Assembly: GCA_021199855.1 (NCBI GenBank)
Contig: JAJQHD010000019.1
Span: 24,333 to 71,793 of the forward strand
From: Oscillospiraceae bacterium
GTDB lineage: Bacteria > Bacillota > Clostridia > Oscillospirales > Ruminococcaceae
Direction: 5' to 3'
Length of the DNA: 47,461 nucleotides
Positions 1-47,461 of the stretch are shown here, in pieces. The notes under the pieces were generated by a model. That model saw nothing but the letters and a program-made list of their open reading frames with translations. It was not told where the DNA came from and ran no database searches. The translations under genes were made by a program, and so were the position numbers. Position 1 is the stretch's first letter, and every line of letters begins with the position of its first letter.

Positions 1-395
1 GCGTTACAAGTATCAACTTTGATACATTTGGTGGGTGTACTAGTTTGACGAGCATAGATATTCCCGACAGCGTTACAAGTATCGACAGTTATGCATTTGC
101 CCATTGTTCTAGTTTGACAAGCATAGTTATCCCTGATGGCGTTACAAGTATAATCTATAATACATTTTACGAGTGTACCAGTTTAACAAGCGTAGAAATT
201 CCCGACAGCGTTACAAGTATCGGCAGTTATGTGTTTTACAAGTGCACCAGTTTGACAAGCATAGACATCCCTGACGGCGTTACAAGTATAAGCCACGATT
301 CATTTTATAGGTGTACTAGCTTGGAGAGCATAATTATTCCCAACAGCGTTACAAGTATCGGTAGTTATGCATTTTATAGATGTACAAGTTTGTCT
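1..395 (+). repeat. 69-bp tandem repeats encoding BspA-like LRRs
   Basis: The stretch is built from nearly identical 69-bp units (23 codons), each containing a block like gacagcgttacaagtatc and a block like tgtaccagtttgacaagc. They encode the IPDSVTSIGSYAF..CTSLTSI leucine-rich unit. Five units are visible and the array continues off the left edge, so the copy number in the genome cannot be known. Near-identity between copies suggests recent duplication or homogenisation. Confidence 0.85.
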
Positions 396-3300
396 GATGT
401 TTACTTCTATGGCACAGAGGAAGAGTGGAATGAGATAGAAATAAGTTCAAACAACAGTCCATTATTGAACGCAACTATTCATTATCTCGATGGTGATGAA
501 GAAACAGATCCTTATGTTGCTTCCGGCACTTGCGGAGACAACCTTACATGGTCACTTTCATCTGATGGCGTTCTCACTATCTCTGGAGAGGGAGATATGG
601 ATAGTTATGTCACATCAAGCCAGACACCTTGGTATTCATATAGAGAACAGATTAATACTGTAATAGTTGAGTCAGGGGTAACATCAATTGGTACTCGTGC
701 ATTAAGCTATCTGACGAATCTTAACTATGTAACCATACCTACAACTGTAACTAAAGTTAATAACTATGCGTTTGATGGGAGCACAAATATCTCTGATGTT
801 TACTATGAAGGCTCTGAGTTAAGGTGGATGGGCATTCTTGTTGGCACCAGTAATTCATATTTCACTTCTGCAACTATTCACTACCTTGGCATTGCAGAAA
901 CCGAGATTTCAGGTGCTTGTGGAGATAATCTCACTTGGACTGTTACTTCTGATGGTGTTTTGACAATTTCCGGTACCGGCGATATGTATGACTATGGAAC
1001 TTCATTGAGTACTTTTGCTCCTTGGCATGGATACAGCAGTTTTATAACTTCACTGGTTGTTGAATCCAGCGTTACCTCATTAGGCTATGATGCATTTTAT
1101 TGGAGTAAGAACCTTAAAACGGTTACGCTTCCGACGACTGTTACAAGTATTAATACATATTCATTTGATGCTTGTTCCGAAATTGTTATAGTTTACTATG
1201 AAGGAACAGTTGCAGAGTGGGAAGAAATTTCGATAAAAACCGGAAATAGTTATCTTACAGATGCACTGATAAGGTGCTCTGACGGATGGATAAACTACAG
1301 TGACACAGCAACTGTTTCGGGTACTTTCTATTACGAATCAAATATTGTTAGTGGCGGAGCAAGTTATGATTTTTACTATAGCGATTCATGGTTCTTCAAC
1401 GATCCATATACCACATATCAGTCAGAACTTGTACAGATGTCTATAAAACTTGCTACAGCTTCTATTCCACCAGAGTCAGATGCTACTGACTATGATACTA
1501 TTTTTGATCTTATGTCCAAGATCGGAATGGAAGATATGGTGTTCTCATACGAGAAACCTGAGTATGATACCATAGGTTATGCGATAGGGAGTAAGACCAT
1601 CATATCAAGCACTGGTGAAATCAGTTCTCTCATCCTCGTAACGGTAAGAAGCGGCGGATATGGAGTAGAGTGGGGAGGTAACTTCAGAGTAACTTCTGCT
1701 GGCACAGTCGCTAGTCAAATACAGTATGTATTGAATAATTCCGAAGCACACACTGGATTTGCTATAGCTGCAAACACTGTATTGGAAGGAATTCAGGATT
1801 ATGTTGATACGCATAATCTTATGGATGACGTGAAGATATGGATTTGTGGCTATAGTAGAGGAGCCGCAACAGCAAATCTTGTTGGTGCAACGATAATCGA
1901 TAATGTTGCCGGAAATAGCGATGATATTACAATTGATGGTTTGGATTTAGATGGAATATATACTTTCTGTTTTGAATGTCCATTGAACACAACTGATGAT
2001 AATGTTAGCGATGAGATCTACAGTAGTATATTAAATTTTGTGAATCCGATTGATTTAGTGCCAATGGTAGCTCCTTCTAAATGGGGATTTAAGCGATATG
2101 GAACTACTTTATACTTGTCTTCGTTTGTTAATACTGGATATTATTATTCGGAATACCGTAGTGCAATGAGGGAAACGTATACTGATATACTGATGGGAAC
2201 TTCTGCATATAGTTCTCGCTCGGTTGCATCAGCAGCAGTATCAACTTTATATGCAGTAGAAAATGTAGGTCAATATTCTGCCTTTACTAATCTAGTTGAT
2301 ACTTTGGCAGAAATAATTGAGGTGAAAAAAAGTGAAACGCTATTATCAATAGGCTCTGTGACGATATTGAATGGTAGAGCTACGGACTGGGAAACTCATT
2401 TTACTGAAATCCAAGATGACTTGATGGCATTGATAGCTAAGCTATTATCAAATGGAGAAGATGATATTGATTATCTTAATCTGATTTATCAAATAGTAGA
2501 CTTGTGTGGTGACAATGCATCGCAAAATGCTACGCTTTTAGCTACGGTAGCTGGCTATGCGGCGTTTATTGGAAAAGCGCATTACCCTGAATTGTCCCTT
2601 GCATGGCTAGATACAGATGCATGTCAGAGCTACCTTGAATCTCAATTTACTTCATCTGAGAATTATGCTTCTCACTATCGTGTAGCATCAATCAACTGCC
2701 CTGTAGATATTGAAGTATACGATTCAAACGGGTCTCTCGTTGCTCGGATAATCTCCGACGAAGTTCAGGATATCGAAAACGGCGTTGGCGCTTATATTGA
2801 TTCCGACGACCAGAAGGTTCTGATTCTCCCGACAGATATGGAATATAAGGTTTATCTGACCGCAACCGACAGCGGCGAGGTTACATATACTGTTGAGCAG
2901 TATAACTTCGATTCGGGCGAGACCGAGAAGGTTGTAAGCTACTTCGAGGTTGATGTTGAGACGGGCGATGAGCTTGTTGGAACTGTCGAGAATCTGACGG
3001 TTGTTGACGAAGCTGTATACCCGCTGACCCTCAATGATACTGAGGTTGTAGCGACTGTTTCACAGACCGGAAATGATGTTGACGAATTCTATGTTTCAAT
3101 CGGTTATACCGATGGCGGAACTGTCTCAGGCGGTGGAACTTATACGGTTGGTGAGTATGCAAAGGTTACTGCGACTGCTGATGAAGATTATACATTTACT
3201 GGTTGGTATGTTAGCGATAATCTTGTTTCAACGGATGCGGAATATAGATTCTTAGTCGATTCTGAAATTACAATTATAGCAGTATTCACTGCTTCCGTTG

Positions 3301-4826
3301 ATTATTCCGAACTCATCTCCGAAGCCGAAACCACCCTCTCCTCCACCGACTGGACTCTCACCCAGAGTGACGTCGAATCAGCAACCGGCTCAACAACTGC
3401 CGACAAGATTGCAACTCTGATTGACGCAATCCTTGCAGGATTGGGCATTGACGACAGCGTGACAGTCACCTTCACCATTACCGACATAACCGAGGCGATT
3501 GCCGGTGATGCAACCGACACGGATGGAACTGGCGGAAGCTTCACGATTAACTTCACGATTTCCGCCGGCAACGAATCGGATACATTGACTGAGATCGGAG
3601 CGATAACCGCAACGGCATATGTACACACCCATTCGCTCACTCGCGTTGAGGCTGTAGACGCGACTTGTACTGCTGAGGGCAACACCGAATACTGGTACTG
3701 CTCCGGCTGTGATAAGTATTACAGCGACGAGAACGCCGAGAATGAAATTACACTTGCCGACACAGTTACAGCAAAAATTGCTCACAACTACGAAGCAGTC
3801 GTAACAGAACCGACTTGCACCGAGGGTGGATATACAACGTACACTTGCTCCGTCTGCAAGGATAGCTACGTTGCTGATGAAGTAGAGGCAACTGGTCACA
3901 GCTATGAAGCAGTCGTAACGGAACCCACTTGCACCGAGGGCGGATACACAACTTATACTTGCTCTGTTTGCAAAGACAGCTATGTCGCCGATGAAACAGA
4001 AGCACTCGGACATGATTACACATCCGAAGTCACAAAGGAAGCAACCTGCACGGAGGCGGGTGTTATGACTTACACCTGCACCAGAGGCGACGATAGCTAC
4101 ACCGTTGAGATTCCTGCAACCGGTCATACCGAAGCAGAGGCTATAGTTGAGAATGAAGTGGCGACAACCTGCACTACCGACGGATCATATGACAGCGTAG
4201 TTTACTGCTCAGTCTGCGGTGAGGAGCTTTTAAGAGAGACGATAGTCGTCCCTGCCGCTCACACTGCCGGTACTGCTGTCAGAGAGAACATAGTCGAAGC
4301 TACACGCACAGCCGAAGGCTCTTACGACTTGGTTACATACTGTACTGTATGCGGCGAGGAAATTTCAAGAGAGACGGTGACGGTTCCTGCGACCGGAGTT
4401 GACATGATAACAGTTTGGTTGAGAACACCTGCTGATTACTCAGCTGTCAATAACGCTATTGCAAAGGCTAATGCTCTCAACCAGGATGATTACACCAACT
4501 TCTCCGCCGTAACCGACGCAATCGACGCCGTCGTCTGGACGTATAACGCACTTATGCAGTCATATGTCGACAAGATGGCGGAAGATATCGAGAACGCAAT
4601 CGCGAACCTCATCCCCGTTGGAACTACTTTTGAGGTGGTTGAGATTCAGGAACCGATTGAGGACACCAATACTGATACGGAGGAAGACGTTCCCTCACCC
4701 TTCCTTCCTCCGATACCTCAGTGGCGTCGTTCCTGCGATCTCTTTGAACTGCCGGAAGAAGTGCACATCTGTCTGGTAGCCGCATGTCTCGGCAATGTCA
4801 GTGACGCTCAGGTCGCTTGTTTCTAG
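1..4826 (+). CDS. Giant mosaic surface protein (LRR, lipase-like, Cys modules), 5' partial
   Basis: The frame is open to the left edge (codons from base 3), so the start and any signal peptide lie outside. Order of parts: BspA-like leucine-rich repeats of 23 residues (to about base 400); two modules beginning with CGDNLTW (about 525 and 915) with more LRR; a region holding GYSRGA at 1848-1865, the G-x-S-x-G elbow of alpha/beta-hydrolase lipases; an InlB-type beta-repeat (about 3110-3290, ending GWYVSD..TIIAVF); five or more Cys-rich modules with CSVC-type pairs (3630-4390); a helical FIVAR-like repeat (4400-4610). Such mosaics are common surface adhesins in Clostridia. No LPXTG motif or membrane anchor is seen. 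The last 44 codons are antisense to the araC-type gene and look non-native (PIPQWRRSCDLF onward), so the true C-terminus may be lost. A lipase activity is inference only. Confidence 0.8.
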   Translation, partial: VTSINFDTFGGCTSLTSIDIPDSVTSIDSYAFAHCSSLTSIVIPDGVTSIIYNTFYECTSLTSVEIPDSVTSIGSYVFYKCTSLTSIDIPDGVTSISHDSFYRCTSLESIIIPNSVTSIGSYAFYRCTSLSDVYFYGTEEEWNEIEISSNNSPLLNATIHYLDGDEETDPYVASGTCGDNLTWSLSSDGVLTISGEGDMDSYVTSSQTPWYSYREQINTVIVESGVTSIGTRALSYLTNLNYVTIPTTVTKVNNYAFDGSTNISDVYYEGSELRWMGILVGTSNSYFTSATIHYLGIAETEISGACGDNLTWTVTSDGVLTISGTGDMYDYGTSLSTFAPWHGYSSFITSLVVESSVTSLGYDAFYWSKNLKTVTLPTTVTSINTYSFDACSEIVIVYYEGTVAEWEEISIKTGNSYLTDALIRCSDGWINYSDTATVSGTFYYESNIVSGGASYDFYYSDSWFFNDPYTTYQSELVQMSIKLATASIPPESDATDYDTIFDLMSKIGMEDMVFSYEKPEYDTIGYAIGSKTIISSTGEISSLILVTVRSGGYGVEWGGNFRVTSAGTVASQIQYVLNNSEAHTGFAIAANTVLEGIQDYVDTHNLMDDVKIWICGYSRGAATANLVGATIIDNVAGNSDDITIDGLDLDGIYTFCFECPLNTTDDNVSDEIYSSILNFVNPIDLVPMVAPSKWGFKRYGTTLYLSSFVNTGYYYSEYRSAMRETYTDILMGTSAYSSRSVASAAVSTLYAVENVGQYSAFTNLVDTLAEIIEVKKSETLLSIGSVTILNGRATDWETHFTEIQDDLMALIAKLLSNGEDDIDYLNLIYQIVDLCGDNASQNATLLATVAGYAAFIGKAHYPELSLAWLDTDACQSYLESQFTSSENYASHYRVASINCPVDIEVYDSNGSLVARIISDEVQDIENGVGAYIDSDDQKVLILPTDMEYKVYLTATDSGEVTYTVEQYNFDSGETEKVVSYFEVDVETGDELVGTVENLTVVDEAVYPLTLNDTEVVATVSQTGNDVDEFYVSIGYTDGGTVSGGGTYTVGEYAKVTATADEDYTFTGWYVSDNLVSTDAEYRFLVDSEITIIAVFTASVDYSELISEAETTLSSTDWTLTQSDVESATGSTTADKIATLIDAILAGLGIDDSVTVTFTITDITEAIAGDATDTDGTGGSFTINFTISAGNESDTLTEIGAITATAYVHTHSLTRVEAVDATCTAEGNTEYWYCSGCDKYYSDENAENEITLADTVTAKIAHNYEAVVTEPTCTEGGYTTYTCSVCKDSYVADEVEATGHSYEAVVTEPTCTEGGYTTYTCSVCKDSYVADETEALGHDYTSEVTKEATCTEAGVMTYTCTRGDDSYTVEIPATGHTEAEAIVENEVATTCTTDGSYDSVVYCSVCGEELLRETIVVPAAHTAGTAVRENIVEATRTAEGSYDLVTYCTVCGEEISRETVTVPATGVDMITVWLRTPADYSAVNNAIAKANALNQDDYTNFSAVTDAIDAVVWTYNALMQSYVDKMAEDIENAIANLIPVGTTFEVVEIQEPIEDTNTDTEEDVPSPFLPPIPQWRRSCDLFELPEEVHICLVAACLGNVSDAQVACF
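3783..4010 (+). repeat. Two 114-bp tandem copies of a Cys-rich module
   Basis: Bases 3783-3896 and 3897-4010 encode two nearly identical 38-residue modules (YEAVVTEPTCTEGGYTTY followed by TCSVC and KDSYVADE). More diverged modules lie on both sides (3634-3780 and 4011-4390). The paired cysteines resemble a zinc-ribbon or disulfide-locked module, common in Clostridia surface proteins; which of the two is not decidable from sequence. Confidence 0.8.
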
Positions 4827-5468
4827 AAGGGTCTTTGCATAGTCAATCCGCATGTTGATAAGGTCTCTTTGGAAGGAAATTCCAAAGAGCCTTTTGTATA
4901 ATGCCTGAAAATATGAAATGCTGATGTGGAGCTTCTCCGCGCAGGAAGCGATGCTGTAATCGCCGTTCACGTGAGATGTCATGTCAAGCTTCAATTGCCT
5001 CAGCTCCTCTTCATAGGGAACATGCGCCGCAGATTCTGACTGATGAGAATAATCATATTTAAAATGGTTCAGAAGAACGGTGAAAATGGCGTCGGTATTC
5101 TCCTGGCAGAGCCCGGAATCCTCGGTGTAGGACTGCTCCCAAAGAAGCCGTCTTACGAGTGAGGTATACATATCTGCATTCTGAATCGGGAAAAGCCGAT
5201 TGCAGACGGGGAGCAACTCAGGGTTGTCAGTCTCAAAGTGAATCCAGTCGTCCATGTAGTTTCCGTTCGTCAGCTGGTAACGATAGGGCGTGTTCGGCGC
5301 AATGATGACCGCGCTGTGCGGCGGAACATTCTGACTCACCCCGTCAATCACAAATTCGCCTCCTGAATGCACAATCAGAATTACATATTTTGGGAATCCG
5401 TTCTCTCTTGACATAACAAATCCCTGATTGTGACGCGTGTGGCATCCTCCTCTGATAATCTTAAACAT
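4695..5468 (-). CDS. AraC-family transcriptional regulator
   Basis: 257 residues. The N-terminal half is a cupin-like sensor region (ending near VPPHSAVIIAPNTPYRYQL), and the C-terminal about 100 residues carry the two helix-turn-helix motifs of AraC proteins: HVNGDYSIASCAEKLHISISYFQALYK is the first and SVTDIAETCGYQTDVHFFRQFK the second, ending in the usual TTPLRYRR. Start: ATG preceded by GGAGGTGAG. It is divergent from the uronate operon with overlapping promoters in a 120-bp gap, so it most likely senses a uronate or its breakdown product and activates that operon. This is inference from position. Its 3' end overlaps the 3' end of the convergent surface-protein frame by 132 bp; the AraC protein itself looks complete. 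Confidence 0.9.
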   Translation of the reverse strand: MFKIIRGGCHTRHNQGFVMSRENGFPKYVILIVHSGGEFVIDGVSQNVPPHSAVIIAPNTPYRYQLTNGNYMDDWIHFETDNPELLPVCNRLFPIQNADMYTSLVRRLLWEQSYTEDSGLCQENTDAIFTVLLNHFKYDYSHQSESAAHVPYEEELRQLKLDMTSHVNGDYSIASCAEKLHISISYFQALYKRLFGISFQRDLINMRIDYAKTLLETSDLSVTDIAETCGYQTDVHFFRQFKEIAGTTPLRYRRKEG

Positions 5469-5510
5469 ATCTCACCTCCGCATGAAAGTAGAATAGGTTA
5501 GTTTTTATAT

Positions 5511-5550
5511 ATTATACGATATTGCCACGACAATTGCAATAGGGTAAAAT
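5511..5550. promoter_or_regulatory. Overlapping divergent promoters, araC-type gene / uronate operon
   Basis: Minus strand: TTGCAA (5534-5539), 17-bp spacer, TATAAT (5511-5516), reading into the AraC-type gene. Plus strand: TTGCCA (5522-5527), 17-bp spacer, TAAAAT (5545-5550), reading into the GH88 gene. Each -35 lies inside the spacer of the other, so RNA polymerase could not occupy both at once. Motifs are seen directly; activity is inferred. Confidence 0.7.
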
Positions 5551-5588
5551 AAAATACAGAGATAACGTGAGCAAAGAAAGGGAAATAT

Positions 5589-6725
5589 ATGAAAGAGCTA
5601 CTTCGCGCGCGAGAAGCACTCAAAGCAATTGAGGGAAAGCTGCATAAGGTTGCTGAAAGAAGTCGGGGAATCATCCCGTATACGACTTTTGACGGTCATT
5701 TTGATGATACGTCAAAAAATAGTATATGTTGGTGGACAAACGGTTTCTTCAGCGGCATGATGTGGCAAATGTACCACTACACCGGTGAGAAGCTTTACCG
5801 GGAGCTTGCCGAGGACATCGAAAAGAAGCTTGACGAAAACTTCATGCTTCCGTGGGGAATGGACCACGACAGCGGCTTCAAATGGCTTCCGACGGCGGTC
5901 GCACACTGCAAGGTCGACTGGAATGAGAAATCCTTTAATCGTGGACTTATTGCGGCTGAAAATCTTGCTGGGCGGTTTAATCCGAACGGTAGCTTCATCC
6001 GTGCGTGGAACGATTCGGGCGACGGCAGTAGAGCCGGAACAGTGATAATCGACTGCATGATGAACCTTCCGCTTCTCTATTGGGCGTCGGACGTCACCAA
6101 AGACCCGAGGTTTTCGCAGATTGCGACCCGCCACGCCGACATGGCGATGAAATATTTTATCCGTGAGAATGGCTCGGCGATTCACATCGGAATCTTCGAC
6201 CCGAACTCCGGCGAATTCTTACGTTCCGAAGGCGGACAGGGCTATGGAGTGGGGAGCTCGTGGACACGCGGTCAGGCGTGGGCACTCTATGGTTTCACGC
6301 TGAGCGCACTCTACACCGGCGAGCAAAAGTATCTCGATACCGCAAAGAGAGTTGCGGACAACTTCATCTTGCAAATGGCAAAGAGACCCGACACGGGAAT
6401 CCCAATCGACTTCGACCAGCCGTTTGACTGCAAGCGTGAGGACTCCTCAGCGGCGGCAATTGCGGCTTGCGGACTCTTAGAGCTTGGCAAATTCGACGAA
6501 AAGTACAGTGAAGCGGCACTGGATATTCTGGAATTCTTGATTGAGAACCGCCTCAGCCTTGATGAAGACAAAGACTATCTCTTGTGGAACTGTGCCGACA
6601 GCTTCTGGAGCAACCGGGAGCAGATGACTCTCATCTACGCCGACTATTTCCTGCTGGAAGCACTGCTTAAACTCATAGACAAAGACCTGCCAATCTTTAC
6701 TCCAGATAAGGAGGCAAAAATATGA
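5589..6725 (+). CDS. GH88 unsaturated glucuronyl hydrolase
   Basis: 378 residues, the usual length for the family. Removes the 4,5-unsaturated uronic acid left at the non-reducing end of oligosaccharides by polysaccharide lyases, using hydration of the double bond. The family's two key aspartates are recognisable: D94 in the HDSGF motif and D155 in VIIDCMMNLPLLYW; SSWTRGQAWALYGF (about residues 223-236) is also typical of the alpha/alpha-barrel. No signal peptide, so it acts in the cytoplasm on imported oligosaccharides. Start: ATG after aaagaaaggga. It overlaps the next gene by ATGA (4 bp), indicating translational coupling. The substrate (glycosaminoglycan, pectin-derived or ulvan-like) cannot be read from sequence. 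Confidence 0.9.
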   Translation: MKELLRAREALKAIEGKLHKVAERSRGIIPYTTFDGHFDDTSKNSICWWTNGFFSGMMWQMYHYTGEKLYRELAEDIEKKLDENFMLPWGMDHDSGFKWLPTAVAHCKVDWNEKSFNRGLIAAENLAGRFNPNGSFIRAWNDSGDGSRAGTVIIDCMMNLPLLYWASDVTKDPRFSQIATRHADMAMKYFIRENGSAIHIGIFDPNSGEFLRSEGGQGYGVGSSWTRGQAWALYGFTLSALYTGEQKYLDTAKRVADNFILQMAKRPDTGIPIDFDQPFDCKREDSSAAAIAACGLLELGKFDEKYSEAALDILEFLIENRLSLDEDKDYLLWNCADSFWSNREQMTLIYADYFLLEALLKLIDKDLPIFTPDKEAKI

Positions 6726-8380
6726 AAAGTTACCGCTATACCGAAGCCGATTTCGCAACAAAAAAGGCGGCTCAGGAGACTCTTCTGCGGATCCTGAATC
6801 CCTTGAAGCCGTTTTACAGTGACGGCTGTGCGCACCTTGAAATCGGCGCAACTTCGGCACATTATGACACTGAAACCGCACAGATGGAGGCTTTCACACG
6901 CCCACTCTGGGGACTCGCTCCCTTCTGGATGGGCGAAGGAAGCGACTCAGACTTTGAAAGAATATACCCGAAGGGCTTTGCCACGGGTTCAGACCCCAAA
7001 AATCCTGAATACTGGCGCAAGTGCCACGACTTCGACCAGAAATTCGTCGGGATGGCTGGGCTTGCGTATGCAATGCTCCTTGCGCCCGAAAAGGTCTGGG
7101 AGCCGCTTTCCGAGGAGGAAAAGGAGAATCTCACAAACTGGCTCTGGGAGATAAACGAGCACGAATGTTGCGCCTGCAACTGGCAGTGGTTCGCGGTTTT
7201 AACTAATCTCGCGCTGAAAGTGTGTGGAAGGGAATATAGCAAGGAGCGAATCGAGTCAGGGCTTCAGATGATGGAGGACTACTACGACGCAGGCGGCTGG
7301 TATCGTGACGGCAACAATGGCGACAAGGACTACTACAATCCCTACGTCATGCTCTCCTTCGGGCTAATCTACGCCATGTTCATGAAGGACGAAGAGCCCG
7401 AGCGTTGTAAGACTTTCCGCCAGAGGGCGATAGACTTTGCGCAGGACTATCAGTACTGGTTCGCAGATGATGGCGCATCCATAGCCTACGGCAGGTCGCT
7501 GACATACCGCTTTGCGCAGTGCTCTTTCTGGTCGATTTCACTTCTCAGCGGCACTGAAGTCCTGCCTGTTCCGGTTCTGAAAGGTATCATCACCCGACAC
7601 CTTGAATGGTGGTTGAACCAGCCTATATTCGACAATGCTGGAATCCTGACAATCGGCTATTCATACCCGAACCTGCAGATGTCCGAGAGCTACAATGCCC
7701 CCGGCTCGCCCTACTGGGCAATGATGGCGTTCGCATTTCTGGGGCTCTCAGACGACCACCCATACTGGACTGCCGAAGCGGCGCCGATGCCGGAGCTCGA
7801 TTCTTTCAAGTATCTTAGAAACGCCGACATGCTCGTTCAGCGTGGCAAAGGTCAGGTGGTGGCACTCGTCCCGGGACGCAAATTTTCCGACGGGCACAGC
7901 CATTCTCTCGAAAAGTATGGGAAGTTCGCTTATTCTTCAAAGTTTGGCTTCAGTGTCTCCCGTTCGTCCCTGACGCTCTATGAATGTGCCCCGGACAGCA
8001 CCTTGACATTCGAGATTGACTGGCACTTCTACCCGAAGAGCATCACCGAAGAGTATACAATCAGCGAAGAGGGCATCACCTGCAAGTGGTCGCCGGCACG
8101 TGGCATCAGTGTTGAGACTGTTATCCGTCCGACCGAAAAGGGTCACATCCGCACACATAAGATTACGAGCGAAATCTCCTGCAAGGCATACGACACCGGC
8201 TTTGCGATTACAAGCTTCGGAGACTGCACCGCCACTTCTCTCAAAGGCAATGGCAAAGACCAGATGCTCTGGTCAGACCCGAACACGAATCTCATCGCCG
8301 CAAAGGCATTCATCCCGATGTCGGTCTACGAGATTCACGAGGGAACGCAGATTATCGAGACAGAATTCTGCTACTTATAA
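6722..8380 (+). CDS. DUF2264-domain protein, probable glycosidase
   Basis: 552 residues, matching DUF2264 proteins: an N-terminal alpha-barrel part with WLWEINEHECCACNWQWF (about residues 141-158) and YYDAGGWYRDGNNGDKDYYN, then a beta-rich C-terminal part with the conserved GQVVALVPGRK and YGKFAYSSKFGFSVSRS stretches. From memory, some members have been classed as beta-glucuronidases (GH154); I hold this only as likely. No signal peptide. It sits between GH88 and kduI, coupled to the former by a 4-bp overlap and ending 15 bp before the latter's start, so a role in freeing saturated uronic acid or processing the same oligosaccharides is the natural inference. Confidence 0.8.
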   Translation: MKSYRYTEADFATKKAAQETLLRILNPLKPFYSDGCAHLEIGATSAHYDTETAQMEAFTRPLWGLAPFWMGEGSDSDFERIYPKGFATGSDPKNPEYWRKCHDFDQKFVGMAGLAYAMLLAPEKVWEPLSEEEKENLTNWLWEINEHECCACNWQWFAVLTNLALKVCGREYSKERIESGLQMMEDYYDAGGWYRDGNNGDKDYYNPYVMLSFGLIYAMFMKDEEPERCKTFRQRAIDFAQDYQYWFADDGASIAYGRSLTYRFAQCSFWSISLLSGTEVLPVPVLKGIITRHLEWWLNQPIFDNAGILTIGYSYPNLQMSESYNAPGSPYWAMMAFAFLGLSDDHPYWTAEAAPMPELDSFKYLRNADMLVQRGKGQVVALVPGRKFSDGHSHSLEKYGKFAYSSKFGFSVSRSSLTLYECAPDSTLTFEIDWHFYPKSITEEYTISEEGITCKWSPARGISVETVIRPTEKGHIRTHKITSEISCKAYDTGFAITSFGDCTATSLKGNGKDQMLWSDPNTNLIAAKAFIPMSVYEIHEGTQIIETEFCYL

Positions 8381-8395
8381 ATGGAGGAATACAAA

Positions 8396-9238
8396 ATGGA
8401 CATTCGTTATTCAGCAAATCAGCGTGATTTCAAACGCTACACCACGGAAGAATTAAGAAACGAGTTCTTAATCCAGAACCTTTACCAGCCGGACAAGGTG
8501 GTTTCCGTCTATAGCCACGTCGACAGAATGGTGACTCTCGGCTGTATGCCGGTTCGCGGGATCGTGTCTATTGAGAAGGACATGGACGTCTGGCATTGTT
8601 TTGGAACTGAGTACTTTCTCGAACGCCGTGAAATCGGAATTTTCAATATCGGAAACTCTGGAACTATTACAGTCGACGGGACGGTTTACCCGATGGGTAA
8701 TAAAGATTGCCTCTATATAACCAAAGGCGCAAAAGAAGTTCTTTTCGCAAGCGATGATGAGAACTCTCCCGCCAAATTCTACATGGTCTCAGCACCCGCG
8801 CACTGCTCCTACGAGACACGTCTCATAAAAATCACCGACGCCGCAAAGCGCCCTTTGGGTTCGGCTGAAACCTCCAACAAGCGGGTAATCTATCAGTTCA
8901 TCCATCCGTCAGTTCTTCCGACATGTCAGCTTTCTATGGGAATGACTGCACTTGAACCGGGAAGCGTCTGGAACACAATGCCTGCGCACACCCACGAGCG
9001 CAGAATGGAGGTCTACACCTACTTCGACATCCCCGAGGGCAACGTCGTCTTTCACATGATGGGTGAGCCGACCGAGACCCGCCACATCGTCATGCAGAAC
9101 GAGGAAGCAGTCATCAATCCGTCCTGGTCGATTCATGCAGGAGCAGGCACCTCAAACTACACCTTCATCTGGGCGATGGGCGGCGAAAACCAGGCGTTTG
9201 ACGATATGGACAACATCGCCATAGCTGATCTGAGATAG
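8396..9238 (+). CDS. kduI: 5-dehydro-4-deoxy-D-glucuronate isomerase
   Basis: 280 residues (E. coli KduI is 278). Isomerises the unsaturated uronate product 4-deoxy-L-threo-5-hexosulose uronate to 3-deoxy-D-glycero-2,5-hexodiulosonate. The zinc ligands are present: H198, H200 and E205 in PAHTHERRMEVYTYF and H247 in PSWSIHAGAGTSNY; the N-terminus MDIRYSAN is also characteristic. An in-frame ATG exists 15 bp upstream at 8381, directly after the previous stop, but the sequence between them holds the Shine-Dalgarno (ggagga, 8383-8388) for the ATG at 8396, which matches the family N-terminus, so 8396 is preferred. It takes the product of the GH88 enzyme encoded two genes upstream. Confidence 0.95.
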   Translation: MDIRYSANQRDFKRYTTEELRNEFLIQNLYQPDKVVSVYSHVDRMVTLGCMPVRGIVSIEKDMDVWHCFGTEYFLERREIGIFNIGNSGTITVDGTVYPMGNKDCLYITKGAKEVLFASDDENSPAKFYMVSAPAHCSYETRLIKITDAAKRPLGSAETSNKRVIYQFIHPSVLPTCQLSMGMTALEPGSVWNTMPAHTHERRMEVYTYFDIPEGNVVFHMMGEPTETRHIVMQNEEAVINPSWSIHAGAGTSNYTFIWAMGGENQAFDDMDNIAIADLR

Positions 9239-9247
9239 GAGCGCGCG

Positions 9248-10051
9248 ATGGACGATATTCTGAAAAGCTTCTCACTTGAGGGAAAGGTCGCGTTGGTCAC
9301 CGGTGCGACCTATGGAATCGGCTTTGAGATTGCTTCGGCTTATGCCAGAGCCGGTGCTAAAGTAGCCGTGAACGGTCATAACGAGGAGCGTCTTGCGAAG
9401 GCTCAGGAAGAGTACCAAAGTCATGGCGTCGACGTCAAAACCTATCTTTGCGACGTCACGAACGAGTACGACGTCGCCGAAATGGTCTCAAAAATCAAGG
9501 AAGACCTCGGTGTTATCGACATTCTCGTCAACAACGCCGGAATGATAAAGAGAATCCCGATGTGCGATATGTCCGTTGAGGACTTCCAGCAGGTCATCGA
9601 CATCGACCTCACTGCGCCTTTTATTGTGTCAAAGGCAGTTCTGCCGGACATGGTTGCAAAAGGTCACGACAAGATTATCAACATCTGCTCGATGATGAGT
9701 GAGCTCGGTCGGGAGACGGTCTCCGCCTATGCGGCGGCAAAGGGTGGTCTCAAAATGCTGACGAAGAACATCGCTTCGGAGTTCGGGGTGCAGAATATCC
9801 AGTGCAACGGCATCGGTCCTGGCTATATCGCCACTCCGCAGACCGCGCCACTCCGTGAACCTCAGCCCGACGGCTCCAAGCACCCATTCGACCAGTTTAT
9901 CTGTTCAAGAACCCCCGCCAACCGCTGGGGCACAACCGAGGATTTGGTAGGACCTGCCATCTTCCTCGCCTCCGACGCCTCGAACTTCGTAAACGGACAA
10001 ATCCTCTACGTCGACGGCGGCATCCTCGGCTACATCGGCAAACAGCCGTAA
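9248..10051 (+). CDS. kduD: 2-dehydro-3-deoxy-D-gluconate dehydrogenase (SDR family)
   Basis: 267 residues of the short-chain dehydrogenase/reductase family. Nucleotide-binding TGATYGIG at 18-25, NNAG at 95-98, catalytic S148, Y161 and K165 (YAAAK). KduD reduces 3-deoxy-D-glycero-2,5-hexodiulosonate to 2-keto-3-deoxygluconate with NAD(P)H. Specificity within the SDR family is assigned from its place directly after kduI (9-bp gap) and from the KduD-like N-terminus (ILKSFSLEGKVALVTG). It is the last gene of the uronate operon and is followed by a terminator. The next steps (KDG kinase and aldolase) are not in this window. Confidence 0.92.
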   Translation: MDDILKSFSLEGKVALVTGATYGIGFEIASAYARAGAKVAVNGHNEERLAKAQEEYQSHGVDVKTYLCDVTNEYDVAEMVSKIKEDLGVIDILVNNAGMIKRIPMCDMSVEDFQQVIDIDLTAPFIVSKAVLPDMVAKGHDKIINICSMMSELGRETVSAYAAAKGGLKMLTKNIASEFGVQNIQCNGIGPGYIATPQTAPLREPQPDGSKHPFDQFICSRTPANRWGTTEDLVGPAIFLASDASNFVNGQILYVDGGILGYIGKQP

Positions 10052-10069
10052 TCAAAACCAGATTCGCAT

Positions 10070-10102
10070 AACAGAGCAGTTTAGCTGCTCTGTTTTCTTT
10101 TC
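10070..10102 (+). terminator. Terminator of the uronate operon
   Basis: A 10-bp stem (aacagagcag / ctgctctgtt) with a 5-nt loop is followed by ttcttttc, 18 bp after the kduD stop codon. Confidence 0.85.
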
Positions 10103-10171
10103 CACAAATCTGTACAAAGATATTAAGAATTTCTCACCAAAGCATTTTTCTCGGAAGATAAGAACTTTATA

Positions 10172-10198
10172 TTGACATTTGCGGGGGGGTAGTATAAT
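10172..10198 (+). promoter_or_regulatory. Sigma-A-type promoter for the first SANT-like gene
   Basis: TTGACA (10172-10177) and TATAAT (10193-10198) are perfect boxes but only 15 bp apart, 2 bp short of optimum, with a run of seven G in the spacer. The short spacing may make it weak or dependent on a factor. Confidence 0.55.
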
Positions 10199-10234
10199 AG
10201 AGACGTAAAAAATATTTCTTCAGAAGGACGATTC

Positions 10235-10468
10235 ATGTTGATGGATGAAGCAGAAAAGACCAGAAAGCTCCGTGAGCAAAAGAAGATTGACCGCAAGCGT
10301 TACTACGGTAAAACCGCCAAACTCTATCCCAAAAGGTCATGGAGCGAGGAGGAGTGCGAGCAGGTTTTAGCCCACGCAATCCCTGACAGCGAGTTGTCCC
10401 AGAAAATCCAGCGCTCCGTAAAATCAATTCAGGAGAAACGCCGGAGGCTGAAGAATGAAGCCAAGTAA
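10235..10468 (+). CDS. Small Myb/SANT-like DNA-binding protein (paralogue 1)
   Basis: 77 residues, very basic. A Lys/Arg-rich arm (residues 9-25, with RKRYY) leads into W-S-E-E-E ... VLAHAIPDSELSQKIQRSVKSIQEKR, the helix-turn-helix pattern of short bacterial Myb/SANT-like domains, where RSVKSIQ would be the recognition helix. It is 70% identical (35 of 50 aligned residues, counted by eye from RKRYY) to the protein at 19927-20166. Start: ATG with aagga 6 bp upstream; an alternative ATG lies 6 bp further in. It is a single-gene unit between a promoter and a strong terminator. The target is unknown. A nucleic-acid-binding role is inference from fold and charge. Confidence 0.7.
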   Translation: MLMDEAEKTRKLREQKKIDRKRYYGKTAKLYPKRSWSEEECEQVLAHAIPDSELSQKIQRSVKSIQEKRRRLKNEAK

Positions 10469-10475
10469 GTTGGAA

Positions 10476-10505
10476 ACAGCGCAGAGCGAAATCTGCGCTG
10501 TTTTT
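10476..10505 (+). terminator. Terminator after the first SANT-like gene
   Basis: Perfect 10-bp stem acagcgcaga / tctgcgctgt with a 6-nt loop and a T5 run. Confidence 0.9.
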
Positions 10506-10509
10506 ATGC

Positions 10510-10538
10510 TTGATTTATCGCAAGCTTTGTGGTAATCT
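10510..10538 (+). promoter_or_regulatory. Possible promoter of the DUF3791/DUF3990 cassette
   Basis: TTGATT (10510-10515), 17-bp spacer, TAATCT (10533-10538). It has correct spacing but imperfect boxes, and lies just after the preceding terminator and 35 bp before the first gene of the cassette. Confidence 0.45.
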
Positions 10539-10572
10539 ATAAGTAAGATATTGTGATACCGGAGGTGGTCGA

Positions 10573-10776
10573 ATGAGTGAGTTGTCGTTTGTGACATTTT
10601 GTGTGGAGTACTATGCGGAGCATACTAATCAGCCGAGTGAAAAGGTGTATGAGCTGTTCAAAAAAGAAAAGGTTTTGGACATGCTTCGTGATGATTATGA
10701 CGACCTTCACAGCATGAGCATGGAGTATATGATGCAACTTATCGATCAGTATCTGGGAGTTGAACGGAAATGTTAG
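10573..10776 (+). CDS. DUF3791-like small protein, putative antitoxin
   Basis: 67 residues, acidic and helical: FVTFCVEYYAEHTNQPSEKV followed by YELFKKEKVLDMLRDDYDDLHSM. This matches the pattern of DUF3791 proteins (a Phe/Tyr-rich first helix, ELF.K..V...I...YD.LH). Such proteins are regularly encoded next to DUF3990 proteins, as here. Start: ATG with ggaggt 7 bp upstream. Its last 7 bp overlap the DUF3990 gene, so the two are translationally coupled, as in many toxin-antitoxin pairs. Antitoxin function is inference; it could also be a structural partner or adaptor. Confidence 0.7.
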   Translation: MSELSFVTFCVEYYAEHTNQPSEKVYELFKKEKVLDMLRDDYDDLHSMSMEYMMQLIDQYLGVERKC

Positions 10777-11264
10777 TTTATCATGGAACTACGCTTGAAA
10801 TACAGAATCCGAGAATTGTGACAAGTGAAATCGGCAGAGATTTCGGCTTTGCTTTTTATACTACAGACATAAAAGAGCAGGCGGAGCGCTGGGCGATTCG
10901 ACGCGCAAAGATTCTGTCACGAACCAGTGGCAAAAAAGAGCAGGCTGTTGTGAACGTCTACGAGTGGAATGAAAGCCACACTTTGAAGGAAAAGATTTTC
11001 ACCGGAGCTTCGCTTGATTGGTTGGATATGGTGGTACAGTGCAGGAGCAATATTAGCTATAAGCACGAATATGATATCGTTATGGGAAAGATTGCAAATG
11101 ACAATGTGGGCGAGACTGTGTCTTATGTCGTTCAAGGCATTATGAGAAAAGAGGACGCAGTGGAGCGGTTGAAGTTTGAAAAAATCAACAACCAAATTGC
11201 GTTCTGCACTGAAACGGCATTGTCTGAACTGGCGTTTGTAGAGAGCTATATTGTGGAGGCGTAA
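10770..11264 (+). CDS. DUF3990 protein, ADP-ribosyltransferase-like fold
   Basis: 164 residues. Motifs in order: LVYHGTT (residues 2-8), FGFAFYTTDIKEQAERWA (26-43) and NNQIAFCTETAL, the three conserved blocks of DUF3990. They match the H-Y-E layout of ADP-ribosyltransferases: His in the first block, Tyr in the second, Glu in Q-I-x-F-x-T-E of the third. Family membership is recognised by eye; the ART relationship is how I recall the family being classified. No signal peptide, so an intracellular target is expected. It lies between two small genes (7-bp overlap before, 2-bp gap after), so it is the probable toxin of a three-gene cassette. Neither target nor activity can be read from sequence. 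Confidence 0.72.
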   Translation: MLVYHGTTLEIQNPRIVTSEIGRDFGFAFYTTDIKEQAERWAIRRAKILSRTSGKKEQAVVNVYEWNESHTLKEKIFTGASLDWLDMVVQCRSNISYKHEYDIVMGKIANDNVGETVSYVVQGIMRKEDAVERLKFEKINNQIAFCTETALSELAFVESYIVEA

Positions 11265-11266
11265 AG

Positions 11267-11470
11267 ATGGCACATGCACTTATAAGAGCAACCCTGATTC
11301 CGGAAATTGTACGGATGATTTCGGAAAAATTTAATGTTTCAGAGGAGGAAGCGATGGATGAGTTCTATACTTCGCGGACTGCTGAATCATTATCTGACTC
11401 TGAGACTGGCTTATATGGACAATCGGCACTGTTTATTTTCGGGCTGTTCTGTGAGGAAAAGGCAGAATAG
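11267..11470 (+). CDS. Small acidic protein of the DUF3990 cassette
   Basis: 67 residues: ATLIPEIVRMISEKFNVSEEE and then AMDEFYTSRTAESLSDSETGLYGQS. I do not recognise a named domain with certainty. The helical first half (E-x-x-x-x-I-S-E-K-x-x-V-S-E-E-E-A-x-x-x-F) resembles the DUF3791 layout, so it may be a distant second copy. It begins 2 bp after the DUF3990 stop and is followed at once by a strong terminator, so it belongs to the same transcript. Candidate second antitoxin or substrate-binding partner; unproven. Confidence 0.65.
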   Translation: MAHALIRATLIPEIVRMISEKFNVSEEEAMDEFYTSRTAESLSDSETGLYGQSALFIFGLFCEEKAE

Positions 11471-11479
11471 CTAGTAACC

Positions 11480-11505
11480 GGCGCGGAGTAAAATCCGCGC
11501 CATTT
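11480..11505 (+). terminator. Terminator of the DUF3791/DUF3990 cassette
   Basis: 8-bp stem ggcgcgga / tccgcgcc with loop gtaaaa, followed by atttt, 10 bp after the last stop codon. Confidence 0.85.
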
Positions 11506-11540
11506 TCGCGTCAGCATTTCAGTTACCGCTCATCCACCCG

Positions 11541-11569
11541 TTGCAACTTCCGCTTTTTTGTGCTACAAT
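11541..11569 (+). promoter_or_regulatory. Sigma-A-type promoter of the DUF5696-like gene
   Basis: TTGCAA (11541-11546), 17-bp spacer, TACAAT (11564-11569). It overlaps the upstream extension of the reading frame (GTG at 11558), which is why the downstream ATG is preferred as start. Confidence 0.7.
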
Positions 11570-11596
11570 AGTCACATCAAACTCCCGGAGGATGCC

Positions 11597-13474
11597 ATGC
11601 ACACAAAGCTTGAAATTGTCACTGATTCAATAAAACTATCCCTGAACACTGAAACCTTGCTCTTTATAATAGAAACTCCCGGGCACATCTGGCGTCAATC
11701 TGAGTCATTCTGCCCGGGCTTTGTTATGGATGATGGCAGTATTTTGCCGTTTTCGGGCGCAGATGTCGTCTCGCATGACCGCTATAAAAGCGGCGTGGGT
11801 GAGGGAATTCTCTCGCACTATGAGTGGAAGGATCTGGGCTTCTCGTTTGAGACTCTTTGCTGGGTGGAGACTGCCACTCAAGCTGTGCGGTTTGAACTGA
11901 TTCCCGGCGATGGCTCGCTCAGTTTCAGGAAAATCCTCTATCCCGGCTACTTCTCTTTTGAGAAGAAGAGCCCCACAGCCTACACCGTCATGCCGGTTCT
12001 GCAGGGTCTCCTGATTCCAAATACCTGGGAAAACGAAGTAGGAAAGCTTCCTTTCGACGGGCAGTTCTGCTCGTCGGGAGCATATATGCCCTGGTTTGGG
12101 CAGGTGGAGGATAAGTCAGGCTACATAGCAATCTGCGAGACTCCGTGGGACGCCGGCTACTATGTCGACCACCCGGCAGGGAGCACTTATACCCACGTCG
12201 GGACGTATCTTCTCCCGAGCCTCGGCGAGATTTCTTATCGCAGAATTATAAAGTATGTATTTTCGGACAACTGCGACTATAACGATTTATGCAAGATATA
12301 TCGAAGCTACGCCATTGAGATGGGACTTCTGACAACTCTTCGGGAGAAGGCGGCAAGAAATCCACTTGTCGATGATTTAATCGGCTCAGTAGTCGTCCAC
12401 AAGGGAATCAAGAAGCATGTTTCGCCCGATTCGAGATACTACGATAAAGACAACCCCGGGAACAACGATTCGGTCGTCCCGTTCAGCGCAAGAACTGCGG
12501 AGATTAAGAGGTACCACGACAAGGGCGTCCCGAAGCTTTATCTCCACCTTGATGGCTGGGGAGCGCCCGGCTATGACAACCAGCACCCCAACTATCTTCC
12601 TGCCTGTCCCGAAGCAGGCGGCTGGGATGGCTTCAAGGAGCTTTCGGACACAATCACTGATTGCGGCTACCTCTTCGGTCTCCACGACCAGTATCGAGAT
12701 TACTATATGGATGCCGCAACTTATGATAAAGAGTTTGCACTCCACGCTCCCGACGGCTCGGTTTTCGAGATGTCCGTCTGGGCAGGTGGGCGGCAGAACT
12801 ATCTCTGCGCCACTCAGGTGCCATATTACGTCAAGCGCAATTTTGAGGAGATTCTCCGGCACGGAATCAGGCTCCAGGCGTCGTATTTGGACGTCTTCAC
12901 CTGCAACGAGCTGGACGAGTGCGCACACCCGAGACACCGGATGACCCGCAAAGAGTGCCTTGAATACCGAAGTGCCTGCTTCAACTATCTCTGGTCGAAG
13001 GGAATCATCCCAAGCAGTGAGGAGTGCTCCGATTGGGCGATGAAAACTCTCGTCTTCTGCCACTATGGACCCTATGACTTCATGCTTCAGAGCCCCGGAA
13101 GCCCCAGGCACGGCATTCCCGTCCCGCTTTTCAACCTCGTCTATCACGACTGCATGATTCTCCCGTGGTTCATGGACAAGACGGACAGTGAGGACTACAT
13201 GCTCTATGCCATGTTGAACGCCGGTGCGCCCTATCTCGACAGGGACGGCGCCTATCCGAACACCGACGGTGCATTTGACGCCGAAGCCGAGAAGCGACTT
13301 GATGAGGAGATAGCCCGTTGCGCGGTTGTCACCGGTCTTCAGGAAAAGCTCGCAAAGTGCGAAATGCTCCGGCATGAATTTCTCTCGGAGGACTGTTCCC
13401 GCCAGCGGACAACCTTCTCCGACGGAACAACCGTCACCATCAATCTCAAGACCGGAGACTACGAAATTCGTTAA
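11597..13474 (+). CDS. DUF5696/GH101-GH129-like glycoside hydrolase
   Basis: 625 residues from the ATG at 11597 (ggagg 6 bp upstream; the upstream in-frame GTG lies in the -10 box). An N-terminal beta-sandwich (to about residue 230) is followed by a TIM-barrel part: KLYLHLDGWGAPGYDNQHPNY, then YLDVFTCNELDECAHPRH, then IIPSSEECSDW. The D of YLDVF and the E of SSEE lie where nucleophile and acid/base sit in endo-alpha-N-acetylgalactosaminidase-type barrels (GH101/GH129), which DUF5696 resembles. Assignment is by motif and moderately sure; the sugar is unknown. No signal peptide, so it is intracellular. It is monocistronic with its own promoter, next to other glycan genes. Confidence 0.65.
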   Translation: MHTKLEIVTDSIKLSLNTETLLFIIETPGHIWRQSESFCPGFVMDDGSILPFSGADVVSHDRYKSGVGEGILSHYEWKDLGFSFETLCWVETATQAVRFELIPGDGSLSFRKILYPGYFSFEKKSPTAYTVMPVLQGLLIPNTWENEVGKLPFDGQFCSSGAYMPWFGQVEDKSGYIAICETPWDAGYYVDHPAGSTYTHVGTYLLPSLGEISYRRIIKYVFSDNCDYNDLCKIYRSYAIEMGLLTTLREKAARNPLVDDLIGSVVVHKGIKKHVSPDSRYYDKDNPGNNDSVVPFSARTAEIKRYHDKGVPKLYLHLDGWGAPGYDNQHPNYLPACPEAGGWDGFKELSDTITDCGYLFGLHDQYRDYYMDAATYDKEFALHAPDGSVFEMSVWAGGRQNYLCATQVPYYVKRNFEEILRHGIRLQASYLDVFTCNELDECAHPRHRMTRKECLEYRSACFNYLWSKGIIPSSEECSDWAMKTLVFCHYGPYDFMLQSPGSPRHGIPVPLFNLVYHDCMILPWFMDKTDSEDYMLYAMLNAGAPYLDRDGAYPNTDGAFDAEAEKRLDEEIARCAVVTGLQEKLAKCEMLRHEFLSEDCSRQRTTFSDGTTVTINLKTGDYEIR

Positions 13475-13546
13475 AATGTCCAAAATCCCTTGAATCTATC
13501 CCCGCAAATTCTGACATAAAAAATTTTGATTCCCCTTGAAAAACTC

Positions 13547-13575
13547 TTGACAAGCAATGTGGGGTGAGTTATAAT
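13547..13575 (+). promoter_or_regulatory. Consensus sigma-A promoter of the adhesin locus
   Basis: TTGACA (13547-13552), exactly 17 bp, TATAAT (13570-13575): a perfect match to the housekeeping consensus. Transcription should start near 13582, giving a leader of about 195 nt before the ATG at 13778. A perfect promoter with a long structured leader suggests that control is post-initiation. Confidence 0.85.
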
Positions 13576-13580
13576 GTTTA

Positions 13581-13777
13581 CATGTGGTGGAAGGGCAACG
13601 AATTGCTTAACCACATGAATGATTGCGGGGGGTACTGGTTCCCCGGCTCGGAATTTTTTTCCGAGTTCCGAAGGAACTCGTACCCATACCAAACCTCCGA
13701 CACTATTAAAAAAGTGCAACGGAGGCATTTTTGTCTAGATTTTGACCTCCTTTGTGCGAACTAAGGAGGAATTTTTT
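13581..13777 (+). promoter_or_regulatory. Structured 5' leader with SD-hiding hairpin, candidate riboswitch/attenuator
   Basis: Seen directly: (a) 13581-13588 pairs with 13610-13617 (8 bp), inside it gcaa/ttgc closes a CGAA loop; (b) 13630-13635 pairs with 13680-13685 (6 bp), enclosing two competing hairpins, 13647-13653 with 13659-13665 (7 bp, T5 loop) and 13662-13669 with 13673-13680 (8 bp, GAA loop), which share bases; (c) cctccg 13694-13699 with cggagg 13720-13725 plus inner cact/agtg, followed by T5, terminator-like; (d) cctcctt 13746-13752 with aaggagg 13763-13769, which buries the Shine-Dalgarno 8 bp before the ATG. Segment 13721-13725 can also pair with 13746-13750 (5 bp), which would free the SD. 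I recognise no known riboswitch class. This covers the whole non-coding gap before the adhesin gene. Confidence 0.6.
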
Positions 13778-16363
13778 ATGGCGAAACGCATTATGTGCAT
13801 TATCATAAGCGTTTTAATGATCGTCTCACTCCTTCCGACCGGCGTGTTTGCGGTTGAAAACGACAGCGGAGAGTCCGCTCCGGAAGTCGTTTTAACGTCG
13901 ACAGCCGACGCCGACTCTGACGAGACGACGGATGAGGGAGATGCCTCATCAAATAATGCTGAGGAAGGAGGAGAAACAGGCGAAGCCGAAGCCGAAGAAA
14001 ACGCCGAAGAGGGCACTGAGGAAGTCATTCTTCTTGGCGCGGAAGCGAACACTTCGGTTGCTAAGATAGGTGATGTGGAGTATGAGTCTTTGTCGGCGGC
14101 TGTTGCGGCAGTACCAACTGATAGCACTCAGACGACAATTACTCTGACGGCTGATACTACAGAGTCATCTGCTGTTACTATTGAAAGTGGAAAGAATATC
14201 ATTCTTGATTTGGGTAGCTATACGCTTGATTTGGGCAGTTATACGGCTATTGTAAGTGGAACCTTAACGATACAGGGCTCAGGAACTATAACCATTACAT
14301 CGGCTGAAAGCTATTCTGCAATTCAAGTAGAAGGCTCGACTGCAAAAGTTACACTTAATAGCGGTAGCATTGTAAATAATGGTACGTACGGTTATGGCAT
14401 TTACTGTTGCGATGGCGGTACAGCCGTAATCAATGGTGGCTCTATAACTTCTCAGCAAGCGGCTCTTGCCGGAAATAACACAACCGGAGACATGAACTTT
14501 GAAGTTAATGGCGGAGAATTGACAGCCACATACGGTGCGGCAATCTATATGCCCGGTCAGATGACGCTTAAGATTACCGGTGGTACTATCAATGGCGGTA
14601 TTTCTCTCCGTATGGGTCAAGTTACAATCACTGGCGGTACTATCAATGCTACTACAAATACAAGTAACATTGATTCGATTTCGCAGTATTACAACTACAG
14701 CGGAAATGTATGGTTGGGCGATGCACTCTATGTTATGGGCGGTACTTATACTTCTAGTGACGGGACTTATAGCAATTCGCTTAGCTTAACGATCACCGGT
14801 GGTACATTTAACTGCAGTAACAGCGGTTGCAATGCCGTAACAATCTATAACCTCGGTTATGTTACTCAGACCTCAACTGTAACTATTTCTGACGGTACAT
14901 TTACCGGCGGAAGTGGATATGCAGTAGTTGATTTCAGCAGTTTAGGTGTTGAAAATGTATCTTATGGAGTTGCCGGCAACACTGTATCAACTTCAATTAC
15001 CGGCGGTACATATTCCAGTGACGTCAGCGCATATGTTGCGGATGGTTATGCATATGATTCAACCACCGGCACAGTTTCGGATGCTCAAGTTGCTTCTGTA
15101 ACATCTTCAGATGGAGCAACGACAACCACCTATTCTACATTGGCAGACGCCATCTCCGCAGCTTCGAGCGGGGACACGATTACTTTGCTTTCTGATGTCA
15201 CTGAAAGTGGCGCATACAACACAAACGGTCTATATCAGGTAAGCACCAATGTAACGCTTGATTTGGACAGCCATACTCTGACGGTAGATACCACTCGTGT
15301 TTTCGGTGTACTGAACGGCGGTTCGCTGACCGTTAAGAACGGCACTGTGAAAATTGCAGACGGCGCTACTGCAACAGGCACCCAGTTCAACATCCTTCGT
15401 GGCACATGCTCGTTCACGGCAGAGAATGTAACATTTGACGGTAACAATATTGCCGCAAACTTCCTGCATGTGGCGGCGGGCGGTACGGCTACAATTTCGT
15501 TGACCAACTGCAATATCACGAATCAGAGCGGTGGCGTTGTAGTTTACGATGAAAGTGGCGATTCAACCGTTACGCTGACCGGATGTAATTATGTGAAAAA
15601 TCCTGTTGGTGGTTCGTTGAGTAGCGCAACAATTACTTTTAATCAAAACAATATAATTGGTGAAGGTTCTACCAATTATGAAGCCAGTGGCTCGATTAAC
15701 TACACATATATCGTAGCTAACGGCGGTAGCGTTACAGCAAATCTGACTTTGGCGAGCAGTGCCAGCCTGAAAGTAGAAGAAGGCGGCAGTGTTACCGGCA
15801 CAGTCAAGGTTGATGAGAATGCTTCTCTAACCGTATCAGGCGGAACAGTAAGCGGAACCATTACGACTTCCGGCACATTCACCATGACCGGTGGAACTAT
15901 AACAGCATCAACGGGCGCATCTCAGGCTGTTTTAGTCAAGGGCGGAACTGTAAACATTTCCGCAGGCACAATAAATACAGGCAGTTCTCGTGCGCTTGTA
16001 TTCGATACTGATGTAACCGTTTCCGGAACAATCTCCGGCGGCACGTTCATCGGGAACGACATTGCCTTGCTTGCTCGTTCCAGCAGTGGCAATACTGTCT
16101 CAGTCACCGGCGGTACTTATACTGCCTCAAAGGGCATTGACCTGGTAGCTTCAATCCTGGCAACTGGCTACGGCGTATTCGACACCGAAGGCAATCCTGC
16201 AACAGTGAGCGGAAATTATTATTCGTCTTCGCTTAATGACTACACGGTCACGATAGGTACCGGCGTTGCCAAGATTGACAAGGCACGCTTCAGTCCGCTA
16301 TCGATGCGGCAGAGAGCGGCGACACCGTCACCCTGCTGGCGAACGCGGAAGTTAGCGAATTGA
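13778..16363 (+). CDS. Beta-helix surface protein, N-terminal part (frameshifted)
   Basis: Starts at ATG 13778 after the strong SD aaggagg. A clear signal peptide (MAKRIMCIIISVLMIVSLLPT, cleavage near FAV-EN) is followed by an acidic linker rich in Glu (residues 30-85), then VAKIGDVEYESLSAAVAAV, an opener typical of these adhesins, and many short Gly/Thr/Ser-rich turns (GGTITG, SGGTF, NGGS) of a right-handed parallel beta-helix. At about 16290 the frame is lost: the native reading (QSAIDAAESGDTVTLLAN) continues in the next frame from 16291, while this frame adds about 24 alien residues (PLSMRQRAATPSPCW...) and stops at 16363. One missing base (ttc-cag read as ttcag) explains it. Exported surface or secreted protein; ligand unknown. 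Confidence 0.8.
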   Translation: MAKRIMCIIISVLMIVSLLPTGVFAVENDSGESAPEVVLTSTADADSDETTDEGDASSNNAEEGGETGEAEAEENAEEGTEEVILLGAEANTSVAKIGDVEYESLSAAVAAVPTDSTQTTITLTADTTESSAVTIESGKNIILDLGSYTLDLGSYTAIVSGTLTIQGSGTITITSAESYSAIQVEGSTAKVTLNSGSIVNNGTYGYGIYCCDGGTAVINGGSITSQQAALAGNNTTGDMNFEVNGGELTATYGAAIYMPGQMTLKITGGTINGGISLRMGQVTITGGTINATTNTSNIDSISQYYNYSGNVWLGDALYVMGGTYTSSDGTYSNSLSLTITGGTFNCSNSGCNAVTIYNLGYVTQTSTVTISDGTFTGGSGYAVVDFSSLGVENVSYGVAGNTVSTSITGGTYSSDVSAYVADGYAYDSTTGTVSDAQVASVTSSDGATTTTYSTLADAISAASSGDTITLLSDVTESGAYNTNGLYQVSTNVTLDLDSHTLTVDTTRVFGVLNGGSLTVKNGTVKIADGATATGTQFNILRGTCSFTAENVTFDGNNIAANFLHVAAGGTATISLTNCNITNQSGGVVVYDESGDSTVTLTGCNYVKNPVGGSLSSATITFNQNNIIGEGSTNYEASGSINYTYIVANGGSVTANLTLASSASLKVEEGGSVTGTVKVDENASLTVSGGTVSGTITTSGTFTMTGGTITASTGASQAVLVKGGTVNISAGTINTGSSRALVFDTDVTVSGTISGGTFIGNDIALLARSSSGNTVSVTGGTYTASKGIDLVASILATGYGVFDTEGNPATVSGNYYSSSLNDYTVTIGTGVAKIDKARFSPLSMRQRAATPSPCWRTRKLAN

Positions 16364-18963
16364 TTACCATTTCCACAACGGTAAAGCTTGACTTAAACGG
16401 CTACAGCGTTACTCCGAGTACAAATTATACCGACACTAATATGATTGCCGTTGCATCAGGCGGTAACTTGACTATAAGTGATTCCGGTGAAGACGGCAAT
16501 ATTACTGCTACTAATCGTGCAATTCTGGTATATAACGGCGGTACGCTTAACGTGACCGATGGCACCGTTCATGGCGACAGCATCGGTATTTACAGCAACG
16601 GCGGTACTGTAACAGTTTCCGGTGGTACTGTTTCCTGCTATGCAACATCCAGCAACGGCACTTACACCTCTTATTCGGCAATCTACTGTGATACTACCTC
16701 CGGCGGTTCTCTGAGTATCACCGACGGTGAGGTTAGCGGCTACCGCGGAATTATCAACTGGGGTTCAACTGTTACAATCAGCGGCGGTACAGTTTCTGCA
16801 AATAGTGCGGCGTGCGCAATTCAGCAGACAGGCGGTTCGCTTACGATTTCCGACGGAACTGTAACCAACACAGGTACTGGTCAGGCGGTATACATTTCAC
16901 AGGGCGCAGAAGCTACCATTTCCGGTGGTTCGATTACTGCACCGTATGAAGGCTACGGTGTTGGAGTTCTCATTCAAAAGGGTACTCTTACCATGACCGG
17001 CGGCACTGTTTATGGTCATAACTTCGGTATCGGTACAAACGGAACTGATAGTTCTAGTTACTATCCGAACACTATCACTATTTCTGGCGGTGAAGTCAGT
17101 GGTACCTTTGGCATGTATCTCCCAGCTGTTGAGAGTACTACGACAATTTCCGGAAGTGCAAAAATCACCGGAACATCCACTGGTATTGAGATTCGTGCTG
17201 GTTCCCTGATTGTTAATGATGGAGAAATCAGCAGTACATCAACAACATTCTCCACAAAAACCAATGGTAATGGAGCAACTACGTATGGTGCAGGAATTTC
17301 AATTTCCCAGCACTCAACTGACAAGGATGTTTCCGTTACCATCAACGGCGGCACAATTTCCGGTTACTATAGTGTGTATGAGCTCAATACGTATGCCAGC
17401 AAGAACTCATCAAATGTTACCTTGACAATACCCAGCACAAGTACAGCAGTCATTAAGTCTACTGATACTAATGATGAGGACGAAGTTGAAGGTCAGGCAG
17501 TATACAGTGCAAGTGTCAGCGAAGGTACTTATGCTAACACCACCATCTCCATCTCCGGCGGTAGCTATTCCTCTCAAGTCGACCCCGCCTACTGCGCCGA
17601 AGGCTACGCCCCAGTAACGACAACTGACGAATCCGGTTACTACACCGTAACCGAAGCAGTCGTCAAGGGCTACGATAAGGACAGCGAGTACGTCGCAGGC
17701 TATGCAACCCTTGCAGATGCTTTGGCAGACGAGTCAGAAGACGTTGTAAAGCTAGTGCTCGTAGATAGTGACATAGTCTCGACTGATGCAACTGCATCAA
17801 AGACCTTGACAATTGATCTTGGCGGCAAGAACCTTACTATTGAATCCGGTGCAACCCTGACAGTCGCCTCAGGCGCAACAGTCACGATTGTTGACACTGC
17901 TGAAACCGGCGGTCTCGTCACCAACAACGGTACCATTGCAGTAGAAGGCACTCTTGACATAAGAGACCTTGGTTACACAACCGATTCTTACAGTGGTTCA
18001 GGCTTGCTCGGACATGAAAATGGCAAGATCACCCTCGGCGCAAGCTCAACATTCATCGTTCCTGATGTTTGGGCAACTGAATGGAGCAGTTTAGGCGCAT
18101 GGACTCCTAACTGGGCATCTGCCACTAGCTCAAGCGGAATCATCTCTTCTGCATCTCAGGGTGCAAAGATCTTCAGCTTCGGCAAGGGCTGGAAGTGCAC
18201 AAATGAGTTTGCTTCAACCTCTTACGTTTCCGGCACAACCTACTGGGAACTCAGTGGCACCTACCTCGTAGAGTACTTCAAGACCATCAGGGGCGGAAAC
18301 ATTGATGTTGATGATCCTGAGACCTGGACATACCCGACCAGCGACGACGGCAGTATGATCTTCGCGGGATGGTATTCAGATAGTACTTATGGCGCTGTTT
18401 ACACCGCAACTTCCGGCGAAGCCACAGCGAAGTTTGTAATTCTTAGCGGCGACAGCACTAATGCTGGTATCATTAACTTCCTTGGCGGTTCGTTGAGAAT
18501 GGATTATACCAACGAAGATGGTGGTTATAATTACACTCAGACTAGCCTGAGATTCGGCTATGATATCTTCATCCCTGACGGCGCAACTGATTACAGCTGG
18601 AGCTGGGTATATACACATGGTGGAAGTTCGACTTATTCCCTGACTGTTAAAGGCGAAAATTTCAGCTCGAACATCGCCGAGTATACATCCAACAGTGTGA
18701 CTACAAATGCCTCAACTAATGGATTCCGTTCAAATATGGTCGTTAATGGAATCAGTTCGAAATATTATAGCCGTACCCGTTATAGCCAGTTGACTGTGAC
18801 CTATGTAACAGCTGATGGTACAACGGTTACTGCAACTGAGGCAAAGCAGGAACGCACTGTAATCCAGGTTGCAGAAGCTATAATGGAAGACTACAAGGAC
18901 AATACAACTAGCACTCAGTATGTCTACGCTGAAGGCGTAAAAAGTGCTGCTAGCAATTCCTGA
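16291..18963 (+). CDS. Beta-helix surface protein, C-terminal part (frameshifted)
   Basis: Continuation of the preceding gene in the shifted frame; it has no ribosome binding site, no signal peptide and no sensible start, so it is not an independent gene. Beta-helix turns continue to about 17560, followed by a second FAYATLADAL-like opener (YVAGYATLADALADESEDVV, about 17690), further beta-strands, and a C-terminal domain of about 220 residues (from FKTIRGG at 18280) with SLRFGYDIFIPDGATDYSW and TVIQVAEAIMEDYKD. No LPXTG or hydrophobic anchor is seen. With the frameshift repaired the protein would be about 1,730 residues. Whether the shift is real, phase-variable or a sequencing error cannot be told here. 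Confidence 0.8.
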   Translation, partial: QSAIDAAESGDTVTLLANAEVSELITISTTVKLDLNGYSVTPSTNYTDTNMIAVASGGNLTISDSGEDGNITATNRAILVYNGGTLNVTDGTVHGDSIGIYSNGGTVTVSGGTVSCYATSSNGTYTSYSAIYCDTTSGGSLSITDGEVSGYRGIINWGSTVTISGGTVSANSAACAIQQTGGSLTISDGTVTNTGTGQAVYISQGAEATISGGSITAPYEGYGVGVLIQKGTLTMTGGTVYGHNFGIGTNGTDSSSYYPNTITISGGEVSGTFGMYLPAVESTTTISGSAKITGTSTGIEIRAGSLIVNDGEISSTSTTFSTKTNGNGATTYGAGISISQHSTDKDVSVTINGGTISGYYSVYELNTYASKNSSNVTLTIPSTSTAVIKSTDTNDEDEVEGQAVYSASVSEGTYANTTISISGGSYSSQVDPAYCAEGYAPVTTTDESGYYTVTEAVVKGYDKDSEYVAGYATLADALADESEDVVKLVLVDSDIVSTDATASKTLTIDLGGKNLTIESGATLTVASGATVTIVDTAETGGLVTNNGTIAVEGTLDIRDLGYTTDSYSGSGLLGHENGKITLGASSTFIVPDVWATEWSSLGAWTPNWASATSSSGIISSASQGAKIFSFGKGWKCTNEFASTSYVSGTTYWELSGTYLVEYFKTIRGGNIDVDDPETWTYPTSDDGSMIFAGWYSDSTYGAVYTATSGEATAKFVILSGDSTNAGIINFLGGSLRMDYTNEDGGYNYTQTSLRFGYDIFIPDGATDYSWSWVYTHGGSSTYSLTVKGENFSSNIAEYTSNSVTTNASTNGFRSNMVVNGISSKYYSRTRYSQLTVTYVTADGTTVTATEAKQERTVIQVAEAIMEDYKDNTTSTQYVYAEGVKSAASNS

Positions 18964-18984
18964 TGAACGAGAGGAGAAATCTTT

Positions 18985-19128
18985 ATGACCAATCATTACG
19001 AAGCTCCTGAGATGGGCGTTATCCTTTTTACGTTGAATGATTCGTACTTCGATGTAATTGCTAGCTATGGAGATAATGACACCGGCGGATCTGGCGATGA
19101 GGAAGAAGATAATTCAAACACCAGATAA
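18985..19128 (+). CDS. Small 47-aa peptide with YEAPEM leader-like motif
   Basis: ATG with gaggaga 9 bp upstream, 21 bp after the adhesin stop codon. The sequence starts MTNHYEAPEMGVILFTL, continues NDSYFDVIASYGDN and ends in a Gly/Ser/Asp/Glu-rich tail (TGGSGDEEEDNSNTR). Short peptides with a (Y/K)E.P.(M/L).V..F...DVI..S beginning are, in my experience of Clostridia genomes, frequent but unexplained. The conserved head plus variable tail recalls RiPP precursors or secreted signal peptides, but no maturation enzyme or transporter is nearby. It is followed directly by a terminator. Coding status is supported by the SD, position and lack of overlap. Confidence 0.6.
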   Translation: MTNHYEAPEMGVILFTLNDSYFDVIASYGDNDTGGSGDEEEDNSNTR

Positions 19129-19152
19129 AGCGAGATTATCATAACCTAACAA

Positions 19153-19184
19153 AAAAGAGGTGTCAGTTCTCTGGCGTCTCTTTT
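19153..19184 (+). terminator. Terminator after the adhesin-peptide unit
   Basis: 12-bp stem including G-U pairs (aaaagaggtgtc / ggcgtctctttt), loop of 8 nt, ending in T4. The following Shine-Dalgarno (gggagaggagagg) begins right at its end, so the next gene may be reached by readthrough. Confidence 0.7.
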
Positions 19185-19199
19185 GGGAGAGGAGAGGAA

Positions 19200-19844
19200 A
19201 TGTTGAGAAGTACGAGAATTTTAGCGGTAATTGGGCTTTTGGTGGCGGTTATGATTATGACTTGCGGGTGCCAGGAGATAACGTCTGACAGTGAGTCTGT
19301 GACTACTGATTCGGCGGTTACTGAGGAGGTTTCGGGAGAGACTTCTGAAGGTTTGGCTGATGAGGGCGCGGTTTCCGCGGATGAATCTTCTGAGGAAGAG
19401 GAATCTGGGGCGGCTCAAGGGTCTTTGGCTCCGGGAAGCGAGATCGCTAGTGGGTCGGTCGACACCGAGACTCCGCACATCGAAACCGATTCCGGCGACA
19501 ACGAGGTCACTTTCTCTGATGCCGAATCTTCTGATGACGAAGATGAAACAGGCTCGACTGATGATTCTGTGAGCATTGACGACGAGGACGATTCAGTAAC
19601 ACTTGACGAGTCGGAATCAGCAAGCTCAGGAAGTACAACCTCCTCAAGCACATTAGTAAGCCCAGGCACGTCTTCAAGCTCGTCTGGAAGCCTTTGGTCG
19701 AGCACTGAAAGCTCTTCGGGCGACAGCAGCTCATCCACCGGCGACAACGACACCGAATATTCGGATGACACAACCGACAACGGTTCCGACGAAACGGTAA
19801 AGAAGACAGAAAGCACCGATGAGGGCTGGACAGACTACTATTGA
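19200..19844 (+). CDS. Acidic Ser/Thr/Glu-rich lipoprotein, unknown function
   Basis: 214 residues. The N-terminus MLRSTRILAVIGLLVAVMIM followed by TCGC-Q looks like a lipoprotein signal with a Cys after Gly (C24), although the -3 residue is not the usual Leu. Everything after is low-complexity: Ser, Asp, Glu, Thr and Gly, with a poly-Ser stretch (about residues 140-185). No domain is recognisable. Such stretches usually act as extended stalks or wall-spanning linkers. Strong SD (gagagg) 6 bp before the ATG. It lies between the adhesin/peptide unit and the second SANT-like gene and may be part of the same surface locus; this is inference. Confidence 0.6.
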   Translation: MLRSTRILAVIGLLVAVMIMTCGCQEITSDSESVTTDSAVTEEVSGETSEGLADEGAVSADESSEEEESGAAQGSLAPGSEIASGSVDTETPHIETDSGDNEVTFSDAESSDDEDETGSTDDSVSIDDEDDSVTLDESESASSGSTTSSSTLVSPGTSSSSSGSLWSSTESSSGDSSSSTGDNDTEYSDDTTDNGSDETVKKTESTDEGWTDYY

Positions 19845-19926
19845 AGCCTCAGAAACCGCGCGTATTCTCTTTGGAGAACGGCATAAGCAAACTTTGAAGC
19901 TAACAAGAAAGACAAGGTGAAACCCT

Positions 19927-20166
19927 ATGCCGGAAAGCACAAAAACTGAAAAACAGCGTTCAAGGAAAAAAGAAAGCCGTAAGCGCTACTATGCCAAGAC
20001 CGCTAACCTCTATCCACGTCATTCGTGGACGGAGGAGGAAGTCAAGATGGTAATGGAGCACTCTGTCCCCGACAGCGAGCTTTCTGAAAAGATCCACCGT
20101 TCAGTGAAATCCATCCAGCAAAAGCGCCTGGTTGAGAAAAAGAAGTCGGCGGATTTAACGCTATAG
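19927..20166 (+). CDS. Small Myb/SANT-like DNA-binding protein (paralogue 2)
   Basis: 79 residues, basic. RKRYYAKTANLYPRHSWTEEE, then PDSELSEKIHRSVKSIQQKR, has the same layout as the protein at 10235-10468 and is 70% identical over the shared 50 residues, with unrelated N- and C-terminal tails. The Trp plus Glu cluster followed by the RSVKSIQ helix is the Myb/SANT-like helix-turn-helix pattern. Weak SD (aaggtga) before the ATG; a terminator follows at once. The two copies lie 9.7 kb apart and each stands next to a lineage-specific locus. Function unknown; DNA binding is inferred. Confidence 0.7.
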   Translation: MPESTKTEKQRSRKKESRKRYYAKTANLYPRHSWTEEEVKMVMEHSVPDSELSEKIHRSVKSIQQKRLVEKKKSADLTL

Positions 20167-20173
20167 CATCAAG

Positions 20174-20203
20174 GAGCGACGAAATGTCGCTCTTTTGTTT
20201 TTT
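20174..20203 (+). terminator. Terminator after the second SANT-like gene
   Basis: 7-bp stem gagcgac / gtcgctc with a 5-nt loop, followed by ttttgtttttt. Confidence 0.88.
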
Positions 20204-20250
20204 GCCGAAAACAAACTCACAAATTTTGCTCTCCGTACCGCCTAAACCAC

Positions 20251-20279
20251 TTGCAACCGGCGATTATTTGGAGTATAAT
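20251..20279 (+). promoter_or_regulatory. Sigma-A-type promoter of the lipoprotein/two-component operon
   Basis: TTGCAA (20251-20256), 17-bp spacer, TATAAT (20274-20279), 41 bp before the ATG at 20321. Confidence 0.8.
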
Positions 20280-20320
20280 AAACTTTGGCTGATTATGTGA
20301 ATATGGCAGGAGGCGGGCTG

Positions 20321-21631
20321 ATGAAAAGAATACTTCTGGTTGTTCTCAGTTGCCTGCTTCTAACCGGATGTGAGGCGTTCACCTTCTCTGTTGACGAGCT
20401 CCTCGTGGCTCCGAGCATTTCCGATGACCAGGAAGCGCTCAAGCAAGCGCTTTATGACAATGTTGGTCGCTCCGTAACCCTTGCCTATCCCCAGTCTGGC
20501 GACTACCGTTCGGCATTCGTAATTGAGGATCTTGACGGCGACAGTAACGACGAAGCACTTGTCTTCTATACGGAATCAAGTGCCACTGCCTCCGGAACGG
20601 GCGAGAATGTCCGCGTCGCGGTCTTTGATAAAGACTCAGGTGGTGACTGGAACGCGATGTATGAGATTGCGGGCGGCGGCTCCTCTGTAGACACAGTCAT
20701 AGTTCTGAACTATGGCGATGTGACAGATATCGTCATCGGCTATGGGACATCGGTTCACGACGAATCGGTTGTCAGCATCTACAGATACGAAAACGGCATC
20801 CTCCGTTCAACCTACGACGGCTGGTACACCGAAATGATAAGCGCGGACATCGACCTCTGCGGCACCGACGAGATAGTTCTCTTCAAAAAGTCGGGAACTG
20901 CGGTCTCAGTTGGAGTCATCAAGTCAAGCGATGGCTTGAGCTATGTGACGGCTGAGAGAATGCTCACATCAAGCGTTTCGGCTATTTCAAACTATGTCTG
21001 CGGAATCCTCTATGGCGAAACGGGCGCGCTCTTTATAGACGTAACCGATGAGGATGGCTATCTTCTGACGGAAGTGGTCTACCTTTCGGGAGACAATCTT
21101 GTCTGCCTTTCAGCAATGGATTCAGAACTTCTCTGGACGACCGAGAGAACCGGCGGATATCTGTCTATGGATTACGACGGCGACGGCGTTGTTGAAATCC
21201 CGACGCTCGGTCTCTTTTCCGGATATTCAGGAGGGAGCGGCGCCGAATACATGGTGAACTGGCTCAGCTACAGCGAGGAAGAGCTTTTGTTCACGGCAGA
21301 ATCGAGCTCTTACTACAGCCTTTCGGACACCTTCATTTTCAAGCTCCCGTCGAGATGGACAAACTTCGTTTCTGTCTTAAGGGACAGCGACACCGGCGAG
21401 ATTACATTCGTCGAGTATGACAGAACCGCCGACAGCCTGTCCGAAATGACAAAGTTACTCAGTATAATTTCAGTAAGCTCCCGAAGTGTTGACACCTATT
21501 TAGATGACGGCTACACACTGATAACTGAGACCGACAGCATGGCTTATCTCTATAAGAAGCTCGCTGACGAGGATGAGCCACTGTTACTGACGTCTGATGA
21601 GATTTCCGATAATTTATATATAATAGAATGA
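20321..21631 (+). CDS. Lipoprotein with FG-GAP-like Asp-rich repeats
   Basis: 436 residues from the ATG at 20321 (caggagg 8 bp upstream). Signal MKRILLVVLSCLLLTGC is a textbook lipobox, with lipidated Cys17. The mature part contains short acidic motifs such as VIEDLDGDSNDEALVFY and MDYDGDGVVEIPTLG, the D-x-D-G-D pattern of FG-GAP/VCBS-type beta-propeller blades that often bind calcium. No enzyme motif is seen. It is the first gene of an operon with a response regulator and histidine kinase (21-bp gap), so it may be a cell-surface sensor or accessory for that two-component system; this is inference. Confidence 0.72.
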   Translation: MKRILLVVLSCLLLTGCEAFTFSVDELLVAPSISDDQEALKQALYDNVGRSVTLAYPQSGDYRSAFVIEDLDGDSNDEALVFYTESSATASGTGENVRVAVFDKDSGGDWNAMYEIAGGGSSVDTVIVLNYGDVTDIVIGYGTSVHDESVVSIYRYENGILRSTYDGWYTEMISADIDLCGTDEIVLFKKSGTAVSVGVIKSSDGLSYVTAERMLTSSVSAISNYVCGILYGETGALFIDVTDEDGYLLTEVVYLSGDNLVCLSAMDSELLWTTERTGGYLSMDYDGDGVVEIPTLGLFSGYSGGSGAEYMVNWLSYSEEELLFTAESSSYYSLSDTFIFKLPSRWTNFVSVLRDSDTGEITFVEYDRTADSLSEMTKLLSIISVSSRSVDTYLDDGYTLITETDSMAYLYKKLADEDEPLLLTSDEISDNLYIIE

Positions 21632-21652
21632 GAAAAAGTAAGGAGAATATGC

Positions 21653-22357
21653 ATGAAGCGTGTTTTGGTCTGTGAGGACGAGGATTCGATAAGAGAGTTC
21701 GTCGTACTTAATCTTAAAAGAAGCGGCTATGATGTTGTTGACGTCAACTGCGGCGAGGCTGCCGTGAAAGCATTTGATGACGCAGGAGGCAATTTCGATG
21801 CGGCGCTTTTGGATATCATGATGCCCGGGATGGACGGCTTCGCTGTCTGCAAGTATCTCCGTGAAAGAAGCGCAAAGATAGGAATAATCATGCTTTCAGC
21901 CAAATCTCAGGAGATGGACAAGGTCTCATCCTTAATGATGGGCGCCGACGACTATATCACAAAGCCGTTCTCGATTTCAGAATTAGTGGCAAGAGTGGAC
22001 GCAATCTGCCGCAGAGTCAGCCTTATGGACTCATCCAAAATGGATAACGGCGACGAAATAACCTCAGGACCGTTTGTAATTAACTTAAAGAGCCGTGTTC
22101 TTATGAAAAACGGCAAGCCGGTAGACCTGACCCAGGTCGAGTATCAGATAATGGAGTTCTTCCTCAAAAACCAGAACACCGCACTTGACAGAATGACAAT
22201 CTTAAAGCAGATCTGGGGAGACAACTACTACGGCGAAGAAAAGATAGTCGACGTAAATATAAGAAGAATCAGAATGAAGATTGAAGACGAGCCGTCGAGT
22301 CCCAAATACATAATCACTATCTGGGGTTACGGCTACAAATGGAGCTCCGGCGAATAA
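21653..22357 (+). CDS. OmpR/PhoB-family response regulator
   Basis: 234 residues. Receiver domain (1-120) with acidic pocket E8-D9-E10, phospho-acceptor D54 in LLDIMMPGMDG and K104 in YITKPFS; the switch position is S82 (MLSAK). The C-terminal half (about 130-233) is a winged-helix DNA-binding domain with VEYQIMEFFLKN and VDVNIRRIRMKIE. ATG preceded by aaggag. The cognate histidine kinase follows 13 bp after the stop. Regulon unknown; the upstream lipoprotein gene is the closest candidate target or partner. Confidence 0.95.
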   Translation: MKRVLVCEDEDSIREFVVLNLKRSGYDVVDVNCGEAAVKAFDDAGGNFDAALLDIMMPGMDGFAVCKYLRERSAKIGIIMLSAKSQEMDKVSSLMMGADDYITKPFSISELVARVDAICRRVSLMDSSKMDNGDEITSGPFVINLKSRVLMKNGKPVDLTQVEYQIMEFFLKNQNTALDRMTILKQIWGDNYYGEEKIVDVNIRRIRMKIEDEPSSPKYIITIWGYGYKWSSGE

Positions 22358-22370
22358 GAGTTGAGCGTTG

Positions 22371-23783
22371 ATGCTGAAGAGGAAAATAGGGCAGAGCATA
22401 ACCAGCAGATGGCTAGTTAACTCGATGGGCATAGTTTTGGCTGTGCTCCTCGTGGTTGATGTGCTTGCTCTTGTCATTTTCAGTAACTACTATACGAATG
22501 CCGCCGAGCAGAACCTGACAGCAAAGCTTGAATCGGTGATATCTCCACTTTCGAGATACCAGACCGTCTCTGGATTAGAGAGCGAAATAGAATCCTCCGT
22601 GACTGAATTTGACGAGAAAGAGAAGTATGAGCTTTTAGCACTCAGCTCTTCGGGGGAAGTGCTCCTTTCGAGCTCCGGCTTTGAACCGTCAGAGTGGCTG
22701 GATTTATCCGGCTATGAAAAGGCACTCGACTCTTCAGACGGCGAATACTGCGAAACACTGAAGCTGTCAACCGGCGAAAAGGTCATGTGCTACACCGTGG
22801 TTCTTTCCTCAACCAGTAGCGAATATGGCGCGCTGATGCTTTTAACGTCGATTGACCTCATAGACAGGCAGATTTTCAGAATAGGCGTTGTACTTAGCCT
22901 GTCACTTCTTGCAATCATACTTCTCATGCTCTTTGCGGGACTGTCGTTTGTACGGTCGATAGTAGTACCCGTCCGGCAGATGTGCGATATTTCAAAAAAA
23001 TACGCCGAAGGCGATTTCCGCGAAAGAATCGACCCGAAGACATCCGATGAAATCGGCGAGCTTGCCCAGTCCATTAACTACATGGCAACCGAGCTCGAAA
23101 ACTCCGACAAAGTCAAAAACGAGTTTATATCGTCTGTATCACACGAACTCCGCACGCCTTTGACTGCAATCAAGGGCTGGAGCGAAACGGCACTTGAAAT
23201 GTCCGACGACCCCGAAACCATCCAGAAGGCGATGAAAGTAATCACTGGCGAGACAGAGCGCCTTTCCGAAATGGTCGAGGAGCTCCTTGACTTCTCCCGA
23301 ATCGAAGACGGACGGTTCACCCTCAACCGTGAAACCTGCGATATTTTGGCAGAGCTCGGAGAAGCAGTTTTAATCTACGGCGAACGGGCAAAATCGCTTG
23401 GAATCAAGCTCGAATACTTTGAGCCGGAAATGCTTCCGTTCGTCTATGGCGACCGGGCAAGGCTCAGGCAGGTTTTCATAAACATAATCGATAACGCCGT
23501 TAAGTACACCAATTCTGGTGGCACCGTCTCGGTTGAGGCGTTTGAAAAAAGTAAAGAAATAGTAGTCCTCATTTCGGACACCGGCGTTGGAATCGCGCCC
23601 CAGGATCTCCCGAAAGTAAAGACGAAATTCTATAAAGCCAATCACACACGCCGTGGCTCGGGCATCGGCTTGGCAGTTGCCAACGAAATCGTCGAAATGC
23701 ACGGCGGAAACTTAACCATCAACAGCGAACTCGGCAAGGGCACGACGGTTCGGATAACCCTGCCGATTACGGAACAATTTTAG
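22371..23783 (+). CDS. Sensor histidine kinase
   Basis: 470 residues. Two membrane helices (about 17-38 and 168-195) flank an extracytoplasmic sensor of some 130 residues; then HAMP (about 195-247), HisKA with H258 in SVSHELRTPLTAIKGW, and HATPase with N375 in NIIDNAVKYT, SDTGVGI (402-408) and the C-terminal SGIGLAVANEIVEMHGG. This is the PhoR/ResE type. The ATG at 22371 follows the response regulator stop by 13 bp without a clear SD, suggesting translational coupling; a TTG immediately before it is less likely. The extracytoplasmic part has no recognisable sensor fold. Confidence 0.95.
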   Translation: MLKRKIGQSITSRWLVNSMGIVLAVLLVVDVLALVIFSNYYTNAAEQNLTAKLESVISPLSRYQTVSGLESEIESSVTEFDEKEKYELLALSSSGEVLLSSSGFEPSEWLDLSGYEKALDSSDGEYCETLKLSTGEKVMCYTVVLSSTSSEYGALMLLTSIDLIDRQIFRIGVVLSLSLLAIILLMLFAGLSFVRSIVVPVRQMCDISKKYAEGDFRERIDPKTSDEIGELAQSINYMATELENSDKVKNEFISSVSHELRTPLTAIKGWSETALEMSDDPETIQKAMKVITGETERLSEMVEELLDFSRIEDGRFTLNRETCDILAELGEAVLIYGERAKSLGIKLEYFEPEMLPFVYGDRARLRQVFINIIDNAVKYTNSGGTVSVEAFEKSKEIVVLISDTGVGIAPQDLPKVKTKFYKANHTRRGSGIGLAVANEIVEMHGGNLTINSELGKGTTVRITLPITEQF

Positions 23784-23799
23784 CAAACAGGAGGTTATA

Positions 23800-24768
23800 A
23801 TGAGCAAAAAGACAGAAACAAAAAACGAGCCTGAATTCAAGTCGAAAATCGGCGGTCAGGCACTCATAGAGGGAATCATGATGAAAGGCGTCGACACCGA
23901 AGCCATGGCAGTCCGTCTCCCGAATGGAGAAATCGAGGTTGAAACGTGGGAGCTTAAGCCCGCAAAGTGGTATCGCAAGGTGCCGTTTATCCGCGGATGT
24001 GTCAACATGGTTGTAAGCTTTATCGACGGTTATAAGTGCCTTTCAAAGTCGGCAGATAAGTCGATGGAAGGAATCGAGGAGGAAGAGCCCTCAAAGTTCG
24101 AGAAGTGGCTGACCGACAAGTTCGGCGACAAGCTTATGAACGGAATCATGGTTGTCGCAACCGTTTTGGGGGTACTTCTGGCGCTCCTTCTCTTCATGTA
24201 TCTCCCGGCACTTGCCACAAGAGGAGTTTCATATCTCATCCCGGCACTTGCCGAAATGAGCTTTGTAAAGAACCTCATCGAAGGCATCATAAAAATTGGC
24301 ATATTCGTAATTTACCTCTGGGCAACAAGCCTTCTTTCTGACATGCGAAGAACCTATGAATATCACGGCGCTGAGCATAAGACCATCTTCTGCTATGAGC
24401 ATGGGCTCGACCTCACCGTTGAGAACGTCAAGAAGCAAAAGCGCTTCCATCCGAGATGCGGCACTTCGTTCACGTTTTTAGTGCTCTTTATCTCAATATT
24501 TGTATTCTCGATATTCCAGGTTCCGTGGGATTCGCTTCTTCTGAGAGTCGGTGCACATATCATCCTTCTTCCGATAATAGTAGCGATTGCATATGAACTC
24601 ATCCGGCTCGCAGGAAAGTATGACAATATCTTCACAAAGATTATTTCTGCACCTGGTCTCTGGATTCAGAGACTCACGACAAAGGAGCCGGACGACTCCC
24701 AGATTGAAGTCGCAATCGCCGCATTCAAGCCCTGCATCCCCGAGGACAGAGAACGTGACAGATGGTAA
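23800..24768 (+). CDS. DUF1385 membrane protein
   Basis: 322 residues. Begins with the family signature KIGGQALIEGIMMKG and has YEYHGAEHKTIFCYEHGLDL (about 187-206) and RFHPRCGTSF (about 215-224), all typical of DUF1385. Four or five hydrophobic segments (about 107-133, 140-160, 165-180, 226-243, 247-268). In many Firmicutes this gene stands directly before prmC, as here, where the two overlap by 7 bp; the biochemical function is not known to me. The His/Cys/Glu motif could bind a metal (inference). Good SD (aggaggt) before the ATG. Confidence 0.9.
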   Translation: MSKKTETKNEPEFKSKIGGQALIEGIMMKGVDTEAMAVRLPNGEIEVETWELKPAKWYRKVPFIRGCVNMVVSFIDGYKCLSKSADKSMEGIEEEEPSKFEKWLTDKFGDKLMNGIMVVATVLGVLLALLLFMYLPALATRGVSYLIPALAEMSFVKNLIEGIIKIGIFVIYLWATSLLSDMRRTYEYHGAEHKTIFCYEHGLDLTVENVKKQKRFHPRCGTSFTFLVLFISIFVFSIFQVPWDSLLLRVGAHIILLPIIVAIAYELIRLAGKYDNIFTKIISAPGLWIQRLTTKEPDDSQIEVAIAAFKPCIPEDRERDRW

Positions 24769-25631
24769 ACTCGCTCTATAACGAGGTTTTGTCCGCCCTC
24801 AAATCCGGCGGAATCGAAGATTATGAATTTGAAGCGGACGTGATGTTTGAAGAGGTTTTCGGCAGGGACTTCAGGCTTAAACTTTTGACAGGACAGCTCG
24901 ACCGCCCCGAAACCGAATCGGAATCTGCAAGGCTTCATAAAATGCTCCGTAAACGCCTTTCTGGGGAGCCGCTCCAGTATATCATCGGCAGATGGGATTT
25001 TTATCGTGGAGAGTTTTCGGTCGGCGAGGGAGTGCTTATCCCACGTCAGGACACCGAAACCCTTGTCGAGACGGCATTTAAGCTCGTCAAAGACATCAGA
25101 ACTCCAAAGATACTTGATTTATGCTCCGGCACCGGGTGTATAGCGATAACCCTTTCGGAGCTCCTGTCCGAAGCTGAAGTCCACGCTGTCGAACTCTACG
25201 ACGAAGCCTATAGTTATCTCGAACAGAATATCTCCGGGCACCAAAGTCACGTAATCCCGCATAAATTCGACGCCCTGAGTGATGAGTCGGCTTCAGAGTT
25301 TTCGGACTTTAACTTGATAACCTGCAACCCGCCATACTTGACCGAATCGGACATGCAGAATCTTCAGTCCGAAGTCACTCATGAGCCCGAAACCGCACTT
25401 TTCGGCGGCGCAGACGGTCTTGACTTCTATCGAGCCATCCCGAAGATATGGAAGAAGTCTCTCAAGCCCGGCGGCTACATCGCATTTGAGATAGGCGCAA
25501 CCCAGGGCGAAGCGGTGAAGGCGATTCTTGAAGCCAATGGATATGCTGATGCAAGAGTGATCAAAGATTTATGCGAAAAAGACAGGGGAGTTATTGCAAA
25601 AAAGTCTTCAAGTCCGATTTTACGTACTTAG
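24762..25631 (+). CDS. prmC: Release factor glutamine methyltransferase
   Basis: 289 residues. Methylates the GGQ glutamine of release factors RF1/RF2 with S-adenosylmethionine. Motifs: IPRQDTE (93-99), SAM-binding DLCSGTGCIAI (119-129) and the catalytic NPPY at 189-192, the hallmark of this family. The start overlaps the DUF1385 gene by 7 bp. The usual neighbour prfA is absent. Ends about 100 bp before recA, which has its own promoter. Confidence 0.95.
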   Translation: MVNSLYNEVLSALKSGGIEDYEFEADVMFEEVFGRDFRLKLLTGQLDRPETESESARLHKMLRKRLSGEPLQYIIGRWDFYRGEFSVGEGVLIPRQDTETLVETAFKLVKDIRTPKILDLCSGTGCIAITLSELLSEAEVHAVELYDEAYSYLEQNISGHQSHVIPHKFDALSDESASEFSDFNLITCNPPYLTESDMQNLQSEVTHEPETALFGGADGLDFYRAIPKIWKKSLKPGGYIAFEIGATQGEAVKAILEANGYADARVIKDLCEKDRGVIAKKSSSPILRT

Positions 25632-25636
25632 AAGGC

Positions 25637-25693
25637 TTTACAAACTTGCCCGCATAGTGTATAATACAGTATAGAAACCGGCACAAAAGTGCC
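25637..25693 (+). promoter_or_regulatory. recA promoter and leader hairpin
   Basis: TTTACA (25637-25642), 17-bp spacer, TATAAT (25660-25665). Just downstream, ggcac (25680-25684) and gtgcc (25689-25693) form a small hairpin with an AAAA loop at the 5' end of the mRNA. I see no GAAC-N4-GTTC type LexA site. Confidence 0.65.
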
Positions 25694-25729
25694 AACTAAA
25701 AAATATAAATTAGAAACGAGGAAAACGAT

Positions 25730-26911
25730 ATGGCAATGAAGAAGACTGCTGAGAAGAAGACCGTAGCAGATCCGCAGAATCAGGAGGAGAAAAAGAAGGC
25801 TCTTGAAACCGCAATTGCGCAGATTGAGAAGACCTATGGTGCCGGCGCTGTAATGCGCTTGGGGCAGAACTCCACTCTCAACGTCGAGGCTATACCGACA
25901 GGTTCAATGACTCTCGACATGGCTTTGGGAATCGGCGGTGTTCCAAGAGGAAGAATCGTCGAGATTTTCGGTCCGGAAAGCTCCGGCAAGACTACTGTTG
26001 CACTCTCCATCATTGCCGAAGCCCAGAAGCTCGGCGGCGAGGTTGCATTTATTGATGTTGAGCACGCTTTAGACCCGACCTATGCGGCGGCATTGGGAGT
26101 TGATATCGACTCAATGCTCGTGTCCCAGCCGGATTCGGGCGAGCAGGCTCTTGAAATTGCCGAAGCGCTCGTTCGCTCTGGAGCAATCGATGTAATCGTC
26201 CTTGACTCGGTAGCGGCAATGGTAACGAAAGCCGAAATCGACGGCGAAATGGGCGACACCCACGTCGGACAGCTTGCACGCCTTATGTCTCAGGCAATGA
26301 GAAAGCTCACGGCAGTTATTTCAAAGTCGAACTGCGTCGCAATCTTTATAAATCAGATTCGTGAGAAAATCGGCGTTATTTACGGCAACCCCGAAACCAC
26401 TCCCGGCGGCAGAGCGCTGAAGTTCTACGCTTCCGTCAGAATTGACGTCCGTAAGGGCGAAGCAATCAAGAACGGCACCGAGGTTATCGGTAACAGAACC
26501 AGATGCAAAGTCGTCAAGAACAAAGTCGCACCACCGTTCAAGGAAGCCGAATTTGACATGATTTTCGGCAAGGGTATCTCCCGAATCGGCGAGGTTGTCG
26601 ACGTCGCAGTCGAGCTCGATATAATCCACAAAGCCGGCGCATGGTTCAGCTATAACGGCGAGAAGATAGCGCAGGGCAGGGAAAAGACCAAGGAATATCT
26701 TCTTGCCCATCCGGACGTCATGCAGGAAGTCGAGGACAAGATAAAGGCAGAGCGCAATAAGGTCTCGATGCTTTCCGGCAAGAACAAGAAGGAAGCCGCT
26801 CTCCGCGAAGCCGCTGACACAGCACAAGCTGTAGAACCGGCTCCCAAGCCCACCTCCGTAATCGTCGAACCCGACGACGAAGACTTTGAAGAGTTCACTC
26901 CAGCCGAATAA
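25730..26911 (+). CDS. recA: Recombinase RecA
   Basis: 393 residues. Forms filaments on single-stranded DNA, drives strand exchange and triggers LexA cleavage. Walker A GPESSGKT at 81-88, [19 protein letters not shown]-type loop ([18 protein letters not shown]), [20 protein letters not shown] (L2 region). The C-terminal tail is acidic ([13 protein letters not shown]), as usual. The N-terminus has a Lys-rich extension of about 15 residues. It is first in a run recA, recX, rimO, pgsA, GH5 on the same strand. Confidence 0.99.
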
Positions 26912-26923
26912 GAAGCACAAATA

Positions 26924-26972
26924 GCCTCCCATGAAAGGGGAGGGGGACCGGCGAAGCCGGTGGAGGGGTCTC
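26924..26972 (+). repeat. Dispersed double-hairpin element, type A (copy 1)
   Basis: Two hairpins in a row: cctccc (26925-26930) with gggagg (26938-26943), then accggc-gaa-gccggt (26947-26961), followed by ggagggg. The same architecture recurs at 33808-33854. The terminal ggagggg doubles as the ribosome binding site for the recX ATG at 26973. Similar elements are scattered in related Clostridia genomes as I recall. Confidence 0.7.
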
Positions 26973-27599
26973 ATGCCCACAATAACATCCATCGAAAAAT
27001 ACAAAGGCTCCACCATGCGTGTCGACCTTGACGAAGGCGAGCCTTTGTTCATTAACGTCGACGTTCTGAACGAGTACCATTTGCAGAAAGAAATGACTCT
27101 GCCGGAGTCGGCAATTGAAGAGATAATCCACGCAAACGATTTCCGGCGTGCCAAAGAACGTGCGCTTTATCTTTTAGACGAACGGGACTACTCCTATATC
27201 GAGCTCTACAAGAAGCTCGAACGTAATTACCCGGAGGACATCTGCCTTGAAGTCTGCAACCGCTTAAGCGAAATCGGCTGTATCAATGACAGAAGATACT
27301 CCGAGCACCTTGCCGAGCATTACTGCCAGACAAAGCGCTTTGGGCTTCGTCGTGCCAGAGAGGAAATGCGCAAACGTGGCATCTCAAATGAACTGATAAC
27401 AGAAGCTCTGTACCCGTATGAGGACACCGTTCCCGAGCGGATATCGGAGCTTATCGACAAAAAATACGCAAGGTATCTTTCTGACGAAAAGGGCGTTCAG
27501 AAGGTCAAGGCAGCACTTGTCCGCCAGGGCTACTCTTTTTCGGAAGTGAACAAAGCCCTGTCGGAATATGAATACGAAATGGAAGAGGGAGAAGAGTAA
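26973..27599 (+). CDS. recX: RecX regulatory protein
   Basis: 208 residues from the ATG at 26973. An in-frame ATG lies 42 bp upstream, but it falls inside the repeat element and would add alien residues (KGEGDRRSRWRGL); the ATG at 26973 has ggagggg 5 bp upstream. RecX proteins are small, helical (three repeated three-helix modules) and modulate RecA filaments. Seen: RAKERALYLLDERDYSYIELYKKL, LSEIGCINDRRYSEHLAEHY, FGLRRAREEMRKRGIS, the typical module motifs. It ends at 27599 with rimO starting on the very next base. Confidence 0.92.
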   Translation: MPTITSIEKYKGSTMRVDLDEGEPLFINVDVLNEYHLQKEMTLPESAIEEIIHANDFRRAKERALYLLDERDYSYIELYKKLERNYPEDICLEVCNRLSEIGCINDRRYSEHLAEHYCQTKRFGLRRAREEMRKRGISNELITEALYPYEDTVPERISELIDKKYARYLSDEKGVQKVKAALVRQGYSFSEVNKALSEYEYEMEEGEE

Positions 27600-28934
27600 A
27601 TGGCAGTCACTGTCGGAATAGTGTCACTAGGCTGTGCCAAAAACATGCTCGACGCCGAGCACATGGCGTATAATTTAAGAGAAGAAGGTTTCGAGCTTCA
27701 GCCGGATGCCGCACTTGCGGATGTCGCGGTGATAAACACCTGCGGATTCATCGAGTCGGCAAAGCAGGAAGCGATCGAGACGATTCTCGAATTTGTCGCC
27801 CTCAAAGAAGAAAAGCGAATCAAGGCGATAATCGTCACCGGCTGTCTTGCTGAAAGATACCGCGAGGAAATCTTAAAGGAAATCCCTGAGGTCGATGCAG
27901 TTTTAGGCATTAGCGCGAATGAGCTCCTTGGTGAGACCATCCGCAAGGTTCTCTCCAACGAAAACGGCATCGAGATGTACGGCGACAAGTATTCTCTCGT
28001 AATCGGTGGCAGAAGAATCGTCTCCACCGAAACCTATGCCTACATAAAAATCGCTGAGGGTTGCAGTAACCACTGCACCTTCTGCGCAATCCCCGGTATC
28101 CGTGGCAAATATCGCTCCCGCCCGATGGAAAGCATCATCGACGAAGCAAAGTGGCTCGCCAAAGTCGGCTATCGTGAAATTATTTTAATCGCACAGGACA
28201 CCTCCCGTTATGGTGAAGATTTATATGGAACGCAAAAGCTCGCAGATTTACTAAAAGAGCTCTGTAAAATCGACGGCTTAAAGTGGATTAGAACGCTATA
28301 TTGCTACCCTGAACGAATCACCGACGAGCTCATCGACGTGGTCGCATCTGAGCCGAAGTGCGTCAAGTATTTTGACATCCCGATTCAGCACTGCTGTGAC
28401 AGGGTTTTGAAGAGAATGAACCGCCGTTCATCCGAAGCCGAGATAAGGGAGCTTGTCAAGAAACTTCGTGAGAGAATTCCGAACGTAATCATCAGAACGA
28501 CAATCCTGACCGGCTTCCCGGGCGAAACTGAAGAGGAATTTGAGAATCTCTGCGAGTTCGTCAAGGAAATGCGCTTCGACCGTCTCGGCTGTTTTGCCTA
28601 TTCTCAGGAGGAGGGAACTCCCGCCGCCAAGCTTGACGGACAGCTCGATGAGGACGAAAAGAACCGCCGTGCCGAGATTATCACCCAGGAGCAGATGCTT
28701 GTTAGCGACCAGATGACCGCTGAAATGCTCGGCAAGGTCTATGAAGTGGTCGTCGAAGGCTACGACCGTTACGCCGAATGTTGGTTCGGAAGAAGCCAAA
28801 ACGAAGTCCCCGAAATCGACGGCAAGATTTTCTTCACCTCTTCGATTCCATTAAAAGTCGGCGACTATCAGTACGTCCGAATCACCGACACGATGGACTA
28901 CGACCCAATCGGTGAAGTAATACTTGCGACCTGA
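27600..28934 (+). CDS. rimO: Ribosomal protein S12 methylthiotransferase
   Basis: 444 residues. Adds a methylthio group to an Asp of ribosomal protein S12. N-terminal methylthiotransferase domain binds the second 4Fe-4S cluster through C12, C48 and C82 (SLGCAKN, NTCGF, GCLAER); radical-SAM cluster in GCSNHCTFCAIPG with C155, C159 and C162; C-terminal TRAM domain (about 375-440). SLGCAKN at the start distinguishes RimO from MiaB. The ATG directly abuts the recX stop (TAAATG), so translation is probably coupled. Confidence 0.96.
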   Translation: MAVTVGIVSLGCAKNMLDAEHMAYNLREEGFELQPDAALADVAVINTCGFIESAKQEAIETILEFVALKEEKRIKAIIVTGCLAERYREEILKEIPEVDAVLGISANELLGETIRKVLSNENGIEMYGDKYSLVIGGRRIVSTETYAYIKIAEGCSNHCTFCAIPGIRGKYRSRPMESIIDEAKWLAKVGYREIILIAQDTSRYGEDLYGTQKLADLLKELCKIDGLKWIRTLYCYPERITDELIDVVASEPKCVKYFDIPIQHCCDRVLKRMNRRSSEAEIRELVKKLRERIPNVIIRTTILTGFPGETEEEFENLCEFVKEMRFDRLGCFAYSQEEGTPAAKLDGQLDEDEKNRRAEIITQEQMLVSDQMTAEMLGKVYEVVVEGYDRYAECWFGRSQNEVPEIDGKIFFTSSIPLKVGDYQYVRITDTMDYDPIGEVILAT

Positions 28935-28947
28935 GGAGGCTTATGGC

Positions 28948-29517
28948 ATGAATCTACCGAATAAACTGACGCTAATGCGTGTAATCTTAATTCCATTCTT
29001 TGTCCTATTCGCACTCTGGGAATTTTCGAGCGTGAACCTGTTTATCGCGCTTTTGATATTCGCAATTGCTTCGATAACCGACATGCTGGATGGAAAAATA
29101 GCACGTTCAAGAAACCTGATAACGAATTTCGGAAAGTTTCTAGACCCGCTTGCTGACAAAGCCCTTGTAATGGCGGCACTTTTAGTGTTTGTCGACAAGA
29201 ACTGGGTGAGCTCAGTCCCGGTTATGATAATTCTTTTCCGTGAATTTATGGTTTCTGCGCTTCGTCTTGTCGTAAAATCCGGCGACGGAATCGTCGTTGC
29301 GGCAGGCTGGCTTGGAAAAGTCAAGACTGCATTCACAATGGTTGCAATCGTCGTGACTCTCTTCCTGCACGCTTTGGTAGCTGTCGGAGTCGGAATTGAT
29401 GGAACAGTGCTCAGCATCATCGACAATCTTCTCGTCTGGGTTGCGGCAATCCTGACGGCAGTTTCAGGTGTACAGTATCTGTGGGCATACCGCAGTGCAA
29501 TAGACACAAACGAATAA
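28948..29517 (+). CDS. pgsA: CDP-diacylglycerol-glycerol-3-phosphate phosphatidyltransferase
   Basis: 189 residues, several membrane helices. Makes phosphatidylglycerophosphate in the membrane. The CDP-alcohol phosphotransferase motif is complete: D45-x2-D48-G49-x2-A52-R53-x8-G62-x3-D66-x3-D70. Start: ATG at 28948 with gaggagg 8 bp upstream; an in-frame TTG at 28924 would overlap rimO and adds residues unlike the family start (MNLPNKLTLMRV). pgsA following rimO/recA-type genes is a usual arrangement in Firmicutes. Confidence 0.95.
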   Translation: MNLPNKLTLMRVILIPFFVLFALWEFSSVNLFIALLIFAIASITDMLDGKIARSRNLITNFGKFLDPLADKALVMAALLVFVDKNWVSSVPVMIILFREFMVSALRLVVKSGDGIVVAAGWLGKVKTAFTMVAIVVTLFLHALVAVGVGIDGTVLSIIDNLLVWVAAILTAVSGVQYLWAYRSAIDTNE

Positions 29518-29538
29518 TATTTTGAAGGAGACACCGAA

Positions 29539-30693
29539 ATGAAACGATTTTCATTCAAGAGATTTCTTACGCTTCTGACAGTACTTGTGATGTGCCTTGC
29601 AGTGTTCACTGCCTGCGGAGACACCTCAATCGACGGTCACGTTCACTATGGTGAGAACGCTGAGACCACTTCTATTTCCGCTTCGGATTTAATCACCGAC
29701 ATGGGACTCGGCTGGAACTTAGGAAATACCTTTGACTCCACCGGTTCAAGCGAGACTTCATGGGGCAATCCCTATACAACCGAAGAGATGATTGACACTA
29801 TAGCCGAACTCGGCTTTAAGACAATCAGAATCCCCGTTTCATGGAGCTATCACTGCGATGAAAATTACACCATCGATGAGGATTGGCTCGAAAGAGTGAA
29901 GGAGGTTGTCGACTGGGCACTCGAGAACGACATGTACGTCATCCTCAACTCTCACCACGACAACGAAATTTATTATCCCACAGCCGAGAATCACGACGAG
30001 GCAGTCAAATATATCACTACAATCTGGACTCAGATTGCCGAGTATTTCAAGGACTACGACCAGCACCTCATTTTTGAGCCGATGAACGAGCCAAGACTAG
30101 CTGGTACAAACTATGAGTGGTACTACTCCGAATGGTCGACCGAGTGTCAGGACGCAATGCAGACAATTATCGACTGTAACCAGGCATTTGTCGACACAGT
30201 CAGAGCATCCGGCGGCAATAACGAGACAAGATATCTGATGGTTTCTACCTATTGCGCTTCTCCCGATGCGGCGCTTTCGGACGACTTCGAGCTCCCTTCA
30301 GATCCGAGCAATAAGCTCCTCCTCACTGTTCATATGTACACGCCCTATAACCTTGCTATGAGCGACAGCTACGCCTACACCCAGTTCGACGAATCCTGTG
30401 AGTCGGACATCGACTACTACATCGACGCCCTATATGAGAAGTTCGTCGCAAACGGTACCTATGTCATCATCGGCGAAATGGGTTGCACCAACAAGGACAA
30501 CCAGTCTGCCCGAGAAGCGTGGGGCGAATACTTCGTCTCGAAGGCAAAAGAGTGCGGCATGGTCTGCGTTGTCTGGGACAACAACTACGTCAATGCCGGC
30601 TCAGAAGCCTACGGACTCTTCGACCGGGCAAACCTCAAAGTCTTCGACGACTGCCTCGACTACTATAACGGTCTCATGGCGGGATTGGAGTAA
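29539..30693 (+). CDS. GH5 endoglucanase-type lipoprotein
   Basis: 384 residues. Lipoprotein signal with lipobox FTAC (Cys26), so it is anchored outside the cell. Single GH5 catalytic domain: GLGWNLGNTFD (56-66), IRIPVSW (97-103), HHDNE (139-143), acid/base E184 in EPMNEPR, HMYTPYN (264-270), nucleophile E312 in IIGEMGC. GH5 enzymes of this look cleave beta-1,4-glucans (cellulose, xyloglucan or mixed-linkage glucan); the subfamily cannot be fixed by eye. SD gaaggag 8 bp before the ATG, 21 bp after pgsA without a visible promoter, so it seems to ride on a housekeeping operon. No carbohydrate-binding or dockerin domain. Confidence 0.92.
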   Translation: MKRFSFKRFLTLLTVLVMCLAVFTACGDTSIDGHVHYGENAETTSISASDLITDMGLGWNLGNTFDSTGSSETSWGNPYTTEEMIDTIAELGFKTIRIPVSWSYHCDENYTIDEDWLERVKEVVDWALENDMYVILNSHHDNEIYYPTAENHDEAVKYITTIWTQIAEYFKDYDQHLIFEPMNEPRLAGTNYEWYYSEWSTECQDAMQTIIDCNQAFVDTVRASGGNNETRYLMVSTYCASPDAALSDDFELPSDPSNKLLLTVHMYTPYNLAMSDSYAYTQFDESCESDIDYYIDALYEKFVANGTYVIIGEMGCTNKDNQSAREAWGEYFVSKAKECGMVCVVWDNNYVNAGSEAYGLFDRANLKVFDDCLDYYNGLMAGLE

Positions 30694-30702
30694 ACAGATA
30701 GC

Positions 30703-30737
30703 AAAAAGGACAGCCCGTAAAGCTGTCCTTGATTTTT
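30703..30737. terminator. Bidirectional terminator between GH5 and DUF2442 genes
   Basis: 9-bp stem aaggacagc (30706-30714) / gctgtcctt (30722-30730), with A5 on its left and gattttta on its right, so it can stop transcription from both sides. The genes are convergent. Confidence 0.9.
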
Positions 30738-31107
30738 ATTCGTCTTTCAAGATGTCATCTAAAGCCTCAGAGAATGAATTGTATCTTTTGTATTTCTCCG
30801 GGTGTTCCAACATCTCTTCACTTTCGGCAAACGCCGCAATGGTCTCAGCGTTTGGAATGTCCGGGATTTCCTCGCTGTTCTCATAAAGCTCATGCGGGGC
30901 GATGTCCTGCCCGTCAGCCCATTCAATTCCTGAACCGTTCGGCAGAAGGTGCACGGTTGAGAAGTACGAAAAGTCCGCTAATTTCCCAAACCAACTGCCC
31001 TTGATATAAGGCGAGACATCAAACTTCTTTCTTTCACCGGTTTCGTATAGTAGAATCAAAGAGCTGTCCCTGACCGGCTCGGCTTTGACAATAGCGGGTT
31101 GTAACAT
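30736..31107 (-). CDS. DUF2442 protein, possible antitoxin-like partner
   Basis: 123 residues from the ATG at 31107 (ggaggtg 5 bp upstream in the minus direction; an upstream in-frame ATG would reach into the DUF4160 gene). Residues 1-78 match DUF2442: SLILLYETGERKKFDVSPYIKGSWFGKL, GSGIEWADGQDIAPHELYENS. The tail (EMLEHPEKYKRYNSFSEALDDILKDE) looks like the short C-terminal segment of RelB/Phd-type antitoxins that wraps a toxin. It follows the DUF4160 gene by 16 bp. DUF2442/DUF4160 pairs recur widely in bacterial genomes; a toxin-antitoxin role has been suggested but I treat it as inference. Confidence 0.8.
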   Translation of the reverse strand: MLQPAIVKAEPVRDSSLILLYETGERKKFDVSPYIKGSWFGKLADFSYFSTVHLLPNGSGIEWADGQDIAPHELYENSEEIPDIPNAETIAAFAESEEMLEHPEKYKRYNSFSEALDDILKDE

Positions 31108-31123
31108 TTTAAACACCTCCGAA

Positions 31124-31390
31124 TTACTTGAGAGGGTCGATTCTGAAATGCTGTTCGCCGCCTGATAAGAGCTGCCAGTTAGCTTCAAGATCCTCTCTAT
31201 GGATTTCTACCCATGCTTCTAATAGTTTCATCTTGTTTTTCGGAATCGAACCTTCAATAACCGTTCCGTCGAAAGCCATAACAACCTCTTCGCCGGAATA
31301 TTCAGCGTGAATATGTGGCAGATTGTGCTTGCCGCCAACTTCGTTGTACATACGAACTATAATACCATAAAAAGTGCTAAGTACAGGCAT
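31124..31390 (-). CDS. DUF4160 protein
   Basis: 88 residues: PVLSTFYGIIVRMY, HNLPHIHAEYSGEEVVMAF, then LLEAWVEIHREDLEANWQLL, the three conserved blocks of DUF4160 (HxHAEY and W...HR..L..NW). The conserved His pair hints at a metal site or catalytic role, not demonstrated to my knowledge. It has a consensus promoter of its own directly upstream and is followed by the DUF2442 gene, giving a two-gene unit inserted between queA and the GH5 gene. Confidence 0.85.
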   Translation of the reverse strand: MPVLSTFYGIIVRMYNEVGGKHNLPHIHAEYSGEEVVMAFDGTVIEGSIPKNKMKLLEAWVEIHREDLEANWQLLSGGEQHFRIDPLK

Positions 31391-31424
31391 TTTAAAAAGT
31401 CTCTCCCTTAATATTTCTATTACA

Positions 31425-31453
31425 ATTATAACATTTCAATCGTAGGCTGTCAA
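31425..31453 (-). promoter_or_regulatory. Consensus promoter of the DUF4160-DUF2442 unit
   Basis: On the minus strand TTGACA (31448-31453), exactly 17 bp, TATAAT (31425-31430). Perfect boxes, beginning 17 bp after the queA stop codon. Confidence 0.85.
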
Positions 31454-31470
31454 TAATTATGAATTACGAA

Positions 31471-32523
31471 TCACTCATCAATAATAATCATCGCATCCCC
31501 AAAGCTGAAGAACCTATACTTCTCCTCCACTGCGGTCTTATACGCCGCCATGGTTTTGTCCTTGCCTAAGAATGCTGAGACGAGCATGATTAGGGTGCTC
31601 TCGGGCAGGTGGAAGTTGGTGATGAGACCGTCTATCGCCTTAAACTGGTAGCCGGGGTAGATGAAGATGTCGGTATTGCCATCGTCGGGCTTGATTTCGC
31701 CGCCAAACTTCGTTGCAACGCTTTCAAGAGCCCGGCAGGAGGTTGTCCCGACGGCGATAACCCTGCCGCCGTTTGCTTTGGTGCGGTTTATAAGCTCGGC
31801 GGTCTCCGGAGGGAGGTCGTAGTGTTCAGAATGCATCTTGTGCTCCGAGATGTTCTCCTCTTTGATGGGACGGAAAGTGCCCAAGCCGACATGAAGAGTG
31901 ACTTTGCCGATGTTGATTCCTGCGGCTTTTATCTCTTCAAGCTGTTCAGTCGTGAAGTGAAGCCCGGCAGTCGGAGCGGCGGCTGAGCCGACCTCGTTTG
32001 AATATACCGTCTGGTATCTCTCGTTGTTCTCGAGCTTCTCTTTTATGTAAGGCGGAAGCGGCATCTGCCCGATTTCGTCAAGAACTGTGTAGATACTTCC
32101 TTCGCAAGAGAACTTAGCAATCCGGTTGCCGTCCTCCATAACGTCGAGGATTTCGGCGGTGAGCTTGCCATTTCCAAAGATAAACTTCGTGCCTATCTTC
32201 GCCTTTTTTCCCGGACGGCAGAGAATCTCCCAGACCATGTTTTCCTTCTGTTCGAGAAGAAGAAACTCGATAAACGTCCCATTGTCCGCCTTTTCGCCGT
32301 AGATTCTGGCAGGGAGAACTCTCGAATCGTTGACGATGAGGGTGTCACCCGGTCGAAGATACCTGCATAGATTGTAGAAGTGGTCATGCGTGATGTCGCC
32401 GGTTTTGCGGTCGATAACCATAAGCCGTGAGGCGTTCCTCGGCTCGACGGGAGTCTGAGCGATGAGCTCCTCCGGCAGGTCGTAATTAAAATCGCTGGTT
32501 TTCAAATCAGTTTCAAATGTCAT
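31471..32523 (-). CDS. queA: S-adenosylmethionine:tRNA ribosyltransferase-isomerase
   Basis: 350 residues from the ATG at 32523, which gives the family N-terminus [17 protein letters not shown]; a further 56 codons are open upstream but run through the promoter region. QueA transfers and isomerises the ribosyl part of SAM onto 7-aminomethyl-deazaguanine in tRNA to make epoxyqueuosine. Typical motifs: [82 protein letters not shown]. The SD is weak (gaaagaag). No other queuosine genes are nearby. Confidence 0.97.
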
Positions 32524-32566
32524 GATAATGGCGCTTCTTTCAAATAAAATTTGGTGTATTTTAAGG

Positions 32567-32595
32567 TTGACGTAATCGCTTTGTCGCGGTATAAT
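32567..32595 (+). promoter_or_regulatory. asd promoter
   Basis: TTGACG (32567-32572), 17-bp spacer, TATAAT (32590-32595). It reads into a leader of about 105 nt that contains a hairpin gtggga / tcccac (32611-32616 with 32625-32630) before the asd ATG. It lies inside the queA leader region. Confidence 0.8.
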
Positions 32596-32637
32596 ATAAG
32601 GGTATGGATAGTGGGAAATGTATATCCCACACTTGAC

Positions 32638-32666
32638 ATTATATAACAACCGCGCGACATTTTCAA
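32638..32666 (-). promoter_or_regulatory. queA promoter
   Basis: On the minus strand TTGAAA (32661-32666), 17-bp spacer, TATAAT (32638-32643). It lies inside the asd leader, so the queA and asd transcripts start face to face and are complementary over roughly 30 nt. Confidence 0.75.
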
Positions 32667-32707
32667 TACAAATCTTCTGTCGCCGGGGCATTTAAGGAGT
32701 AATATCT

Positions 32708-33787
32708 ATGAAAAAGTATAAAGTTGGAGTAATCGGCGCCACCGGCATGGTAGGGCAGAGGTTCATAACACTTCTTGCAAACCATCCGTGGTTTGAGATT
32801 AAGGTACTTGCGGCATCGCCGAAGTCGGCAGGGAAGCCATATAGCGAAGCTGTCGGTTCGCGTTGGCTGATGACCACCCCGATTCCCGAGTGTGCAAAAG
32901 ACATCATCGTCATGGATGCCACCGCCGACAAGGAGAAGATTGCCTCAATGGTCGACTTCGTCTTCTGCGCGGTCGACATGAAGAAGGACGAAATCAAGGC
33001 TCTCGAAGAGGCTTACGCCAAGCTTGAATGCCCTGTAGTTTCAAATAACTCCGCAAACCGCTTCACCCCCGACGTCCCGATGGTAATTCCGGAAGTCAAC
33101 CCCGAGCACATCGAGATTATTGATGCCCAGAGAAAACGTCTCGGCACAAAGCGTGGCTTCATCGCAGTCAAGTCGAACTGCTCCATCCAGAGCTATGTTC
33201 CGGCTTTGACGCCTTTAAGAAAGTACGGCATCACCGAGGTTCTTGCCTGCACCTATCAGGCGATTTCCGGTGCCGGAAAGACCTTTGATACATGGACCGA
33301 AATGGTCGACAACCTCATCCCTTACATCGGCGGCGAGGAAGAGAAGAGCGAGCAGGAGCCGCTTAAAGTCTGGGGACATATCGAGGGCGACGAAATCGTC
33401 TGTGCAGACGCTCCCTCAATCACGACCCAGTGTCTCAGAGTCCCCGTTTCCGACGGTCATACCGCCGCAGTATTCGTAAGATTCAAGGATAAGCCCTCAA
33501 AGGAGGAGATTTTGGAAGCATGGAGAACCTTCTCCGGCGTTCCTCAGGAGCTGGAGCTTCCGTCTGCACCCAAGCAGTTCTTAAACTACTTCGAGGAGCC
33601 TGACCGTCCGCAGGTCAAGTTAGATAGAGACCGCGAAGGCGGAATGGCAATCTCGATGGGACGCCTCCGCGAAGACACCCAGTATGACTACAAATTCGTC
33701 TGCATCTCCCATAACACCCTCCGTGGCGCCGCCGGCGGCGGAGTCCTGATGGCAGAGCTTCTTGCGGCGAAAGGATATTTTGACTAA
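32708..33787 (+). CDS. asd: Aspartate-semialdehyde dehydrogenase
   Basis: 359 residues. Reduces aspartyl phosphate to aspartate semialdehyde with NADPH, the branch point to lysine/diaminopimelate and threonine/methionine. NADP-binding GATGMVGQRF (10-19), catalytic Cys158 in VKSNCSIQ, YQAISGAG substrate region, and the His of PVSDGHTAAV. Length and the SNCSIQSYVPAL context fit the archaeal/fungal-type Asd branch, also found in Clostridia. SD aaggag 8 bp upstream. First gene of asd-dapA-dapB. Aspartokinase is not in the window. Confidence 0.96.
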   Translation: MKKYKVGVIGATGMVGQRFITLLANHPWFEIKVLAASPKSAGKPYSEAVGSRWLMTTPIPECAKDIIVMDATADKEKIASMVDFVFCAVDMKKDEIKALEEAYAKLECPVVSNNSANRFTPDVPMVIPEVNPEHIEIIDAQRKRLGTKRGFIAVKSNCSIQSYVPALTPLRKYGITEVLACTYQAISGAGKTFDTWTEMVDNLIPYIGGEEEKSEQEPLKVWGHIEGDEIVCADAPSITTQCLRVPVSDGHTAAVFVRFKDKPSKEEILEAWRTFSGVPQELELPSAPKQFLNYFEEPDRPQVKLDRDREGGMAISMGRLREDTQYDYKFVCISHNTLRGAAGGGVLMAELLAAKGYFD

Positions 33788-33807
33788 ACGTATTTAAGAA
33801 CGTAATA

Positions 33808-33854
33808 GGCTCCCCTTACTAAGGGGAGCTGTCAGCGAAGCTGACTGAGAGGTT
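33808..33854 (+). repeat. Dispersed double-hairpin element, type A (copy 2)
   Basis: gctcccctt (33809-33817) pairs with aaggggagc (33821-33829), then gtcagc-gaa-gctgac (33831-33845), then tgagaggtt. Same build as the element at 26924-26972: a C/G-rich hairpin, a second hairpin with GAA loop, and a purine-rich end. It fills most of the 85-bp gap between asd and dapA. Confidence 0.75.
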
Positions 33855-33872
33855 CCGGAAAGGAGAGATACC

Positions 33873-34769
33873 ATGAAAAACCTATTATTCACCGGTGCCG
33901 CAACGGCTTTGGTAACACCGTTCAACCCGGACGGCTCAGTTAATCTCGACAAATACCGTGAACTCATCGAGTTTCAGATTTTCTCTGGGATTGACGCAAT
34001 CGTTGCAGTCGGAACAACCGGCGAGAATGCTGTTCTTTCCGGCGAGGAGCATCGGGCTTTAATGAAGTGCGCTGTTGAGACTGCTAGGGGAAGAGTTCCC
34101 GTAATATGCTCGACCGGCTCGAATGACACCGAATACTGCATCGGCACAACCCAAGCCGCCGAGGAAGCAGGCGCTGACGGACTTCTGCTGGTAACTCCTT
34201 ACTACAACAAGTGCACACAGAATGGTCTTGTCAGGCACTACGAGCGTATTCTCTCAAAAACGAAGCTCCCTGCAATCGTCTATAACGTCCCGTCCCGGAC
34301 CGGCTTCAATATCAGCATTTCTACTTATAAGGAGCTCTCAAAGCACCCTCAGATAGTCGGAACGAAGGAAGCAAGCGGCAATATGGCACTTGCGATGGAG
34401 ATAAGAGCCCAGTGTGGCGACGATATGCCACTCTACAGCGGGAACGACGACATAACCGTTCCCATGATGGCAATCGGCGGCAGGGGAGTCATCTCCGTTC
34501 TTTCAAACATCCTGCCTAAAACTACTCACGAGATGACTAAACTTTGTTTAGACAAAGATTTTGATAAGGCAAGCGAGCTTGCATTTAAGTATCTCGACCT
34601 GACAAACGCCCTGTTCAGCGAGGTAAACCCGATTCCAGTGAAGGCGGCTATGAACATGATGGGCTTTGATGTCGGAGACTGCAGGCTACCACTTTGCGAA
34701 ATGGAAGCTGAAAACAAAGAAAAACTGAGACAGATTATGATTTCGCATGGATTGGTCTCGGCAAATTAG
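33873..34769 (+). CDS. dapA: 4-hydroxy-tetrahydrodipicolinate synthase (copy 1)
   Basis: 298 residues, TIM barrel. Condenses pyruvate with aspartate semialdehyde, the first committed step to diaminopimelate and lysine. GTTGE at 47-51, YNVPSRTG with Y137, Schiff-base Lys165 in GTKEASG. SD aaggag 8 bp before the ATG. Lies between asd and dapB, a normal biosynthetic operon, but without a lysine riboswitch. A second copy at 46177-47064 is clearly diverged from it. Both keep all catalytic residues; this one has GTTGEN in place of the more usual GTTGES/GEG. Confidence 0.96.
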   Translation: MKNLLFTGAATALVTPFNPDGSVNLDKYRELIEFQIFSGIDAIVAVGTTGENAVLSGEEHRALMKCAVETARGRVPVICSTGSNDTEYCIGTTQAAEEAGADGLLLVTPYYNKCTQNGLVRHYERILSKTKLPAIVYNVPSRTGFNISISTYKELSKHPQIVGTKEASGNMALAMEIRAQCGDDMPLYSGNDDITVPMMAIGGRGVISVLSNILPKTTHEMTKLCLDKDFDKASELAFKYLDLTNALFSEVNPIPVKAAMNMMGFDVGDCRLPLCEMEAENKEKLRQIMISHGLVSAN

Positions 34770-34783
34770 AGAGGATTGATTAA

Positions 34784-35548
34784 ATGGTTAATGCGGTAAT
34801 AAGCGGTTGCTTCGGAAAAATGGGCAAGGTAGTCGGGGACGTAATCTCCAAAAGAGACGACATAAAGACGGTTGCCGGAGTTGATAAAGTAATTTCGGGA
34901 GATCTCCAGTTTGAGACAGTTACAGACGTTAGTAACCTTACCTGCAAGCCGGACGTGATAATCGACTTCTCCCATCCGTCGGCACTTCCCGGACTCTTGA
35001 ACTACGCCAAAACCAACGGTACAGCTTTGGTTCTAGCCACAACCGGCTACAGCGAGCAGGACATCGCCGACATCAAGTCGGCATCCAGCCAGATTCCGAT
35101 TTTCTTCACCGCAAACATGTCTATAGGAATCAATCTTTTAAGCGCACTCGCAAAAAAAGCCGCCACCATTTTGGGCGACGACTATGACATCGAAATCGTC
35201 GAGAAGCACCATAATCAGAAGATAGATGCTCCGAGCGGAACGGCTCTTATGCTTGCCGACTCCATCAACGAAGCTCGTGATGAGAAATATAACTACATAT
35301 ACGACCGCCACAGTCAGCGCAAGAAGCGTGACAAGTCGGAAATCGGAATCCACTCTGTAAGAGGCGGAACGATTGTCGGCGAGCATGAAATAATCTTTGC
35401 CGGACGTGACGAAGTCATCACTCTTTCTCACTCAGCCGCATCAAAAGAGGTCTTCGCTGTAGGTGCAGTCAACGCCGCAGTGTTTCTCTCCGGAAAACCG
35501 GCAGGGATGTACTCGATGCAGGATCTTATAGAAGCCTCGAATAACTGA
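34784..35548 (+). CDS. dapB: 4-hydroxy-tetrahydrodipicolinate reductase
   Basis: 254 residues. Reduces the DapA product to tetrahydrodipicolinate with NAD(P)H. Nucleotide-binding GCFGKMG (8-14), ATTGYS (85-90) and the catalytic EKHHNQKIDAPSGTA with H142/H143 and K146. ATG with gagagga upstream, 14 bp after dapA. Last gene of the asd operon, followed by a strong terminator. Confidence 0.97.
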   Translation: MVNAVISGCFGKMGKVVGDVISKRDDIKTVAGVDKVISGDLQFETVTDVSNLTCKPDVIIDFSHPSALPGLLNYAKTNGTALVLATTGYSEQDIADIKSASSQIPIFFTANMSIGINLLSALAKKAATILGDDYDIEIVEKHHNQKIDAPSGTALMLADSINEARDEKYNYIYDRHSQRKKRDKSEIGIHSVRGGTIVGEHEIIFAGRDEVITLSHSAASKEVFAVGAVNAAVFLSGKPAGMYSMQDLIEASNN

Positions 35549-35567
35549 TGAATGATACATATAAAAA

Positions 35568-35596
35568 TCCCGACCATTTGCGGTCGGGAATTTTTT
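35568..35596. terminator. Bidirectional terminator between dapB and tetR-type gene
   Basis: 8-bp stem tcccgacc (35568-35575) / ggtcggga (35582-35589), preceded by A5 and followed by T6. The stop codon of the convergent regulator gene lies right at its edge. Confidence 0.92.
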
Positions 35597-36161
35597 ATCT
35601 CTTCATTATAGGAATAAGTTCGCAAATCAGGTCTGTAACGTCTGAAGGCGAAGCGGAAAAGTTGCCAGAAAGCCATGAATATGTGAGATAGTAGAGACCA
35701 CCCTGGTAGAAGTTCTCCCAAAGCTTTTTCTGCTCGTCAGAAAGCTCCTTGGGCGCGTGCTCTGTGGCTAAGTCCTTATTCAGAGTTATATCAAAAAGCT
35801 TCTCGGAGAAGTCTTTCAGTATGTACTTGCTGTTCATGAATAGCAGGAACGCTGACTTGTTCTCTTTCAGATACTCGCAGACAGCCTCAACCTGTTCGCG
35901 GATGGTGAAGCTTCTCTTCGGGTCCACCTTGTCAAGCATCGCCCTGATGTCCTCGACCTTCTCGTCCTCAATCTCAGTCAGAACGTCATACTGACTTGTA
36001 TAGTGATGATAGAATGTAGAGCGGTTGACGTGAGCTGTCTCGCAGAGTTCGGTTATGGTTACCTTCTCAATGCTCTTGGTTTCAAGAAGCTTCAGAAGTG
36101 CCTCGCTTATGAGCTTCTTCGTAACCAAAACCCGACGATTTCCTTTTGTTTTGTAGGTCAT
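35595..36161 (-). CDS. TetR-family regulator
   Basis: 188 residues. N-terminal helix-turn-helix: VTKKLISEALLKLLETKSIEK followed by VTITELCETAHVNRSTFYHHY, the TetR pattern (TFYHHY at the end of the recognition helix). The C-terminal half has the TetR_C-like look of Firmicutes regulators (CEYLKENKSAFLLFMNS). Divergent from a DUF308 membrane protein gene, with two palindromes between them, so it probably controls itself and that gene. Ligand unknown. Confidence 0.9.
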   Translation of the reverse strand: MTYKTKGNRRVLVTKKLISEALLKLLETKSIEKVTITELCETAHVNRSTFYHHYTSQYDVLTEIEDEKVEDIRAMLDKVDPKRSFTIREQVEAVCEYLKENKSAFLLFMNSKYILKDFSEKLFDITLNKDLATEHAPKELSDEQKKLWENFYQGGLYYLTYSWLSGNFSASPSDVTDLICELIPIMKR

Positions 36162-36186
36162 TATACCCTCGCTTTCTTTTTATGGT

Positions 36187-36202
36187 CACTTTATTAAAAG
36201 TG
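36187..36202. promoter_or_regulatory. Palindrome, candidate TetR operator 1
   Basis: cacttt-atta-aaagtg, a 16-bp inverted repeat, 26 bp before the start codon of the TetR-type gene, where it would block that gene's transcription. Confidence 0.5.
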
Positions 36203-36241
36203 TCTATATTTAAAACAAACTGCCTATGAGCTGTCGGTTTT

Positions 36242-36266
36242 GGGACAAATCACCCTGAATTGTCCC
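36242..36266. promoter_or_regulatory. Palindrome, candidate operator 2
   Basis: gggacaa (36242-36248), 11 bp, ttgtccc (36260-36266). It directly abuts the -35 box of the promoter reading toward the DUF308 gene, a place fit for repression or activation. Confidence 0.55.
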
Positions 36267-36295
36267 TTGTAAAATCAACACATGTATATTATACT
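36267..36295 (+). promoter_or_regulatory. Promoter of the DUF308 gene
   Basis: TTGTAA (36267-36272), 17-bp spacer, TATACT (36290-36295). Confidence 0.65.
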
Positions 36296-36359
36296 TGTCT
36301 CAGAAGGAAAAGTCAACGGCTTTTCTTTGGACAAAAACCTAAATACGGGAGGATTTTCT

Positions 36360-36905
36360 ATGAAACAAAAATTATCAGGCATAGGTCTTGCGGTGATTGA
36401 AATAATCGTCGGAATTCTGATTCTCATTGACCCGTCAGGACTTACCAAAGCGATCATCACAGTCGCGGGAATAGTACTTATAGTTATGGGCGCAATTTCG
36501 CTTATTAACTACTTCCGCTCTGATCCGGTTGGTGGAGTCCTCAGACAGGGAATGACCACAGGTCTTATGGAAGTGGCAATCGGTTTCTTCTGCCTCGTTA
36601 AGACAGGATGGATTGTCAGTGTATTTGACACTGTTATCGGTCTTGCAATTCTTATCAGCGGCGTTTCAAAGCTTGGTATGGCTATTGACTTCATGCGCCT
36701 TAAGGATTCAAGCTGGAAGCCTGCACTCATAAATGCTTTCGTGACTCTTGTGTGCGCAATCATCATCGTCAGCATCTCTGCTTCCGATGCTCTCTGGATC
36801 TTCATCGGAATCGTACTCATTGTACAGGCGGCTCTCGATATAGTGACCACCTTCTTCCCTGGAAAGAAGAAGGACGAGGGTGTAGTCGTCGAGGAGCAGG
36901 AATAA
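36360..36905 (+). CDS. DUF308 (HdeD-like) membrane protein
   Basis: 181 residues from the ATG at 36360 (gggagga 7 bp upstream; further in-frame codons upstream overlap the promoter). Six hydrophobic helices in pairs, e.g. GIGLAVIEIIVGILILIDP, IITVAGIVLIVMGAISLI, GLMEVAIGFFCLV, TVIGLAILISGVSKLG, the repeated pattern of DUF308/HdeD proteins. The C-terminus is charged (GKKKDEGVVVEEQE). Members are linked to acid or envelope stress in enterobacteria; the role here is not known. Likely controlled by the divergent TetR-type regulator. Confidence 0.88.
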   Translation: MKQKLSGIGLAVIEIIVGILILIDPSGLTKAIITVAGIVLIVMGAISLINYFRSDPVGGVLRQGMTTGLMEVAIGFFCLVKTGWIVSVFDTVIGLAILISGVSKLGMAIDFMRLKDSSWKPALINAFVTLVCAIIIVSISASDALWIFIGIVLIVQAALDIVTTFFPGKKKDEGVVVEEQE

Positions 36906-36942
36906 TATTTGCAGTTTCACTCTACAAAGCTCTTTTCCTTAG

Positions 36943-36980
36943 AAAAACACCGTCTGGAGAATATCCAGGCGGTGTTTTTC
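36943..36980. terminator. Bidirectional terminator between DUF308 and mrp genes
   Basis: 10-bp stem aaaaacaccg (36943-36952) / cggtgttttt (36970-36979) with an inner ctgg/ccag pair; A5 and T5 flank it, so it serves both convergent genes. Confidence 0.92.
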
Positions 36981-36983
36981 GTA

Positions 36984-37817
36984 TCAGTCTTCTATAGCCT
37001 TAAATATCATATCGGCGGCAGCATTGATAGGCTCACAGTCGTAACTCTCAATATCACCATTGTCGCATAGCTTTGAGATTTCCGGATCAAACGGCAACCT
37101 CGCAAGAAGTCCCAGGTGATTCTCCTCGGCGATTTTAGCTGTGTGACTCTCGCCGAAGACCTTGATTTCTTCGCCACAGCATGGGCACTTGACATAACTC
37201 ATGTTCTCGACGATTCCGAGTATTGGAACACCCATCATCTCAGCCATGTTGACAGCCTTCGAGACTATCATACTGACCAGTTCCTGCGGCGAAGTTACGA
37301 TTACGATTCCGTCGAGTCTTATCGACTGGAAGACAGTCAGGGGAACATCTCCCGTTCCCGGAGGCATGTCGACGAACATGTAGTCGACCTCGCCCCAGTT
37401 TACCTCGTTCCAGAACTGCTTGACAGCTCCTGCGATGATAGGACCGCGCCATACAACCGGCTGAGTTTCGTCATCAAGTAAGAGATTAGTCGAAACAACC
37501 TTGATTCCGCCTTTCGAGACGGAAGGATTAATGTATTTTCCGTCGGTTGTGAGCTGGCTGGTAACGCCGAACGCCCTCGGGATAGATGGACCAGTGATAT
37601 CGGCATCCAGGATTGCCGTTTTGTTTCCAAGCTTCGCTGATTCTGAGGCCAGAAGGGAAGTGACGAGAGATTTTCCGACGCCGCCTTTTCCACTTACAAC
37701 TCCGATTACTTTCTTGACATTTGAGAATTCGTTAGCCGAAACGTGCATGTCCTGCGGTGCTGTTCTCGAAGAACAGTTCTGCGAGCAGGATGAGCAATCG
37801 TGACTGCATTCCGCCAT
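36984..37817 (-). CDS. Mrp/NBP35-family Fe-S carrier ATPase
   Basis: 277 residues. N-terminal cysteine cluster C4, C8, C11, C15 (ECSHDCSSCSQNC), deviant Walker A GKGGVGKS (43-50), DADITGPSIPRAFG, DMPPGTGD, and a C-terminal CPCC pair in YVKCPCCGEEIKVFG that binds the bridging Fe-S cluster. Loads Fe-S clusters onto apo-proteins. SD ggaggt before the ATG. Downstream of vanY-type gene by 35 bp on the same strand. Confidence 0.95.
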   Translation of the reverse strand: MAECSHDCSSCSQNCSSRTAPQDMHVSANEFSNVKKVIGVVSGKGGVGKSLVTSLLASESAKLGNKTAILDADITGPSIPRAFGVTSQLTTDGKYINPSVSKGGIKVVSTNLLLDDETQPVVWRGPIIAGAVKQFWNEVNWGEVDYMFVDMPPGTGDVPLTVFQSIRLDGIVIVTSPQELVSMIVSKAVNMAEMMGVPILGIVENMSYVKCPCCGEEIKVFGESHTAKIAEENHLGLLARLPFDPEISKLCDNGDIESYDCEPINAAADMIFKAIED

Positions 37818-37852
37818 TGTTGATTACCTCCGATTGGTGTGATTTTTATGAA

Positions 37853-39016
37853 TTATTCAGCGCTTTCGCTGTTTTCGGTCTCTTCAGTTCCCTCAGCCGT
37901 TTCGTCCTCCGCAGTGGTTTCGCTGGAAGAAGCTACTCCGGTGCCTTCCTGAAGGGTGACCGTTATGATAAATCCATCGACATTGTTTCCGGAAATCTCG
38001 TAAGGATAAGCGATGACGCCGTCGTCCTGAAGAGGAACATAGATTGTAGTGGTGTCAGAACTCGACATCGGGACGTAGTAGATGATATACTGCGCACCAT
38101 CATCAGCATTCACGAGAAGGAAGCCGGTGTCAATAGTGTAGTTCTTGATGAACGAGATGTATTCCTCTAGGCACATGTCATATTCATACATAACCTGTGC
38201 GTGCGGAATTCCGACATATCTGAAGTGCCACGGTTCATTGTCGATAAGGGTTATAGACTCCTTGCCCTCCGGATAACGATTGATAAAGCCATATTTGTAA
38301 CAGTTTTTAATTATCCACTCATAGTCGCCGGTACCGTCAAAATCGCTGTAGGAGCTGCCGTTGTAGGTTGTGAAGTCGACGGCATAGCCGGTATGGTGCT
38401 CGCTGTAGCCTGCCTTTGCAACGAGTTCTGAGGAATCCTCGCCGGTTGATGCAAGCTCGTCTTCATAAAGCTCCTGCTGATAAGCAAACGAGCGATAGCC
38501 GCTTCTGACCATAACGCTGTCATTTCCGGTTGCATTATAGAACGCAAGAAGCATTTCATTGAGAGCATCCATAGTGTCAGGAAGAACCAGAACGCTGTAG
38601 TCCTTGACCCAGTATGCGCTGTTCTTGTACTCTCTCACGATGACAAGCTCGTCCTCATTCACTTCGTTCTGAAGGGCAATATTGTTGTTGACGAGAACCA
38701 GATGCCCCGAGCCAACCTTGTCAGAAGACACTGTAACTGAAGCGAACAGATACGAGCTCTGCTGAGTGGGATCAGATGTTGTACTTGCTTCAGGGTCGGC
38801 TTCGTCTTCAATTATATCTGTAACACTGCCGTCCTGATTTTCATTAGTGTCGCTGTTTTCGCTGTCACCGGTCTTCTTTTTTGAAGATGAGCAGGAGACG
38901 CAGATAATTGCGATAATGATGAGAAGAATAGCTAAGAGCAGGGCTAAATTGCCGTATCTGATTCTTGAGGCCTTCTTTTTAAATGAGACGTAATCTATCC
39001 TTTTTCCTTTTTTCAT
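37853..39016 (-). CDS. VanY-type D,D-carboxypeptidase (M15), membrane-anchored
   Basis: 387 residues. Cytoplasmic basic head, one membrane helix (about 23-42) ending near SCSSS, a long Ser/Asp/Glu linker (45-90), then the M15 peptidase domain: SGYRSFAYQQELY (172-184), zinc/active motif S205-x-H207-x2-G210-x-A212-x-D214 and E261-x-W263-H264-x-R266. Removes the terminal D-Ala from peptidoglycan stems. Not evidence of vancomycin resistance by itself, since no vanS/vanR/vanH genes are present. The C-terminal 100 residues (from about 290) form an extra beta-rich domain, then a Glu/Thr-rich tail. Aaagga SD. Confidence 0.92.
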   Translation of the reverse strand: MKKGKRIDYVSFKKKASRIRYGNLALLLAILLIIIAIICVSCSSSKKKTGDSENSDTNENQDGSVTDIIEDEADPEASTTSDPTQQSSYLFASVTVSSDKVGSGHLVLVNNNIALQNEVNEDELVIVREYKNSAYWVKDYSVLVLPDTMDALNEMLLAFYNATGNDSVMVRSGYRSFAYQQELYEDELASTGEDSSELVAKAGYSEHHTGYAVDFTTYNGSSYSDFDGTGDYEWIIKNCYKYGFINRYPEGKESITLIDNEPWHFRYVGIPHAQVMYEYDMCLEEYISFIKNYTIDTGFLLVNADDGAQYIIYYVPMSSSDTTTIYVPLQDDGVIAYPYEISGNNVDGFIITVTLQEGTGVASSSETTAEDETAEGTEETENSESAE

Positions 39017-39142
39017 GTAGTGCCGTCCTTTCCGGTCCGATTACTCGGAACAAGTTGCCATTAGACTTACTATATATGATAGCACATTTCCCGGAAAAAA
39101 TAAAGACGTTTTTTGAGATATTGAGAGATTTTTCGACATAAA

Positions 39143-39176
39143 ATTCAGGCTGCCGCAGATTTGCTCCGCGACAGCC
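39143..39176 (-). terminator. Terminator of the SASP gene
   Basis: On the minus strand a 12-bp stem (with two G-U pairs) between 39165-39176 and 39148-39159 is followed by tgaatttta, 38 bp after the SASP stop codon. Confidence 0.75.
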
Positions 39177-39213
39177 GTTTCAGAGAGTTATTTCCCGCTC
39201 AAAAAGATAAAGT

Positions 39214-39402
39214 TTACTTTACAGAACCGGTCTTGTAAGCGTCAATCATCTTTTTGACCATCTGACCGCCGACTGAACCTGCCTCACGTGAGGTAAGGTC
39301 GCCGTTGTAACCGTTCTTAAGATTAACTCCGACCTCGTTTGCAGCCTCAATCTTGAACTTTTCAAGAGTCTGTCTGCCCTGGTCGCTTGTAATACCCTTC
39401 AT
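39214..39402 (-). CDS. Alpha/beta-type small acid-soluble spore protein
   Basis: 62 residues: KFKIEAANEVGVNLKNGYNG followed by DLTSREAGSVGGQMVKKMID. This has the SASP signature (E-A-A-x-E-x-G-V, then T-S-R-x-A-G-S-V-G-G-x-M-V-K-K-M). These proteins coat spore DNA and protect it from damage; made only in the forespore. Strong SD aaaggag. In the leader a 7-bp hairpin gcgttgc-ctt-gcaacgc (39424-39440) lies just upstream. I could not identify a clear sigma-G promoter by eye. Its presence is the best evidence in the window for a spore-forming host. Confidence 0.95.
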   Translation of the reverse strand: MKGITSDQGRQTLEKFKIEAANEVGVNLKNGYNGDLTSREAGSVGGQMVKKMIDAYKTGSVK

Positions 39403-39554
39403 ATTATATCTCCTTTTCTGTTTGCGTTGCCTTGCAACGCATCTTTACAAACAAAAACTTAATTCTCGCTTGCAAGGATATTATTTGCGCCGAAGCCAGC
39501 GTTATTAGTGGTAATTTTTTTAAGAGAATCCCGCGCCCCGCCAATTGCCAGAGT

Positions 39555-39623
39555 AAATCTCCGCCAACTCGCCGACCAAATTTCCGCCAAATCACCGAAA
39601 AAATCTCCGCCATTTCGCCGAAA
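39555..39623 (+). repeat. Three 23-bp tandem repeats upstream of the ATPase promoter
   Basis: 39555-39577, 39578-39600 and 39601-39623 are copies of aaatctccgcca-x6-ccga-x2; a more degenerate fourth copy may precede (39532-39554). The array ends 4 bp before the -35 box of the next gene. No spacers, so not CRISPR. Confidence 0.75.
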
Positions 39624-39627
39624 AGTA

Positions 39628-39656
39628 TTGATATGCTCTCGAAAACGTGATATACT
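39628..39656 (+). promoter_or_regulatory. Promoter of the DUF4143-type ATPase gene
   Basis: TTGATA (39628-39633), 17-bp spacer, TATACT (39651-39656), directly after the 23-bp repeats. Confidence 0.75.
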
Positions 39657-39687
39657 ATATTCAGAAAACACGAATCGAGGTGCCAGA

Positions 39688-40968
39688 ATGAAATCGAAAT
39701 TCTACAGAAGGCGAATCGCCGATGATATTTTGAAGCATAAGCTTGAAGGCAAGGGAGCAGTCTTGATAGAAGGTCCGAAATGGTGCGGAAAAACAACAAC
39801 TGCCGAGCAGATTGCCGGAAGTATTCTATATATGGACGACCCGCAGTCAAAAGAGCAGAACATAAAAATGTCCGAAATTAACCCTAAAAGACTTTTGGCA
39901 GGAGAAACGCCAAGACTTATCGACGAGTGGCAACTTACGCCGAAGCTCTGGGACGCCGTAAGGTTTGAGGTTGACCACCGAGGCGAAATGGGACAGTTCA
40001 TTCTGACCGGCTCCGCAGTTCCGGTCGACACCCGTGAGATAACTCATTTCGGCACCGGTCGTTTTACCTGGCTCACGATGCGTCCGATGAGTCTCTATGA
40101 GTCGGGAGAGTCCACGGGAGAAGTAAGCCTGAAGTCACTTTTTGACGGATTTACCGACGTCGATGGAGCCTCAGACATTGACATAGATCGCCTTGCGTTC
40201 CTCACATGTCGCGGCGGATGGCCTCAGGCAATTGATATGCGTGACGAGATTGCATTAGATCAGGCGATAGATTATTACGACGCCGTTGTTAAGTCGGACA
40301 TCAATCGTGCCGACAACATCCAGAAGAATTCCGAGCGAGTCAGGCGCCTCATGCGCTCATATGCAAGAAATCAGGGAAGCCAGGTGCCACAGACGGTTCT
40401 GGCTCAGGATATCGCAGTAAACGACGATTCACCTCTGAGCGAGGACACTGTCGCTTCATATCTTAATGCACTTCGCAAGATTTTTGTGGTGGAGGATATG
40501 CCGGCTTGGAATCCGAATCTCCGCTCGAAAACTGCCATCCGCTCCGCCGATACACGTTACTATGTCGACCCGTCAATTGCCACAGCCGCTTTGGGCGTCG
40601 GACCTGTTGATTTGATTAACGACCTCAGCACCTTCGGCTTTCTCTTTGAAGCACTTTGTGTAAGAGATTTGAGAGTCTACGCCGATTCTCTCGGCGGCGA
40701 GGTCTACCATTATCGCGACAAAGACGGACAGGAGTGCGATGCTGTCATACACCTCAGAAATGGCAAATATGGTCTCATCGAGATTAAGCTTGGCGGAGAC
40801 ACCCTTATCGAGGAGGGCACACATAACCTCCAGGCTATGGCCTCTAAAATCGATACCGACAGGATGAATAAGCCGTCGTTTATGATGGTCTTGACCGGCA
40901 TCGGCGACTATGCATATCGTCGCAAGGACGGCGTCCTTATAGTTCCGATAGGGTGCCTGAAAAATTGA
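39688..40968 (+). CDS. ATP-binding protein, AAA/DUF4143 type
   Basis: 426 residues from the ATG at 39688 (gaggtg upstream; the longer frame upstream runs through the promoter and repeats). N-terminal AAA-like domain with Walker A GPKWCGKTT (29-37), PRLIDEWQLTPKLWDAVR (Walker B-like), FILTGSAVP (sensor 1). The C-terminal part has the DUF4143 pattern (DTRYYVDPSIATAALG, DRLG-like FGFLFEALCVRDL, YRDKDGQECDAVI and LIEIKLGG), resembling a PD-(D/E)xK nuclease-like fold: D...E-I-K. These ATPases are common, often orphan; the function is not established. Own promoter and terminator, single gene. Confidence 0.9.
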   Translation: MKSKFYRRRIADDILKHKLEGKGAVLIEGPKWCGKTTTAEQIAGSILYMDDPQSKEQNIKMSEINPKRLLAGETPRLIDEWQLTPKLWDAVRFEVDHRGEMGQFILTGSAVPVDTREITHFGTGRFTWLTMRPMSLYESGESTGEVSLKSLFDGFTDVDGASDIDIDRLAFLTCRGGWPQAIDMRDEIALDQAIDYYDAVVKSDINRADNIQKNSERVRRLMRSYARNQGSQVPQTVLAQDIAVNDDSPLSEDTVASYLNALRKIFVVEDMPAWNPNLRSKTAIRSADTRYYVDPSIATAALGVGPVDLINDLSTFGFLFEALCVRDLRVYADSLGGEVYHYRDKDGQECDAVIHLRNGKYGLIEIKLGGDTLIEEGTHNLQAMASKIDTDRMNKPSFMMVLTGIGDYAYRRKDGVLIVPIGCLKN

Positions 40969-40971
40969 CAA

Positions 40972-41008
40972 AAAATGGGGAGACTGAAAGGTCTCCCCGC
41001 TTATTTTA
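40972..41008. terminator. Bidirectional terminator between ATPase and CE2 genes
   Basis: 8-bp stem ggggagac (40977-40984) / gtctcccc (40991-40998); A-rich left flank (T6 on the minus strand) and gcttatttt on the right. Genes are convergent. Confidence 0.9.
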
Positions 41009-41016
41009 AGGTGTGA

Positions 41017-42189
41017 TTACCACCCCAACCACTCTTTAATAAACTCCGCCAGAGCTTCCGCCGACTTCTGCTGAGTGACTTCGCTCGGATGCCAGTCGGC
41101 ACCGTAGCCATCGGAAGCGTTCTGAACATCAAACTCAAAGCTAGTGATTTTATCATCACCGGTTTCGGCGACATATTCCGAAACAGCCGCCTCGACCATC
41201 GGATAGAGCTCGTTGCCCATGATTCCAAGAGCGCAGAGGATATAGGCATCAGGGTTGTTCTCCCGGACTTGTTTTATAAACTCGACATAGGCGGTCTTGT
41301 ACTCATTTTGCTTGTCCGGGTCACTGCCAGTGTAGCTGTAGTCGTTCGTTCCTAAGTTTATGACGACGAGGTCTACAGGATTGTTCTTAAAGTCCCGCTC
41401 GACCGAGTCGGGAGTAACTCCATTAACAGTTCCCGAACCGGAACCGAAGCATTCGTAGAACTGGGACATAACTCCCCACGACTGAATCGTGCCATCGGAG
41501 GTATAGCCGGAGATGATTCCGTGTCCACTCTTTGAGACTAAACTGTAGTCGGCATCAAGAAGCTGTGCTGTTAAGTAAGCATAGGACTTTGAAGCGTTCT
41601 CAGTTCTTGTTGAGAATGAACTGTTCTGGTCTTCAGCATCAACGCCGTAGCCGCAGGTAATGGAGTCGCCGATGAATTCAATAGTGTACTCTTTGTCAGA
41701 GGTCGGCTTGATTGCGCCGTAAGCCTCAACCTCGATGGAGCCAATGACACAGGTCGAGTTCCCCGTTTCGGAGAGCTTGACTATTTTTATAACACAGTCC
41801 TGAGCCTCTTCACTCTCAAAAACAGTGAACGTGGTAGACTCCTCCATCAGCATTTCGTCGACGACCAGCTCGCCATTGACGTAAATAGCGATTCTCGGAA
41901 CGCTGTTCCAGTCCTCTGAATTAATTGTGTCGTCGCCCAGGATTGTGACAGTCGCCTTGGTCCCGTTAAACGAAAACTCCGCATCCGAGCCGGAATAGGC
42001 GAGCCAGAGACCGGATTCGACCTCTTCGGTTCTACCTAACTTCTTCACATATTTATCTGTCGGCAAAAAGCTGTTCACACTGAGCACATCCTCGTCAATT
42101 TCAATTTCGTTTTCAGAACTTCCACAACCGGAGAATCCCAAAGTCAGCATCAACACGCTGAGAAGAATTGCAATAATACGCTTCACCAT
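41017..42189 (-). CDS. CE2-type acetyl esterase lipoprotein (SGNH hydrolase)
   Basis: 390 residues. Lipobox GFSGC (Cys22). N-terminal beta-sandwich (about 35-160, with SGLWLAYSGSDAEFSFNGTKA) precedes an SGNH/GDSL hydrolase domain: nucleophile S176 in FIGDSITCGYG, G/N blocks with N282 in NLGTND, and D365-x-H367 in GADWHPS. The jelly-roll plus SGNH layout is that of carbohydrate esterase family 2, which deacetylates plant hemicellulose sugars at the cell surface. Its start overlaps the nitroreductase gene by 7 bp. Together with the GH5 lipoprotein it suggests use of plant cell wall. Confidence 0.88.
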   Translation of the reverse strand: MVKRIIAILLSVLMLTLGFSGCGSSENEIEIDEDVLSVNSFLPTDKYVKKLGRTEEVESGLWLAYSGSDAEFSFNGTKATVTILGDDTINSEDWNSVPRIAIYVNGELVVDEMLMEESTTFTVFESEEAQDCVIKIVKLSETGNSTCVIGSIEVEAYGAIKPTSDKEYTIEFIGDSITCGYGVDAEDQNSSFSTRTENASKSYAYLTAQLLDADYSLVSKSGHGIISGYTSDGTIQSWGVMSQFYECFGSGSGTVNGVTPDSVERDFKNNPVDLVVINLGTNDYSYTGSDPDKQNEYKTAYVEFIKQVRENNPDAYILCALGIMGNELYPMVEAAVSEYVAETGDDKITSFEFDVQNASDGYGADWHPSEVTQQKSAEALAEFIKEWLGW

Positions 42190-42704
42190 TTGTTATAGTG
42201 CACCCTGCTTTCTTCGTAAGTAATCTTGTCGTCCGGCTTCTCCTCATCCGGATATCCAAGAGCCACAACCGATAGGGGAACAATTTCGTCGGGAAGCTTC
42301 ATAAGCTCTTTCACGTTTCCAACTTTATCTTCCTGCGGATAAGTCCCGAGCCATACGGCTCCCAAGCCCATACCGCTTGCCGCAAGAATAATGTTCTGAG
42401 TCGCAATCGAAGCGTCCTCAATCCAGTATTCCGGGGCTCTTGAAAATGCTCTGTTCAAATCTCCGCAGACGATGATAGCCGCGGCGGCATTGGGGAGCAT
42501 TCCTGCGGCTCTGCCGTTGCAGTGGGAGAGCTCGGTTAAGAGCTCCTTGTCGTCAACCACTATAAAAGCCCAGTCCCGGGCGTTTACGCACGTAGGACCA
42601 GCCATTCCGCACTCCAAAAGCGTGTGCATGGTATCTGCATCAATCTTTTTGTCGGTGTACTTTCTAATGCTTCTTCTTTTGAGTATGTTTTCAATTGCTT
42701 CCAT
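42183..42704 (-). CDS. Nitroreductase-family flavoprotein
   Basis: 173 residues, short for the family. ENILKRRSIRKYTDKKIDAD gives the FMN-contacting RRSIRKY start, and GLGAVWLGTYPQ the central motif. Reduces nitro or quinone-like compounds with NAD(P)H and FMN; substrate unknown. It begins 37 bp after dapL and overlaps the CE2 gene, so all appear to be on the transcript that begins at the lysine riboswitch. Confidence 0.9.
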   Translation of the reverse strand: MEAIENILKRRSIRKYTDKKIDADTMHTLLECGMAGPTCVNARDWAFIVVDDKELLTELSHCNGRAAGMLPNAAAAIIVCGDLNRAFSRAPEYWIEDASIATQNIILAASGMGLGAVWLGTYPQEDKVGNVKELMKLPDEIVPLSVVALGYPDEEKPDDKITYEESRVHYNKW

Positions 42705-42741
42705 TTTGATTACTTCCTGTTCATAAATTTTTAAGTCAGAT

Positions 42742-43923
42742 TTATTTCTCGAGCATTACTTTCAGCCTTCTCATAGCCTCTTCGGTGTTTTCGTGGGTTG
42801 AGAAGGATGTGAGCCTGAGATAGCCCTTGCCGTTCTTTCCGAAGCCTTCGCCTGGCGTGCCGACGACGTTTGCTTCCGCAAGAAGCTTGTCAAAGAACTC
42901 CCACGAGCCGAGTCCGCCCGGGCATCTCAGCCAGATATATGGCGAATTCTTGCCGCCAAAATACTTGATTCCGCACTCGTTGAGAGCCGCCATCATAATC
43001 TTTGCGTTCTCCTGATAGTAGGCGATGTTTTCCTTGACGCCCTTCTGACCCTCGGGGGTGAAGACCGCATTGGCACCGCACTGTACGATATAGGAAACGC
43101 CGTTGAACTTGGTCGATTGTCGTCTCAGCCAGAGCTTGTTCAAATCTTCGTCAAAATCAAGAGCCTTCGGAACGATGGTATAACCGCAACGGGTACCCGT
43201 GAAGCCCGCAGTTTTTGAAAGTGAGCAAATCTCGATGACACACTTCTTCGCACCTTCGACTTCATAAGCCGTGTGCGGCACGTCCGGGTCGGTGATGAAC
43301 GCCTCATAAGCAGAATCCAGGAGGATTACCGCCTTCTTCGAGAGTGCATAGTCAATCCACTCTTTCAGCTGAGCCCTTGTGTAAGCCGCACCGGTCGGGT
43401 TGTTCGGCAAGCATAAGTAGATCATGTCGGCATCGACTGCATAATCCGGCATCGGAAGGAAGTCGTTTCCCTCAGTAGCATCGGCATAGACAATCTTTCT
43501 TCCCGCCAAAATATTAGTGTCGACATAAATGGGATATACAGGATCTGTTACAAGAACCGTGTTGTCGCTGTCGAACAAGTCGAGAATATTACCCAAATCG
43601 GTCTTTGCACCTTCAGAAACGAAAACCTCTTCCGTCTCCAAGTCAACTCCGAAGCTCTTGTAATACCCGACAATACTTTCGCATAGGAAATCGTAGCCTC
43701 TGTACTCGCCGTAGCCCTTGAAGGTCTCCTTGACTCCCATCTCCGAAACAGCCTTGTGCATGGCGTCGGTAACCGCTTCGCAAAGGGGCAGGGTAACGTC
43801 GCCGATTCCCATCTTGATAATCTTCGCATCGGGATGCTCTTTTGAATACTTAGCCGTTCTCTCGGCAACCTCCGCAAAGAGATAATTCTGCTCTATCTTA
43901 TAAAAATTCTTATTCGCTTTCAT
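42742..43923 (-). CDS. dapL: LL-diaminopimelate aminotransferase
   Basis: 393 residues, PLP-dependent fold type I. Converts tetrahydrodipicolinate directly to LL-diaminopimelate, bypassing the succinylase/acetylase steps. MGIGDVTLPLCEAV (38-51) is typical of DapL, as are YGEYRGYDFL, CLPNNPTGAAYT and the PLP Lys237 in SLSKTAGFTGTRCGY. SD ggagga. Explains the absence of dapD/dapE/acetylase genes here. Confidence 0.97.
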   Translation of the reverse strand: MKANKNFYKIEQNYLFAEVAERTAKYSKEHPDAKIIKMGIGDVTLPLCEAVTDAMHKAVSEMGVKETFKGYGEYRGYDFLCESIVGYYKSFGVDLETEEVFVSEGAKTDLGNILDLFDSDNTVLVTDPVYPIYVDTNILAGRKIVYADATEGNDFLPMPDYAVDADMIYLCLPNNPTGAAYTRAQLKEWIDYALSKKAVILLDSAYEAFITDPDVPHTAYEVEGAKKCVIEICSLSKTAGFTGTRCGYTIVPKALDFDEDLNKLWLRRQSTKFNGVSYIVQCGANAVFTPEGQKGVKENIAYYQENAKIMMAALNECGIKYFGGKNSPYIWLRCPGGLGSWEFFDKLLAEANVVGTPGEGFGKNGKGYLRLTSFSTHENTEEAMRRLKVMLEK

Positions 43924-43943
43924 AGCTTACTGTTCCTCCTATT

Positions 43944-43967
43944 GTAGGGGCGGATATCATCCGCCCG
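43944..43967 (-). repeat. 24-bp dispersed palindromic repeat, type B (copy 1)
   Basis: gtaggggcggatatcatccg and three more bases; gggcggat (43948-43955) pairs with atccgccc (43959-43966). It lies in the gap between dapF and dapL and matches 44829-44852 in 23 of 24 positions. Confidence 0.85.
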
Positions 43968-43975
43968 TTTCATCG

Positions 43976-44809
43976 TCAGCCTATGCTTCCTTCAAACGCA
44001 AACTCCGCTCCGCCACGCATCTTTATGTCGTAGTCCTCCGAGCAGGTGATGAATAAATCGCCGCCCAAAAGTTTAACGGTGACTTCTTCGCCTGCCTTGC
44101 AGATTCCGTTCTTAACAGCCGCCGCAACGCTAGCACACGCTCCGGTTCCGCAGGCAAGAGTCTCGCCACTTCCTCGCTCCCAGACACGCATTTCAAGGGT
44201 ATGCGAATCGGTAACCCTGATAAATTCGGTGTTGACCCTTTCCGGGAACATCTTGTGATTTTCAAAAAGCACGCCTATCTTTGTGAGTTCCAAGCTCTTC
44301 ACTTCATCCACAAACGTGACGCAGTGCGGATTTCCCATCGAGACACATGTAACGTGATATTCTTTGCCGCCAATTTCAAGTGGTTCGTCGATAACTTCGT
44401 CTTTATCGGAAATAACGGGAATAAGCGAAGCCTTAAATTCGGCTTTACCCATATCGACGCAGACACTCTGCACTTTTCCGTCCCTGACGTCAAGATTCAA
44501 AGTCTTGATTCCCGCAAGGGTTTCGAGCGTGACAGTCGTCTTATCTGTAAGCCCTTTTTCGTAGACATACTTTCCTATGCACCGGGAGGCGTTTCCGCAC
44601 ATCTTGCCTTCGCTTCCGTCGGTGTTGAACATTCTCATCCGGAAATCGGCAACTTCGGACGGCATAATAAGCACAATTCCGTCGCCCCCGACAGAGAAAT
44701 GCCGGTCGGACAACTTAATCGACAGCGCCTCCGGGTCGTCAATCTTCTCCTCGAAGCAATTGAAATAGATATAATCATTCCCTGCTCCGTGCATCTTAGT
44801 AAATTTCAT
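43976..44809 (-). CDS. dapF: Diaminopimelate epimerase
   Basis: 277 residues from the ATG at 44809 (aaagga 7 bp upstream), giving the family start MKFTKMHGAGNDYIYF; twelve more codons are open upstream but run into the repeat. Epimerises LL- to meso-diaminopimelate, the form used for peptidoglycan and for lysine. Catalytic Cys71 in MCGNASRC and Cys220 in ACGTGACA. Between lysA and dapL, with a type B repeat on each side. Confidence 0.97.
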   Translation of the reverse strand: MKFTKMHGAGNDYIYFNCFEEKIDDPEALSIKLSDRHFSVGGDGIVLIMPSEVADFRMRMFNTDGSEGKMCGNASRCIGKYVYEKGLTDKTTVTLETLAGIKTLNLDVRDGKVQSVCVDMGKAEFKASLIPVISDKDEVIDEPLEIGGKEYHVTCVSMGNPHCVTFVDEVKSLELTKIGVLFENHKMFPERVNTEFIRVTDSHTLEMRVWERGSGETLACGTGACASVAAAVKNGICKAGEEVTVKLLGGDLFITCSEDYDIKMRGGAEFAFEGSIG

Positions 44810-44828
44810 ATCCAGTCCTTTCGGGTAT

Positions 44829-44852
44829 GTAGGGGCAGATATCATCCGCCCG
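44829..44852 (-). repeat. 24-bp dispersed palindromic repeat, type B (copy 2)
   Basis: Identical to 43944-43967 except for one base (44837), which puts a mismatch in the stem. It lies in the short gap between lysA and dapF. Confidence 0.85.
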
Positions 44853-44857
44853 CAAAG

Positions 44858-46177
44858 TTATAAATCGTTCACTGTAAGGTCATCAAGACTTTCCCGCCTT
44901 ACGGCAAGATAGTCATTCTCGCCGTCAACCATGACAACCGGCGGACGAGCAATTCTGTTATAATTCGACGCCATCGAATAGTTGTAAGCCCCGGTGGTGA
45001 GCACCGCAACGGTATCTCCACGTGTAATGCTCTCGGGGAACATAACGTCCGGCTGGATGATGTCTCCCGACTCACAGCATCTGCCTACCAAATCGCACTT
45101 CAATGTTTTCTCTTCGCTTGCTTTATTTGCAGTCAGAACCGTATAAGCCGAGTGATAAAGCGCATATCTCGGATTGTCAGTCATACTGCCGTCGATGGAA
45201 ACGTAGTTCTTGTAACCGGTAATCTTCTTGACAGTGCCAACGGTGTAGAGAGTCATTCCCGCATCCGCAACAATGCTTCTTCCGGGCTCCAATCTGAGAG
45301 AAGGCAAGGCAATGCCTAATTTCTCACACTCAGGTTTAATAAACTCCGAAACTTCTCTGATATTGTCCCGAATACTGATAACCGGCTGGCTTTCGACGTA
45401 CCGGACGCCATATCCTCCGCCGAGGTCGAGAATTTCGGTAACGTAGCCGTACTTTTCGTTCATCAGCTTGCAGAACGAGAGCATAATCTCAGCGCTTCTT
45501 ATGAATGTATCCGAATCGAACACCATCGACCCGACGTGACAATGGAAGCCGGAAAGCCTGATGTTCGGCTTTGTGAGGGTATATTTCGCAATCTCCTCCG
45601 CCTGACCGGTTTCAATAGCAGTGCCGAATTTAGAATCGACCTTGCCAGTAGCAACTTCGTCATATGTATGCGGGTCGATGCCGGGAGTGAGCCTCAGAAG
45701 AATCTTCTGTGTAACGCCTTTTTTGCCGGCGATTTCAGAAATGGCGTCCACTTCTTCGACGTTGTCGCAGACGAAATAGCCGACGCCGGCATCGATTGCA
45801 TACTCGATGTCCCAGTCGGTTTTGTTGTTTCCCTGGAAGTAGGCATTTTCAAGAGGGAAGCCGGCAAGCTTTGCAGTGTGAATCTCTCCGCAGGAAACCA
45901 AATCCGCTCCCAAGCCTTCTTCGTTTATAATCCTGTAAATTGCCTTGAAGCAACATGCTTTTCCGGCATAGATAGCCTCAGCACCGTTTCTATAGAACTC
46001 GTCAAGAGCTTCTTTGTACTCACGGCAATTGCGGCGGATTCTTCCTTCGTCCATAAGATATAGGGGAGTGCCGTATTTTTTCGCAAGCGACAACGTGCTC
46101 CGTTCCGAAAACCAGAGCTCGCCGTCGCGGATTGTAACATTATCAGTAAGGACGCAGTCCTTGTTGACCGTCTCCAT
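44858..46177 (-). CDS. lysA: Diaminopimelate decarboxylase
   Basis: 439 residues, PLP-dependent fold type III. Decarboxylates meso-diaminopimelate to lysine. PLP Lys73 in YAGKACCFKAI, FHCHVGS, LDLGGGYGVRY, EPGRSIVADAG and the CCESGD motif. Its ATG overlaps the dapA stop by one base (TAATG), so translation is coupled. The last enzyme of the lysine branch is thus encoded directly after the first. Confidence 0.97.
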   Translation of the reverse strand: METVNKDCVLTDNVTIRDGELWFSERSTLSLAKKYGTPLYLMDEGRIRRNCREYKEALDEFYRNGAEAIYAGKACCFKAIYRIINEEGLGADLVSCGEIHTAKLAGFPLENAYFQGNNKTDWDIEYAIDAGVGYFVCDNVEEVDAISEIAGKKGVTQKILLRLTPGIDPHTYDEVATGKVDSKFGTAIETGQAEEIAKYTLTKPNIRLSGFHCHVGSMVFDSDTFIRSAEIMLSFCKLMNEKYGYVTEILDLGGGYGVRYVESQPVISIRDNIREVSEFIKPECEKLGIALPSLRLEPGRSIVADAGMTLYTVGTVKKITGYKNYVSIDGSMTDNPRYALYHSAYTVLTANKASEEKTLKCDLVGRCCESGDIIQPDVMFPESITRGDTVAVLTTGAYNYSMASNYNRIARPPVVMVDGENDYLAVRRESLDDLTVNDL

Positions 46178-47064
46178 TATTTAATCAATCCTTCGTTTTT
46201 CATAATTCCCAGCATCTTGTCAAGATGAGCTTTCTCCATCGGTGTGAGAGGAAGCCTCAGCTCGTTTTTGCAGAGTCCCATAGCCGCCATCGCCGCCTTC
46301 GCAGGAATCGGGTTGACCTCACTGAACAAGGCATCAATAAGCGGAAGGTACTTCAGTTGCATTTTTCTTGAACCTTCAATATCTCCCTCAAAGAACTTCG
46401 TGCAGATTTCGTTTGTCTCGTGCGGAAGAACGTTTGAAAGAACCGAGATAACTCCCGAGCCGCCTAATGAGAGAATCGGGACAATCTGGTTGTCGTTGCC
46501 GGAATAGATGTCGAGCTTGTCGCCGGCGATTGCCGCAAGCTCTGCAATCTGGGAGATGTCTCCCGAAGCTTCCTTGATTGCGACGATGTTGTCGATTTCC
46601 GCAAGCCTTGCCGCAGTTGCGGGAAGGATGTTGCACCCGGTTCTCGACGGGACATTATAAAGAATACACGGTGCACCGCAGGATTCTGCAACCAGCTTGA
46701 AGCTCTGATAAAGTCCCTCCTGAGTCGCCTTGTTGTAATACGGCGAAACGAGAAGCAAAGCGTCGGCACCGGCTTGGGTCGCAAATCTCGAAAGTTCGAC
46801 AGCATAAGCCGTGTCGTTCGAGCCGGTTCCGGCAATTACCGGAACACGGTGGTTGACCTTCTCGACGGTGAATTCAATAATACTCTTGTGCTCTTCGTCG
46901 GTGAGAGTTGAGCCCTCGCCGGTGGTTCCGGCTACCACGAGAGCCGCAATTCCTCCGGAAATCTGCTGTTCCAAAATCGCTTCGTAGCTTTCGTAGTCGA
47001 TTTTTCCGTCCTTGAACGGAGTTATAAGAGCGGTTGCCGCTCCCTTAAATACAGTGTGCTTCAT
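46177..47064 (-). CDS. dapA: 4-hydroxy-tetrahydrodipicolinate synthase (copy 2)
   Basis: 295 residues from the ATG at 47064 (agagg 8 bp upstream), giving the family start KHTVFKGAATALITPF; a longer frame upstream runs through the riboswitch. GTTGEG at 46-51, Y136 in YNVPSRTG, Schiff-base Lys164 in IKEASG. Same reaction as the copy at 33873-34769, but this one leads an operon (dapA, lysA, dapF, dapL and perhaps two more) behind a lysine riboswitch, so it is the lysine-repressed copy. Feedback inhibition cannot be judged by eye. Confidence 0.96.
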   Translation of the reverse strand: MKHTVFKGAATALITPFKDGKIDYESYEAILEQQISGGIAALVVAGTTGEGSTLTDEEHKSIIEFTVEKVNHRVPVIAGTGSNDTAYAVELSRFATQAGADALLLVSPYYNKATQEGLYQSFKLVAESCGAPCILYNVPSRTGCNILPATAARLAEIDNIVAIKEASGDISQIAELAAIAGDKLDIYSGNDNQIVPILSLGGSGVISVLSNVLPHETNEICTKFFEGDIEGSRKMQLKYLPLIDALFSEVNPIPAKAAMAAMGLCKNELRLPLTPMEKAHLDKMLGIMKNEGLIK

Positions 47065-47104
47065 GATGAAAACCTCTTTGATAAAAATTAAGGTTGAGAG
47101 AATT

Positions 47105-47131
47105 AAAAAGACAGCCGCAAGAGCAGCTGCC
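47105..47131 (-). terminator. Terminator of the lysine riboswitch expression platform
   Basis: On the minus strand a 9-bp stem (ggcagctgc / gcggctgtc, two G-U pairs, loop tctt) between 47123-47131 and 47110-47118 is followed by T5 (47105-47109). It lies between aptamer and dapA, so lysine-bound RNA should end here. Confidence 0.75.
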
Positions 47132-47171
47132 GCCGATTCATTATTAGTGCGTACAGCCGCACAGTATGAAA

Positions 47172-47338
47172 CGTCGATAGCTCTCCGCACTTTTCGTGCG
47201 ACAGCAAAACGGATATTAACCGCATTGCCGGATCACTTTTTTGCCGTAAAGCGTCCTCGGCAGTAGTCCCTTTCGCAAGCACCGACCCTGGCGGTCGATA
47301 AGGTGCTCCTACTCTTAGCATACTGCGCCTCTACCTCT
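47172..47338 (-). ncRNA. Lysine riboswitch (L-box)
   Basis: Reading the minus strand, the RNA starts gaggtagaggcgc, has aagagta a few bases later, a long hairpin (gcaccttatcgaccgcc...ggtcggtgc), then gcgaaagggactactgccga and a closing gagagctatc near 47175. These are the conserved L-box pieces (AGAGG-GCGC, AAGAGUA, the GAAAGG...GCCGA core, CUAUC at the end). It senses lysine and stops transcription through the terminator at 47105-47131. Ends of the aptamer are given to within about 5 bases. Confidence 0.92.
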
Positions 47339-47343
47339 TTTAT

Positions 47344-47372
47344 ATTATAAGCAGACAAATGCGAAATGTCAA
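47344..47372 (-). promoter_or_regulatory. Consensus promoter of the lysine operon
   Basis: On the minus strand TTGACA (47367-47372), exactly 17 bp, TATAAT (47344-47349), starting transcription at about the first base of the riboswitch. I see nothing recognisable in the remaining bases 47373-47461. Confidence 0.88.
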
Positions 47373-47461
47373 TAGTTATAGCCTGCTGATTCAAAATTTA
47401 TTTTAAGACCGTGACTTCCCAAAGTAAATTCAAGAGTTGAGAGAGAAGTAGAAGTTAGTGT

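Follow-up and report, generated by a model that had tools for sequence, protein, structure and literature searches.

A putative riboswitch-like, default-OFF mRNA leader class before signal-peptide protein genes in one clade of uncultured Oscillospiraceae

Introduction

The c-di-GMP riboswitches, c-di-GMP-I (GEMM, RF01051) and c-di-GMP-II, occur in many copies per genome, make use of terminator platforms, and coordinate many secreted and surface proteins in the bacteria that possess them. In the antiterminator leaders of the LicT/BglG (RAT) type, mutually exclusive helices precede an intrinsic terminator. The c-di-GMP riboswitch Bc2 is described as being located before a collagen adhesion protein gene (PMC4933901), varied envelope targets are reported for the c-di-AMP riboswitch (PMC7266159), and a review presents orphan riboswitch candidates as conserved leaders with terminator and Shine-Dalgarno (SD) platforms whose ligand is unknown (PMC10043782).

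The leader considered here corresponds to positions 13581-13777 of a 47,461-nucleotide stretch of DNA, referred to as the window, from an Oscillospiraceae bacterium (GCA_021199855.1, contig JAJQHD010000019.1). The family to which it belongs, known here from sequence and computed folds, is similar in anatomy and targets to a multicopy second-messenger riboswitch. With the c-di-GMP riboswitches it shares varied surface and envelope targets, the apparent control of adhesins after initiation, multiple copies per genome, and terminator platforms, but its conserved core, GGGGGGUA..CCUCC..GGAGG, differs from that of GEMM and has no match in Rfam, and the 11 genomes carrying it are devoid of GGDEF domains. 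The c-di-AMP riboswitch (ydaO, RF00379) resembles the family in its varied envelope targets and in having a possible signal source, the DAC domain, in all 31 genomes of the genus; however, the leaders have no Rfam match to it either, and DAC is no marker of the clade because all 31 genomes possess it. The family differs from the LicT/BglG leaders in that the corresponding RNA-binding domain was found in none of the 31 genomes and in that most of its members hide the SD, and from orphan riboswitches in general in that it is confined to one clade, reaches 20 copies per genome, and mostly precedes genes for signal-peptide proteins. On balance, we consider it probable that the leader belongs to a multicopy, lineage-specific, default-OFF, riboswitch-like class of cis-regulatory mRNA leaders with a putative ligand.

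Anatomy of the leader in the window

All features of the leader are encoded on the forward (+) strand. A sigma-70-type promoter, TTGACA-17 nt-TATAAT at 13547-13575, agrees with the consensus at 12 of 12 positions, as the earlier note on this DNA had claimed, and a promoter-like site with at most three mismatches is present upstream of 86 of 100 family members. The leader ends at the ATG (13778) of an adhesin gene, an ORF for a signal-peptide repeat protein with a first open piece at 13778-16363 (+), for which a Pfam scan at E 0.01 returned no family. Near 16.3 kb (window 16200-18963), the adhesin gene changes its reading frame, and similar repeats go on in a different frame at 16360-18963; either the sequence is misassembled here or the gene may truly be broken.

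When folded over its 197 nt, the leader has an MFE of -74.8 kcal/mol (z -5.63), which was equaled by none of 200 shuffles, and the hairpins P1, P2, P3, and P4 all coexist in this structure. Folds were weaker in four other full copies of the same genome (z -2.8 to -4.0), and the variant copy L005 gave almost no fold signal (z -1.29). P1 (13581-13617; 13581-13588 paired with 13610-13617 and, further inside, 13594-13598 with 13603-13607 in the MFE) is located close to the transcript start predicted from the promoter. Its TGGAAG..ACCACA sequence is kept in five copies of the same genome, and the P1 regions of diverged members have different sequences as judged by eye. P2 (13627-13690) is a covarying helix with a variable tip, in the base of which GGGUAC (13630-13635) pairs with GUACCC (13680-13685). 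It begins with a G-run (segment A, 13627-13632) of six G here and six to nine in the family, followed by UA; in the MFE of the window leader, two of its first three G pair with 13689-13690. The region 13581-13690 had been read as holding two competing hairpins, but both form together in the MFE, so that there is no competition between them.

Four short segments had been recognized before, and they are located and paired as described then: segment B (formerly 1; CCTCCG, 13694-13699) and segment C (formerly 2; CGGAGG, 13720-13725) are the 5' and 3' strands of P3, and segment D (formerly 3; the anti-SD CCTCCTT, 13746-13752) pairs in P4 with segment E (formerly 4; the SD AAGGAGG, 13763-13769), with both the 1:2 and the 3:4 pairing present in the MFE. 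The family-conserved G-run is a fifth segment that was missing from this set. The burial of the SD holds well beyond this copy, the SD being helical in the MFE of all 73 SD-hiding leaders folded, the window copy included. The 1:2 hairpin had been viewed as terminator-like, and five T do follow segment C at 13728-13732, but a strict terminator scan of 13450-13850 found none, and 1:2 of the window copy is for this reason regarded as the core hairpin rather than as a clear terminator. Taken as a whole, what the earlier note observed on the leader is confirmed.

Family members and their distribution

A BLAST search of the same genome with the leader region gave seven matches: one to the leader and six to five further loci, of which one was matched twice. 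A first covariance model (R1), built from five copies, recovered these strongly in this genome together with seven weak matches; in a sample of 60 genomes of relatives it matched 11, all of the same genus, of which one (G028, match L029) was rejected by eye. A second model (R2) was built from 24 mostly compact members with the window copy excluded from training, and it recognized the window copy at E 4.3e-14. R2 had matches in 13 of the 31 genomes of the genus; those in G007 and G014 (L077 and L078) were judged by eye to be chance and were rejected, leaving 11 leader-bearing genomes. In total, 121 covariance-model matches, of which at least two (L190 and L192) are distrusted and were rejected by eye, were found in these 11 genomes at 3 to 20 per genome: 20 in G019, 16 in G029, 15 each in G000 (the genome of the window) and G001, 12 each in G008 and G025, 9 in G027, 8 in G024, 7 in G013, 4 in G030, and 3 in G005.

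The RpoB gene is present in 28 of the 31 genomes (3 are without it), and in a tree built from it the 11 leader-bearing genomes form one side of a branch with a support of 100/100. Searches of samples of the order and the class, which over more than 40 genomes used stricter filters that lose weak matches, added no member. A sample of the order (294 genomes besides that of the window) had weak matches in 25 genomes, the best at 7e-7; the 13 loci inspected comprised ordinary terminators, a hairpin next to a tRNA, and chance matches, and none was counted. In a sample of the class (391 genomes), only the genome of the window and none of the 390 others matched at E 1e-5. A scan of a collection of 84,980 genomes for the exact pattern retrieved 20 stretches, all in six MAGs of Oscillospiraceae, Ruminococcus, or Clostridiales; the exact pattern was absent from viral contigs, and a BLAST search of plasmids and phages with the window leader had no match. 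Within the reach of these searches, the family was found to be restricted to one clade of one genus of uncultured bacteria. Confinement to a single clade is unusual for a metabolite riboswitch and counts against the riboswitch reading.

Several variant leaders, L005/L017, L057, and L065, have a similar P1 and SD, with a P2 arranged around CGGAGA/TCTCCG or similar sequences in place of the normal G-run; these are a possible subtype.

Conserved structure

The main alignment (A5) comprises 100 rows, 99 of them distinct, and leans towards the structure because it was fitted to the model. Near copies (L039, L043, L048, L140, L143, L144, L147, L154, L156, L158, L159, L167, L169, L177, and L185), the three variants without a normal G-run (L017, L057, and L065), the doubtful matches L029, L190, and L192, and the window's own copy (L009) were left out. 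Its covariation score was 0.226, as compared to 0.126 +/- 0.005 in shuffled and at most 0.032 in slid alignments; 87.6% of 1683 cells were paired, and double changes were observed in 10 of 18 pairs. Covariation among the 100 aligned members is strong in P2, where pairs vary freely between GC, AU, CG, and UA, and less so in P3, in which the base is near-fixed as CCUCC/GGRGG, the sixth pair is G-C, G-U, or A-U, and the inner stem is more variable. A smaller alignment of 24 rows made with MAFFT scored 0.206 (0.162 +/- 0.012 shuffled, at most 0.075 slid), but 238 of 500 shuffles had at least as many pair types, and sliding the rows by -1 gave an equal number of double-change pairs, namely, seven. 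The five close copies on their own had no covariation (unfavorable term of +2.48, double change in 1 of 35 pairs), and the P4 stem outside CCTCC/GGAGG had none above shuffles in 49 distinct hairpins. Covariation among homologues, on which the earlier note had made its reading depend, is present, and in this respect the family has what is expected of riboswitches: ahead of genes lies a structured leader that is conserved and covaries.

Individual leaders were analyzed for the 98 rows of A5 that could be parsed (all except L161 and L186). A G-run of at least six and up to nine G is present in all 98, the three variants without it having been excluded beforehand, and the last three G suffice for the base of P2. 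An upstream partner for the 5' half of the run was dropped because such pairing, seen in 29 of 98 members, was no commoner than with shuffled upstream sequence (40%).

Output layouts and switching

Inspection of the 100 leaders by eye revealed four layouts. The SD is hidden by a separate anti-SD strand in 74, the window copy included; a separate terminator hairpin is present in 19; in 4, a U-rich tract follows the core hairpin P3, which thus serves as the terminator; and in 3, the SD is formed by the 3' strand of P3. These counts replace a sorting by script, which had assigned 79 SD-hiding and 12 terminator leaders and left 7 of 98 unsorted. A second CCTCC was found in 69 of 73 SD-hiding leaders. 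In 10 of the 12 terminator leaders found by the script, the 5' arm of the terminator can form five or more contiguous pairs with segment C; when 1508 control hairpins were matched at random to these C segments, about 25% of the combinations could do so. Among the twelve, at least three (L018, L146, and L160) have closely related sequences, which L026 resembles, and the four with the longest C:D runs resemble one another in sequence. The terminator leader L058 folds with a z of -6.6. The family thus has, by sequence and computed folds, the expression platform expected of a riboswitch, in the form of a terminator or of SD sequestration. Given members that hide the SD and others with true terminators, the family looks to be cis-regulatory and to act after initiation, the stage at which the earlier note thought regulation probable. 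Judged by its anatomy, the B:C pairing would correspond to OFF in all four layouts, the sign being unchanged because they differ by the addition or removal of one C:D/D:E step.

In computed energy, OFF is the ground state, with B:C in the MFE of 67 and D:E in that of 68 of the 73 SD leaders. When B:C was forbidden, neither A:B nor C:D appeared in the MFE of any of 98 leaders. To force C:D had a median cost of 5.3 kcal/mol in SD leaders, and the SD was still paired in 56 of 73 of these folds, in the examples inspected with segment B; to force A:B and C:D together had a median cost of 9.6 kcal/mol in SD leaders (lowest 0.0) and 11.9 kcal/mol in terminator leaders, and cost 15.3 kcal/mol in the window leader. 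In transcripts ending after segment B, A:B was part of the MFE in 36 of 98. The complementarity for the alternative pairing is conserved across the family, but its computed energy disfavors it. Because B, C, and the G-run are nearly invariant, covariation gives almost no support to the pairings A:B and C:D. As judged by eye, A:B is compatible with three odd members: L165, in which GGGGGGGAU can pair with AUCCCUCC; L166, in which GGGGUU can pair with AACUCC and the CCC of the P2 base is lost; and L042. The proposal that a 2:3 pairing frees the SD is thus matched by conserved complementarity but disfavored by the computed folds.

Switching itself is inferred, and the most economical reading is that of a leader that is OFF by default and needs a signal in order to open. 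The parts supported by comparison are the G-run, P2, P3, and the output hairpin P4, which hides the SD or terminates transcription. The default fold of P2, P3, and P4 would be OFF. The signal would most likely be a small molecule that binds in the vicinity of the G-run, P2, and the linker between P2 and P3; it would cause A to pair with B, upon which C would capture D and the SD in E would be released. The same parts would also fit a ligand that acts in the opposite sense and holds the leader OFF. The attenuator-like switch proposed for the window leader is thereby partly supported: the leader family looks cis-regulatory, but the switching is putative and c-di-GMP, the first ligand proposed, is very unlikely.

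Candidate signals and readers

At curated thresholds, the only Rfam match in the whole window was off the leader, a lysine riboswitch (RF00168, 75.6 bits) at 47170-47341 (-) near the window edge. At lax thresholds, no family matched the core in window 13400-14000 or in 38 loci of the family, in agreement with the earlier note, which could match the leader to no riboswitch class familiar to it. A number of weak matches below gathering scores were rejected: three in the window, off the leader; mir-255 over the terminator hairpin of L058 and bglG-cis-reg upstream in the same leader; MIR6143 in L041; and RUF1 just upstream of the core of L150. One true tRNA is located within L052.

That the leaders are a diverged c-di-GMP riboswitch (GEMM or class II), or another known riboswitch below the Rfam threshold, might be suspected from their targets, since adhesin-like proteins, an exopolysaccharide chain-length protein, and peptides resemble a c-di-GMP regulon. 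However, the core has no match even at lax thresholds, and GGDEF domains were found in none of the 11 leader-bearing genomes (G000, G001, G005, G008, G013, G019, G024, G025, G027, G029, and G030) but in 18 of the 31 genomes of the genus, that is, in 18 of the 20 without leaders (G023 and G026, both leader-less, are also without). GEMM, moreover, was identified only in two GGDEF-bearing genomes of the genus and in no leader-bearing one. We therefore regard such an origin as highly improbable. The absence of GGDEF from the 11 genomes likewise strongly disfavors c-di-GMP, or cGAMP made by GGDEF enzymes, as the ligand. The absence of the domain perhaps goes back to a single event on the tree and is therefore not independent statistical support for a replacement of c-di-GMP signaling. 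With DAC found in 31 of 31 genomes, c-di-AMP is a candidate signal.

The readers of the leaders could also be proteins. An AUG-started ORF runs through the leader, but its length, 60 aa in the window copy, varies from 5 to 60 aa among 12 close copies including that of the window; it therefore encodes no conserved leader peptide, and leader-peptide attenuation was rejected for this reason. An RNA-binding protein (an antiterminator or a translational activator or repressor) that reads the leaders with no small molecule involved is a more serious contender, although an unlikely one: a binding site for a protein would be in keeping with the large number of copies, their nearly invariant core, and the scarcity of conserved bases that are unpaired, and a strongly OFF default would need an active opener. 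Conversely, the sequence and the tip of P2 vary freely, and neither CsrA nor the LicT/BglG RNA-binding domain (CAT_RBD) was detected in any of the 31 genomes, although their presence would be expected for CsrA-regulated or antiterminator leaders, respectively; these are the two families looked for, and another protein could fill the role.

Should the small-molecule reading hold, the family would be a new riboswitch class of about 120 members in 11 genomes. Its ligand would reveal the signal by which a GGDEF-less Oscillospiraceae lineage chooses the surface proteins that it displays. It would also follow that a class of regulatory RNAs can originate and multiply within a single clade of a genus, a point relevant to how many rare riboswitches are still unseen. 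The family is seemingly undescribed: among the open-licence papers listed, no title or abstract opening describes the motif, so that an earlier description in print may exist, and the terms sought are absent from PMC8040213.

Target genes and cassette

On our own gene calls, signal-peptide proteins are encoded downstream of 78 of 100 copies according to a heuristic that errs in both directions, and many of the downstream proteins have repeats, apparently beta-helix-like or BspA-like. The leader is present before related adhesin genes, which the earlier note had held to be essential. A further target reaches into the window: L018, a terminator-type copy (G000:C27:23034-23108), lies about 1.2 kb before the window, and the signal-peptide ORF behind it continues into the first ORF of the window (3-4826, +; 1607 aa, open at the window edge), which is the second gene in the window to stand behind a copy of the leader. 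Among nine other downstream proteins scanned, three had no Pfam family over the cut-off; the families over the cut-offs were Peptidase_S26 (signal peptidase), PP2C, FHA together with DUF6382, Wzz, YbjN, and Acyl_transf_3. The class would in this way adjust the expression of many secreted and surface proteins in the clade in concert.

Promoter, leader, and signal peptide seem to move as a unit, judged from pairs of leaders within a genome: stretches of 504 bp (99.6% identity), 340 bp (97.9%), and 257 bp (95.3%) are shared, and the genes diverge beyond them. Near-identical promoter-leader-signal-peptide blocks ahead of diverging sequences are also what would be seen if the leaders sensed nothing and imposed a fixed low translation or transcription on secreted proteins, being copied as a cassette, and an OFF state that is far stabler than the ON state in computed energy would agree with this. 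Yet the four output layouts share parity and core, and at least six G are kept in every parsed member while the base of P2 uses the last three only; a fixed attenuator would require neither the one nor the other. Such non-sensing leaders thus appear rather improbable. Returning to a sensing leader, it may be, and we advance this tentatively, that a clade without c-di-GMP signaling evolved its own riboswitch class, with a putative ligand, as a shared control of much of its secretome. This class would have spread as a promoter-leader-signal-peptide cassette, and its chain of five strands (G-run, CCUCC, GGAGG, CCUCC, and SD) could lose two strands or gain a terminator and still keep its sign.

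The terminator-type leaders L019, L027, L040, L058, L062, L174, and L183 precede genes for FHA, PP2C, and YbjN proteins (by Pfam) and for Sel1-like and small proteins (by eye), which may form one phospho-signaling or secretion module. Four copies, L012 (approximately 1688-1807), L030, L050, and L052, precede short Gly-rich peptides, e.g., MDKVYEEPKFVII..., which look RiPP-like. These loci may be a RiPP cluster; at L012, the peptide is followed by a protein that looks HprK-like by eye.
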